From NCBI RefSeq assembly GCF_000715075.1, contig NC_134082.1:102774399-102838398 (forward strand): DNA of 64,000 nucleotides, written 5' to 3'. A model generated the notes under the pieces. That model was not told the origin of the DNA. It worked only from the letters and a program-made list of their open reading frames with translations, and did not search any database. Below, piece after piece: positions 1-64,000 of the stretch. The position numbers were made by a program, and so were the translations under genes. The stretch's first letter is position 1; every line of letters starts with the position of its first letter. This DNA comes from Nicotiana tabacum (taxonomy: Eukaryota; Streptophyta; Magnoliopsida; Solanales; Solanaceae).

Positions 1-319
1 GATTGCAAGGTAGCTGCCAGCGTCCGCAGGACCTTGTTACTCCTTTTATCATTTCTTATTTTGGACAGTGAGACAATTATATTTCTTAGTTCATAGTTTT
101 AGACGCTCATGATTTAGTGACACCCTGATGTTTGGGACTCGTTTTCATATTTTATATTATTATTTATATTTAGAGTTGGGTTAGTTTATCAGGAATTAAA
201 TTATTGAAAATATTTTATCAAATTCTTATAATCAAATAAGTAGTAATATTTTGGGAATAGGCTTGCCTTGTAACATGATAGGCGTCATCACGACCATGGT
301 TAGATTTTGGGTCGTGATA
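1..319 (+). mobile_element. 3' end of a chromovirus-type LTR (copy E), cut by the window edge
   Basis: The stretch ends at 319 with GGGTCGTGATA, a one-base variant of the GGGTCGTGACA terminus that closes the solo LTR at 33783-36529 and the Tekay 5' LTR at 21814 (minus strand). Shortly before the end there is GGCGTCATCACGACC, close to GGCGCCATCACGACC at 36493-36507. The first bases also match the last few hundred bases of the 33783-36529 LTR in layout (a 'GCGTCCGCAG' block, then a 'gacgctcatg' block, then the terminal block). Only the last part of the LTR is in the window, so solo LTR and full element cannot be told apart. It abuts minisatellite sequence at 320, so it inserted into that array. 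Confidence 0.7.
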
Positions 320-1093
320 CCCGAGGACCTTTTTATTTTCCGGCATAACCCGTGGACCTCCCCGGCATAAACCGAGGACCTTTTTCTTTTTCGGCCTAAC
401 CTGATGACTTTCCCAGCTTAAGCCGTGGACCTCCTCGGCATAACCCGAAGATATTTTCTTTTCTGGCATAACCTGATGACTTTCCCGGCATAACCCGAGG
501 ACATTTTTCTTTTCTGGCATAACCCGATGACTTTATCGGCATAACCCGTGGACTTCCCCGGCATAACCTGAGGACCTTTTTTGTTTTCAGCGTAACCCGA
601 TGACTTTTCTCGCATAACCCGAGGACCTTTTTCTTTTCTGGGATAACCCGATGACTTTCCCAGCATAACCCGTGGACCTCCCCGGCATAACCCGAGGACC
701 TTTTTCTTTTCCGGCATAACCCGATGACCTTTTTCTTTTCCGGTATAACCCGATGACTTTCCCGACATAACCCGTGGACCTCCCTAGCATAATCCATAGA
801 CCTTTTTCTTTTGCCGCATAATCCGATGACTTTCCCAACATAACCCGAGGACCTTTTTCTTTTCCGGCATAACCCGATGTTTTTCCAGCATAACCTATGG
901 ACCTCCCCGGCATAACCTGTGGACCTCCCTAGCATAACCCGATGACCTTTTTCTTTTCCTGCATAACCCATGGAACTCCCCAGCATAACCCGAGGACCTT
1001 TTTTCTTTTCCGGCATAACCCGATGACCTTCTCCAGCATAACCCGAGAACCTTTCCAGCATAACTCGGTCATTTTTCCATCATAACCTGGTAA
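320..1093. repeat. Composite minisatellite made of three related monomers
   Basis: About 32 tandem monomers all share the core (C)GGCATAACCCG but end in three ways. Type A ends GAGGACCTTTTTCTTTTC (about 28-30 bp), type B ends GATGACTTTCC (about 22 bp), and type C ends GTGGACCTCCC (about 22 bp). The order is mostly C-A-B with extra A-B pairs (C-A-B-A-B), so it looks like a higher-order repeat assembled from a shorter unit. The last units (1020-1093) are degenerate. The array lies upstream of the Ogre-like LTR and is interrupted on its left by the LTR ending at 319. Tandem repeats in the 3' untranslated region are known for Tat/Ogre-lineage elements. Confidence 0.92.
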
Positions 1094-4000
1094 TCATTCC
1101 AACTTGGGGCCTCTGATCCCCATTTGATTGCATTTTAGATATGGTGTCTCCACTCCTTAATCTCCTTTTCCAAGGATACACAATCCTGATCTTATTGCTT
1201 TCAATAAAGAGATAGTTTAGATTTGGTTACAATAACTCACGAAATTTTCCTAGTGCAAACTAGGGAAGAAAATTTCGTTCGTTTGTTTGCTTTGGTGCCT
1301 AAACAGGTTTTCATTGTGAGGCACAAGGTTTGAGATGACCAAAAGAAGAATTCTCGACCCAAATAAAAGAAAAGAAGAAACAAGAAAAAAAGTGAACTCT
1401 AAGTGTAGAAGCGAAGAAAAGATGCGGACTACTCAAGATATGATTGAAGTCACAAACTTCGCATGCCCCGCCTTGATCCAAGAAGCTGAAGAAGAATGAA
1501 CCAGCGGTTGCAACTAATGAGCATTAAGATTCAGATCAGAGTCTGCAGGAGAAACCATCCAAGACTCAAGATCAATCCTTACAAGGTTTATAGATATGAA
1601 TCTTGTAACTCGTAGTTGATAGGCTTAGCTAGTTTAGATTTTCATCTTTTATTTCGGTGTAATAAGGAGCTCAGCCAGCAGAAACATCAGCAACAGTAGT
1701 GAAATCACAGTTTTCCGGTAGTCCCAGCTACCAAAACTTCCAGAACTACACTGACCTGATTCCTTTATAGCCAAGGATATGTAGGGAACCTTCGAAGCAA
1801 GGTTCAGTTAGATTTTTTCAAAAGATGCTTCTCATGGAGTTTTAAACGGGCAAAAATCGCTCGTAATTGCTCATTTTATATTTGCCCGAAAACCCTTCGT
1901 GTTTCTGAGCAAAGATATGCAGCTTTGAGCATGTGATTTTTGCCTATATGAAATACTCCTATAAAATCCCAAGAAAATAGATTTTTTCTTAATTATTTGT
2001 CATTTTTAGGAATTTTTGTAGAATTCTATTAATTGTTTGCATTTCTGTGCATGTGTAATTTTATTAAAAATCATGAAAATTTTCACAAATACCATGCATT
2101 GCATTTAGGTTTATTTTTATATCTTTAGGATTAATTAATTAATTATTTGCTTTATTAAAACTGAAAATCACAAAAAATGGCCAACTTTTACATTTTTTTC
2201 CTTTTATTTTAGATTATTGATTTTTTCCACTTTTAGTTTAGGATTAAGTTATTTTTATAATTTTTGTAATTAGGTAATTAGTTTAACTTCAAATTTTTAA
2301 ATTAATTTAGGTTTTTAATTTTTGGATTTCTAATTAAAAGAAAAGAAAAGAAAAGAAAAAGGAATAAAAAGAGGGGTCCTTCAATTGGGTTGATTTTATA
2401 CCCAAACCAGCCCAAAAATCGCCCAAACCTAGGCCCAAAAATCCTTTCACTCGGTCCAACCCTTCACACCCCAAACGACCCCGTTTTGTAACACTTTGAT
2501 CACATCTGTTGGATCTTGGCAATCTAATGGCTCGGAACTGGTCTTTCATTTAATACATAACTGTCGAATCTATCTCCCCCCTATTCCAATCCATTTCATT
2601 TCACCTCTAACTCACACCTAAAGAAAACCCTAGCTGCCCCAGGTTCCCTCGTTGTCTCCGCCGCCAACAGCCACCGGAATTCGCCTCACGGCGGTTCCGT
2701 AGTTCCAAATGACCCCAAATCAACACCCCAGACTCCCCTTATCTCCTCTTTACAAATATCCAAACCACTCCCCTCGAATCACTCTCAAACGCCTCGAATC
2801 TCGAATCTAAGATTCAAACCAAAAACCCTAACTCCTCCAAATTACCCCAAATTCATACCAGATGATCCTTTCCTCCCCTTCTTCCCAAATATACTACCAG
2901 TTTCCCTCAAATCACCCTTTACACTGTCAATTTTCAAATCCGAGATTTCAAAAGAAAACTGAAAACCCCTGATCCGTTCCTAATCTGGTTTTAACGGTTT
3001 CGAAGGATCAATTTGAGCCAAAGTTTATGCCAATCAATTGTTCTTGACAAGAACAATCGATAAGCATTAGATTTGGTTGATTTCAAGACCCGCTGGATTC
3101 CGACCAAGTCAGCACTGACCGGCCAAGCTTCGTCAAATACCACCGTTCATTGATTTGCTCTGTTTGTTCAAGCTTTTCCGGCCAAAATCAGTTTGTTTCT
3201 GTTTCTTCTCTTTTTTTAGTTAATTTTAGGTGTCAATCTTGTTTGTTTTGATTGCATTTTCATTTAAATTTCAATAAAATAAGTTTACTTAGTTAATCAT
3301 TTTAATTAAATATAGTTCGATGCATTTAGGTTAATTAAATCAGGCTAGTTCAATATGATACAATAATTAAGGGTTTGCTTCTTTTCAATTGGTTTTACGT
3401 CTGATTTAGCCGCATGGTTTAGGTTCTCTTTTTCTTTCTTTAATTGCTAGTTTCATTACTTGTACGTAGGTTTAAGTTTTTTTAATTAGGTTTTAATAAT
3501 TTCTCTTTGAAACTCATGCTAGTATTAGGTTTGAATTTTTCTTCTGTGTTCGTTTCATTTATGATTCTGTTCATGTCAAATGAATTTAGGTTTAATTTAA
3601 AGGGTTGGTTGCTCAATAATCTGTTCTATTGATCTTTTCTTATATGTTAACTGTTATCTTGTGGTGTTGCTTCTGATTTGCTAACAAATAGGAACCTTAA
3701 GGACTTAACTGAACCAAAAAAGTTTAGATAAAGATGAAATAAACATAATTTAGAAGGGCAAATTGGGGTTTTACATTGAGGGAACATCAGAATGTTCTAA
3801 CAATATCACAACTGTCCTTATCCTTAGCATAAAATGCTAGAATTGGATAAGAAAATGGGCGGACAGCTGTATAGAAATGTTGTACTATTTTGTAGTATAA
3901 GGAATCAGGTTAGAATATTCCTTTCTTGGGATGCTTTTTGTGCACTCTATAAAAAGGGAAACATTCCCTCACTCTTAGATACATTTTTTGAGCATCATTT

Positions 4001-6422
4001 TCACTGCAAAAAACTCTCTCTTCCTTTCTGAAAAACCAGATTTCAGAAATTTTCGGAAAAACTTCAAAAAAAAAAACTTCTTCTCTTTGGTTTTCACAAG
4101 CTAGAAATAATGGTTTGAAGTTAAGAGGATCTTTCTTAGGTGTCTTGGTTGAGATTTTTGTTTTTCAAGCTGTGAGTTTTTTCTGTTTCTTTTAGCTGTG
4201 ATTCTGCTTGTTGAAACTATGGGTTTTTTCTTGCTGACTTCTGGTTGAAAATTTTCCAAGTAGCTGTTGTTTGATTGTTGTTGATCTATGCTCTGAAATG
4301 AGCCTTGGTTTTCTGACCGTTATTTGGTCATTTCTCTGTTGTATTTTCAGTTTCAAGGTATGTAACAATATTCATCTTGAATGGAATTAATTTTGAGTTC
4401 AAAATCTGTATTTGGAACTTGTTTTGGTTATCTGAACTTTGATGTTGGTTTTCAAGATCATGACTTTGTTGAATCTAGGTTTTATTAAACCATGTGATAA
4501 TATTAGCTTAAATGGCTGTTGAATTCAATCATGAAATCTGTGATATTGTGTTGTACATGTGTTAAAACTTGACAAGGTTGATTGCTGAATCAGTGTATAT
4601 ACCTATAAAACTATGCCCAAAATTCCTCTTTTATAGCAGCACAAAAAGAAAGTGAAGGTGACCCTTTAAATGGTCAGATTCATCCCTTAATAGTGCATAA
4701 TAGTATTGACTCCTTCAGTATATGTCTAAGTTATTTTCCATTCCCCTCTTTTCTTCTTTATTGAGATGAGAACTATGGAGTAAATCATGGTTTTGGATAT
4801 TTTTGCTTGTTTGTAGGGCTAACCTTAAGACATGGTTAGACTTATGGACGACATTATTTTTCTTTACTCATTTTGTATTAGGATTGACTTGATAACATTG
4901 TAGGTCCTTACATTTGAAGATGCTTTGTGAATTTGACCCTGTCACATGGTCAAACTCATGAGAATCTTGGATCATTTAAAGCTGGAGCAGTAGTAGTTTA
5001 GGAAACTCCTCTTTTTATTTGGTTGTAATTTAGTTTAAGGCATTAATGTAGTTTATATTTTGTACCCTATTTAATTTTGGGATTTGTAATCAATTGAACT
5101 GGACTTTATAAATTTATAGACTAGTTAACGTAGCTCCAGTAGTTTATTTAGCTAAGTTCTAAATGTAGATTAGTACGCTATGTTTAAAAAGGTAACATTT
5201 GGCTGCTGAGTTTTGTTTAGTTGTTTGTTATTGATTCCAGCAATTTGAAAGGGACTGTTCATCTATATTTAAAAATGGTTTAAAAAATTTAAGCCTCAAA
5301 TTTGGTTTTGTTATTATTAAATACGTGATTAATAAGTTAAGACCTACCATGTTAGGCATCTTGTTTAAACTATGTAAATGTTAGTGTAAAAGATGTTTTG
5401 ATTTCGGTATGCCTTTAGTACTTGAAACTCGATCTTTGAAGCACATGGGCCTATTGATGGCCCAAATTGTAATTCTTAGTTAAAATCTAGACCTTTGTGA
5501 ATTCAGTTTCTCCTTTGGTCCTGCGCCTGGGTCCAATTTTGGAGCCCAATCGATGGCATTGCTATTTCTCCTTATGCCGACTTAATAACATACTGGGCCT
5601 GCTAATCGGACCAGGTCTTTTTCCAAAGTTATCATAGGCCTGTTCACATTTTCTTTGCCAATAATCATTGGTTTAAGTCCAAATTAGTTATAAATGAGAA
5701 TATACTAGGGCCTATTTAAGTAATCCTTTAAATAGTTTGAGGCGTGTCATTTTTCATTAAATAACCTATGGCCCTCATATGAATACTAACCTAGTATTAA
5801 AATAATCCTAAATAATTGTAGTTAGCTTTAGGCCCGATTTAGATTAGGTATTGTGATTATGTATACGTTCGCGTAACATAACTGCGAATTCATCTTTAAA
5901 AATAAACCGAGGTATGCGTTTGCGCAATTTCGACCAAACTTTTTTAAACAATTAATAAGGCGTGATTAATTGTGGACACATATGCATGACATGATTTTTG
6001 ACGCGCCAAATGAAATGAGTACATGTACGCGTGACTCAATTCTTTAATTACGAATAATCAAGCATTTAAAAGCGGTAAAAGGTAAAAATGTGTATAGGTC
6101 CTAAAAATTAGTTAAATAATTTAAGCATAGTAATAATCACTAAGCGACCGTGCTAGAACCATGGAACCCGGGAATGCCTAACACCTTCTCCCAGGTTAAC
6201 AGAATTCCTTACTTAGAATTTCTGGTTCGCAGACTTTTAAATAAAGTCAAAAACTTCCTCGATTTGGGATTCAAAAAATAAACCGGTGACTTGGGACACA
6301 AGTTAAATTATTCCAAGTGGCGACTCTGGAAAAATTAAATAAAATAATTTCATTTCGAATAATGTCACTTTAATTGAAAAAACTCCCATATACCCTCGGG
6401 TGGGTAAAAAGGAGGTGTGACA
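320..6422 (+). mobile_element. Ogre/Tat-like Gypsy element, 3' untranslated region and LTR
   Basis: No coding domain is present. The stretch runs from the minisatellite through a purine-rich region (1330-1500) and a long AT-rich region to an end at 6422 with GGAGGTGTGACA. It is followed by sequence that continues the Athila element on the other strand. A very long LTR ending in GTGTGACA, preceded by tandem-repeat 3'-UTR, is what I know of Solanaceae Ogre-type elements. The assignment is recognition, not alignment. The LTR start is not determined (somewhere between about 1100 and 2000). Orientation is plus because the terminus reads as an LTR 3' end. A TGGCGACTCTGG motif at 6318-6329 resembles the tRNA-Arg primer-binding site that normally follows such LTRs. 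Confidence 0.6.
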
Positions 6423-7365
6423 ATGGTTATCAAATGAGAAAGGCTAGAGGCTCGGAGGGGGTTGACTAAGGATAATGGCATTGGTTGGCCATAAAAAGCT
6501 CAAACGAGCCAAAGAAAGCCTACAATCATTTCTCAAACCAAGTAAAACTTATGAATTCACCATGAAGCACATTCGGGGCAAGTTCTAGACCATTCGCATG
6601 GATACTTGGACTAGCAACAAATCATCTCATGCAACTAGACCGTAAAAGAGGATAGAATCGAGAGCCTACAAAAACCACACTCAAGTTTAAAGATCACTAT
6701 GGTCCAATAAACCATTAGATGATTATCAAAGCCAACTCAAGAGTCTCAAATTCACTAACTAGAGCTATTTTCTTTCAAAAACCTTGTTTCAAACTATAAG
6801 CATGCAGTTAAGTGTTTTGGTGCCAAATGAAGCATGAATAACTCTATTTTGAGAATGACTTGATTAGGTCTTTTATTCATTACTACTACTATTATTCTTA
6901 TTACCTAAACATAAAAACGGATTCATTCTCTTAAAAAGGTTGTCACACCATCCATTGTTGGGATGAGTCACTCGGTTCATACAAAAACTACCTTTGGAAA
7001 GAACCGTGACGTTAAAAAAACCAAAGGCTTATTATCTAAAAGCAAAAAAGAAGCTACTAACAAAACAAGAACTAAAGTGAAAAAATAAATAAGATAATAA
7101 CAAAACAAGAACTAAAGTGAAAAAATAAAAAGCTAATGAACAATAACTACTAAAGATAGATAAACTACACATAAGAAAAGGAAGAGAATCATCCAATTAT
7201 TACAGTCCAAACGTATCAAAAATGTGTCAATGCATCCAATAAACTCCACCCCCTCCCCGAATAAAAGTAAGCATTATCTCTATTGTTTAACAAATAAAAG
7301 TGCAAAAAGAGAGGGTGAAGAAAACTCTCTAAGGATCCTTGGATATCCTAGTGTCCCCAGCAATA
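6423..7365 (-). other. Athila 3' internal tail without coding sequence
   Basis: No open frame of note is present. On the minus strand this is the stretch between ORF3 and the missing 3' LTR. It contains a direct tandem duplication: TAACAAAACAAGAACTAAAG occurs at about 7058 and again 40 bp later. A polypurine run GGGGAGGGGGTGGAG (minus strand, about 7246-7260) would fit a polypurine tract, but the LTR it should precede is not next to it. Confidence 0.45.
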
Positions 7366-9245
7366 TCATTTCATAGGGTTAGCCAACCGTATCTCATCAT
7401 CATCAAATCTAGGCATAGCGGGAGTGGTGAACATCGCACATACTGCCTCAACAGTGTCAACAGTAAGGTCTGGCTCCTCAGACTGGCCAGCTGGTGCAAC
7501 CGGTGTAGATAGTGATGATGGATATGGGATGGACTGGTCTAGGTCAAGTAGCATGTCAAAAGGTAGATCCCCAGCCATCACAAGTCTGGTCACCTCCTTC
7601 CGGAGCTTGTCAACTGATTTCTTGCTTGCCTAAGACTTCCTCATCTTCTTTTTACTTCTTTGCCCAAATCCTCAATAATCGACTCATGTTGTACCAGAGT
7701 GTCTATGATCATCTTCTGATTGTCCAGAATCTTCTTCAATTTCTCATCAAGATCAGAGGAGACTTGTGGTTCCTATGTAGATGATTGTGCTACAATAGTA
7801 CTAGATAAGCCAGAAAGCTTTGAAATAGTTGTCTGCATCCAATTGTTGAGGCTCGCCAATGTCTGTGAGACTCGGAGAGCAGATAATGGAGTTGTACGCA
7901 TGTGCACTAGCCTCAGAGATGGAGCAGGGGATGCCTTGGGGGTTGTGGTAGGAGTTGAGGATGATGGTGGAGGCATAGCAACAACACTGGAAGAGGGCTC
8001 AATAGAGGTTGATGGAAGGTCAGCTGTCTCAGTAACTACCACTGTCGGCTCATCAGACTGGCCTGTGGTGGCAGAAGGTTGGGCTCTCTTCTTTGGGATG
8101 GTCTCATCCATTAGTGAATATCAGTCAAATGGCTTCTTCGGCTTCACCTTGATGTCAAATAACCTCGGCTCTACCATTACATCAGTGAGGTACTTTGTGA
8201 TAGTGTTGGGATAAGGGTAGGCCGAGCTAGCTTGCTATGCTACCAATAAAATTTTGGCCGACTTCACAGAACTCACATTACTTGGGTACCCATCTATGAT
8301 GGAAGCCACAAAAATAGCCCAAGGAATAGGTATATGAGTCTCATTCTGGCATGGATCAAGCCTGCTGCAAACAATGGTCTTCCGCCCCTTTACCTCGAAG
8401 CTCAATATGTTCTACTGAATGGGGACCCCAACAGTAATCCATGGTGGTGGTGGCCCTGGTGGTTCTAAGAGTTTCAGCCAGCCAAGGTCAGACTTCTTCC
8501 TTCATTGCACATTTCTCCAGATACTCATTTGGCTCCAAGTCCTCAAACCCCAAGTACGCGTTCAACATATGCTGATCATACCTTACCTTGAGGTTGCGTA
8601 CTTTTATCACCTTCATCCCCTTCTTGATGTGAAAAACATTAGCATAGAACTCTTGGATGAGGTACTCCTTGGCATCCTCAACTCTCTCAGTAAACTACAT
8701 CCAACACTTTCTCGCTCTGAACTACCTCAAGATCGTCGGGTTGTATTTATCCAAATCCTTCAATTGGAACTACCTCTCAACTGTCAAATATCTCACTATC
8801 CACCATATATGAAAATCAATGGAGGCAGCCAAGCTGACAAACCTATCCTCCCATATCTCTTTCTTCTTTGATCTCTCCATACCCGTGGATGTACCATCTC
8901 TCCCTCTACCTTCATCGGGGATCTCTTGTAAAGTCTGTGCCTCTGTGGCTGGTGTAGCTGCTGGCTTAGAGATGAAGAGGGCTCATCCCTAAGCTGGTAT
9001 CTCCTATGTGGCCAAGACTGAGTGGTTGTCTGCTCATACTGAATAGACGTTGAGTTTCCCTATGAAATTTCCCTAGATGGGACATAGGAACTAGACTCGG
9101 AGAGGTATACACCTCTCCCTCTGCCTGCTGTGACTTTCTTTCTAATGGTTTTTGGATGGCCAAGGGGCAAGGTACCTCTACCTCGACCCCTAGAAGATTC
9201 ACCTCTTTCCTTTGTAGTGTCACCTCGGCCTTGCGATCGAACCAT
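7366..9245 (-). pseudogene. Athila accessory ORF3 relic ('putative plant transposon protein' type)
   Basis: The start is the ATG at 9245, followed by an Arg/Gly/Ser-rich N-terminus (RGRGDTTKERGESSRGRGRG) and the pattern KKVTAGRGRG. The frame breaks at about 9060. Downstream, fragments in shifting frames include a leucine-rich middle with YLGFEDLEPNEYLEK (about 8520-8565). A Pro/Ser/Thr-rich tail lies at 7773-8111, and an acidic C-terminus ending NPMK lies at 7366-7593. I recognise this as the ORF that follows pol in Solanaceae Athila-type elements, often labelled a putative plant transposon protein. Its function is unknown, and calling it env-like rests on position only. Several stops and frameshifts make it non-functional. 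A splice-acceptor-like GATACAG sits three bases before the ATG, so a 5'-UTR intron is possible. Confidence 0.65.
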
Positions 9246-10500
9246 TGTCTGTATCAAAGCAAAAAAGATTGTTAGTTGCAAGTCATTATTCAACATATTC
9301 AGGACTTATGTAGGTAAGGAAGGAACATGAGGAATCAGTGGGGTTATGATTAAAACATAGGTTTGCAGGTATTTGGTTCTGCGGTACGCATGTTTTTTAT
9401 GTGCGACCACAGAAAGGAACTGCGATACGCAAAATTTGGATGTGCGAATGCAGGAAGTGTGGTCGGCACAATTGCAAGTGCAACCACACTTCAGACTTTC
9501 AAAATTCAGAGGTTCAGGGGCCACTCTGAAGACAGTGCGATGGTCGTTTTGCTGTTGCAACAGAAATATGTGGTCCGCACATTTTAAACTGCGGCTATAA
9601 ATCCCTTGCTTCACTAAGTTGCCTAGATATCCTAATCTGCGGACCACACAAATTCAAGTGTGATCGCAGATTTCAAGCATTAAGTACAGTCACATTTTTT
9701 CTATTTAGATTTTTCAATTTCTTATGCAAAGAGACATGGCAACATGGTAAAAACATGAAATTTCACTAACCCAATCCCACTAGAGCATATATTATGATTA
9801 CCCAATTCAGATCTACCTCACATGGATGAACTCTAATAACAGATAGCCTGAAAAGAAACTAAACAAATTAAACTAACACAAAAATTTAACAGGAATTGAA
9901 GCATACCATATAGAATGAGTGAAATAGGTGAATAATCCCAGGTGGTTGTGTGTGAGGACAATGAAAATCTCTCAAGAAAATCAACAGAGCAACAATGTTT
10001 GTTAAGAGAGTGAAAAGTGTAAAATGACTTTCAAACTTCTATTTATACCAAGAATTTTTAAGAAGGCAAAGAGTCGAGTGCGGTCGCACAATGCCATGTG
10101 CGGTCCACACTCTGTCACCGGGAGCAATTGTCTCTGATCTCATTATGTCGTTTGCACAATTTTGGATGTGGTCGCAGACTTCACATGCGGCCACAGATCA
10201 ACCTCCGCACTGACAAGCTCAAACTTTAGAGAGTTAACTTTTTTACACTTTTTTATTATTTCAATTGTGCGGTCCACATGAGAAATGTGCGGGCGCGATT
10301 TCCTTTCTGTTGTGGCACACATAATTGTGCGGTCCGCACAAATAAAGTGTGGTCCCGTAGATTATTTGGACACCTAGCCATATTTTTGTCCACCTTTAAT
10401 GCAAGTCACACTCATCCCTGTAGCACATTTCAAATCAAGTTAGAACACAAAAAACACCTAACTACAAAATAAAAAGGAAAGAACATGGGTTACCTCCCAA
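9246..10500 (-). promoter_or_regulatory. Candidate internal promoter of Athila ORF3: palindromic GC-rich arrays plus TATA box
   Basis: This stretch between pol and ORF3 has no coding sequence. On the minus strand it shows, in order: a cluster of GTGCGGTCCGCAC-like units (about 10350-10076), a TATA box GGTATAAATAG (10049-10039), a pyrimidine-rich leader, a possible splice donor (about 9911), a second cluster of GCGGNCCGCA-like units (about 9680-9365), and then the ORF3 start at 9245. The same unit type and the same array-then-TATA order occur in this element's own 5' LTR (17620-17197). I infer a second promoter dedicated to ORF3. No expression evidence is available from sequence alone. Confidence 0.45.
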
Positions 10501-10541
10501 GAAGCGCCTGATTTAATGTTGCGGCATGACGCAAAATACCC

Positions 10542-11700
10542 TCAAGTTAAGTGAATGACCGCAACCACATGGCTATCTCCAACCTTGCCCAAGTAGTGCT
10601 TCAACCGGTGACCATTGACTCCGAATACTTTATTGTTTTTGTTCTTCAAGTCTAATGCACCAAAAGGTGTCACATCAACAATTTCAAATGGACCACTCCA
10701 CTTGGATTTTAGCTTCCCGAAAAACATTCTCAACCTTGAGTTAAACAACAATACAAGATTGCCCACCTTGAACTCTTTGTTCCAAATGTATTTGTCAAGA
10801 AGATATTTCATCTTTTCTTTGTACAAGGATGAACTCGCATAAGCATGTTACCGAAACTCATCCAATTCATTCAAATGTGCAACCCTCAAGTTAGCGGCTA
10901 CATCCCAATCAATATTCAACTTCTTTAGAGCCCACATTGCCTTATGCTCTAGTTCCACACTGTGCTCTAGTTCCACCAGAAGATGACAAGCATTTTCGAA
11001 CATCAAACAGTATAGAGACATTCCGATAGGTGTTTTGTAAGCCGTCCGATAATCCCATAATGCATCATCAAGCTTCTTGGACCAATCCGTCTGATTAACA
11101 TTCATCGTTTTAGACAAGATATTCTTTATCTCTCGGTTGAAGACTTCCACTTGCCCATTAGCTTGTGGGTGAGAGGGAGTCGTGACTTTGTGAGTAACAC
11201 CATACTTGCTAAGTAAAGTGTCAAAAGCTTTGTTACAAAAGTGTGGCCCCCCATCGCTTATGATTGCACATGGAGTACCAAACCTTGTGAAAATATTCTT
11301 CTTCAAGAAGGCAACTACATTTCTCGCCTCATTGTTGGGTAAAGCGACGACTTCAACTCATGTGGACACATAATCCACCGCGACCAAGATGTATGTGTTT
11401 CCATAAAAACTCACAAAAGGGACCATGAAGTCAATGCCCCAAATATCAAAAATATCAAACTCCAAGGTGGTTGTGCGAGGTATTTCATTTTCTTTGAGAT
11501 TCCACTGGTCCGTTGACATTCATCACATCTTGTCACCAACTCGCTAGCATCCTTGTAAAGAGTAGGCCAATAGAAACCACAACTAAGCACTTTGGCCGAC
11601 GTTCTTGCTTCACCATGATGACCATCATATGGCAAAGAATAAAAAGCCCCAATAATATCACCTTGCTCTTCGTCCGATACACACCTCATAATCACCCCAT
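10542..11700 (-). pseudogene. Athila integrase domain (broken)
   Basis: Three open pieces (11411-11695, 10848-11306, 10542-10826) together cover zinc finger, catalytic core and C-terminal domain. The zinc finger keeps its second His (DGHHGE) and CDEC. The position where Athila relatives normally have the first His reads FYSLP, so that ligand appears to be Tyr. The core shows the second Asp in ISDGGPHF and the Glu in [11 protein letters not shown]. An 18-bp in-frame tandem duplication (10945-10980) duplicates VELEH. The C-terminal piece has NKVFGVNGHRLKHYLG, typical of Athila integrase tails. Just downstream, a GASWEVT-type end (rc of about 10487-10508) is where these polyproteins usually finish. 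The frames are interrupted, so this copy is dead. Confidence 0.85.
10945..10980. repeat. 18-bp tandem duplication in Athila integrase
   Basis: TGCTCTAGTTCCAC occurs at 10945-10958 and at 10963-10976, period 18. It duplicates VELEH(S) in frame on the minus strand. The period is the same as the duplication at 12729. Confidence 0.88.
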
Positions 11701-11759
11701 CCGTACAAATCTAGTAAAGGTATGGTTCATCCCAATAATAATATTGACAATCCCTTTTG

Positions 11760-13730
11760 GGCTTCTTCCTTTGGCTTGAAGATAACTCATCCGGAATAAT
11801 TCCACACAAAAAAAAAATTGCTAAGTCCGCAAACTATGACACCTATTTCATTGAAATTGCCAAAAGTTGCTCATCGAGGAAGGAGTCATTGATTTCAAGG
11901 CCACCATACGGCCTTCCCTCCTCCTCAAAACAAGACAAGTAGTCTGCCACTTGGTTTTCACTACCTTTCCTATCTTGGATGTCAATATCAAATTCTTGTA
12001 ACAAGAGTACATATCTCATCAATCGAGCTTTGGAGTCCTTTTGCTCATAAGATAGCGAAGCGCTACATGATCCGTATGGACAATAACGTTTGCTCACATC
12101 AAGTACGGGCGAAACTTCTCAATTGCAAATACAATAGCAAGGAGATCTTTATCCGTGACAATATAGTTGACCTTGGCACTATTCACGGTCTTACTAGCAT
12201 AGTAGACCGGATGGAAAATCTTATTGATATGTTGCCCCAAAACATGCCCAACCGCTACATGACATGCATCACACATGAGTTCAAAAGGCACATTCCAATT
12301 TGGAGTGGTGATGATGGGAGTAGTTATCAACTTGAGCTTCAACAATTCAAAATGTCTCATGCAATCATCATTGAAATTGAACTTGGCATACTTCTCAAGA
12401 AGCTTGCACAACGGGTTCACCACTTTAGAGAAATCTTTGATAAAGTGCCGGTAAAAACCTGCATGGCCTAATAAACTCCGCATACCCTTCACCGAAGTTG
12501 GGGGTGGAAGCTTAGAAATCACCTTAATCTTTGCCTTGTCAACTTTAATTCCATTCCTTGAGATTTTATGGCTAAGGATAATACCTTCCTCAGCCATGAA
12601 ATGGCATTTCTCCCAATTGAGTACCAAATTGGGTTCTTCATATCTAGCCAACACTTTGTCAAAATTTGTAAGACAATCATCAAAAGAATTTCCAACCATC
12701 GAGAAGTCATCCATGAAAACTTCAAGGTAGTCCTCCACCATGTTCTAGTCCTCCACCATGTCCGTGAAAATAGCCATCATACACCTTTGAAAAGTCATCG
12801 GTGCATTGCACAAACCAAATGACATCCGCTTGAAAGAAAAAGTACCATAGGGATATGTAAAGGTAATTTTCTCTTGATCTTCTGGAGCAATGAGAATTTG
12901 GTGGTAGCCTGAGTATCCAACAAGAAAATAATAGACAGCACGATCGGCCAATCTATCGAGCATTTGATCTAAGAAAGGAAGTGGAAAGTGATCCTTCCTT
13001 GTTACTTTGTTGAGCTTGTGATAATCCATACACACCCTCCAACTGATCACCGTTCTTGTAGGAATCAATTCATTCTTTTTATTGGTGACCACCATCATTC
13101 CCCCTTCTTTGGGACACATTGAACTGGAGAGGTCCATCAACTATTAGAGATGGGATAGACAACCCCGGTATCCAACCACTTGATAATCTCCTTCTTAATA
13201 ACTTCTTGCATAAACCCATTGAATCTTCTATGATATTCAATAGATAGTTTAGTGCCATCCTCCAACTTGATCTTATGCATGCAAAAGGCGGGGCTTATAA
13301 TATGAATATCTGCCAAGGTTCACCCAATATCCTTCTTCCTCTTTTGTAGCACCGCTTATATGGAATCTACCTGCACATTATTCAAACAAGAGGAAAGAAT
13401 AACCGGTAAAGTAGAACAATGGCGAAAATATTTATACCGAAGATGTGGAGGCAATGGCTTCAACTCCAAGGTAGGTGGCCCTTCAATTGAAGGCTTTGTA
13501 GGAGGAGTCTTCCTATTTTCAAGATCCAAGGACAATTTCGAGGTGCACAGTTTTACGACCCCATTCGTTGCAAAGAGTTCACAGATTCAATGAAGCCATC
13601 TGTCTCATCATCATCAAAGTTGAGCAACGACCTCCAACATATCACCAACATTTATTGTAGCACTTGTATCATAAACAATGACATCGGTCACCAAATTCAC
13701 AAAATAACACACCTCATTACTACTTGGTTG
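11760..13730 (-). pseudogene. Athila reverse transcriptase and RNase H (broken)
   Basis: The RT fingers and palm are at 13140-12745 (CMDYHKLNKVTRKDHFPLP, then SFGLCNAPMTFQ). The catalytic box is FMDD in EVFMDDFSMVG at the start of the 12741-12094 frame. Connection and RNase H follow ([30 protein letters not shown]), then a short frame 12097-11843. An 18-bp tandem duplication (12729-12764) directly before the FMDD box creates an in-frame TAG. Otherwise both halves are in the same frame. Between 13141 and 13730 the link to the protease can be followed only in broken frames. Confidence 0.88.
12729..12764. repeat. 18-bp tandem duplication beside the Athila RT active site
   Basis: AGTCCTCCACCATG occurs at 12729-12742 and again at 12747-12760, period 18. 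On the minus strand the protein reads MVED-stop-N-MVED immediately before YLEVFMDD, so the duplication is in frame but adds a TAG. Confidence 0.9.
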
Positions 13731-14300
13731 CTACATGGACTTACACACATGGAATACCACTTTTTCGTTACCAATCCGAAAAGTGAGTTCTCCGGCTTCA
13801 ACATCACAAAGAGCCTTACCCATAGCAAGGAAAGGTATCCCAAGAATAATTGACACTTCATAATCAACCTCACAATCTAGAATGACAAAATCCGCCGGAA
13901 GAATGAATTTATCAACCCGGACCAAAACATCTTCAATCACACCCAATAACATTTTCATGGTACAATGGCCATTTGCAATCTCATCGAAGTGGGTCTTAGT
14001 TGCCTAATCCCCAAAGTCTTGAAAACCGAATATGGCATCAAATTTATACTTGCCCCAAGATCACAAAGAGCTTTAGCAAACTCAACACTTCTAATTGTAC
14101 AAGGAATCGTGAAAGAATTGGGATCCTCCACCTAGGAGCCATTGAATGAACAATTGCACTTACTTGATAAGTGACTTTGATAGTCTCAAAATTCATTGAC
14201 CACTTCTTTGTCACAAGATCTTTCATAAACTTTGCATAACCAGGCATTTGTTCCAAAGCTTCAACCAATGGCACATTGATTGAGAGACTCTTCATTATTT
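13731..14300 (-). pseudogene. Athila aspartic protease region (broken)
   Basis: The protease active-site triad lies at 14054-14062 (Asp-Leu-Gly in [11 protein letters not shown]). It is followed in another frame by the flap-side segment VIEDVLVRVDKFILP and ILGIPFLAMGKAL (13731-13958). The upstream segment MPGYAKFMKDLVTKK (14295-14044) is the usual end of gag and start of protease in Athila elements. At least two frame changes separate these parts. Confidence 0.8.
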
Positions 14301-14352
14301 GAATGAACTTATTGAATTGATTATCACCATTTTGCTTGGAAAGTCTTTAAGG

Positions 14353-16160
14353 TTATGGAGGTGGAGGCTTAGGCAATGGTGCCTTTGCCTTTTGCACTAC
14401 TGGCTCCGGTATGTCAATGATGTGTTCTCTAGATGAGTTCACCTCCTCTTGAGTCTCTTCTAAACTATCATCATTGTCAATCCGAACTTCCTCATTTGGT
14501 TGAACAACATTGTTTGGGATCTCCTTTTCTTGCATTACTTGATCATCATCAACAAGTCACCTTCCACTTGAGGTGGGTAGATTCCCGCCTCTTTCACTTC
14601 TCATGATAACCGCCATGGCATGCCCCGTATTGTTACCACCCTTTGAAATTACCACCGTGTCACATGGTAGTACACCCTTAGGACGAGTATTTAGAGCTTG
14701 AGAGATTTACCCCATTTGAACTTCTAGGTTGCAAATTGATGTGTTGTGTGAGGCAAGTTGGACATCCGAATCGGCATTCTTTTCCATCATTTGCTTTAAC
14801 ATATTCTCAATACGTCCTATCTCATTATTTGAAGAACTTGAACCATGGGAAGGATAAGGAGGTGGTTTGCTCGGTTGTTGATACATTGGGGGCCTTTGAA
14901 AAACCCGACCCCCGGTTGCCTTGAGTGTTACCCACTTGGTTGTTGCCTCCCCAATTTCCTTAGTTGTTACCACTCCAATTTCCTTGATTGTTGTTGTTAT
15001 GCTAATTCCCTTGATTGTTAGAATTCCAATTGACATGATTGTTTTGTGGTTGTCATTATTGTTGATTTGGGCCTTGGAAGTCATTTCTTTGCCCTTGAAA
15101 ATTGTTCACATATTGCACTTATTCCTCTTGCTCATTGTAAGAATCATCTTGATCAAAACCACTATCATCTTGTACATAGTTCTCCACTTGGGTTTGCACT
15201 TGTGGACCCTTGGTCCTTCTCTTTTTCACCAAAACATTCACTCCCTCCGTAGCATGAACTTGCTTAGGAGCTTGTACTTGATTTAGTTGGGCCTTTTCTA
15301 GTTGAGTCATTGTAGTGGTCAATTCGGCAATGTCTTTCCCATGGTCTTGCAATTCTTTGTGAAGGTGCATCATATTAGGGTCACCTTGTGGAACATTGGC
15401 CCGAGATTGCCAAGCCGATGACATTTTCGCCATCTCATCCAAGATTTCACACACCTCCGCATAAGGCGTAGTCATAAAGTTCCCATCGGCTAGTTGATTC
15501 ACTACATATTGGTTGTTTGTTTTAATCCCACGATAAAAGGTTTGTTGAATCATGTTTTCCTTCATATCATTGTTGGGACATTACTTAACTAGTGTTCTAT
15601 AGTGCTCCCATATTTCGTGTAATGGCTCATTTAGCTCTTGCTTGAATGTCAAGATCTCATCTCGAAGTGTATCCATGTGTCCGGGAGAGAAAAATACAGC
15701 AATGAACTTGGGCGCCAACTCATACCAAGTGTGAATTGAATGATTCGACAATCGTGTCAACCAATCTAATGCTTTCCCTCGTAGCCTCAATGCATCCTCG
15801 GAAACATTAGTTTGTTTGCTCCCCAAACATGTATCCACAAAGCCATTCAAATGTTTATATGCATTTTGAGTTGAAGCACCGGTAAAGAAACCCCATTTCT
15901 CAAGCAAAGTGAGCATCACATTGCTAATTTGGAAGTTGCCCGCCCTAAAATGGGGAGGGACTATTGCACTAGCATAACCTTCATTAGGAAATATCATGTG
16001 TGGAGTCGCACGTGGTAGAGGTGAGGGTGGAACGGGCATGTTTTTCATGTGGTATCTTGCCTCTCCGATTGGCTTGAGGTTCAATAAGTAACTCGTCTAC
16101 TTGTTCCTCCTCGTCGTCCAATTCCCCCAAAGGCAAATTTCTGAGCTCATTATTTTCCAT
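14353..16160 (-). pseudogene. Athila gag (broken)
   Basis: The likely start is the ATG at 16160 (MENNELRNLPLGELDDEEEQ), about 100 bp after the PBS. A frameshift near 16085 separates this from the main capsid frame (16084-15581), which carries HFRAGNFQISN and FFSPGHMDTLRDEI. The frame continues at 15565-15119 (YRGIKTNNQYVVNQLADGNF) and 15084-14707. The last piece is Asn-rich and has FQRPPMYQQP and the coiled-coil-like IENMLKQMMEKNADSDVQL. A Pro-rich, acidic end lies at 14535-14353. Gag forms the particle in this family. This copy has at least four frame breaks. Confidence 0.85.
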
Positions 16161-16255
16161 GATTGTACCTACAATTTTCTTAAAAAAAATAGTAACACGG
16201 TAGGGAAAGAAGATATTCCAAAAATAAACTCAAATATATAGCTAACACCGTTTTA

Positions 16256-16272
16256 ACTCCCCGGCAACGGTT
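16256..16272 (-). other. Primer-binding site of the Athila element (tRNA-Asp-like)
   Basis: The minus strand reads CCGTTGCCGGGGAGT next to the end of the 5' LTR. This matches the inner part of the tRNA-Asp type PBS (TGGCGCCGTTGCCGGGGA) used by Athila elements. The first bases are changed (TTTTAA in place of TGGCG), so the site is partly decayed. Confidence 0.7.
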
Positions 16273-16278
16273 AAAATT

Positions 16279-17806
16279 GATCCACGTCCAATCCGCACTC
16301 AATAGTGAGTGGAAACGGTCGTTGGAAGAATCGTACCCAACAAGAGTCAGGGTCGATTTCCAAAGAGAGTTTAATACGAGTGTTAGAGTGCACTTGATGA
16401 GAGTAAATGAAATAACTCAACTGCGCTTCCAAACAAGGGATTTTGTTTTCTACTTCTAAATTAACACTAACAATTATAAACTAATGAGAAGAAACTATAA
16501 AGCAAGTAATTATTTTTGTTGTTTTTATCAAATGGGTAAAAGGCCTAGGGATATGACCTTCACCTAGATGTTCGCTTAATGGGTTAAGTACGTTAACACT
16601 TGTTTTATTGATCGGGGTGTATTATAGCTCTCAACTCTAAGTTACTCACTCAATACCTCTCGGTCATAGAGTGATTTTACCCAATTTGACTTTCTCAAGC
16701 CCAAATGGGTATCAAGCTAAATAGTTGATATGAGCTCAAGTCGGGTTCTCCCTATCTCTAGTTCAAACCCTTTAATTAGGCAAGTCAAATCCTCAACTAG
16801 CCCAATTTCTTGTTAGTTAAGTTTTCCTAGACTAGGTCCCTCTTTCTCAAGTAAAGACCAAGTTAAAAAGGCATGAATCAATATTTGCAACCTTTAATTA
16901 TAAAATTAAAGTATGAACAAGTCTAAATAACAAACACTCAATCGTAAAAAAGCACTAAATTAAATACCCATAAGGTTTACACACTAGGGTTGGGTCATAA
17001 CCCTAGTAAATATCTAGCTACTCATAGTAGAAAATGAAGAAAATAAAGAAGAAATACTAATTAAACTCATAATATAAAATTAAAATGATAAACTATGATA
17101 TTTTTATCCCAAAATGATCACAAATTTCCTAAAATGGAAAACTACAACAGCTACACCTGCTAGAACTTCAAAACTTGACCCTAAATTGTGATTCATGTTT
17201 ATTTATAGTGGCTCAAAATTCACTAACAAAATTCCCCTAGGGAGGTTCCGCGACCGCACAATTTCATGTGCGGTCCGCACATTGCTTGAGTTTGTAGGGG
17301 ACTGGATTCTACAGCGACAAAATTTGGTCTATGATTGCGATTTAGCTTCTGCGGCAGCCTGTGGCCGCATAATTTATGTGCGGTCCGCACTTTAGGCAAG
17401 GTCTTAGTCTTGGTCATTTGTACACTCTCTGAATTTTTTGAATTCTTGTCAGTGCTGACCATGTTCTGCGGCCGCACAAATTGTGTGTGATCCGCACTTC
17501 TGCTTCAAGTACTACTAGGCTTCTTTATCCATTTTTCCGCTGCAGAGAGAATTCTGCGGCCCGCACTTGCTTCTGTAGCCATAGAAATACTTCTACGGAT
17601 CGCACTTCTAGTATGTTGCGACCATTCTTCCCTTGTGAGATTGAACACTCCTTTTAGTTGGATTTCTTCATTTTAGCTCAAATCTCCAACATCCCTACAA
17701 TTTTCACACTTTCATTAGTTTTGAGAATATAAATTAATACTTTCGGATTAAAATAAAAGTAAAAAGGTACTAATAAGTGGCCAAAATCCGCACTTATAAA
17801 CTGCCC
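16279..17806 (-). mobile_element. Athila 5' LTR
   Basis: This non-coding stretch lies between the PBS and the interrupted Tekay integrase. The minus-strand start is near 17806 (TTATAAGTGCGGATTTTGGCC, probably from a TGATAAGTGCGG start). The end is near 16279, so the length is about 1.5 kb. It carries a TATA box (17197-17207) preceded by a palindrome array. The outer boundary is approximate because I could not identify a matching 3' LTR. Confidence 0.65.
17197..17620 (-). promoter_or_regulatory. Athila LTR promoter: TATA box with upstream GCGGTCCGC palindrome array
   Basis: The minus strand shows TATAAATAAAC at 17207-17197. Directly upstream (17240-17620) are repeated GC-rich inverted units such as GCGACCGCAC, TGTGCGGTCCGCAC and GCGGCCGCAC, spaced irregularly 30-90 bp apart. 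The surrounding LTR is AT-rich, so the block stands out. Transcription would start near 17165. Confidence 0.6.
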
Positions 17807-20400
17807 TATGGTGTCAGTAGTCTTTACTGGAAGGTAGTGTGCCGACTTTGTCAATCAGTACAATTACCCAAATGGAATCATACTTGCAAAAAGATCGGAG
17901 CAATCCAACAACAAAGTCCACATTGATCATATCCCATTTCCACAGTGGAATCTCAATATTTTGGGCTAACGCACCGGGTCTTTGGTGTTTAGCCTTTACT
18001 TATTGACAATTTAGGCACATTGACACGAACTTGGCTATATCTCTCTTCATATTATTCCATCAATAGACCATTTTCAAATCTTGGTACATCTTAGTAGATC
18101 CCGGATGTATGGAGTACCTCGAGTTGTATGCTTCAATCATGATTTTTCTTCTAAGATCATTCACATTGGGGAAACATAATCGATCTTGATACCTCAGACT
18201 ACCGTCCATTGCATCCACAGTGAATATTATGATTTTTTGCTAGTTGATCATTTCTTTCAAGTCCCCGAAATACAGATCTTCATATTGATGGGACTTTACA
18301 TGTTCAATCAAGGATTAATGGCCCCCATTTTGTATGGTCACATCACCACTATCATCCTCGACAATTATTGCACACAAGTTTGCCAAGATATAGATATCTC
18401 TTATCATAGGTTGTGCACGTACCATTAAACAATCTAAGTTACTTGTTGACTTTAAGAGCATCTGCCACCACATTGGCCTTCCTCGGATGGTACAAAATAT
18501 CGACATCATAGACCTTGAGAAATTCAAGCCATCTTCTTTTCCTAAAGTTCAGTTCTCGTTGCTTGAAAATGTACTGCAAACTCTTGTGATCAGTATACAC
18601 CTTACAGATAGTAGCACCATATCTTTAGAGTAAACACCATCGCGACGAGTTTTATGTCATGAGTGGGATAGTTCTTTTCATGGGTTTTTAATTGCCTTGA
18701 AGCATAGGCAACAACATTACCTTATTGCATCAACACACACCAACCTAATTCTTGAAGCATCACAATACATCGTAAAGCTCTTTAAGACAATAGGTAAGAT
18801 CAACATTAGTGTTGTAGCCTGTCTCATTTTCAATTCTTGGAAACTCCTTTCATAAGCATCTGACCATTGAAATTTGGCAGCTTTTTGTGTTAGTTTGTCC
18901 AAAGGAAACACAAGAGTAGAAAAACCTTCAATAAACCTCTTATAGTAGCTGGCTAATCCCAAAAAACTTTGAATCTCCGTCAGTGTTGTTGGTCCAGGAC
19001 AACATTTACCTTGATACCCTCACTTGATACCACATGACCCAAGAACACCATGGATTCAAGCCAAAACTCGCACTTAGAAAATTTTGCATACAACTCATGC
19101 TCCAATAGTGTATTCAATACCATCCTCAAATGATTGGTATGCTCCTCTCGACTTCGTGAGTATACTAAAATATCATCAATAAATACTATTACAAATATGT
19201 CAAGAAATAGTCTAAAAACTAGATTCATCAGATCCATGAAAGTTGTAGGTGCATTGGTCAACCCGAATGACATCACCAAAAATTTATAATGCCCATAGCG
19301 GGTACGAAAAGTTATTTTGGGAATATGTTTTTCTTGGGTCTTTAACTGATGGTACCCTGACCTTATAAAGAGAAATACTTTGCCCCTTGTAACTAGTCAA
19401 AAAGTCATCTATTCAAGGTAATGGATACTTATTCTTGATATTCACCTTGTTAAGTTGGCGATAGTCAATACATATTCTCAAAAATTCATCTTTCTTTTTC
19501 ACAAATAAAATTGGTGCACCCTACGGCGTAACACTCAGCCTAATGGACGTTTTGTCGAGCAAGTCTTTTAATTTCTCCTTCAATTGTTTTAACTCTACTA
19601 GGGCCATTCAGTATGGCAGAATAGATATTGGTTATGTATCTGGAATCAAATCTATCCCAAATAATTCGACCCGGTCGAATACCCGAAAGTTCATCGGGAA
19701 AGACATATGAAAACTCACAAACAACTAGTGCAGATTGAAAAGTTGGTATCTCAGCACCCATGTTTGTGCTCTAAGTGGTAAAGGCATCCTTTGGTAATCA
19801 TATTCTTCACCTTAAGATAAAAAATAAACTTACCTCCAGCTTCAATATTATTGCCCTTCCATTCATGAACAGACTCATTAGGGAATTCAAACTTGACTAC
19901 TTTAGCAGGACAATCAAGGGTAGTATAACACTTGATAGCCAATCCATCCCCATGATTGCATCAAATTCATCCATTTCTAACTCACTAAGATATGTCGTAG
20001 TCTCTAGATCCTAAACTATATTTACACAACCCCTATTGACATGAAAATCAATAATCGAATCTCCAACCGGAGTGGACACAAAAAATGGTTCAAGTAATTT
20101 TTCTAGATCTATCCCGAAATCCAAAGCAAAGTATGGGGTAACATAGGAAAACGTGGATCCAGGATCCATAAGAGCATTAGGATCAAGTGTGCAAACAGTG
20201 AGTATACATGTGACAATGGCACCTGAAGCCTCTGCAGTAGGCGAGTGGCAATAACATAGAAATAGGGTTGAGTCCCCATAGAAATAGCAGTTGTCTGATA
20301 TGTCTTTCTTGTATTACGACCACCATGGGTCCCATTTCCCCAAAGTATGGGTGGTGCAGTTGAAGTAGTAGCCATGGAAGTTGTTGGCTAGGATCTCGAT
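17807..20400 (-). pseudogene. Tekay pol: protease, RT, RNase H and start of integrase (broken)
   Basis: The protease site is visible as DPGSTFSYVTPYFA on the minus strand near 20110-20160 (Asp-Pro-Gly in place of Asp-Thr-Gly, normal for this lineage). RT has [19 protein letters not shown] and the catalytic FIDD in [16 protein letters not shown] (19279-18980). The RNase H start is at 18962-18717 (ASYYKRFIEGFS, MYCDASR). An integrase core remnant is at about 17960-17820 with DSIWVIV. The frame is broken many times. It ends at the Athila junction, so the enzyme is incomplete as well as decayed. Confidence 0.82.
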
Positions 20401-21591
20401 CCCTGTTGCCCATTGGAGCATAACCTCTTCATATGGCCTATTTGACTGCACCCATGGCATGGGCCTCGAATCACTGCAGATGAGTCAGAATGTCTAGAAC
20501 GTGAGCCTGCACTACTCTGAACCTGTTGAGTGGTCCTGCGATCACTTAAAGCTGGTCTAGTCTAGCTTCCGTGTCCCAGTGGGCCACTAAAAACGGTTTG
20601 TACCATATATTGTGGTGGCCTAGATGGCCTCCTACTGTTCTGACCCTTGTGTAAACTAGGCACTATACTGAAAGTACCAAAGGTACGAGCTTTCTTATTT
20701 TATTCTCTATTGAACTTCTCCTCTTGATAAATCCTCTCAAGATCCATAGCCAAGTCCACAAAGTTAGCATAAGTAGTGTTCCTCCTTCCCCTAGCAGCAT
20801 CCTTTCAAATACTCGGAATCAACCCATGGGCAAAGCGATCAATATTGTCATCATCTATGGGAATGAGGTGGGGAGCATAGCGAGATAACTTCTCGAACTT
20901 GGTTGTACTCTGAAACAGACATAGTATCCTACTTTAAGGTCTCAAATGATACTGCAAGAGCATCCCTAACTCCTGGTGGCAACCACTTCTTGATGAATAT
21001 TTTGGTGAATTCCTCCCAAGTCATTGGAGGTGCATCTTCTGGTCTACTTTTCTCCACCCCTTTGAGCTAGAGGTCGGCTACATCTTTCAACTGGTAGGCT
21101 GGTAACCTAAAAACTCGATGAACTTTCACTCCTAGCAAGGTAGTGGCCTTCTCTGTCTCCTCAAGAAAGTCTTGTGGGTCCTCAAGAGGATCCGTTCCTA
21201 CAAATATCAGTGATCCAAGCCATACAAACTTCATGAAAAATTATGTCATATCCTCAGTCCCTAGTTCTCTCATGCCTCCCTGATGGAAAGCTTGAATAAC
21301 CATCTGCAGGTTCTGTTGGGTCTGCATAGCCATTAGCTTTGTAAATCATTCATGGCCTTCCTTATGTCGAAAAGGGTCTCATCTAAGCGGTTTTGCACTA
21401 GAGGTGGGGCAGGTGCCTCATCAACTTATTCCTCATGCTCCTCCACCATTCTGGGAGCTACAGAAGTTGGCATAGTCCATGCTTTTGCAGCCTTTGGAGG
21501 TCGGCTCTAGGTTTGAGGGTGTCCCTCCCAAAGCCGCATCGGGTATAAGAGCAGCTACTATGTTCACACTGCTACCGCATGTGTTCACCAT
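20401..21591 (-). pseudogene. Tekay gag (broken)
   Basis: The likely start is the ATG at 21591 (MVNTCGSSVN), 210 bp after the PBS. The retrotransposon-gag core can be read in pieces (TWEEFTKIFIKKWLP near 21000). A CCHC zinc knuckle, CHGCSQIGHMKRLC, is at about 20465-20424 and keeps all four ligands. Stops and frameshifts are scattered throughout, and no open frame above 80 codons survives. Confidence 0.75.
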
Positions 21592-21800
21592 GTTCTACGA
21601 ATCAAGATAACACACAAGTTAATAAACCTTTTAGATTCAAGCTCTACTGCACGATCTAGAATAGCGAGAAAGAACGAAACACTTCTATAACGTCCATGTA
21701 GCCTTCCCGATATAAATGTGGTGCACAAAACACTGATAAAGAGAACTCTACTAGACACGATTCCATAGATATTCTAGGACTCGACTTAGAACCTGCTACT

Positions 21801-21813
21801 ATGATACCAAGTT
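21801..21813 (-). other. Primer-binding site of the Tekay element (tRNA-iMet-like)
   Basis: Three bases after the LTR end (GGGTCGTGACA-AAC) the minus strand reads TTGGTATCATAG. This matches the initiator-Met PBS core TGGTATCA. It fixes 21814 as the inner LTR boundary and shows that the GGGTCGTGACA terminus is an LTR end. Confidence 0.8.
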
Positions 21814-23298
21814 TGTCACGACCCAAGATCTACGTTACTGGCACTCGGCGCACTACCCGACTCGAGCGAACCAAATCCATATGTAAATCTACTCTTATAT
21901 GCATGCAGTAAACATTTTAAACAATAAAATCCATGCATGAAACTTAACCTTTAAAATAATTCTTTTCATTAAACACAATACATAAATATAATTGTTCATT
22001 CATGCATGCTATATGAGTAACCATAGCTTATAAACTAAAAGAATAAACTAATATTGTCTATGGAATCTCTATGACACATAAGAATATAATCAATAGAGAC
22101 AAGTCCCGGTGAACTAAAAGCATAAAATAAATATTACTCTGCGATAGTAAGAATGGAGCCTCACTAAAAGTATCAACTGGAGATGTGGAGTTGTCCTATC
22201 CACGGGGCTCGCATTGTATAGGACCAATGCCTGAAAACAGAAATAAAAATTTGGCCAAAGGGCCTAAGCTTCACATGCCTAGTATGAATCATGAATTATT
22301 TCCCCAAAGAGCGGGACAAGATAGGAAAAGAAGATCAAGAGATATGAAAAGCATTGATATAACAAGAAAGCATTTATAACATTATAAGTTAAACAAGGAG
22401 ATGAAATAATAATGTAAAACATATCTCAAAATCACCTCCTTTAGCATTTAAGTTCAACCAAAATCATGTGAGATTTTACTTTTAGCGGGAGCATTATACC
22501 GACACTGACATAATAGAAACAACACTAGGTGATTAACCTAACCATAAGTATTTGACCCTACTTGTCCTGGTAGCTTTCCGTAGTATCGCACGAGTCGACT
22601 TAACCTCATTACATTTAGTCATGATTATTTTCCCACAAATTAGGGGACTTTATCCCAACAACCTCGACTTAGCCTTGAAATGTGTCCCTATACCAGTAAG
22701 TATAGTTCTATAATAACAAATTCAAAATTCGAACCAATCTCGGTGATCTCCACTAATAACTCCCAAAATTTTAACTTTTCGAAAATAGATTCATTGCTTA
22801 TAAGACTCAAATAAATTTACCTCAAATCAAATTACAATGTCCATAACCGACTGAACCATTTAATCAAATAAAAACCTTCTTTAATTTCATGTTAAAAGAA
22901 ATTAATAAAATGAGAATTTATCTTTTAGTTCAACAAGTACCTCTCCAACATGTAAAGATATTTCAAAAATATTTTGTTTTATATTTTTAGAAAAAATAAA
23001 TCATGAATGGAACTTAAATATTTTAATGCAAGAAATGGTATAATCCCAATCCGCTCGTCCCCACAAGGTATGATCCACAATTAGAAGTTAAGTTCTAAAC
23101 CATTTTACGATATGCATTTAGGAGAAAAAAATTCTATGAAGCAGTAGGTTTCAACATACCTCAATATTCTCCCAAAACTTTACAACAAGTATCTGAGGTC
23201 ATTAACCAATCACAATCTACACAATTATATCCAACATGAGTCAAGAGTTGCTTAACAATACCCATTTAGGTCTTTACTCTTGATTATAGCTACATAGG
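21814..23298 (-). mobile_element. Tekay 5' LTR, inner (3') part
   Basis: This part ends on the minus strand in TTGGGTCGTGACA beside the PBS. It is continuous with 26002-26970 once the solo LTR 23299-26001 and one copy of the target duplication (ATAGG/TTAGG) are taken out, giving an LTR of about 2.45 kb. No coding sequence is present. Confidence 0.72.
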
Positions 23299-23959
23299 TA
23301 TCACAAACCCAGTTCTTCCTCCGTGAACTATCGTGATGGCACCTAGTCTCTACGACTAGGTAAGCCTAACAAATGCGGAAAAGAAAACAATTGCGGAAAG
23401 AAAATAATTAAAAACTGAGATAACAAAATGAAACAGTGTTTAAGATGTCACCAGGCATATAACAGTACAAAATCTCCACCTAACACTACCAAAATCCGGA
23501 ACCCCATGAATCACAAGCTAAGAGTTTACATAAAACGCTCTAACTCCAGAAATATCTATCAACAAGGAAATTTGAGAAGGTCTATACTAGTACTGAGAAT
23601 AGAAAAGGGACTCTTCGGTCTGCAGACGCGGTAGATATACCTCGAATTCTCTATAAAAGAGCCTCTCCTCAAGGGTGATAGGACTGAGTCGAAGTACCTG
23701 GATCTGCACATGAAAAGAATGCACAGAAAGGGCATGAGTACACCACAACGGTACTCAGTAAGTGCCAAGCCTAACCTCAATCAGTAGTGACGAGGAAGGT
23801 CAGGGCTCTACTAAGATTAAATAAAATATAATGTATAATAGTTTAGATTGAGATAGTATAACTAAGTGCAGGAGTAAGAAATAACACAGAATAGAAAGAA
23901 CAACAGTAACTATAACAGAGACAAAATAATCACGGAAAAGGAGTACAACTCAACTCAAA

Positions 23960-24240
23960 GATAACAACCGGGGATCTCCCAGGATACCGTCCTGTAGTCC
24001 CCAAATATAAATATCCAGTGGATCTTTCGGGTGCAGTACCGTAGTCCAACTCATAATGCGCGGGGATCTACCGAAAATTCGATTCGTAGTCCCAAATATA
24101 AATGTCAGTACTAGGGGAATCTACCAGGTGCAGTCCCGTAGTTCTAATGTAAATGTGTAGAGGGATCTACCAGAATATCAATTCGTAGTCCCAAAGTAAA
24201 CACGCAGAGGGATCTCCTGGGATACCGTCCCGTAGTCCCA
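23960..24240. repeat. Degenerate tandem repeats in solo LTR C
   Basis: Five to six units of about 45-55 bp share GGGATCTACC or GGGATCTCC, then a CCGTAGTCCC or TTCGTAGTCCC end, then AAATATAAAT-like filler. The units are diverged from each other. Confidence 0.8.
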
Positions 24241-25039
24241 AAATCAACACACAACAACAACACGAAGAATAGACAATTCAATTCAAATTCCATACCAAAG
24301 TAAAACATGTATTTCTAGCCTAGCATGCTACACATAATCCAAATAAGGTAGTTTGAGCAAGTAAAACAGTTAAGTCAATTAGACATGCTTCCCTAAGCTA
24401 ACAACAGGCTTAAATTGCAAGTAGTATAAATAGGAAAAGGAACCCAGTTATAATTACTTAATGAAAACCTGATTTTTAAACAATTAGCACAAGTGCGCAC
24501 TCGTCACTTCACGTACAAGGCATTTCAAATATCAATAATACCAAATCATAAGAGGAGTTCCCCCCCACAAGGTTAGACAAGCCACTAACCTCGAACCGAC
24601 TCAAAATCAACCTGAAACCACGTTCTTGCCATGAGTACTCGACTCCAAATGACCCAAATCTATTCAAATCAATTGCATAATGTAAATAACACTTCAAGCA
24701 ACTAATTCCACTAATTAATTCTTAGCTAATACGCGAAATTAGGAAAAATGACCAAAACACCCTCCGGGCCCACGTCTTGGAATAGGGTAAAATTTATATT
24801 TTCAGAATCCTCATACTCTCACGAGTCTATCCATATATAAATTATCCAAATCCAATGCCAAATCCCCAATCAAAACTCGAAATTTAGGTCTAAGAACTTT
24901 CCCCCAATTTTTCACCATAAATTAGACATCAAAAGGATGGATTTAAGTGTAGATTCATAGAAATTAGTTTAAACCAAGTAGGAATTTCCCGAGCTCCCAA
25001 GTCCAAAATATGAAATATGGCTTACACTCTCGATTTTGT

Positions 25040-25320
25040 GTTTTCAAAATCTGCCCAGGTATTTCCATCTTCGCGAACGTGGAAGGACCCTCGTGTTGGC
25101 GAAGTACAACTCCGTTTGGATCTAGCTTTCCTTCATCCCAAACGTGATGACCAATTTCCTCCTCCTACGCTAACGCGGGACCATCATCGCGAACGCGTAG
25201 GTATAAGACCTCCCAGCATCGCGAACGCGAGAACATCTTCATGAACGTGGGAATATTAAACCTCCCCCAGCCATAGCTCCTCTTCGCGAATGCGAGACCC
25301 CACTTGAGAACGCGAAGAAG
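25040..25320 (-). promoter_or_regulatory. GCGAACGCG palindrome array in solo LTR C
   Basis: At least seven units of the type TTCGCGAACG or CGCGAACGCG or GCGAATGCG occur within 270 bp of otherwise AT-rich LTR. A weak TATA-like CATATTTCATATTTT lies directly downstream on the minus strand (about 25024-25005). The layout matches the arrays at 17240, 26535, 32760 and 34476, but the unit sequence is different. Confidence 0.6.
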
Positions 25321-26001
25321 GAAACCAAAACTGAGCTGCTGCAAATTTTCTAAGTCCAAAAATGACCCGTTGAGCATCCGAAACACATCCGAGGCCTCTG
25401 GGACCTCAACCAAACATGCCATCCACTCCTAAAACATCATTCGAACTTGTTCCAACCTTCGAAACGATCGAAACAACATCAAAATACCAATTTAATATCG
25501 GATTTAAGCCTATTAACTCTAAAAACTCAAATTACGCTTTCGATCAAAAAGTCTATCAAACCTCGTCCGAATGACCTGAAATTTTCCAAGCACGTCACAT
25601 TCAACACTACGGAGCTACTCCAACTTCCAGAATTCCATTCCGAGCCCGATATCAAAATCTCACTATCGAACCGGAAACTTCAAAAATTAAAATTTCGACA
25701 TTTCAAGCCTAAATAAGCTGCGGACCTCCAAGATACAATCCGAACACGCCCCTAAGCCCGAAATCACCCAGCGGAGCTAATGGAACCGACGGAATTCCAT
25801 TTCGAGACCGTCTTCACACTTCTCCGATTATGGTCCAAATTCTAAAGCTTAAGCTCTCATTTAGGGATTAAGTGTCCCAAAACACTCCAAAACTCAAAAC
25901 CAAACATTCCAGCAAATCAAAATAGCAGAAACAAACACGGGGAAAGCAGTTAATAGGGGATCAGGGCGTAAATTCTTAAAATGACCGGCTGGGTCGTTAC
26001 A

Positions 26002-26970
26002 TTAGGGTTTATCTTTCCTACCAATTATGTTCATCCCACTCTTAAAAATCTCATTTATAGTACTTTATAGTCCATTAGGGTTATAAATAACTAAACAATC
26101 ATCATTTAATACCCCAAGTCACTATTCATGTCTTCCCAATTTCCAACCATCAATATCCAACTAGGGTTTCATAATTACTCACATTCAACTACTTCTTAAT
26201 ATCATGAATACCATATATACACTCATTTATATCTCATAAATGAGGTTGGAGTATAAGAATTTACCTTTTGAAGGAAACCTTGGGAAATCTCTTCTTTGGT
26301 GTTCTTGGTGATTCTTCAAGATTCAAGTAAATTCCTATAGATTGGATCCATATAGGGGTTAGTTCTAATATATAAATATGTTATAACATCATAATGTACC
26401 AAGAAATCATACCTTGAAGTGTATTAGATGTAGGGGTTGATCCTTTCTGTCTCTAAAATATCAAAGCTTCAAAAACCTTGCTCAAATTCTCTCTCCCCGC
26501 CTCTTTTTATTTATAGAAAATAAGGTGCATAGGAGCTGTGCGTAGCTACGCACTCTAGCTATGGATCAGAAGCTCTTCTTGGTTTCCCGCTGGTTTCAGC
26601 TATGTATGCCAGCGTAGCTACACATCCTAGCTACACCTGGTTGTGTAGCTACACTTCCTAGCTATGCATAACTGAAACTTCTCCTTTTCCTCTTCTCTTC
26701 TTCTTGGTTTTAGCTACACATGTCAGTGTAGCTACACATCCTAGTTATTCCAGGCTACAAGAATTTTCTTACTCCTTTATTTGTTAAACCCTCCAAGGCA
26801 TTCATTTAGCCACTCAACCTAGGGACCTCCGACCCTTATGACCTTATGCTCAAGTATCCCAATGACCCCGCTACCCTCGCATGGGTCTGTACATACTTCG
26901 AAGTCTCACTAGTTATTCTTTAAATGTTGAATTATACTCAATCATCTTAGAAAACTTAGGGGGCTTTACA
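26002..26970 (-). mobile_element. Tekay 5' LTR, outer (5') part with promoter
   Basis: The minus strand starts TGTAAAGCCCCC at 26970 and abuts Copia A RNase H sequence at 26971. It contains a TAGCTA palindrome array and a TATA box (next entry), then a leader-like stretch up to the solo LTR. The TGTAA-GCCCC start is usual for chromovirus LTRs. Confidence 0.72.
26508..26760 (-). promoter_or_regulatory. Tekay LTR promoter: TATA box with upstream TGTAGCTACA array
   Basis: The minus strand TATA box TATAAATA is at 26515-26508, inside CTATAAATAAAAAG. Upstream (26535-26760) is a run of palindromic units GCGTAGCTACGC, GTGTAGCTACAC and CTAGCTA, seven or more in about 200 bp. Each unit is centred on AGCT. 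Confidence 0.65.
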
Positions 26971-29900
26971 AGATCCTCCAAATTATCACTTGAACGAACT
27001 TGTTGAACATTTATTTCATCATTCTTTTGAAGATCATGAGTGAAGAAGAATTTCGGCGAAATGTGTTTTATTCCATATCCTTTTATGTATCCTCCTTTCA
27101 GTTGAGCTATGCATGCAGCATTGTCTTCATACAATATTGTTGGAATATTCTCTTTCGAAGAAATACCACATGTTTCCTGAATGTGTTGTGTTATCGATCT
27201 CAATCAAACACATTCTCGACTTACTTAGTGAATGGTTATTATCTTCGCATGATTTGAAGACGTAGCAACCATAGTTTAATTCATTGAACGCCATGATATG
27301 GTTGTACCTCCACTTGTAAAAAAAATAGCTTGTCTAAGATAGACCTTTATGTAGATTCGATAAATATCATGCATCTACATAACTAACTAATGTTGATTTG
27401 AATTCACTTGAATAAAATAAATCCGAATCAATGGTCCCTCAGAGGTATTTGAATATATGCTTAATACCATTCTAGTATATTTGTAATAGGAAAGAAGTAA
27501 ATCTTACTAACAAGCTTACTGAGAAAGCTATATATGGACAAGAATTATTGGCAAGATACATTAATGCCCCAATTGCACTAAGATATGACATTTGGCACAA
27601 AGAAGCTCTTCATCATTTTCTTGAGGTTGCAATGGATCTTTCTTTATATCAAGTGATCTCACAACCATCGAGGTACTCAATGGATGTGCTTTATCCATAT
27701 AGAATCGCTTTATCATTTCGGTGTATGTTGATTGATCGACAAATATTCCATCTTTCATACACTCAATTTGTAGACCAAGGCAAAATCTCGTCTTTCCAAA
27801 ATATTTCATTTCAAATTTTTTCTTCAAATAGTCTACTGCTTTTGGAAGCTCTCTAGGAGTTCCAATGATATTTAAATCATCAACATACACAATGATTATA
27901 ACAAATTCAAATTCAGGCCTTTTTATAAAGACACAAGGACAAATTGGATCATTTTTGTTCCCTTCTTTCAACAGGTATTCTCTCAAGCGATTATACCACA
28001 TACGACCTAATTGTTTCAATCCGTATAAGGATTTCTGAAGCTTTATCGAACAAGTTTCACGAAAACTTTTATATGCTTCTGGAACTTTAAATCCCTCAGG
28101 TACTTTCATAAAACTTTCGTTGTCTAATGATCCATACAAATAGGTTGTAACAACATTCATTAGATGCATATCAAGTTTTTCTTGCACTGCCATATTTATG
28201 AGATACCTGAAGGTGATAGCATCCACCACAGGAGAATATGTCTCCATATGATCAATATCGTGACTTTGGAAAAATCCTTGTGCCACAAATCGTGCTTTCT
28301 ATCTAACGACTTCATTTTTCTCAGCACAAAAGTCCACTTGTACCCTACTGGCTTTATACCTTCAGGTTATACCCTACTGCTTGGATATCTTCTTTCTATT
28401 ATTGCCAATCATTTTTCTATCTACATTCATCGACAGATTTTGGTTCGAAATCCTCATCTTATTGAATTATTTCAACAATAACATGATAGGCAAAAATATT
28501 ACCAACAACAATATCATTTCGGTTCTACATTTTTTCAGTAGAGATATAACTTATTAAGATCTCTGCATTCTCATTATTTTCAGGTACTTAGACCTACCCT
28601 GAGCTCTTATCATTCGTTATGTCTCGGGGCTCTTCTTGAGCCACTACCTCTATATTATGATCACCTTGATCATTTGCTCCTTTCCTTCTTTGAGGATTTT
28701 TGTCTTTTGAATCGATTGGTCTACCACGTTTCAAATGTGTCTTAGACTCCTTTATATTAATTAATTATCTTATCGGGATATCAATTCGAATTGGAGCATT
28801 AGCACTTGGAATATGTGACTTGGTCGCCTTTGGTAGGTCAGTGAATGCATCTGGGAGTTGATTTACAATATTTTGCAAAGAAATCATCTTTTGAACCTCT
28901 TGTTCACATTGATTTGTTCGAGGATCTAAATGAGATAATGATAATGCATTCTAATCTATCTCCTTTTTTAGTTACGTATTTTCTCCCTCTAATATTGGGT
29001 ATATTGATTCATCAAAATGGCAATCAACAAATCTTGCCGTAAATAAACCTCCAATCATAGGTTCCAAATATTTTGTAATAGAAGAAGATTCATACCCAAC
29101 ATATATCATCAACCTTCTTTGAGGATCCATCTTTGTGAATTATGGTAGAGCAATTGGAACATACATCGCACAACCAAAATTCTAAAATAGAAAATATTTG
29201 GCTCCTGACAAAAAACTAATTGTAATAAGGAGACTTTATGATAACTTGTGGGCCCTATTCGTATAAATTCTACTCCATGCAAAATAGCATAACCCCACAC
29301 TGAAATAGGAAGTTTTGTTCTCATAAATATTGGTCTGGCAGTCAATTGGAGACATTTGATCAATGATTCTACTAGACTATTTTGAGTGTGAACATGAGCT
29401 ACCAGATGCTCAATTGTTATCCCAATTGATATACAATAGCCATTAGAAGCCTAAGATATAAACTTCGCCATCATTATCAAGGAGAATTTTGTTAATTGCA
29501 TAATCTGGAAATTATGCTCTTAACTTTATTTTTTGAGCCAACAATCTCGCAAATACCATATTGCGAGTTAATAACAAGCACACATATGACCATCTAGTAG
29601 ATGCATCTAATAAAACCATATAATACTGGAATGGTCCACATGGATGGTATATGGTTCCACATATATCATCTTGTATACGTTCAAGAAATGTAGGGGATCT
29701 AATACCAACCTTAGTTGTTGATGGTCTAATAACCGATTTTTCTTAAGAACAAGAAGCACAAGAGAATTCTTTTGATTGAAGAATCATATGATTCTTTAAT
29801 GTGTGTCTATATGAATTTTCATTTATTTTGCACATCATATTAGAACCGAGATGGCCCGACTGGTCATGCCAAATGATAAAATCATTAGAACCAGTAAACT

Positions 29901-30345
29901 TCTTATTTGCTATGGCATATGATTCAACTGCACTAATACCTACATAGGAAAAATGTGGGTAACTTTTCAGGTAAACATCTTTTTCCCGCTTTTATTGTAG
30001 TAATATAAAGGTATTTAACCTTTCCTTTATTGATAGTCTCAGCATGGTAACTGTTTTGGCGAATAGTTTTGAAACTCAACTAGTTTCGTTGAGACTTACT
30101 ACAATACATGACATTATTTATAGCCAATATTGTTCCACCAGGTAGTAATAAAGCCGCTCTTCCAGAGCTCAATTAATTTTGTACTACCTAATATTGTATT
30201 CACATAGGCCTTTTTCATAACCAAATAAGAGAAATATTTCTTTACTCTTAGTATAGTGTGAGTGGTAGTACTATCTAAAAGACATATATCTTCATTACTT
30301 ATGTTGGATCCAACTGAAGACTGGGAATTTATTTTCTTCATCAAA
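26971..30345 (-). pseudogene. Copia A pol: protease, integrase, RT, RNase H (broken)
   Basis: The protease start is at 30344 with DSTTTHTILRVKKYFS (lineage-type Asp-Ser-x-Thr-Thr). Integrase pieces run through 29363-29109 (LPISVWGYAILHGV). RT survives as a 241-codon open frame (28286-27561) with the YVDD active site in VYVDDLNIIGTPREL and SLYGLKQLGRMWYNRL. RNase H is at 27203-26971 (TILYEDNAACIAQLKGG, SDNLEDL), where the Tekay LTR cuts it before the end. The integrase region is the most decayed. RT without its neighbours cannot act. Confidence 0.85.
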
Positions 30346-30439
30346 AAAGTATATTATAAAAAATACGAAAACCTAACAACACTATAAGATAACTTAAGGT
30401 ACTTGAAAATTAAAATAACTTAAGAAAGAACAAGACAAT

Positions 30440-30826
30440 TAAAATACAGAAATAAAAGCAACGACATAATTGGATTCCCAATAAAATGAATAAATTTTAT
30501 TTTTGATCCCCAAAGAAGCTTCCAACTTCCAAATGAGTAATATCATTGAGGTCTTCAAAATCATCACCTTTAAAAGCATGATTTGCCTCGGCATTATCAT
30601 CATATGTATTTGAAGGCCTTGTCTCAGCATTGTTAAGAAGGTCAAGTGCGATTCCACCGGGGCACTAGAAGAGGCTATAACATTATTAGCCTTTGTGAAG
30701 TTTTTATAAAGCATGACAATATATTCAGACGCACGTCATTCATGTTTCCAGTGGCCTTTCATACCACATCGAAGACAGTTATTGCTTTGCCTCTTGAAGG
30801 ATTATTTTAGAACCCATATTGTTCTT
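30440..30826 (-). pseudogene. Copia A gag, C-terminal part
   Basis: The zinc knuckle reads CLRCGMKGHWKHE and then a TGA where the fourth ligand Cys should be, a one-base loss of the last ligand. The Copia B copy at the same place has CYRCGGKGHWANIC. The end, NDITHLEVGSFFGDQK, is followed by a stop near 30508. The N-terminal side is separated from it by the two solo LTRs. Confidence 0.75.
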
Positions 30827-33678
30827 TGTCACGACCCTAAAATGGACCCGGTTGTGATGGAGCCTATCGTGAAACTAGGCCAGCCGATACAAATCGCAAA
30901 CCAACCAAAACAATTATAATAAGTCATTAATAAGCCGAAAATCCCAAAATATAAGGTAGAATATAACAGTGCGAAAATAAACACAGCCCGACATCGGGGT
31001 GTCACCAGTCATGAGTATCTACGACTCGTCTAAGAATAAAAAAGACAATATAGTCTGATACAAAGCTAGTACAAAGTGAAATAAAGATAGGAAGGAGAAA
31101 CACTGGGCTGCGAACGCCGAGCAGCTACCTAGTCAACTCCGAACAAGTCTGGTGGAAGGCAAATCAGCACTCGTTAGAGTGACCTGAGACTCCTGGATCT
31201 GCACATAGGGTGCAGAGAGTAATGTGTGTACGCCAATTCAGTAAGTAATAAAAGTAAAGGTAGTTGAGCGATAAGAAAACACGTAAAAACACAGCATAAT
31301 GCTACAACAAAATAGTATAAATCCAAAACAATGCAGTAGTACAGTAAAAGCTCGTAAAAATATTTTAGTTTAGTAAAAACCTCTTTAAAACATCTTTCAG
31401 TAGTTCAAACAAGTGATGAAAACAAGAAGAAAAAGGATAGAAGCATAAATCAGCCCCTCGGGCAAAATACCAATAGAACCAGCCCCCTCGGGCTACCTCA
31501 CAATCACTTGTATCAGCCCCTCAGGCAATAACATGAAACAACAATAGCCCTCGGGCAATATCGTATCTCACACTGGGTACCTGCGCTCACTAGAGGTGTA
31601 CAGACTCCTGGAGGGGCTCCTACAGCCCAAGCGTAATAACAAGACATCTTGTGGCATAATCATAACAAGCCACCTCATGGCACAACAAAATCAGGTCCTC
31701 GGCCTCATAATCATGAATCAGTACACACTGTTGCGACACACAGCCGATCACATAATATCCTCACAACTTAGGCCCCCGGCCTCACTCAGTCAGAAATATC
31801 TCAAGCCACTCGGGCAATAGTAAAACATGATGTTCAGCCCAAAATATCATTTAAAATGTCAAAACGGAGTAAATATGGCTGAGTTATGAAAACAATAAAA
31901 TACAGCATGACTGAGTACAAATATGAAGTCAAAATAGTGAGGAATAGTAGTAAAAATCCCCTAAGGGTCTAAAGCAGTTGGCACAAGGCCCAAATATGGC
32001 GTTCAACCCAAAACATGATAATACTTTTCAAAACACTATGATAGCAAACAGTTTTCAATCAAATAAGTCGTTAACAGTCATACAATACAGACTAAGTCAC
32101 AATCCCCAACAGTGCACGACCCCACACTCGTCATCTAGCGTGTGCTTTACCTCAAAGTATCACAACGATGTGAAATTCAGGGTTTCATACACTCAGGACA
32201 ACATTTACAATCATTACATACCTCTATCCGGTCCAAACTCTAGCCCGCGATGCCTTTGTCTCTCGAATCGGCCTCCGGATGCTCCAAATCTAACCAAAAA
32301 TAGATTTATACTATCAAAATATTCTAAGGGAACAAAGCCCACTTGAAAATTATCAATTTACAACAAAATTCCGAAATTGGCCAAACCCGACCCTCGAGCC
32401 CACATCTCGGATTCCAATAAAATTGACAAAACTAGAATTCTTACACTCTCACGAGTTCATACATATCAAGAATACCAAAATCTGACCACAAATGACCCTT
32501 CAAATCCCTAGATTAAGGTCTCCAATTTTCAAGCCCTAAACCCCCAATTTTTGCTACTAATTTCCATAGACTTCAAGCTCAATCAGTCAAAAACCATCCT
32601 AGAAACAAGTTCAGGGTTCAAAAACCTTACCTCCACGAAATCCCCTTGAATTTACTCTTCAATTTGTTCTCCAAAGCTTTCTCCTAAATGAAATATGGTG
32701 AAAAACCACTCAAAATCGTGAAGGGCCAAATATATATGTTCTGCCCCAGCTAAACCACTTCTACGGTACAAAACATCGCACCTGCGGTCCCAGGTGCGCA
32801 TCTGCACAAATCACTTAAGCACCCCAGACCGCACCTGCGATCAAACTCCCGCACCTGCGCTATCGTAGGTGCTCTCAATCTTCCGCATATGCGGTTCCAG
32901 CGCCTCTTTCCCATTTCTGCATCTGCAACTCATATTGCGCTTCTGTGGGCCCGCACCTGCGGTCTCCAAGCCACAAGTGCGGTTATGACAAGAGTTCCAG
33001 CATTTCAGCTCCAAATTCCAACTCCAAACCTCCCGCCAACCATCCGAAATCACCCCGAGGCCTCTGGGACCCCAACCAAAAGCACAAACATGTCATATAC
33101 CACTATCCAAACTTATACCAATCTTCGAAACACCTAAAACAACATCGAATCAACCAAATGACATCGGATTCAAGCCTAAGGTTCCAAAATTTTCCGAGTT
33201 CCGCTTTTGATCAAAAAGTCTATCAAACCTCGTCTGAATGACCAAAAATTTTGCATACACATCACAAATGACACAACAGACCTACTCCGACTTTACGAAT
33301 TCCATTCTGACCCCTATATCAAAATCTCACCCATCAACCGACAAAAGCCAAAATTCCAATTTCGCCAATTCAAGCCTAAATCTACTCCGGACCTCCAAAA
33401 CCCATTCTGATCACGCTCTTAAGTCCCAAATCACCTCCTGAAGCTATCCGAACCATCTAAATTCACATTCGAGCCCTTTTTCACAAAAGTCAACATCCGG
33501 TTGACTTTTCCAACTTAAGCTTACTCAAAAGAGACTAAGTGTATCATTCCTTTCCAAAACCTCTCCAAACTCGAACCAACCAACCCGATAATACATAATA
33601 CAGCTTAACAAGACAATAAGAAGCAGAAATGGGGGAAACAGAGCGGTAACTCAGGAAAAGACCGGCCGGATCATTACA
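30827..33678 (-). mobile_element. Solo chromovirus LTR (copy D1), minus orientation
   Basis: On plus it reads TGTCACGACCC...GGATCATTACA, that is TGTAATGATCC...GGGTCGTGACA on minus; 2852 bp. The flanks are TTCTT (30822-30826) and TTCTC (33679-33683), a 4/5 target duplication. It has no internal domain. It carries 'cagcccctcgggcaa'-type short repeats at 31440-31810 and a CGCACCTGCGG array next to a TATA box. Confidence 0.85.
32730..32965 (-). promoter_or_regulatory. Promoter of solo LTR D1: TATA box with upstream GCACCTGCGG array
   Basis: A TATATA motif at 32737-32730 (minus strand) lies directly downstream of about ten CGCACCTGCGG / CCGCATATGCGG-like inverted units at 32762-32965. Confidence 0.6.
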
Positions 33679-33683
33679 TTCTC

Positions 33684-33777
33684 CTATTTATAATGACCAC
33701 CATGATGACGATTATTATATCGTCCTTTGCCATGTCGCATACATTCATATGTCCATGTTATGTGTTTTGTTTTCTTT
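33684..33777 (-). pseudogene. Copia A gag fragment between two solo LTRs
   Basis: A 94-bp island of Copia A remains between the target duplications of the two solo LTRs. On the minus strand it is rich in Asp/His/Gly/Arg codons (GGTCATTATAA and GGACGATATAAT), fitting the basic RGR/HGR-rich stretch upstream of the zinc knuckle. Confidence 0.65.
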
Positions 33778-33782
33778 CAAAT

Positions 33783-36529
33783 TGTGACGACCCAGCCAGT
33801 CATCTCATGAATTACCGCTCCGTTTCCCCCATTTTTGCTTCTTTATGCTTCATTATCCGTGTTTTATGGTATTGGGTTGGTCGGATCGAGTCCGGAATAA
33901 TTTTGGTAAGGTTTGAGACACTTAGTCTCTTTTAAGGAAGTTTAAGTTGGAAAAGTCAACCGGATGTTGACTTATGTGTTAGAGAGCTCGGATGTGAGTT
34001 CTGATGGTTCGGTTAGCTTCGGGAGGTGATTTATGGCTTAAGAGTGTGATCAGAATGGGTTTTGGAGGGTTGGAGTAGTTTTAGGCATGAATTGGCGAAG
34101 TTGATATTTTGGCGATTTCCGGTTGGTAGGCGAGATTTTGATATAGGGGTCGGAATAGAATTCCGAGAGTTGCATTAGCTCCGTTGTGTCATTTTGGATG
34201 TGTATGTAAAATTTCAGGTCATTCGGACATGGTTTGGTTGGGTTTTTGATCGAAAGCGTATTTCGGAAAATTTTAGAAACTTAGGCTTGAATCCGATGTG
34301 ATTTGGTAGATTTGATGTTGTTTGAGGCATTTTGATGATTGGAACAAGTTTGAATAAGGTATTGGGTTATGTTTGTGCTTTTGGTTGAGGTCCCGGAGGC
34401 TTCGAGATGATTTCGAGTGGTTAACGGAGAAGTTGGAATTTTGTTGCAGCAGTTGAATTTACTGCTTCTGGTATTTTCGCACCTGCGGATCACGTGCGGG
34501 TGATCTATCGCAAAAGCGAAAAAGGGCTAGATGAGCAGAGACCGCAGAAGCGGTATGGGGACCGCATCTGCAATGTTGCAAATATGGAAGTTGGGTCGCA
34601 GATGCGATGTAGGCTAGGTAAGCGAATTCCGCAGAAACGGAGGATTTGACCGCACATGCGGTACCGCAGAAGCGGGTTTTGGACTGCAGATGCGGAAAAG
34701 CCTGGGCAGATCATATAAGTTATTTCATTCCGCGAGATTTAGCTATTTCACCATTTTTTACTTCGGCTTGGGAGCTTCTTGGGCGATTTGAGAGGGGGAT
34801 TTCAAGAGAACTTCATTGAGGTAAGGAATTTGGACCTAAAACTTGTTCTTATGCTATTAATTCATGGATTAGGGCTAGAAATTATGGAAATCAAAGACTA
34901 AAATTGGGGAAACTAGGGCTTGAGAACTTAGGCCTTTAATTATGGATTTGAAGGACCATTTGGGGTCGGATTTGCGAACTTTTGATATGTATGAATTCAT
35001 GGGGAGATAAGGAATCTATTTATGTAAAAATTTCTGAATTCCGAAATATGGGCCCGGGAGTCGGATTTTGGTAATTTCAGGATTTGTTCCCTTTATTGAT
35101 TGTTTTTGCTTGGGCTTCATTCCCTTAGCATATTTTGACGTTCCCGTTTTGATTTTGGATAGATTCGACGCGAGTGGAGGCCGATTCGAGGGGCAAAGGT
35201 ATCGCGAGCTAGAGATTTGACCAGTTTAAGGTGGTTAATGATTGTAAATGATGCTCTGAGGGTATGAAACCCCGGATTTCACATCGTTGTGCTATATTGA
35301 AGTGACACGCACGCTAGATGACGAGCGTGGGGTCGTGCACTATTGGGGGATTGTGACTTAGTCCGTCCCGAATGACTATTTTACCGCGTATTTGACTGAA
35401 AACTATTTGTTATCATCATTATTTGAGCTGAATGCCATATTTGGGCTGAATGACAACTATTTGAACCCTTAGGGACTTTTATTGCTATTTCCTCACTGTT
35501 TTGACTTTATACCTGAACTCAGTCATATTATATTTCACTATTTTCGTACTCAGCCATGTTTACTATGTTTTAACACTTAAATGATCTTTTAAGTGATATT
35601 TTGGGCTAAGAACCATGTTTTACTATTGCCCGAGGGGGCTGGTGAGGATTTTGACTGAGTAAGGCCGAAGGCCTATGTTGTGAGGATTTGACACTGATTA
35701 TGAGGCTAAGGGCCTGAGATATTTATGCCACGAGGTGGCTTGACTGATATGAGTCTGAGGGCCTAGTTTGATGCCACGAGATAGATTGATATTGCACTTG
35801 GGCCGTAAGGGGCCCCTCCAGAAGCCTGCACGCCCCCAGTGAGCGTGAGTACCCATTGTGATATGACATTGAGCCCGAGGGGATGGTATTGTTCTGAGAT
35901 GTTGCCCGAGGGGCGAACTTCTAATTGTTTACTTTGCCTTAACTGCCTGTCAATTACCTGTTTACTTGTTGAAAAAGGATTGTTACTTAACTTTTCACTG
36001 GTTTACTGCTTTTAAATGGTTTTACTACTTCATTATAGAATGTCTTGTGCCTTACGTGTTTTCTTACTTTCAGTCGTTATTTACATTTGTTACTCACTGA
36101 GTTGGATTACTCACTTTACTCCCTGCACCCCGTGTGCAGATTCAGGCGTAGCTGGTCCCACTCCCGAGTGCTGATTCATTCCAGCTTCAGGCGGATCTCG
36201 AGGAGTCTTTAGGTAGTTGTTGGCGTTTGCAGCCCAAAGCTTCTCCCTATTTATCTCTTTTATGTTCTTAGTTCAGTATTTAAAACTCTGTAGTTACATT
36301 TGAGGATTCAGTATTGTTAGATGCTCGTGACTTGTGACACCCCGGTTAGGGCTGTGTTGGGTTGTACTTTCGCATTTTTATCGATATTATCTTCTACTTC
36401 GTATTATTAATCATGTCTTAGACTGTTTTACTGTTGTTTTAACTGTTTAACGTCGAATTGGGAATAGTTGGCTGGACTTGTCTTCATGAGAGGCGCCATC
36501 ACGACCGGGTCCGGGTTAGGGTCGTGACA
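33783..36529 (+). mobile_element. Solo chromovirus LTR (copy D2), plus orientation
   Basis: It runs TGTGACGACCC...GGGTCGTGACA; 2747 bp. The flanks are CAAAT (33778-33782) and CAAAC (36530-36534), a 4/5 target duplication. It is an inverted relative of D1, with matching blocks in mirror order (for example CCGCTCCGTTTCCCCCAT near each outer start). The short repeats TTGCCCGAGGGG and 'gccgaaggcc' lie at 35620-35920. Confidence 0.85.
34476..34719 (+). promoter_or_regulatory. Promoter of solo LTR D2: GCAGATGCGG array upstream of a TATA box
   Basis: About ten units such as CCGCAGAAGCGG, GCAGATGCG and CGCACATGCGG occur in 220 bp, followed at 34712-34719 by CATATAAG. The position within the LTR (about 690-920 bp from its start) is the same as in D1. 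Confidence 0.6.
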
Positions 36530-36534
36530 CAAAC

Positions 36535-37151
36535 TTATCACGTGCTGCTAGCACATTCGCTTCTGCAAATGGAGCAGATCCAACGAGGAGGGCCTCATGA
36601 TTTTTCATCAAAAGAGTATTATGTTGCTCAGCCATCAGAAGGCATGAGATCAGCTCAGAATATTTTCTTAACCCCCTTTTACGGTATTGTTGTTGTAACA
36701 CTATATTTGAGGATGAAAATTCGTATGAATCTTTTCCAACAAGTCCTTATTATTTATAGCTTCCCCACATAATTTTAATTGGGAAGTTATTTTAAATATA
36801 GCAGAGTTATACTCGTTTACGGTCTTAAAATTTTACAATTGTAAGTGCATCAACTCATAACGAGCCCTTGGCAATACCGTTACCTTAAGGTGGTCATACC
36901 TTTTCTTCAAGCCAGTCTACAATTTAAGTGGGTCTTTCACTGTCAGATATTCAACCTTCAATCCTTCATCCAGATGATGACGAAGGAAAATCATAGCTTT
37001 CGCTTTGTCTTGACTTGACCTCATTACCTTGAGTAATGGTATCACCAAGACCTTTAGTGTCTAAGTGAATTTCAGCATCGAGAACTGATGATAAATAGTT
37101 CTTTTCAGAAATGTCAAGTGCCACATATTCAAGTTTTGATAAATTCGACAT
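36535..37151 (-). pseudogene. Copia A gag, N-terminal part
   Basis: The start is ATG at 37151, reading MSNLSKLEYVALDISEKNYL, then VLDAEIHLDTKGLGDTI, the conserved N-terminus of this Copia gag type. A frame change follows after DTITQG. The later part reads KNHEALLVGSAPFAE (36701-36516) and is cut by solo LTR D2 at its target duplication (36530-36534). Copia B lacks this start, so A preserves the better N-terminus. Confidence 0.8.
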
Positions 37152-37399
37152 AATAAAAATTATCAAAGAAAATAACTCAAGTTAGAAAAAGGATAATGAT
37201 GTAATGAAACAAATACCATAAGTTAGTAAGGATGAGATTAACAGTACCATCATATCCTTAATCTTTATTAATAATACTTATTCACGATCAACAGCCTGTT
37301 ATTAAGAATTAGATAGTATATGATCATGCTAGTTCTTTAGATAAGCCAAAAATATGGATTCATATTGTAAAAGTATATAAGCATAAGTAGGCCGATCTC

Positions 37400-38690
37400 T
37401 AATAACTGGTATTCAGTTATTATCAATGGGACTAGATATGGTTTCTTCAACTCTTCCAGGGGATAAAACAAGGAGATCCTTTGTCTCCAGCCCTATTTAA
37501 TATAGCTGCTGAAGTGCTTTCTAGAACTTTGAATCAGCTGAACAACAAAGCCAACTACATTGGTTTCTCCATGAACAGAAATGTTCCTCAAATCAATCAC
37601 TTATGTTATGCAGATGATTTAATTTTATCTACGTCTGGGGACGAGAAGACTGTCAACATGGTGATGAAGGTGCTTAAGGAATATCAAGATGCCTCTAGGC
37701 AGAAAGTCAATAAAAATAAGATAAATTTCTATACCCATGGAAGCTCAAACAGAAGGAGTATAAGGAGGTGTAAGAGATTGACCGGTTACAAACACGGTGA
37801 GTTCCCATTTACCTATCTAGGTTGTCCTATTTTCACAGGAAGGAAAAAAGTGGTCTACTTCACTGATTTGGCTACTAAAGTCCTCAACAAGGCAGGAGGA
37901 TGGCAAGGCAAGATGTTGTCAATAGGGGGAAGAGCGCCCATCACAAAACACATTCTTCAGTCTCAATCTCTCCACCTATTGGCAGCTTTAATTCCCCCAA
38001 AAATCGTGATTAAATAAATTGCGATGTATTTTTCAAACTTCTTCTGGGGTATGAGTGAAGATAAGAATAGCTACCACTGGAGTGCCTGGGAAAAATTATG
38101 CTATCCATATACAGAAGGTGGCACAGGGTTCAGAAGTTTACAAGACACCTGTACTTCCTGCAATGCCAAAAGTGGTGGAGGTTTAGGACTGAAAATAATT
38201 TATGGACCAAATTCTTCAATGCTAAATATTGTCCCAGGTCCAACCCCATCTCCAAGGTTAAGAATTCTAAAGACTCAATCGGTTGGAAGAGTCTGTCGGA
38301 TTTTAGGAAGCATGTGGAACCTAATATCTACTGGAGATTGGGAGAAGGCAAAATTCTATTCTGGTGGGATAAATGGATTTCAAATGGTCCCATTGTCCAA
38401 TAAGTGAACGTGCCTTCTAAACTAGGCAACACTAAAGTTCTTGACTTCATTCATCAATATGAATGAAAATTAGATGCTCTCAAGGAAATCATTCCTGATC
38501 AAGTGCTTACAGAGGTTCTCAAAATCAATACTCAGAGAGAAAATTACATTGATAAGGCTATCTGGAGCATAAATGGTGATGGAAATATTTTTACAGCCTC
38601 TACTTATAAACATTATAGACAGAAGAAGAACACTTCTCCATTCCTCAGCCAAATTATGGGCTAAGAAAGTCCCTTTCAAAATTTCATTTC
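37400..38690 (+). pseudogene. LINE reverse transcriptase, C-terminal half (broken)
   Basis: The RT reads NWYSVIINGTRYGFF, then after a one-base frameshift KQGDPLSPALFNIAAEVLSR. The active site is YADD in CYADDLILST (37607-37618). The thumb-side segment FPFTYLGCPIFTGRKK follows, and then a stop near 38017. The zf-RVT linker region continues in two frames to about 38690. The N-terminal RT fingers and the endonuclease are absent. Confidence 0.85.
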
Positions 38691-38694
38691 TCTG

Positions 38695-39729
38695 TTGAAG
38701 AATCATAAAAAAAAGAAAAAGATTCCGCTTGATGACTCTCTACACAGGTTTGGCCTTACTGTTGTTTCTATATGCACTTGTTGTAAGAGTCCAAGAGAGG
38801 AAACCATCACCCATGTATTTCTACAGAGTGAACTGCCTACCGGGATTTGGAGAATGGCGGCGGATCCTCTGGGAATTAACCATTATAATTTGAGTATCAA
38901 CTCTATACTACACAAGTGGTGGAACATTAAACCCAACAATGCTATCCACATATTACTTTTACATATCACCCATGTTATAGTTCTTTGGGAACTATGGAAG
39001 GCACGATGCTCGAAAAAATATGGTCAGAAGTCTATCTCACTCAATAGAGTATGGCATCAAATTCTTTTTCAAGTTAAGGTGTCTTTGGGGAAAAGATTTA
39101 GAAAGATAAACTTTCAATGGAACTGGAGTAATGTATGCACTGTGGCTATCAACTACAGACCTAGACTATCTAATATCATGGTGAGATGGAAAAATATGCA
39201 GAACAATTCTCTGATTCTACACACTGATGGCAGTTGTACGACCTCTCGGAAGTTAGCTGGAGCTAGAGGTATTGTTAGAAGAAGAAATGGAGATATGATT
39301 ATAGCCTTTGCTATTCCTCTCCAATTCTCAACTAACAATTACGGTAAAACACAAGCTACACTATTTGGTATTGGCTGGTATTGCGATCAGAACTTATCCA
39401 ACTTCTCTCTTTGTTTGAATTCTCTCTTGGTCGTTAACTTGATCCAAAGGAAGATCAAACCACCTTGGCAACTAGAAAGTAGTCGGGAACATATCATTGA
39501 TAGGGTGAGGGAGAGAAATATTAAGGTTTCTCACTGTTATAGGGAAGTTAATATGGTAGCCGATGTATTTGCCAAGCACGCTACCACAATAAATCAAAAT
39601 ATCATTTTTACGCAAGAAGGTGATCTACCTAGAGAAGCCAGAAGAGCACTTAGAATGGACAAGCTGGGGCTGCCAACATTCAGAATCAGACAAGTGAAAT
39701 ATGAAGGATGGAACTTTGCTCCACCATGA
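38695..39729 (+). pseudogene. LINE C-terminal zinc-binding region and RNase H
   Basis: This open frame of about 345 codons starts inside the domain, with no real start. It has the zf-RVT-type CTCCKSPREETITHVFLQ, the WELWKAR block, and an RNase H with the first Asp in LHTDGSC, a Glu position changed to KTQATLFGIGW where AEL/EAxAL is usual, and the late Asp in NMVADVFAKHA. It ends with a stop at 39727-39729. Its openness is notable for an old insertion, but it lacks RT in the same frame and so is not an autonomous gene. Confidence 0.82.
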
Positions 39730-40364
39730 AGTTACATGTTTTTTCCTCTATGACCTTGTTCCAGATTTGGACTAGGTCTTTTTGTAACAGTTTTCTTTGA
39801 ATTAGTCCTTGTCTTCAGCTTGGTTATTAAGGTAGATAGGTATATTCTAAGACTGTTAGTTTTAGTTGGCCTTGATACGGAGGTAAGGTTTATGCCCCTC
39901 TTGTTGTACTTCTTTGGTATCTTATACACAAGGTAGGGGTCATTACCAAACTCCTCACCACCACAGGAGGTGAGAGCCTGGATGGATGGCTTTAATAAAT
40001 AAATAAAAAACATACATGGACAGAGAATTACGTAATAAAATTGAAAGCATGGTATACATTTGTACAATAATTGAACACATAAGTTTGGAGCTATGTATAT
40101 CAAGTTTCTGTCATGTTTTATCTTATAAACTGAAAGAATTAAGGCACCAAGAAATCATATTTGATGTATGAATTATATAACATTCATCTTTCCTCTTACG
40201 TAAGACAAAGCATATTATAAGTAAGTCAAAAGAAATAGATTCCACCTGTACAGATGCATAGCGGCAGTACTAAAAAAAACTTTTAAAAGAAATATACCGG
40301 TTGATAAAGTGATAGTAGTATGAATCCGATGTGAGTGAAGGACGAGCTTTAGAGACTCATAACG

Positions 40365-40550
40365 TATTATAAAATAAAAGCAATGTAGCAAAATAAAGTA
40401 ACAAGAACAAAAATAATATAAGAGACGAGAGAACTCTTTTCTTTCTTTCACTTCTATGTGTCTTTACCCATTAGATGACAAAGCTATTTATAAACCTAAA
40501 AAGTGAACTTTCGTTCTATCAACCAGTAAAAGAAATTGGAGTATTTAACA
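40365..40550 (-). mobile_element. Copia A 5' LTR
   Basis: The minus strand starts TGTTAAATACTCC at 40550. It has a TATA box in TTTATAAATAG (about 40483-40472) and a CTCTCGTCTCT pyrimidine leader, and ends TTTTATAATA at 40365. It is followed by CGTTATGAGTCTC, which aligns with CGTTATCAGCACGAGACTC right after the Copia B 5' LTR. The 186-bp length agrees with Copia B. This marks the outer edge of the whole left-hand nest. The expected flanking duplication copy is TCAAA (40551-40555). Confidence 0.75.
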
Positions 40551-40896
40551 TCAAATAGTAAGAGAAATGGGTGTCCATAGATTTTTAAAACATGGGTGCA
40601 GCACTAAAGAAAAGGAAAAAAAATACTAAGTGGGAATTGGTATTTGTTTCTTTGGGCAAATAACACAATATTCAACTAAGTGCACTATTCAGGCTTGGTG
40701 TAGCATGGGTGCCAACAAATAATATTGGACTAATTCTAAAAAATACATACATAAAATACTTAATTTAGCAGAGAGACCACGAGTTCACGTGCCCCCAAAA
40801 CTAACCTATACATCCGCCTCTGCACCAAACCTTTGAACAATACCAATATTTCGGCAGTACCAAACATGATACTCAATATTAGAGGCTTGAATATTA
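40551..40896. other. Intergenic DNA, possible decayed MITE
   Basis: No coding sequence is present. The stretch 40568-40830 runs from GGGTGTCCATAG to CATCCGCCTCTGCACC and includes CACGTGCCCCC. This resembles ends of small Solanaceae non-autonomous elements, but I cannot define terminal repeats. Confidence 0.35.
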
Positions 40897-41156
40897 CTCC
40901 CTCCGTTTCAAATTAGATGAGGTGTTTTCCTTTTTAGTCTGTTCCAAAACAAATGACACATTTTTAAATTTGAAAATAATTCAACTTTAAACTCTTCATC
41001 TTACTCATTTTACCCTTAATGAGGATCTTTTATACCCACACAAATATTATGGCCCCACAAAGCTTTTACCCCTTAAGTTTTAAGACCAGAAATTTCAAAA
41101 GTCTTCTTTTTTTTTTTAAATACACTACTACATTATCTAATTTGAAACGGAGGGAG
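40897..41156. mobile_element. Stowaway-type MITE
   Basis: The terminal inverted repeats are CTCCCTCCGTTTCAAATTAG and, at the right, its complement CTAATTTGAAACGGAGGGAG. TA duplications flank it at 40895-40896 and 41157-41158. It is 260 bp, AT-rich, with no coding capacity. Ends and TA target are diagnostic of Tc1/mariner-derived Stowaway elements. Confidence 0.95.
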
Positions 41157-41763
41157 TACTAGACAATGAAGGTGTTTGGTTAAGCTTATAAGCTGATTAA
41201 AGTGGCTTATAAGTGTTTTTTATTTTATTTATGCATTTCATAAATACTCAAAATGCTTGTAAGTCAAGCGCTTATAAGTTAAAATCAACAATAAATCATA
41301 AGTTGGTCACCTCCAGCTTATGACTTTCAACTTGTAATTAAACACTCTTTGTTTGACCAGTTTATCGTTAATAATATTTTCTAATTTACAAAATACCTTT
41401 CCCCCAAACAAAATTTTTAACTTTCTCTTTATTTCATATTCATTGTTCATCTTCTTCTTTTTTACGAAGAAACTTTTTAATTTATAATCTTTTGTAAAGT
41501 TTTTAAGAGTATTTTAATCAATCTAACAAAAGAACTGTTTATCAACACTTTTTTACATCAACTGATTATTATCAAGTTCATAATTCTACCCTAATGCAAA
41601 AATACTTATTTAAAAAAATCAATTTCAATACCTAAAATAACTTATTAGCATTCAAGCTTATCAACTATTTACAATCAGCTAAGCTAAATAGGCTCAATAT
41701 CTTATCTTTTTTTTTTGGCTTATTACTCGCGGTCAGTTCAGAGTTATGCTCTATAACAACTAC
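41157..41763. other. Intergenic DNA, AT-rich
   Basis: No gene is seen. GTTTGGTTAAGCTTATAAGC at 41173 and a weakly complementary TCAGCTAAGC near 41680 suggest a decayed MITE, but the ends do not match well enough to call. Confidence 0.35.
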
Positions 41764-41765
41764 TA

Positions 41766-42535
41766 CTCCCTCTGTTCCAGTTTATGCGAACCTATTTCCT
41801 TTTTGGTCTGTTCCAAAAAGAATGAACCCTTTCTAAATTTGGTAACAATTTAGCTTAAAGTTACAACTCTACCCTTAATGAGAAGCTTTTATAACCACAC
41901 AAATACTCTGGGCCCCATTTGGACTTGTTTAAAATAGCACGGTATAGCCAGTTTTCGGACTGGTCAATCAAAAATAGCCACCGTTTACGAAGTGAATGAA
42001 AAATAGCCATTATTTTGCTGCAACAGAGATCGGTCCCGTATAATATACGAGAGTTCAGTGCATCTGTGTACGAACTCCAGCATATTATGCTGGACTGGTA
42101 TACTTTGCTGACTCCGTATAATATACGGGAGACTAGAGCACCGGTGCTCCAAACTCCAGGATATTATACTGGACATTTATACTTGCTAGAACTCCCGTAT
42201 ATTATGCTGGAGTTCTAGTGTACTTATGCTGGAACTCCAACATATTATGCTGTAGTTCCAGCATAGTTATCCTGGAACTCCCGTATAATATGCTGGAGTT
42301 CAAGCATACTTATGCTGGAACTCCAGTATAATATACAGGCGTATTTTTCGGGTTTTGAACAGTGTTTTCGCTCAGATTTATCTTCACATGAAAATTGGCT
42401 AAATTTCGATTACTTTTGAAACTGTGGCTATTTTTGAATGACCAGTTGTAAATCTGGCTATTTTTAAATTTCTCCCTTTTTTTCTTAAACTCTATGTCCA
42501 GTCAAACAGGTTCACATAAATTGGTAAGGAGGGAG
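41766..42535. mobile_element. Stowaway-type MITE split by a nested foldback MITE
   Basis: The left end is CTCCCTCTGTTCCAGTTTATG and the right end ATAAATTGGTAAGGAGGGAG, with TA at 41764-41765 and 42536-42537. The outer parts (41766-41927 and 42471-42535) match the other Stowaway copies, including ACCACACAAATACT and CAGGTTCACATAAATT. The middle is foreign (see next entry). Confidence 0.9.
41928..42470. mobile_element. Nested MITE with long terminal inverted repeats and internal palindromes
   Basis: The left arm carries ACTGGTCAATCAAAAATAGCCAC and the right arm its near complement (GTGGCTATTTTTGAATGACCAGT), within about 50 bp of inverted repeat at each end. Between them the units CTGGAACTCC, CGTATAATATACGGG and AGCATATTATGCTGGA repeat as overlapping palindromes (42050-42345). 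No coding sequence is present. I could not settle the target duplication or the superfamily. Confidence 0.8.
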
Positions 42536-42537
42536 TA

Positions 42538-43181
42538 TAATAACTAAGCACGAAGGTTACGCTCATTGTGCTCGTGTTTGCCACGCTCATATGTTTGTAT
42601 TCTTGAAGATAATAATTCATCTCTTTCAAGAAAATCATGACATGTCAAACCCTAGTAAGGTTCTTCGTTTACATCGACTTAACCATATATTCACCTCTTT
42701 TGTGGACCCTCGTACGTCTTCTACTGAGGTTTTATCAAATCAAGATCAGATGTCCTTCAATGGAAGCAGTATGTAAAACAACAGTTGCTCAATTCCACCA
42801 TCAGGTAAGGGATATGCTTGCTTCCCAAAGGGGTTGAGTAAGACCCTGATTGGTTAGGTACGGACTTTGGAGTCTGGATAACTTTGAAATTTTCCCTCAA
42901 ACCATAAGCCCAAAATCACCTAATACTACATGACAGGTACCTCTTACCTTCTTCCAAATATGAAATAGGGGCCACGTGCAGGTGACCAAAAAATTCCATC
43001 ATTATATATTTTTTTAGATTTTCAGTTCTCAATGTTCCCACTTGTGTGACTAGTTTAATTTACCCTAGGATCCATATATTATATAAGTGAAATAGCACAT
43101 GGCCATCAAAGCCATTTCATGAAATCTATGAGCCCAACTGTGATAAAATATTCCATATTACTTCTATATTCAACGAAAGCT
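42538..43181. other. Intergenic DNA without recognisable feature
   Basis: Only short open frames occur (the longest about 60 codons, overlapping each other). I see no gene, repeat or element here. Confidence 0.5.
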
Positions 43182-43282
43182 CTGAAAACTATAACAGCAA
43201 ATATTAAATTTCAAATTACAGTAGTAAAGAAGCTGAAAACTATAACAGCAAATATTAAATTTCAAATTTCAGTAGTAAAGAT
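43182..43282. repeat. Tandem duplication, 51-bp unit
   Basis: CTGAAAACTATAACAGCAAA starts at 43182 and again at 43233. The two copies differ at only one or two bases over about 50 bp. Confidence 0.9.
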
Positions 43283-43377
43283 ATAAAGAAGTCATGGTCA
43301 ACGATCTCAGATACAAGGATGCATCTGAATCTATCTCATAAATTGAACAACTAAACGCTGATGTACTCATATGAATC

Positions 43378-44529
<1,152 letters not shown>

Positions 44530-45462
44530 TCAACATGAAGGACCGACGCTCCTTCCCTCCTCTTCGCTTTTGGCTCTCTGTTGCTGCCTCGGGGTCTCTG
44601 GTTGCTGCGGCGTCTGATGCTGTTGTTGCTGCAGCAACAGCTGTGGCTGAAGATGAATCTGCTGGTGATGAGGATGATTTTGCTCCTGTTGCTGTGGCTG
44701 CTGCTGCTGAATCAGATTATAAGGATTATTCTCATAGGAGCCCAAAGCCAACGAAGCTGATATGGGTGAAGAATTCATTTGGTGAAATCCAGTAGCAGTC
44801 ACTGAGCCTGTAGAGTCAAACCCACTGTTAAACCTTACAATATCTTGTTGCTGAGGATGCTGCTGTTGTTGCTGTTGCTGCTCATAATTCCTAAGCATCT
44901 CCTGTTGTTCCCTTGCAGCCATTGCTGCTGCTAACTGCTGAGCTTCAATTGTCTGCTGCTGCTGCTGAGGGTCACGGATCATTAACTGACCACCATGAGG
45001 GACCCCAGTTGGCATTCCTAACATTGGGTTCATATTCAAAGGCATCATAGTACTAGAAGATGGATTATTCATATGATGCGGTTGGAGAAACCCTTGAGGT
45101 TGAAGAATCGGTAGCATTGCTGATGGACCAATGTAGGTTGCTAATTCCTTTTTCGCATTCAGTAAATCATCTTGAACTTGCCTAAGCTTATGTTGAAGCA
45201 ATGAAATAAGGCCAACACAACCATAGACTGGGTCTCTCAGGCGATATTCAGCCTCATAAGCAAGGGAATTCACAGCATCTTCCCTTTGAGCAGCATTGAG
45301 TTCGTTGAGCAATTTAGCCACGTTACTAGCACCGAAGACTTTGTGGACATTGGCAAATTTCTGCGGCTGATCTGGTGGAAAATATGGTGCAAAAACACAC
45401 TCTTGGGTGCATTTTCGGCGTAAGAATTTGCATGCTGCACACGGAGAATTTGACGACGACAT
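44530..45462 (-). CDS. LBD36: LOB-domain transcription factor, LBD36/AS2 type
   Basis: This protein of 310 residues starts at ATG 45462 (MSSSNSPCAACKFLRRKC). Although the frame is open upstream to 45663, that part is unlike any LOB protein and includes a probable splice acceptor, so I chose the internal ATG. The LOB domain is complete. It has the zinc motif CX2CX6CX3C (Cys 8, 11, 18, 22), the GAS block (residues about 36-60, with FGASNVAKLL), DPVYG at 77-81 and the leucine-zipper-like stretch at about 79-100. The tail is class-I type with KKELATYIGP, EAQQLAAAMAAREQQEM and a long Gln-rich region (about 170-300). Relatives bind GCGG-type DNA in the nucleus and act in leaf and lateral-organ patterning. 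The tail (RFNSGFDS, VTATGFHQM) matches what I know of LBD36 better than of AS2. No frameshift or stop is present, and it appears intact. Confidence 0.93.
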   Translation of the reverse strand: MSSSNSPCAACKFLRRKCTQECVFAPYFPPDQPQKFANVHKVFGASNVAKLLNELNAAQREDAVNSLAYEAEYRLRDPVYGCVGLISLLQHKLRQVQDDLLNAKKELATYIGPSAMLPILQPQGFLQPHHMNNPSSSTMMPLNMNPMLGMPTGVPHGGQLMIRDPQQQQQTIEAQQLAAAMAAREQQEMLRNYEQQQQQQQHPQQQDIVRFNSGFDSTGSVTATGFHQMNSSPISASLALGSYENNPYNLIQQQQPQQQEQNHPHHQQIHLQPQLLLQQQQHQTPQQPETPRQQQRAKSEEEGRSVGPSC

Positions 45463-46760
45463 CCTTTGGTTCCTAAAAATTGTGTACACATCAATGCCAC
45501 AAAACACATAAAAAGATTTTAAAGAATTAGTACTAATTATAAATGGAAGAGAATATATGGGTGTTTGCACTCGTAAATATGCTAAATCGATACAAGTAGA
45601 GCAAAAATTAGTCAAGAAATGATTATTATACACATAGAAAAATAAAGAAAGGATATGTGGCATTCAACGAAGTTTCATTTACCGATCATAAAGAAGCTGT
45701 AAGACATTAATGGCTTAGCATGTCGAAGTGGACATGGTAAGTTAATATAATCATATATACAGTAAGACCTTTTCTTTTCTTATTATTTCATTTTCATTGT
45801 TATAATTAAAGGAAGCCAGAAAGCGTAAATATAGCAACTGTAGAGTGACATAGAAACATATCGGAAGTGTTTGATCCGATTTTTCCGAGAAACCCCGGAG
45901 TCATATTAAAAAGTTTAACGATGCCCTTAGCCAACAAAGAAAAACAATAAAAGTATATAAAAATAACCAAAAACAACACAAAATAAAAGCCAAAAAAAAA
46001 AGGAGGAAAAAGTGAAAAACCATAAGATAGCAAAGATCAGACTAAACTTGCAGTGTATCACAAAAGATGCCAAGTTAGCGAAGGAGACTTGAATGAAAAC
46101 AAAATTTCACCTCACTCTCGCTTTTCTCTCTCTAACTTGATAAACTTGGAATGCAAGAAATCTTTTGTTTACGGATCTTTCTAGATCAAGGACTTCTTTT
46201 TTATATCAAAATATCACATTAATGGATTCTCTGAGATCCTTCCTTATCGAACCAGCCAAGAAAAAGATCAGAATAAAACAAAAACAAAAAAGGAACCCAA
46301 TCAAAAATCAAAAGACGAGTTCAAAATAGTAAAAACAAGACGATAAAATAAAGAAAAGAGTACAAACAAAACGTGAAATCAGAAAATTCATTTACCTTTC
46401 TTATGTAGCAAACCCTATTCAGATCACTCCGTAACCCTTTTCTCTCTCTTTCTCTTTCTCTCTCTCCCTCTCCTCAACTCAATTCATCTGCAAAACCCCA
46501 AAAAAATGGAGTAAACAAAGAATGAGGGCTGAAACCTTCGATGTGAGTAGAAAAATCGACATCTATAAGCCGTATAAAATCGAAAAAGAGGAAAAAAAAT
46601 AAGGGAAAAAATGGATAACGAAAGTATACAAAAGAAAGGAGTGAACCTTGGGATGAGCGAGTGGAGGTTTAGGGCTGGAGTTCGAAAGCTCTTGATCCGA
46701 TCTTCAAGTTTCACGATCCCAGTAGAAGAAGTAAAACAATAACAAAGAAGAAATGAGAAA
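45463..46760 (-). promoter_or_regulatory. 5'-UTR of the LBD36-like gene with two probable introns
   Basis: Minus-strand splice signals fit two leader introns. The first runs from CAAG|GTTCAC (46646) to TTTTGCAG| (46488). The second runs from AAAG|GTAAAT (46395) to TTTTTAG| (45473). The second exon would then begin ATGAATTGA, a start codon followed by one codon and a stop, that is, a minimal upstream ORF. The leader is rich in CTCTCTCTTT on the plus strand (46440-46470), so purine-rich in the transcript. Splicing is inferred from signals only. Confidence 0.5.
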
Positions 46761-46770
46761 ACCCAGCTAT

Positions 46771-46830
46771 TCTTTTTTTATAGTTTCATCATTGAAATGA
46801 GAATGAGAGAGAGAGAGATATAGAGAGGAG
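46771..46830 (-). promoter_or_regulatory. Core promoter of the LBD36-like gene
   Basis: The minus strand has ACTATAAAAAAAGA (46784-46771) as a TATA box, with a CTCTCTATATCTCTCTCTC pyrimidine patch about 25-50 bp upstream. Start of transcription would be near 46745, consistent with the leader exons. Confidence 0.55.
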
Positions 46831-47770
46831 TGAAAATAAATGAATGGAATGATTAAAAAAAGTGATTATCAGTACCATGGAATAGAAGTCCACGTAATCT
46901 AATTATATGAAGGGTAGAGTTTGTAATTAAATCCTTTTACAGGGGTTAATAATAAGGAATAACCCCCTTAACGGCATACCTTCTACTATTGACCGTCCAT
47001 GTGATCGGAAATACAACTTTGACCGTCTGATCCTTTGCCCCGAGTGATGAATAAATGCGACTCTGTCGAGGAAAATTAAAATAAATGCAACTCTGAGTTA
47101 CCTCTTTGTCCCTGCGATAATTTCATCCATTTCCTAAATTACCCCTACACTGAGGGGTGTGCTTAGAAAAACGACTTCAACTTGCATAGAATCACAAAAC
47201 TTCCCTCACATTTAATTACTTGCTCTAATGTTTAACATCTCAAATCTATTGTAGATTTCTTGGCTATAATTCAATTGCTTTGCTGTTAAAACTATCAAAT
47301 TACTCATTAAAAATGTTAACAGACCAATATAATCTTGGTAACTAAGTTAACCTACAGAAAATTTATTTTTAAGTCTCGCATAAAATTTTACATATTATTT
47401 ATTGCGTTAAGTAATTCGCGCAATACTTCACAATAGAACTACAAAGCAATAGTACTACTTAACGATGAGTTCTTGAATTACAAAAATCCTAATAATGGTA
47501 TTGCAAAAAAAAATATTGGAGATAAAGATCAAATAATTGTGAGATAACATTTGAGATTCACAAGATTATATTATAACAAAGCACCAAATTTTGAATTTTG
47601 AATTGAGGATCAAAATCTTCAAAACTCTAGATAAAGGTACTTTTTGTCTCGAGCCTTAAATTCCATTCATCTAGTTCACGAGCAGTATTAGACTATAGCA
47701 AAAATAAATTTTTGTATGTACTTTTCAGTTTTAAGAGAAGGAGATCAGTCTTTTCCTTATATACAGGCCT
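46831..47770. other. Upstream region of the LBD36-like gene, no recognisable feature
   Basis: This is AT-rich intergenic DNA. I see no open frame, repeat or element of note. It presumably holds distal regulatory sequence. Confidence 0.4.
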
Positions 47771-47778
47771 CTTGACAG

Positions 47779-48018
47779 CAGGGGCGGATTTAGGGGCGGA
47801 AGGGCCCGAACCCTCTTCGCCGAAAAATTACACTATATATATGGTAAAATTTATTTTTTACCTCTATATATTAAGTTTTGAACCTCTTTGACATAAATCA
47901 AAAGTGTAGTTTAGTGGTCAAGAGGATTCAAAACCTTATTAAGGTCATAGGTTCAATTCCCACTAGCTACAAATTTATTTTTTTGAACCCCTTCGTGGAT
48001 ATCCTGCCTTTGCCACTG
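47779..48018. mobile_element. hAT-like MITE carrying Pol III box A and box B motifs
   Basis: The ends are CAGGGGCGGA and, complemented, CAGTGGCAAAGG. The flanks CTTGACAG (47771-47778) and CTTAACAT (48019-48026) match at 6 of 8 positions, as for an 8-bp hAT duplication. Inside, TAGTTTAGTGG (47907-47917) fits box A and GGTTCAATTCC (47950-47960) fits box B, 32 nt apart as in tRNA-type promoters. It could instead be read as a tRNA-derived SINE, but it lacks a 3' simple-repeat tail and has inverted ends. Confidence 0.65.
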
Positions 48019-48026
48019 CTTAACAT

Positions 48027-48851
48027 ATAGTACAATCGTTAATTTAGAATAAACAGTTTTCAAAATGTAAAATAGATCAGCTTAAAAGATACGTACAGTA
48101 TATATATGGTTTGAACACAACTCGTTTTTCTGTTTGTGATACTATCAGAAATTATAAAATCTTATATTAAACTTCTTAACTTATCGAGATATGTACTACC
48201 ATTTAAATGATTCTAATTTCTAAGCATATCAGCCAGGACTCTATCTGTATTCTTGGGTTTAATTAAAATTCAAACTTGAACGGAGAACTCCTCTACTACG
48301 GGTTCATTGCTCTTGATTTCTCGTTTTGTGTATCAATAAAAAATGTTCATCTAATATTTATCCTTCAAACTTGTAGTAAATTTTCTACAATCATTTCACT
48401 TCACTCTATTTTGTTTCCATTTAATTTAAAAAAATTGAAAATAAATATACTGACATTCAAAAAATGATTTTATCTAAGTATACTTTCTATTTTTGGTTCA
48501 TCAGTACATTTTTACGCATTACTGAAAATATTATAAGTAACAACACAGCAATGACTAAAACTCACAATATTAGTTGATTTTTAGTAGCAATGTTTAATGA
48601 TCACAGAAATCGATCAAAATGTCGTCGAGGTTAAAAAAGGGAAAAAGAACTTTGAGATCCCCTTGTTACCATTTGTGTTAGAGGTTGCGTTCACGTGGCA
48701 CGTAGTAGCGGGATAAGAATTTTTATTATGACATGTTAAAATATAAAAAGGAAAACCTACAAAAAAGTTAAAGGGGTCAATAGTATAGTATATTTTTTTT
48801 TTTACCTAACTATCCAATATAATTTTTGGACCAAGAGATATCAACTAAGAC
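48027..48851. other. Intergenic DNA, AT-rich
   Basis: No gene or element is recognised between the hAT-like MITE and Copia B. Confidence 0.45.
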
Positions 48852-48856
48852 CTCTT

Positions 48857-49040
48857 TGTTACGAATAGAATTCTATTTAGAGTGAACGTCTATCTTGTAG
48901 AGAGTTTTACTTTGTGGCTAAGTCATTTTGCCCTATAAATAGAGGGGTCTTACCCCATTGTAAATCATCCCAAAATTCAATGAGAATTCTCTCTCTCTTT
49001 CTCTGCAATATTGTTCTTCTACTTTTATTGTTTTATCACA
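48857..49040 (+). mobile_element. Copia B 5' LTR
   Basis: 184 bp, TGTTACGAATAG...TTTTATCACA. The TATA box is in CCCTATAAATAGAGG at about 48934-48948, followed by a CTCTCTCTCTTTCTCT leader. It is followed by CGTTATCAGCACGAGACTC, the likely PBS region. The tRNA partner is not certain. Confidence 0.95.
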
Positions 49041-49114
49041 CGTTATCAGCACGAGACTCTACTGTCTCAAGAAGATTAAGGTATAACTTTTCTCCTCTTT
49101 TAATTATGACTGGT

Positions 49115-50127
49115 ATTATGAAAAGAAGTTCGTTACCCTTGAAATTTCGGACAAGAACTATATGACATGGGTGTTGGATGCTGAAATCCATTTAGATGCA
49201 ATGGGTCTTGGAGACGCCATTAAAGACAAAACTAAAGCATCCACCCAAGACTGCGCTAAGGCCTTGATTTTCTTGCGCCATCACCTTGATGAAGGGTTAA
49301 AAATAGAATATCTCACAGTCAAGGATCCACTTGTTTTGTGGAATGGCTTAAAGGAAAGATATGATAACTTAAAGTTGGTCACTCTTCCACAAGCACGATA
49401 TGATTGGGCTCATCTGAGGCTCCAAGACTTTAAGTCTGTTTCTGAATATAATTCTGCAATGTTCAAAATTACTTCTAAATTGAAACTCTGTGGAGATACT
49501 ATCACTGATTATGATATGCTTGAAAAAACGTTCACAACGTTTCATGCCTCCAATACGGTCTTGCAACAGCAATACAGAGAGAAAGGTTTCAAAAAGTACT
49601 CTTAGTTGATTTCTCTTCTCCTTGTGGTTGAGCGAAATACTAACTTGCTCATGAGAAATCACGAAAATCGACCCACTGGGTCTACACTATTGCCTGAAGT
49701 GGATGAGGTGTATTACCATTATTCTAAGCGTGAAAATAGTCGTGGCCCTATTCATGGTCGTGGTCGTGGTCATGGTCGTGGCCGTGGCTATGGACAAGGA
49801 AGAAATTTTCCTGGTGTTGATCACCCCCCAAAGAAAAATAACCACCAAAAGTGGAAAGGGAAAGATGAGAAACCAAAGGCAAATAGTTCAGAAACTGAAT
49901 GTTATCGTTGCGGTGGAAAAGGCCATTGGGCAAATATTTGTCGTGTACCAAGACAATTGGTTGAGCTTTATCAAGCATCTCTAAATAACAAAGGACCTGA
50001 AGCTAATTTTGTCTATGACAATGATTTTGACATCACCCACTTGGATGTGGTAGACTTCTTTGAGCGCCCTGATGGGAAAATAGACCATTTGATCGGTGAT
50101 GGATCCGTGGTTAAAGATGATTGAGTA
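49115..50127 (+). pseudogene. Copia B gag (broken)
   Basis: The main frame reads KKFVTLEISDKNYMTWVLDA but has no ATG before it; the start seen in Copia A (MSNLSKLE...) is missing. A TAG at 49603-49605 interrupts the frame where relatives have Glu (KKYS-stop-LIS). The rest is open to 50124, with an RGRGHGRGRGYGQGR stretch and an intact CCHC knuckle (CYRCGGKGHWANIC). The end reads DITHLDVVDFFERPDGK. Gag forms the nucleocapsid in this family. Read-through of the TAG would be needed for a full protein. Confidence 0.88.
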
Positions 50128-50867
50128 GTTTAATTTTTATTTTTGTCTATTCATAGTAGTTAGTGAATAAACATCATGTAATCATAGCTCTTTACATGAG
50201 TAGTAGTCATTAGTTTTATTTGTTTTATAAAATTGTGTTAGTTCGTTTTGATTAAATGTAGTCCTAGTATTCGTTGCAAACGATGTTTCAATTTATTTAG
50301 TCTTCAAGGATTAATATATTATTTATTAAAGTAATTGTGATGTGAAAAAAAATCAGTTACTGGAGTTGAATAATAGATGTTAGTTCTGCCTTGTTAAAGT
50401 AAGTCTTTTGAAAGTTAGTTCTGCTTATTTATTTTTATCGAGAAACGAAAAAATAATCTAGCGAAAACCGGAACTTACAGATGTAAGATGTACGATAGCA
50501 ACTCAATTAGTGAATTACTACCCTTGTTATCAATTATGTATAATTGATTATGTGTATAAATTAATAGAAAAAAAAATTTCACAATTGTCCAAGTAGATGC
50601 TTTCTCTTTTTTTGATTGTTAAGGTATAAGGCGTCAATCTACATAACTCGACCATGTGAATTTTCGTAATGGTCACGCGAATTTTATTTATTTATTTTCA
50701 CTTCATTTCATAGTCCTGATTTTGGAAGTTTCGGATTATTGAAATTCTGTGAGATAAAAGAACAATAGTGAACAAGCCGATTGTAATTCGGAAAAATATG
50801 CTGCACTTTTAATAGTTGTGTTCAAGCAAATTGTTTGTAAGCCTACTTTATTTCTCTAAAAATACTA
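50128..50867 (+). other. Non-coding spacer between gag and pol of Copia B
   Basis: About 740 bp of AT-rich DNA with stops in all plus frames lies between the gag stop and the protease. In Copia A the same interval is only about 160-200 bp. It may be an insertion or a lineage feature reduced in Copia A. I recognise no element inside it. Confidence 0.6.
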
Positions 50868-53800
50868 ATGTTTATTCGTATATTTCTTTTGTATGTCAAA
50901 CAATGGGAAGCAAATATGGATATTTCACAAAGCAAACTTGGATCAAAGTTCAATTGTAAAAATATTTATTTAATTGATTCATGTACGACACATACAATAT
51001 TCAAAGAGAAGAAATATTTTTCTCATTTAAATATGTGTAAGGCAGATGTTACTACAATTTCTAGTAGTGGTAAATTAATTGAAGGCTCTGGAAGAGCTAC
51101 TATAACTCTGCCTAAGGGAACAATACTTATCATAGAGAATGCAATGTTCTCCTCCAAGTCCAACAGGAACTTGTTGAGTTTTAAAAATATCCGTCGAAAT
51201 GGATATCATATTGAGACAATAGATGAGAATAATCTTGAATATCTCATCATTACCAAGAATGTCTCTGGCCAAAAGAGGGTTATTGAGAAGTTTCCATCTT
51301 TATCTTGTGGCCTGTATTGGACAAGAATTAGTGCAAGTGAGGCACATTCTACCGTAAACCAAAAGGTTAGTGATTACAATACTTTTGTACTTTGACATGA
51401 TCGATTGGGACACCCTGGATCGATTATGATGAGACGAATTATAGAAAACTCAAATGGGCATCCATTAAAGAATTTAAAGATTCTTTTAAATGATGAATTT
51501 TCTTGCACTTCTTGTTATCAAGGCAAGTTAATTATTAGACCATCACCAACAAAGGTTGGAATTGAGTCCCCTGCGTTTTTGGAACGTATACAAGGGGATA
51601 TTTGTGGATCTATTCACCCACCTAGTGGGTCGTTTAGATATTTTATGGTCTTAATAGATGCATCTTCTAGATGGTCCCATGTGTGCCTATTGTCATCTCG
51701 CAACCTCGCGTTTGCAAAATTAGTGGCACAAATAATTCGATTACGGGCACAATTTCCCGATAATCCAATTAAGTCTACTAGACTTGATAATGCTGCTGAG
51801 TTTTCATCCCAATCATTTAATGATTATTGCTTATCAATTGGGATAAAAGTGGAACATCCTGCAGCTCATGTTCACACTCAAAATGGTCTTGCAGAGTCTT
51901 TAATTAAACGTCTGCAATTGATAGCAAGACTGTTACTCATGAAAACTAGGCTGCCCACTTCTGTTTGGGGTCATGCCATTTTGTATGCAGTAATGCTAGT
52001 TCGTCTCAAACTGACAAATTATCATAAATATTCCCCATTGCAACCAGTTTTGGGTCATGAATCTAATATATCCCATTTATGAATTTTTGGATGCGCAGTA
52101 TATGTGCCTGTATTACCGCCATATCACACCAAAATGGGTCCGCAAAGAAGGTTAGGAATATATGTTGGGTTTGAATCGCCCTCCATCATTCACTACCTAG
52201 AAACATTGATGAGGTATTTGTTTACTGCACAATTTACAGACTGTCGATTCGATGAGACACTTTTCCCAAAATTAGGGGGGGAAGTTGGTGAAAACAAATG
52301 AGAAATTTTGTGGAAAAATCCATCATTATCTCATCTTTATCCACGTGCCTCTATTTGTGAAAAAGAGGTGCAAAAGATTATCCATTTGCAAATAATCGCA
52401 AATCAAATGCCAAACGCGTTTACAGATTTGAAAAGGATAACAAAATCACATAGCCCTGCAGAGAATGTTCCAATCCGTATTAATGTCTCTATTGGACAAT
52501 CTTCTAGTGCCATAGCTAATGAGTCAAAAGCATGCCTAAAATGTGGAAGACCATTAGGTTCCAAAGATCGAAATCCTAGAAAAGGAAAACAAATGATCAA
52601 AATGACACTATGAAAGAACCTCATGAAGAAATCCACGATTTAATAAATTCTGAGATTCATGAGGAATCCACTAAGCCCGAGGCTCAAGAAAATAAGGAAT
52701 TATCAATAAATCCATCGATATTGAGACAAAGTTGAATCAAGTGGATATAGTGGTGGATTGCAGCTAGCATTATGCAAGAAAGTGAGGATCTTGAACCTCA
52801 ATCTGTTGGAGAATGTCAACAAAGACTTGATTGGCCAAAATGGCAAGAAGCAATCCAATCAGAGTTGAACTCACTTGCAAAACGTGAAGTTTTTGGGCAT
52901 GTAGTCCAAACACCTAATGGTGTTAAGCCTGTTGGCTATAAATAGGTTTTTGTACGCAAGAGAAATGAGGTACAAAGATATAAGGAACGCCTTGTTGCAC
53001 AAGGATTTTCACAAAGGCCTGATGTCGATTTTGAAGAGACATATTCACTTGTTATGGATGCTATAACTTTCCGCTATCTCATTAGTTTTGCTGTCCATGA
53101 AAAGCTTGATATACATTTAATGGATGTGGTTACCGCCTACCTTTATGTCTCACTTGATAATGAGATATATATGAAAATTCCCGATGGATTTAAAATGCCA
53201 AACGCAAATAATTCAAAGTCCCCGAAAATGTTTTCAATCAAATTACAAAGATCATTGTATGGTCTAAAGCAATCAAGACGAATATGGTATAATCGTCTTA
53301 GTTTTATTAAAGGAAGGCAATATAAATTATTCCATTTGCCCATGTGTTTTTATAAAGAAAACAACATCGGAATTTGTTGTACTTACCGTATATGTTGATG
53401 ACATAAACCTTATTGGAACTCCTATAGAACTCCAAAAGGCAATTGATTATTTAAAGAAGGAATTCGGGATGAAAGATCTCGGAAAGACAAAATTATGTCT
53501 TGGTTTGCAAATTGAACATTTGGCAAACAGAATTTTTATTCATCAATCTGCCTACATAAAAAAGGTATTGAAACGGTTTTACATGGATGGAGCACATCCA
53601 TTAAGTACTCCGATGGTTGTTCGATCACTTGATGTGAATAAGGATCCATTCCGACCTCAAGAAGAGAATGAAGAGCTACTTGGTCCTGAAGTACCATATC
53701 TTAGTGCAATTGGTGCACTAATGTATCTTGCTAATACTACAAGGTTTGACATAACTTTTTCAGTTAATGCCTTAGCAAGATATAGCTCTGCTCCTACAGG

Positions 53801-54389
53801 GAGACATTGGAATGGAATCAAACACATATTGTGGTATCTAAAAGGGACTACCGATATGGGCTTATTTTATGGAAATAATTGCAGTCCTGATCTGGTTGGT
53901 TATGCTGATGCTGGGTATTAATCTGACCCACACAAGGCTCGGTCTCAAACAGGTTATGTATTTACCTGTGGAGGCACTGCCATATCTTGGCGATCGACTA
54001 AGCAATCAATTGTGGCTACTTCATCTAATCATGCTGAGATAATTGCTATTCATGAAGCAAGTCGAGAGTGTGTGTGGTTGAGGTCTATAATACATCTTAT
54101 TCGAGACAAATGTGGTTTGAAATGTGACAAGTTACCCACAATTTTGTATGAAGATAATGCAACATGTATAGCTCAATTGAAGGGAGGATTCATAAAAGGA
54201 GATAGGACAAAGCACATTTCACCAAAGTTATTTTTCACACATGATCTTCAAAAGAATGGTGATATCAATGTGCAACAAATTCGTTCAAGTGATAATATGG
54301 CTGATTTGTTCACCAAATTTCTACCGATATCAACCTTCAAGAAGCTAGTGTACAAAATCGGGATGCGAAGGCTCAAGGATGTGAATTGA
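50868..54389 (+). pseudogene. Copia B pol: protease, integrase, RT, RNase H (broken)
   Basis: Protease: DSCTTHTIFKEKKYFSHL at about 50974 (Asp-Ser-x-Thr-Thr). Integrase (51405-52082): LGHPGSIMMRR, then the three acidic positions in GDICGSI, RLDNAAEF and NGLAESLIKR, all present; a TGA follows at 52080. The end of integrase is in 52104-52301. RT: TFRYLISFAVHEKLDIHLMD and SLYGLKQSRRIWYNRL, then a frameshift near 53305; the YVDD box is at 53391-53402 in the new frame. RNase H: open 53469-53921 (YADAGY, then TAA for Leu), then 54012-54389 with YEDNATCIAQLKGG. At least four lesions. Compared with Copia A, the RNase H end is complete (TSTF-like KKLVYKIGMRRLKDVN). Confidence 0.9.
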
Positions 54390-54412
54390 TGCTCTCATCA
54401 GAGGGAGTTAAT

Positions 54413-54577
54413 GCGCGTTGCACTCTTTTACCTTACAAGGTTTTGTCCCACTGGGTTTTCCTTGCAAGATTTTTAACGAGGCAACCAAAAGGCATATTAT
54501 TAAACATGTGTACTCTTTTTCCTTTTCTAAATTTTTTTTCCATTGGGTTTTATTTTAGTTAAGGTTTTAATGAGGCA
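54413..54577 (+). promoter_or_regulatory. Duplicated 3'-UTR motif of Copia B
   Basis: Copy 1 (54413-54483) reads GCGTTGCACTCTTTTACC, TTTTGTCCCACTGGGTTTTCC and TTTTTAACGAGGCA in order. Copy 2 (54511-54577) repeats ACTCTTTTTCC, CCATTGGGTTTTA and GGTTTTAATGAGGCA. The central CCCACTGGG is a small palindrome, and the flanks CTTACAAGG and CCTTGCAAG are nearly complementary, so a hairpin is possible. A relative occurs in the Tat element at 60716-60788. Confidence 0.75.
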
Positions 54578-54596
54578 CATTACTTATCGAGTAGAC

Positions 54597-54794
54597 ATTC
54601 AAGGGGGAGTGTTATGAATAGAATTCTATTTAGAGTGAATGACTATCTTGTAGAGAGTTTTACTTTGTGGCTAAGTTATTTTCTCCCTATAAATAGAGGG
54701 GTCTTACCCCATTATAAATCATCCCAAAATTCAATAAGAATTCTCTCTCTCTTTCTCTGCAATATTATTCTTCTACTTTTATTATTTTATCACA
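54597..54794 (+). mobile_element. Copia B polypurine tract and 3' LTR
   Basis: The polypurine tract CAAGGGGGAG (54600-54609) lies directly before the LTR start TGTTATGAATAG at 54610. The LTR is 185 bp and ends TTTTATCACA at 54794, followed by CTCTT. All clear transitions relative to the 5' LTR leave T or A here. Confidence 0.95.
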
Positions 54795-54799
54795 CTCTT

Positions 54800-55052
54800 G
54801 AATATATGTGGATTTGCCACTGGGGATACGTGTTGTGGCTTTTCTTTAACGGGAGGCCGAGGAAGAAATAGAGATGAGCCGCTAAACCAAAAAAAAAGAG
54901 AGAGAGAGAGATGAGCCGCAAGGGGAAAAAGGGATCAGTAAATTAAGTGGGGACCTAATGTACGTTGGTGTTTGGGGGAGACAAAAAGGAAGGAAAGGAT
55001 TGACTTTTGAGTGAGTGCACGAGGCATTCTTGGGATGCTTAATTATTTTCTA
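54800..55052. other. Intergenic DNA with a GA-rich tract
   Basis: No gene is present. A short (GA)n run lies at 54897-54912. Confidence 0.5.
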
Positions 55053-55289
55053 CCATTTTAATTTATGTGAACCTGTTTGACTGACACGGAGTTTAAAAAA
55101 ATGAAAACTTTTGGAATTTGTGGTCCTAGACAAGTTAAAAGGGGGCCCAAAGTATTTGTGTGGTTATAAAAGCTTCTCATTAAGGATAGAATTGTAACTT
55201 AAAACTAAATTATTACCAAATATAGTAAAGGGTCATTCTTTTTGGAACGAACCAAAAAAAAATAGGTTCAAATAAACTGAAACATCTCG
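55053..55289. mobile_element. Degenerate Stowaway-type MITE
   Basis: The interior matches the other copies in inverted order (GTATTTGTGTGGTTATAAAAGC, GGGTCATTCTTTTTGGAACG, AATAGGTTCAAATAAACTG). Terminal repeats are eroded (TTAATTTATGTGAACC at the left, AAACTGAAACATCTCG at the right), with TA at both sides. It is older than the copies at 40897 and 59256. Confidence 0.75.
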
Positions 55290-55851
55290 TATTGTTTTCA
55301 AATCAGTCATTCTTTTAATAACCATCTCTTATTGTTTTCAAATCGTGGAATTTATCACTAATAGTAATATTAGGGTTGGCGGTCCACATCACTATCCTTA
55401 AAATGCAGTATTTTTTAAAACTTTGCGTAAATACGAAATACCTCATGCATCAAATTATCCCTCACTATTCGAAAACATCTGAAATGACTGATTTAGATCT
55501 TACTAAGTAGGCCTATTTAAAAAGAGAAGTTCTCTTTAACAAGGATTTCTTCATTTTCATACCTGAACACAAAATCTTCAATTAATGAAGGATCAGGGAA
55601 TCGTCTATCCCGCCATATATCCCTTGATAGTAGATTGTTTAGTTCACACCACTATATATCCAATATGAATTAAATTTATAAAATAATCAGCATAATAATT
55701 TTTTCAGTATTAGTATAATTTAACTTGTCGAAGCATTTGTCTCTTTTATTTTCCAACTTATTGTTTCACTTATTATGAATAATTACATATAAAACTGTTT
55801 ATCCTAAAATTTGAGTAACAATTAAAATTATATTGTAGTTTTAAGGATATG
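55290..55851. other. Intergenic DNA, no recognisable feature
   Basis: AT-rich, with no open frame, and lies outside the Tat LTR. Confidence 0.45.
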
Positions 55852-56485
55852 TGATTTAATCCAATACCAATTTATAAACAAGGAATTAAATAGATAAATT
55901 AAGCGATAGGATAGATCAAACCAGTGTGCGAGTGGAATCTTGACCTCGATTCAAGACGCTCTAGAGATAGAGCAATAATAACAGTAAAGAAATGAAACAA
56001 CAATGATGAACAATAACGAATGGTAAGTAAGATATAGAGAACAATAGATGTGTGTATTCTTATTAGTGAATAATGATGCCTCTTACAAATGAATGGGATC
56101 ACTCTTTATATAACAGATGATTCCTAAATAAGGTACACTTCTAATTATAATAGGAAACCATATAAACATCTAATTAACCGCTGTAGATTGATTCGTTCCG
56201 AGATTCACGCCACGATCCTCGACCAATCGTAGATATCTCGCCTTTTTCGTTATCAAGCTATGTAGATGCCACTTGAAGTCTGCCTCTTTCTGGCCGCAAT
56301 TGGTGCCGACCTCGATATGGACTCGACGTCCCAGCTCCTCGGGGTTGACGTTCCTATCTCGACAAAAGAATGAAATTGGGTAGTCCAGATTTCTACCGTA
56401 TACAGATAGTTCCCTCGTTTCTTAGAGTAAAATGATAAGAAATGACTTGAGCCTCGATTTTCTGGAGACCCCAATAGTGACATCA
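55852..56485 (-). mobile_element. Probable 3' LTR of the Tat element
   Basis: The minus strand would start TGATGTCACTATTGG at 56485 after a short purine run (ACGAGGG) and end ...AAATCA at 55852; about 634 bp. It contains a TATA box TTATATAAAG (56113-56104) and a leader-like stretch. The partner LTR is outside the window, so both ends are provisional. Confidence 0.5.
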
Positions 56486-56769
56486 CCCTCGTAACGTAAG
56501 CGGTCGAGGTGACCGAAACATCCCGTCGGTACAGTTCCCCGAACCATTAATGCTTGCCAATGGATGGTCGGCCACTAGTACCACCGAACTATCGCGTGAA
56601 TCTATAAATACAGGCTCTTTGGTTGAATCAAAATTTTACTTTCGCCTTCACCAAGTTTTCTAAGTCTCTTCCTCTCTCCATCTCTTCTCTTTCACCACCC
56701 GCTAAATCAATTTTGTTAGTACCAAAAGTACCAAATTTTACCTCTTTCCGCTTTCTTCTACCTGAATCA
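56486..56769 (+). promoter_or_regulatory. Promoter and leader of the antisense gene
   Basis: TATA box CTATAAATA at 56602-56610 on plus, about 120 bp from the LTR edge. The pyrimidine-rich leader (CTCTTCCTCTCTCCATCTCTTC at about 56665-56690) leads to the ATG at 56770. The direction is opposite to the element's own genome transcript. Confidence 0.55.
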
Positions 56770-59190
56770 ATGGCGAAAACATCCAAGACCGTCCTACAAA
56801 AGGAGAAGGTTTCTTCCTCTTCTTCTCGGTCGGCCGGTGATAAAATGCCGGTGGAACCACTCCCTCACGAGTATGTTCCCGGCCCTTGTGTCTTGAAATC
56901 CAAATTCAAAGTCGAGAACCCTCCATCGATCCTTGGCCAATGTGAACATGTGTCGAGATACATTGCGCCAGTCTCGAGGCTGTGAAGAGAGACTGTAACT
57001 GGGGGCTGAGGTCGTGGTACAGATACCCACCCCTGAAGAGAGTATTACCACCCATGTGGAGGGATTTCTAAGTGTCTGCACTTACCCCTTCACATTGGGT
57101 CCTCTTGACCTAGTTATCGATTTTAGCAAAAGGTACCAGGTCACCCTCGGCTAGGTTCACCCCTCATTCTGGCGTATAGTGAGCATGCTCCGCTTCTTTT
57201 CCAACAAGGCAGAGGGGCTGGAGTTCACTCTTAACCACCTCATACGGTTATATCGACCTCTACTTTTTCGAGGATTAATCAAGCTCCAACGCCGATCAAC
57301 GAAGTCCTTTTTTGCGAGCATCGATGAGGACAAGAACTGAGGTTGGATGAGCCGATTCATGAAGGTAAAGACCTGCGACCTCATCCCAGAGGAGAAACTG
57401 TCGTTCCCTGAGAAATGGAACCCCGATCGTAAGTAACGTATTACCTATTAGTCTTTGTACTTCATTTTTGCTTTATGTAATGCTTTCATCTGTTATGCAG
57501 CGGTTGTTTGGATGCCCAGAGCAATCCCGGACCTCGAAGGTTTGGTATGGAAGTTGGGTTCGACTTCCACATATGGTGAGCGCTTGTGGTGCGATTTAGC
57601 AAGGGGCTGATGGGAAGCCAAAAATCATGGTAAGCTTATCCCCATATGCTTTCGATGCTTTTTTCTTAAGAATTTCCTTTTATTTATACTTGAATCCCTT
57701 TTATACAGGTCTCGAGGATGTTGCTGAAATGAGGTCGGCCTTGCCTGGGGAAGAGGTGGCTCCGAAACTGGCTAAGGACAAGAAAAGGAGAAGGGCCTCG
57801 TCTTCTGATACCCCGAAGCCTAAGAAGAGTAAGACATGCAAGTCGAAGGATGACTCTACTGCTCTATCTGCCGACGTAGCCCAAAAGCTACGAGATAAAG
57901 AAGAGGAGGAGGAGGATGCTGGTTGTGAGTTGGTGCCTCGAAAGAGGGAAAGCGTCGAAGCTTCAAAAGCAGCTGGGCCGGTGATGGCCGAGGAGACTCA
58001 CCCTCGGACCAAGGAGATCTCAGATAGCGCTCTAAGCAAAGTCCCCGAGTTATCGGGGGACGAAGATATTTGCTGCCGTGATGAACAACCGGCGAGTGTG
58101 CTTGGAGGGTCCGATTCCAAGGCCCTTCAGAAGGGAAAGAGTGCCCCAAGTGAATTTCTTGGGGCAATCAATATTGATGATTTGCTGCGTGGCCCTAAAT
58201 TTTGTAAAGGGAAATTTTGGGAGGCTCGATCTGTGGTTGCCTTACAGGGGTCGATGATGTTTCTGGCCTAGACGTGATGATCATTTTTTATCAGGCCCAA
58301 CGTCTCCTGAACCAGGTAAATTTGATCCCTTGTTAATATGTTTGCTTTTATTTCCTTCTGTTTGATTTCTTTCTTTTCTCCATAGGTTGTGATGCTTCAT
58401 TGGGAGGCGTTCACCAAATCCCAAGATGAGCTGAACCGGTGTGAATCTGATCTCAAAAGGCTTACTGAGGAGAGAGACGTACTAAAATGCCTCTATGTGT
58501 AGAAAGAAGAGGAGACCAGGGACCTCCGAGCTGAATTGGCGACAACCCATAAGAAGCAGATCGATCTCATCAAGCAGGTGATGCAAACTTTCAGGAACTT
58601 GACATATTAACTTGATATTGACGACTAAAACTAAGATCCCGCAGGTTAAGCAGAAGGCCGAGAAAATCGAGCAGCTCCACGAGGAGGCAGAGACAAAAGA
58701 GGCCGAGACTTTGGGGGTACAAGCAGAACATGGACTGTTTCGCCTCGGAAAAAGATGCCGCTTAGGCCTAGTTATCTTTGGTTGAGCGCCAACTTCAAAG
58801 CATAATGGAAGTTTAGCTCGAGCCAAGAAAATTGAAGAGCTCGAGACTCGGCTTGCTGCTGAGCTTGTAAAGGCTGCATCTGTAGCAGAAAAAGAAAAGG
58901 CCGATGTGGCGGTCGTGGCTGTCTACCAAGCCGATGCTGAAGCCGCTAATGCTCAAGTGAAAGAAATTTCTGATGCCACTCAGGTTCGATTAGAGCATGA
59001 CAAATGTCAGTCTCGGAGGGAGACTCTCAAGGAGGTTCATGCTCGTGGCTTTGACCTTACGACCGATATTGAGAATTCAAAAGCGCTGGAAGCCGAGGTC
59101 GAAGCTTTGATCTTCAATGATGATAACTCCGATAGTGTGAGCGGATCCGAGAGCGGAGAAGATGGATATAAAGCTCCCGGGGAAGATTAG
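56770..59190 (+). pseudogene. Antisense accessory gene of the Tat element, about five exons (broken)
   Basis: The start ATG at 56770 begins MAKTSKTVLQKEKVSSSSS. Good splice signals define four introns: 57429-57500 (GTAAGT...TGCAG), 57630-57708 (GTAAGC...ACAG), 58316-58385 (GTAAAT...ATAG) and 58578-58645 (GTGATG...GCAG). Exon 1 holds a folded-looking domain (GFLSVCTYPFTLGPLD, FWRIVSMLRFFSNKAEGLEF). Exon 3 is highly charged (Lys/Glu, with KKRRRASSSDTPKPKKSK as a possible nuclear signal). Exons 4-5 are coiled-coil-like (EEAETKEAETLG, AAELVKAASVAEKEKADVA), and the tail is acidic and ends EDGYKAPGED at 59190. I recognise the type as a repeat-encoded Solanaceae protein of unknown function. Exon 1 has stops (near 56984 and 57150) and frame changes, so this copy is dead. 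Confidence 0.65.
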
Positions 59191-59255
59191 ACACTTAGAA
59201 CTTTTTTTTCTTTCTTTTTTGAAATTTTGTGTAAGGCCCTTATCGGTCTCTTATA

Positions 59256-59473
59256 CCCCATCTGTTTCAATTTATGTGAAACTATTTCCTTTTTAGTCCA
59301 TACCAAAAAGAATGACATATTTCCTTATTTGGAAATAATTTACCTTTACACAATGATTTATAGCCACACGAAATATATGTGCTTCATTTTACACCATAAG
59401 ATCAAAAGTCCTCTCTCTTTTCTTAAACTTTGTGCCCAGTCGAATAGGTTCACATAAATTGAAACGAAGGGAG
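59256..59473. mobile_element. Stowaway-type MITE downstream of the antisense gene
   Basis: The ends are CCCCATCTGTTTCAATTTATG and ATAAATTGAAACGAAGGGAG, flanked by TA (59254-59255 and 59474-59475); 218 bp. It lies 65 bp after the antisense gene stop, inside the Tat 3' region. Confidence 0.9.
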
Positions 59474-59475
59474 TA

Positions 59476-60715
59476 TATGTTTTTTCTATATAAAGAAATT
59501 TCTCTTTGAATGCCTTCTAAAATTTTGTCTTCGAAGAAAGTTTTGTGCCTTGTAAAAGTTTAGCACATTTTTATGCTTTAAATAATATGTTCGAGACTTT
59601 GATTTTAAATGACTTGGTTGAAGCCATAATACTGCTTTTATAGTCGGGCTCGAGTGAAAACTGAGTTTGGAATAAAAGTACCCTTTAGGTTTGTTTTGAA
59701 AGATAACGAACCTCGATCTGTAGTCGAGTTGGTTCTTATTCAAATTTGAGAGAGTGGAACCCTTAGGTTCGAATTGATTTAGAACGTGTTCTCGAACTCT
59801 AAATGTGTTGGCCCTTGGGCTTCTTTGAATCGGGCCGATATGGCCTCTAAAGGATGGCTATTATTCCCTCTTTTGACTCAAAGACTTAGTAATATTTTCA
59901 TATGCCTTAGCATGTATTTTTTGTACCCATAGGGTTGCTAATCGAAACCCCTTTGTTTTTTGTGCCTTAACACAAATTTTTATTTGAATAATTCGATACC
60001 CTTTAAGGTTTTTCGAGGGCTGATTTTATCGAAGCCCTTAGATTATTTTGCCAAGAGTAGCCTTTTTTAACCTGTTTTTAGAGAATTCGAAGGTCTATCT
60101 TTATTGCGGGGTTTGGATGTCTCTGAGCTGCGTTAGATTGGGCGCAGCCTTTGGGTGTGACTCTTAGTCTTACTTTCCCATCAACACTTCGAACTTGTTC
60201 GAAGTACTAGTCCCCGAGAATGATGTCCTTGGCTTATAAATCGAGTGGTGCCTCTTTGATGTCTTTAGATAATTCTAACATATTGATTTTTTACGGTAGT
60301 CCCCGATTAGGGGGGTTGACCGTTCGAGATGTATTTATACTTTTCCCTTGAGCCATTTACCATTTGAGATATAGTTGTACTTGGCCATTGAGCCATTTTT
60401 CACAAAATCATAAGTATGGAGCTTGTATAGTAGAAAATTTTCTTTCAGACACAAGATATTTGATATAGAAAGAATGTTTCTTTGAATAATTTATACATGC
60501 ATACATGTTTTGCCATTGGGGCTCGTCTAATCTATATGGACACAATTTATTCGACCGTTTGGCACATTAGAAAGTTTCCCTATCGAGACCCCTTGACATG
60601 AAGTACTTTCCTCGAAATATAACATCTGAGGGTGATGCCCTCCCCCAGTATTCAAGTTTGATTTTAAAAAAGCCTTGGATACTGTTAAATTTTCTTCAGG
60701 TAGCACATAGTTATT
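59476..60715 (-). other. Tat element 3' spacer, non-coding
   Basis: No open frame above 85 codons is present, and none has a domain. It contains repeated TCGAG/CTCGA words and 'cccttaggtt'-type phrases, and separates the integrase tail from the antisense gene. Confidence 0.5.
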
Positions 60716-60788
60716 TCCTCGTTAAAAACCTCGCCGGAAAAACCCATTTGGGACAAAAACTGATCTAAGGGAAAAAGAGTGCAACGCG
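60716..60788 (-). promoter_or_regulatory. 3'-UTR motif of the Tat element, shared with Copia B
   Basis: The minus strand reads CGCGTTGCACTCTTTTTCCC, then TTTTTGTCCCAAATGGGTTTTTCC, then GGTTTTTAACGAGG in the same order as Copia B 54413-54483. The palindrome CCCAAATGGG replaces CCCACTGGG. It lies just downstream of the integrase in sense orientation. Confidence 0.75.
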
Positions 60789-60859
60789 TGCTTTAAAACC
60801 TAAGGTCTCGATGTCTTAGCAATAATATCATTTGAGAAGTGATATGTTCCAATTGTTTG

Positions 60860-62055
60860 GCAGTTGTTCACCGTCCATCGTGCCGAGCTTATAAGATCCT
60901 TTTCTGACGATGTTGAGGACTTGGTAGGGTCCTTCCCAATTAGGGTCGAGCTTCCCTTCATTTAGGATCTCGAGTGTCAATGGTGACCTTCCTTGGGACT
61001 AAGTCCCCGACTCTAAAGTGGCGAAGGTTGGCTCTCCTATTGTAGTATCTTTTGATTCGTTACTTTTGTGAAGCCATTCGAATGAGTGTGGCTTCTCATT
61101 TTTCATCCAATAATTCGAGGCTAGTATTCATAGCCTCGTGATTTGATTCTTCTATTGTGTATTGAAACCTGGCACTGGGTTCCCCGACTTCGACTGAAAC
61201 CAAGGCTTCGACACCATATATTAAGGAGAACGGGGTTTCCCCCAAGCTAGACTTTGATGTTTTTCGATATGCCCAAAGGACTTCGGGTAGAATTTCTCTT
61301 CACTTCCCCTTAGCGTCGTTCAACTTTTTCTTTAGGTTTTGAATGATAGTCTTGTTCGTCGATTTGGCATGTCCGTTCCTACTAGGATAATACGGAGTTG
61401 ATAATATCCTTTTTATTTTGTGATCTTCGAGGAATTTCGTTACTTTACTGCCAATAAATTGTTTTCCATTGTCACATACTATTTCGGCAGGTTTCCCAAA
61501 TCGACATACGATGTGATCCTAGATGAAGTCTATAACCTCTTTCTCTCTTACTTTCTCGAACGCCTGTGCTTCAACTCGTTTAGAGAAATTATCAGTCATA
61601 AATAAAATGAACTTTGCTTTACCTGGGGCCGATGGTAGAGGGCCGACGATATCCATCCCCCATTTCATGAATGGACATGGGGATATGACTGAATGAAGTT
61701 GTTCTCTAGGCTGATGGATCATCGATGCGAACCTTTGACATTTATCACATCTTCGAACAAACTCCATAGTATCTTTTTCCATGCTATCCCAACAGTACCT
61801 TGCTCTAATGATTTTGTGAATCAATGATTCGGTGCTTGAATGGTTCCTACAAGTGCCTTCATAGACCTCTCGTAAAACATGATCGGTGTCTCCTGATCCT
61901 AAACATACTGCTAATGGTCCATCGAATGTCCTTCTGTATAATGTTCCATCTTCAGCCAATGTGAATCGAGCAGCTTTGGTTCGTAGGGCCCTCGACTCTT
62001 TAGGGTTAGATGGGAGCTTTCCGTCCTTTAAGTATTCAATATATTTATTCACCCA
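60860..62055 (-). pseudogene. Tat integrase (broken, catalytic Glu lost)
   Basis: The N-terminal half is an open frame (62052-61519). Its zinc finger has VYEGTCRNH...CDKC, with the first His replaced by Tyr. Catalytic-core segments are GMDIVGPLP (first Asp) and TDNFSKRVEA. The frame then shifts. The second Asp is in IVCDNGKQF (about 61450), but the motif usually NGxAES reads NGHAKSTNKT (codon 61363-61365), so the third acidic residue is Lys. The C-terminal part (EVLWAYRKT, YGVEALVSVEVG, YYNRRANLRHFRVGDLV) has at least three stops. Confidence 0.85.
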
Positions 62056-62079
62056 ATCCTAGGTTAAGCTTGTAGAGTT

Positions 62080-62755
62080 TATCTTGGCATAACCTTTCTC
62101 GATCACAGATCTAGAGAGTTGAACGACAACCCCCGAGCTGATCTCATCTTCCTCGACCGATGACCCCAGATTTGCAAGTGCATCGGCCTCACTGTTTTGT
62201 TCTCGAGGTACATGCTATAAAGTCCATTCATTGAAATGGTGCAAAGTTACCTGCAACTTGTCCAATTACCTTTGCATTCTATCCTCTCGAACTTCGAAGG
62301 TTTTGTTTACATGGTTCACCACCAGTAAAGAGTCACACTTGGCTTCAATGACTTCTGCTCCAAGCTTTTAGCTAGCTCGAGACCTGCAATCATGGCCTCG
62401 TACTCGACCTCATTGTTAGTCAACCTAGAAGTTTTGATAGACTGCCTAATAGTGCTATCCGTGGGCGGCTTCAAAATGATGCCTAGCTCGGACCCCTTGA
62501 CATTTGAAGCATCATCTGTGAAAAGGGTCCATACTCCCGATAATGTGCCCGATTTTAACAAGAGTTCCTTTTCAACTTCGGTTACGAGGGTTAGCGTGAA
62601 ATCAGCCATGAAGTCCGCTAGAATTTGATACTTGATGGCCGTTCGGGGTTGATACTCGATATCGTACCCACTGAGTTCGATGACCCATTTGGCCAATCGG
62701 CCTGATAGTTCGGGCTTGTGCAAAATATTACGAAGTGGGTAAGTGGTTAACATGA
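62080..62755 (-). pseudogene. Tat RNase H region (broken)
   Basis: Frame 62753-62316 begins in the RT connection (YPLRNILHKPELSGRLAKW, IEYQPRTAIKYQILADF). It then carries the Tat-type RNase H with LFTDDASNVKGSELG (catalytic Asp; usual wording DGASN is here DDASN) and EYEAMIAGLELAKSL (catalytic Glu). The later His/Asp part (62315-62080) is in other frames with stops. The second, archaeal-type RNase H next to a decayed first one is a mark of the Tat branch. Confidence 0.82.
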
Positions 62756-64000
62756 TGAAAGTATGGTTTTAACTTTCTAGAAGCGCTTATCAGTGCAAGT
62801 GCCAATTTCTGGATATCTAGTTTCTGCTTCTCCTAAGGTTCAACTAACATAGTAAACGGAAAATTGTGTACCTTGCTCTTTTCGAACTAGGACACCACTT
62901 ACTGCGATTTCCGATATTGCCAAGTGCAAGTAAAGTTTCTCATCTGCCTTTGGAGTGTGAAGTAGTGGTGGGATCGACAAATATCACTTTAATTCCTCTA
63001 ATACTGTTGGCATTCCGGGGTCCAGGAAAAATTGTTCTCCTTTTTTAATAGAGAGAAAAATATGTGGCTTCGATCTGACGACCTCGAGATGAATCGGCCT
63101 AAAGCAGCTATCCGTCCAGACAGCCTTTACACAGCTTTTACACTATCCATGACAGTGATGTCTTCGATGGCCTTGATTTTATCGAGGTTGATCTCTATCC
63201 TCTTATTCGAATCCATGAAACCCAGGAATTTGCCCGAATCGACCCCGAAAGCACATTTCTCGGGGTTGAGCTTCATGTATATTTCCTCAAAATCTTGAAT
63301 GTTTCCTGCAAATGAGTCAAATGCTCTTCTGTGCGTAGGGACTTAACTAGCATGTCATCAATATAAACTTCCATTGACTTACCTATTTGTTCTTCAAACA
63401 TTTTATTTACTAGGCATTGGTAAGTAGCTCCTGCATTTTTTTAGCCCTAAGGGCATTACATTATAACAATATGTTCCATACTTGGTGATAAATGAAGTCT
63501 TTTCCTAGTCTTCCGGGTTCATTTGAATTTGATTGTACCCGAAATAACCATCGAGAAAGGTAAGGATCTCGTGGCTAGCCGTGGCGTCGATCATGCGATC
63601 GATGTTAGGCAGTGGAAAATAATCTTTGGGGCATGCCTTGTTTAAATCTTTATAATCTACACACATTCTAAGTTTGTTCCCTTTTTTAGGGACTACGACT
63701 ACATTGGCTAACCATTCGGGATATTTTACCTCCCGAATGGACCCTATTCTGAGAAGTTTAATTACCTCGTCCTTTATGAATACGTGTTTTACCTTGGAAT
63801 GGGGTTTTCTCTTTGCTTTATCAGTTTGAACCTTAGGTCCAAGCTTAGCCGATACGTCATTATCTCCAGTGGGATCCCTATCATGTCTAAATGGAACCAA
63901 GCAAAATAATGTATGTTATCAATAAGAAATTGAATAAGCTTTTTCGTGAGTTCGGGGGTCAATCCCGTTCCCAGGTATACCTTTCGCTCGGTGAGGTACT
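62756..64000 (-). pseudogene. Tat reverse transcriptase (broken, continues past the window)
   Basis: The open piece 63900-63505 carries KLRMCVDYKDLNKACPKDYF and NIDRMIDATASHEILTFLDGY. After a stop, the active site YIDD is readable at 63365-63354 (VYIDDM). Later parts (FLGFMDSNKRIEI at about 63210) follow in a shifted frame. Upstream (63901-64000), sequence continues on the minus strand into the region before RT. Confidence 0.85.

Follow-up and report, generated by a model that had tools for sequence, protein, structure and literature searches.

The window, a 64,000-nucleotide stretch of the Nicotiana tabacum genome, carries on its minus strand an Athila-type retrotransposon whose pol gene is followed by an env-like accessory reading frame, ORF3. 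Five of nine gag-pol pieces scanned with Pfam scored above the curated cut-off for retroelement domains, and the matches follow the Ty3/gypsy order gag-RT-RNaseH-INT on the minus strand. The main parts of the element are:

16276..17793, minus strand: 5′ long terminal repeat (LTR) of the Athila-type element, inside another Ty3/gypsy pol
17254..17605, minus strand: LTR half-site array
17200..17207, minus strand: LTR TATA box TATAAATA, in a context similar to that in LTRs of 9 relatives
10545..16096, minus strand: gag-pol, in broken pieces (Retrotrans_gag, RVT_1, RT RNase H and integrase in Pfam)
10541-9246, minus strand: linker between pol and ORF3
10486..10509, minus strand: pol-end anchor sequence, with 2150 exact genome matches over both strands
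7369..9245, minus strand: ORF3 region (env-like accessory ORF), open pieces only, with its ATG at 9245

The two LTR edges were placed differently. An LTR matching that of the window was found in 13 of 20 stretches downstream of related copies (those of the promoter query described below), and most of their aligned pieces (72-90% per aligned piece) stop at about 16276; the edge at 17793 was taken from reading the sequence. By eye, the Athila LTR starts at 17793 within the integrase region of another Ty3/gypsy element, as in a nested insertion. Near 16262, after the long LTR, CCGTTGCCGGGGA is a degenerate candidate primer binding site, read by eye, which may be of the tRNA-Asp type. At the other end the element runs about 0.9 kb past ORF3 and foreign sequence begins near 6430; no 3′ LTR of this element and no LTR pair was found within the window. 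ORF3 itself is broken, and the window copy is a decayed relic. Elsewhere in the window, Tandem Repeats Finder reports a minisatellite of CCGGCATAACCCGAGGACC-like units at 319-1101, and long AT and TG dinucleotide runs occupy 43381-43503.

The identity of ORF3 was approached through its relatives in the genome (a 3,996,098,646-base assembly of 700 contigs). None of five window ORF3 pieces gave a retroelement Pfam match; the first of these is not in the frame of the ATG at 9245, whose own segment, 9245-9063, lies outside the set. One piece matches the ORF3 of a related locus, L006, at E 1e-6, and that of another, L002, at E 0.002. The L006 stretch in turn matches PF20167, presumably a marker of Athila ORF3, at E 1.9e-9, under the curated cut-off, and two homologues of it match at E 4.7e-28 and 6.2e-29, over the cut-off. 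By this indirect route, through L006, the element would carry a sense ORF3 of the PF20167-bearing, env-like family between pol and the 3′ LTR. ORF3 homologues with a named source come from Nicotiana tabacum and N. sylvestris. Among viral contigs, searches with two window proteins and one RT alignment yielded no confirmed relatives (0, 1 and 78 pattern stretches, not one of them upheld by tblastn), and a DNA-pattern match on one such contig (L001), GC-rich with many overlapping ORFs, was taken as chance.

An earlier note on this DNA had described, between pol and ORF3, two clusters of repeated units, a TATA box at 10049-10039, a leader, a possible donor at about 9911 and an acceptor-like GATACAG just ahead of the ORF3 ATG, and had pointed to the same kind of array directly above the TATA box of the LTR. 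Direct reading agrees in nearly every particular: the clusters lie at about 10353-10079 and 9670-9379, the TATA stretch of the window copy reads GGTATAAATAG at 10049-10039, GATACAG precedes the ATG at 9245, and the LTR array stands directly above its TATA (17207). The leader and the donor GT also exist, with the GT at 9906-9905 rather than about 9911. In order of transcription, the parts of the linker are:

10079..10353, minus strand: internal array 1, above the internal TATA
10040..10047, minus strand: internal TATA box TATAAATA, exact in 26 of 30 copies
10018..10019, minus strand: CA dinucleotide as candidate cap site, placed 29 bp below the TATA; kept in 29 of 30 copies
9907..10018, minus strand: putative first exon (leader); TATA-donor distance 138-143 bp across 30 copies
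9905..9906, minus strand: candidate 5′ splice site GT (GGTATG); GT in 29 of 30 copies
9379..9670, minus strand: internal array 2, within the putative 5′ UTR intron
9271..9275, minus strand: branch-point-like CTAAC; CTAAC or CTAAT there in 20 of 30 copies
9249..9250, minus strand: AG dinucleotide as candidate 3′ splice site, 3 bases ahead of the ATG; of 30 copies, 27 have the A and 15 the G, counted by column

The arrays stand out clearly from the surrounding DNA. With up to three mismatches allowed, GTGCGGTCCGCAC has 24 matches in the window against 2.5 expected, a number reached by 0 of 100 shuffles; since near-palindromes are counted on both strands, the 24 matches represent 14 distinct places. 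Twenty-two of the matches fall within 9379-10339 or 17268-17605. It is more accurate to view the units as alternating half-sites (TGCGG/CCGCA in strict form), spaced mostly 19-22 bp and pairing into dyads whose starts are 5 or 6 bases apart. The LTR array reaches 11 strict half-sites per 300 bp and array 1 has 8, against 4 in the best 300 bp among 100 shuffles. Array 2 of the window copy has only 4, which is not above the shuffle maximum and counts against a promoter reading; we identify it as an array from relaxed matches and from the other copies. In all three arrays (LTR, array 1 and array 2), half-sites of the same direction are most often 19-22 bp apart; further peaks occur near 40-41 and, in array 1, also at 47 and 59-60. 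Distances of 20-22 or 40-42 occur in 84 of 100 genome places listed, where 23 would be expected if they were even (the gap was left free from 5 to 30, and many of these places share descent). A repeat of about two helix turns would put the sites on one face of the DNA, as in a protein-binding design. The arrays have an observed-to-expected CpG ratio of 0.98, the leader one of 0.12.

Clusters of TGCGG/CCGCA also occur in other LTR-like sequence of the window, at 34484-34695 (plus strand) and 32783-32982 (minus strand); by eye, each has a TATA-like stretch after it and then a leader that includes a donor-like GAGGTAAGG, and their spacing is unlike that of the Athila arrays.

Conservation was examined in copies retrieved with a 281-base query around the internal TATA, which returned 40 scored matches out of 740 first-look candidates; 30 of the 40, the window copy included, were studied. 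Because these copies were fetched by similarity to the promoter block and share descent, counts over them are not independent, and the fair test is the contrast inside the alignment only. Over the 270-base alignment, TATAAATA shares the highest conservation of any 8-mer (0.979, the block averaging 0.889) and is flanked on either side by variable bases; the four copies without the exact box are altered by one or two bases. The last half-site, in its relaxed form, lies 29-35 bp above the TATA in 23 of the 26 copies with the exact box and 50-56 bp above it in the other three. As for strict half-sites, each of the 30 copies has 4-12 in the roughly 510 bp above the TATA place, 29 have none in the 288 bp below it and the other has 1, and 29 have at least one (0-14 overall) at about 290-790 bp below, where array 2 lies.

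The poorly kept acceptor G (15/30) is the weakest element of the cassette and is counted against the promoter reading. Methylation at CAG, a CHG site, leads to its decay into CAA or TAG, and decay of this type could explain part of the loss. Also on the negative side, 17 of the 30 leaders contain at least one ATG. An alternative short intron, 9906-9848, is possible and has an AG kept in 26 of 30 copies, but it is only 59 nt long and would leave many ATGs, and we do not prefer it. An ATG that abuts the donor and would be in frame with ORF3 once spliced was dropped from consideration as private to the window copy (1/30).

Sampling from ORF3 gave a second view of the same region. A query on the ORF3 start returned 40 scored places out of 1164 first-look candidates, and 19 of them, the window included, coincide with promoter-query matches (lists compared by eye); 17 of these 19 were read at the TATA, and 14 carry TATAAATA. 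Among the other 21 places, 20 were examined upstream, and 14 have the promoter block with TATAAAT. Over the 330 bp above the TATA, eleven of the 14 carry 5-12 strict half-sites and one carries 2; in L095 and L099, where only 71 and 97 bases are seen above the TATA, there are 2 and 0. The block is thus present in 33 of 39 ORF3-anchored places examined and missing from six, which are counted against a promoter. At the 37 places either read at the TATA or lacking the block, TATAAAT stands in 28, is changed in three and is missing with the block in six, a tally that leaves out the two list matches not read at the TATA.

ORF3 without the array, which the earlier note had named as the case that would speak against its reading, does occur, and in part it looks like loss. 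In L082 and L086, ORF3 is present and array sequence is kept, and the TATA and leader are gone, as if a deletion had run from array 1 to array 2; both recall the Athila6A copies without an ENV promoter described in the accessible text of PMC4977677. L094 has many half-sites above its alignable part and no TATA, and loss is less clear there than in L082 and L086. L081 and L093 have no linker match, and L090 has short pieces only.

A second family of elements repeats the arrangement with different sequence. Its members (L002, L006 and L008/L009, of which L008 and L009 are one element) have pol 70-72% identical to the window pol, and their promoters give no BLAST match to the window promoter at E 1e-6. 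Nevertheless they show the same order of pol end, array, TCTATAAATAG, leader, donor-like GGTA and second array, with 136-137 bp from TATA to GGTA. In L002 and L006 the second array is followed by an ORF3 relative, PF20167-related in L006. In L008/L009 the post-ORF3 tail begins about 230 bp after array 2; the promoter cassette is kept and ORF3 absent, which is counted against the promoter reading. Since array 2 there leads almost directly into the post-ORF3 tail, a cassette can outlive its ORF, on the evidence of this single element. All the loci of this family were retrieved by way of the exact array module and so are not a sample of all relatives. Arrays with CTATAAATAC/T occur in further sequence as well (L005, L061, L071 and L078), and L005 has a donor-like GGGGTAAGT below its array and TATA.

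The LTRs carry the same design. All 13 LTRs matching that of the window have a half-site cluster, and nine have TATAAAT 41-68 bp below the last half-site; in four, TATAAAT is absent within 115 bp, which counts against the reading. Across the genome, the exact palindrome-gap-TATAAATAG pattern has 2513 matches, in any element, and the pattern read backwards has 0. We compared, by coordinates alone, the first 100 of these array-TATA matches with the 52 pol-end anchors listed on the same C1 stretch. Within 12 kb of the 52 listed pol ends there are 21 matches on the same strand and 1 on the opposite strand; by offset, six of the 21 cluster near -6.75 kb, four between +0.38 and +0.42 kb and eight between +5.5 and +5.9 kb, and the remaining three fall outside these groups. 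We read the three groups (18/21) as the probable 5′ LTR, internal promoter and 3′ LTR. An exact internal match at only 4 of the 52 listed pol ends is counted against the promoter reading, with the proviso that the exact pattern is strict and the copies decayed. Among 20 loci chosen by the exact module only, 12 have a TATA 15-80 bp outside the cluster, against a background of 0.035 per search window and strand, and eight lack one by this first criterion (again counted against). When the criterion was changed slightly, 13 of the 20 loci had TATAAATA pointing away from the array and 0 had it pointing towards the array, a control that is local to these loci.

The least expected result concerns the likeness between LTR and internal arrays, which is specific to the family. 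Compared by 9-mers around the core, LTR arrays are closer to the internal arrays of the same family than to those of the other family in 98.7-100% of 300 resamplings. The mean cosines are modest, at 0.14-0.16 for own against 0.09-0.12 for other family in family 1 (12 of the 13 LTRs) and 0.26-0.27 against 0.09-0.10 in family 2 (groups of 5 and 7 loci, six of them assigned by TATA context alone). This pattern fits an exchange of modules within the element as well as co-evolution with a factor specific to the family.

Given the observed sequence, positions, conservation, phasing and orientation of these parts, we consider it very probable that, in this Nicotiana Athila group, the DNA separating pol from ORF3 serves as an RNA polymerase II promoter, complete with a 5′ UTR intron, and is a second instance of the design used in the LTR. 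In that design, TGCGG/CCGCA dyads repeating about every two helix turns would form a CpG-dense array, followed by a TATA box, which lies about 30 bp below the last half-site in the internal promoter and 40-70 bp below it in the LTR, and then by a pyrimidine-rich leader. A sequence-specific DNA-binding factor, of the host or of the element, probably occupies the array and activates both promoters. Judged by these sequence features, a core promoter appears to lie between pol and the env-like ORF; from it we infer transcription starting near 10018 and splicing from 9906 to 9249, which would remove array 2 together with many upstream ATGs and bring the ATG of ORF3 close to the beginning of exon 2. 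The predicted outcome is expression of ORF3 apart from gag-pol.

The separate ORF3 promoter reusing an LTR-type array, as the earlier note proposed it, is well supported by comparison, through the intact TATAAATA in 26/30 copies, the block in 33/39 ORF3 places, the same order in a second family, the 18 of 21 nearby matches at LTR or internal offsets and the 13-to-0 orientation; on the other side stand the acceptor G at 15/30, the six of 39 places lacking the block, L008/L009 without ORF3 and the broken ORF3 of the window.

Other accounts of the region can be set against this one. ORF3 might be expressed by splicing of LTR-initiated RNA, as reported for barley Bagy2, with the array-TATA block being no promoter in practice. 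Splicing of the Bagy2 env-like ORF is stated in the accessible text of PMC7264820, and the branch-point and acceptor signals lie just ahead of the ORF3 ATG, but this account leaves unexplained both the conserved TATA and CA at promoter spacing and the presence of array plus TATA at LTR and internal positions alike; we regard it as unlikely, and the two routes can coexist. That the arrays are chiefly silencing or boundary sequence (a CpG/CHG-dense methylation target or source of small RNA), or expanding repeats, with the TATA a passenger, we hold to be rather more doubtful. The CpG ratio of 0.98 and the half-sites that flank the two apparent deletions in L082 and L086 speak for such a role, whereas the strict TATA orientation (13 to 0), the fixed spacing and the helical phasing fit protein-guided transcription better; the idea is partly compatible with the promoter, because a promoter can be a silencing target too.

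Could the arrays act instead as RNA structures, serving as packaging, translation or export signals in genomic RNA? We think this very improbable. Array 1 folds better than its shuffles, weakly (z -2.27, 5/200 as good), but such folding is expected of any palindrome array, the phasing of about 20 bp in DNA would not be demanded by RNA hairpins, and the 5′ LTR array should lie outside the transcript, since it stands above the TATA. Least probable of all, and rejected here, is an old LTR or LTR fragment caught inside the element. The array type and TATAAATAG are common to both places, but BLAST of 10 LTR promoters against 30 internal regions gave 135 alignments, of which the 12 longest comprise 11 array pieces (34-63 bp) and one AT-rich piece (37 bp), and by eye the LTR and internal leaders look unrelated.

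In kind, such a promoter is not new, because an Athila env promoter is already in print: the accessible text of PMC4977677 names a promoter for the ENV ORF of Arabidopsis Athila6A, whose start sites and intron its authors characterised. The tobacco element shares with Athila6A the Athila lineage and an internal promoter region for an env-like ORF; a palindromic array common to the LTR goes unmentioned in that text (PMC4977677). In the literature searched, no description of arrays of this type in Athila was found. For plant env-like ORFs in general, splicing, stop suppression and an internal promoter have been discussed as routes of expression (PMC2829016, accessible text). Grande gene23 is likewise an accessory ORF between pol and the 3′ LTR with its own promoter, but it is antisense, and the accessible text states no array shared with the LTR (PMC7264820).

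Foamy viruses offer a functional parallel. As given in the accessible text of PMC3185757, their LTR and internal promoters are run by one activator, Tas, which is encoded behind the internal promoter and binds both; the tobacco element resides in a plant host and its binding factor is only predicted. By analogy, one family-specific activator, possibly the ORF3 product, might drive the LTR and internal promoters of the tobacco element, with the arrays co-evolving with it and with early (ORF3) and late (gag-pol) phases or an anti-silencing role; we offer this plant counterpart of the foamy virus circuit as speculation that is probably wrong. The phased dyads predict a binding protein, and RNA data already available, together with a short DNA probe, would allow the expression question to be tested.

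The closest match in design lies in the Sireviruses, which have CpG islands and carry palindromes with a CGG-CCG core above the LTR TATA and, among env carriers, also upstream of ENV (77/79 linker copies); the authors did not conclusively identify an internal promoter (PMC2829016, accessible text). The tobacco element likewise has CGG-CCG palindromes above its LTR TATA and upstream of its env-like ORF, but Sireviruses are Ty1/copia elements and its pol is Ty3/gypsy-ordered. Beyond the Sirevirus design it has a clear TATA, a candidate cap site and a donor at fixed spacing, along with the 20-bp phasing and the within-family likeness of LTR and internal arrays, which the accessible Sirevirus text does not mention (PMC2829016). 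With about 2500 exact array-TATA cassettes in the genome, those near listed pol ends sitting mainly at LTRs and just ahead of ORF3, the tobacco elements extend the CGG-CCG design of Sireviruses to an unrelated superfamily, which suggests that the two have converged on a single kind of factor or of chromatin state.
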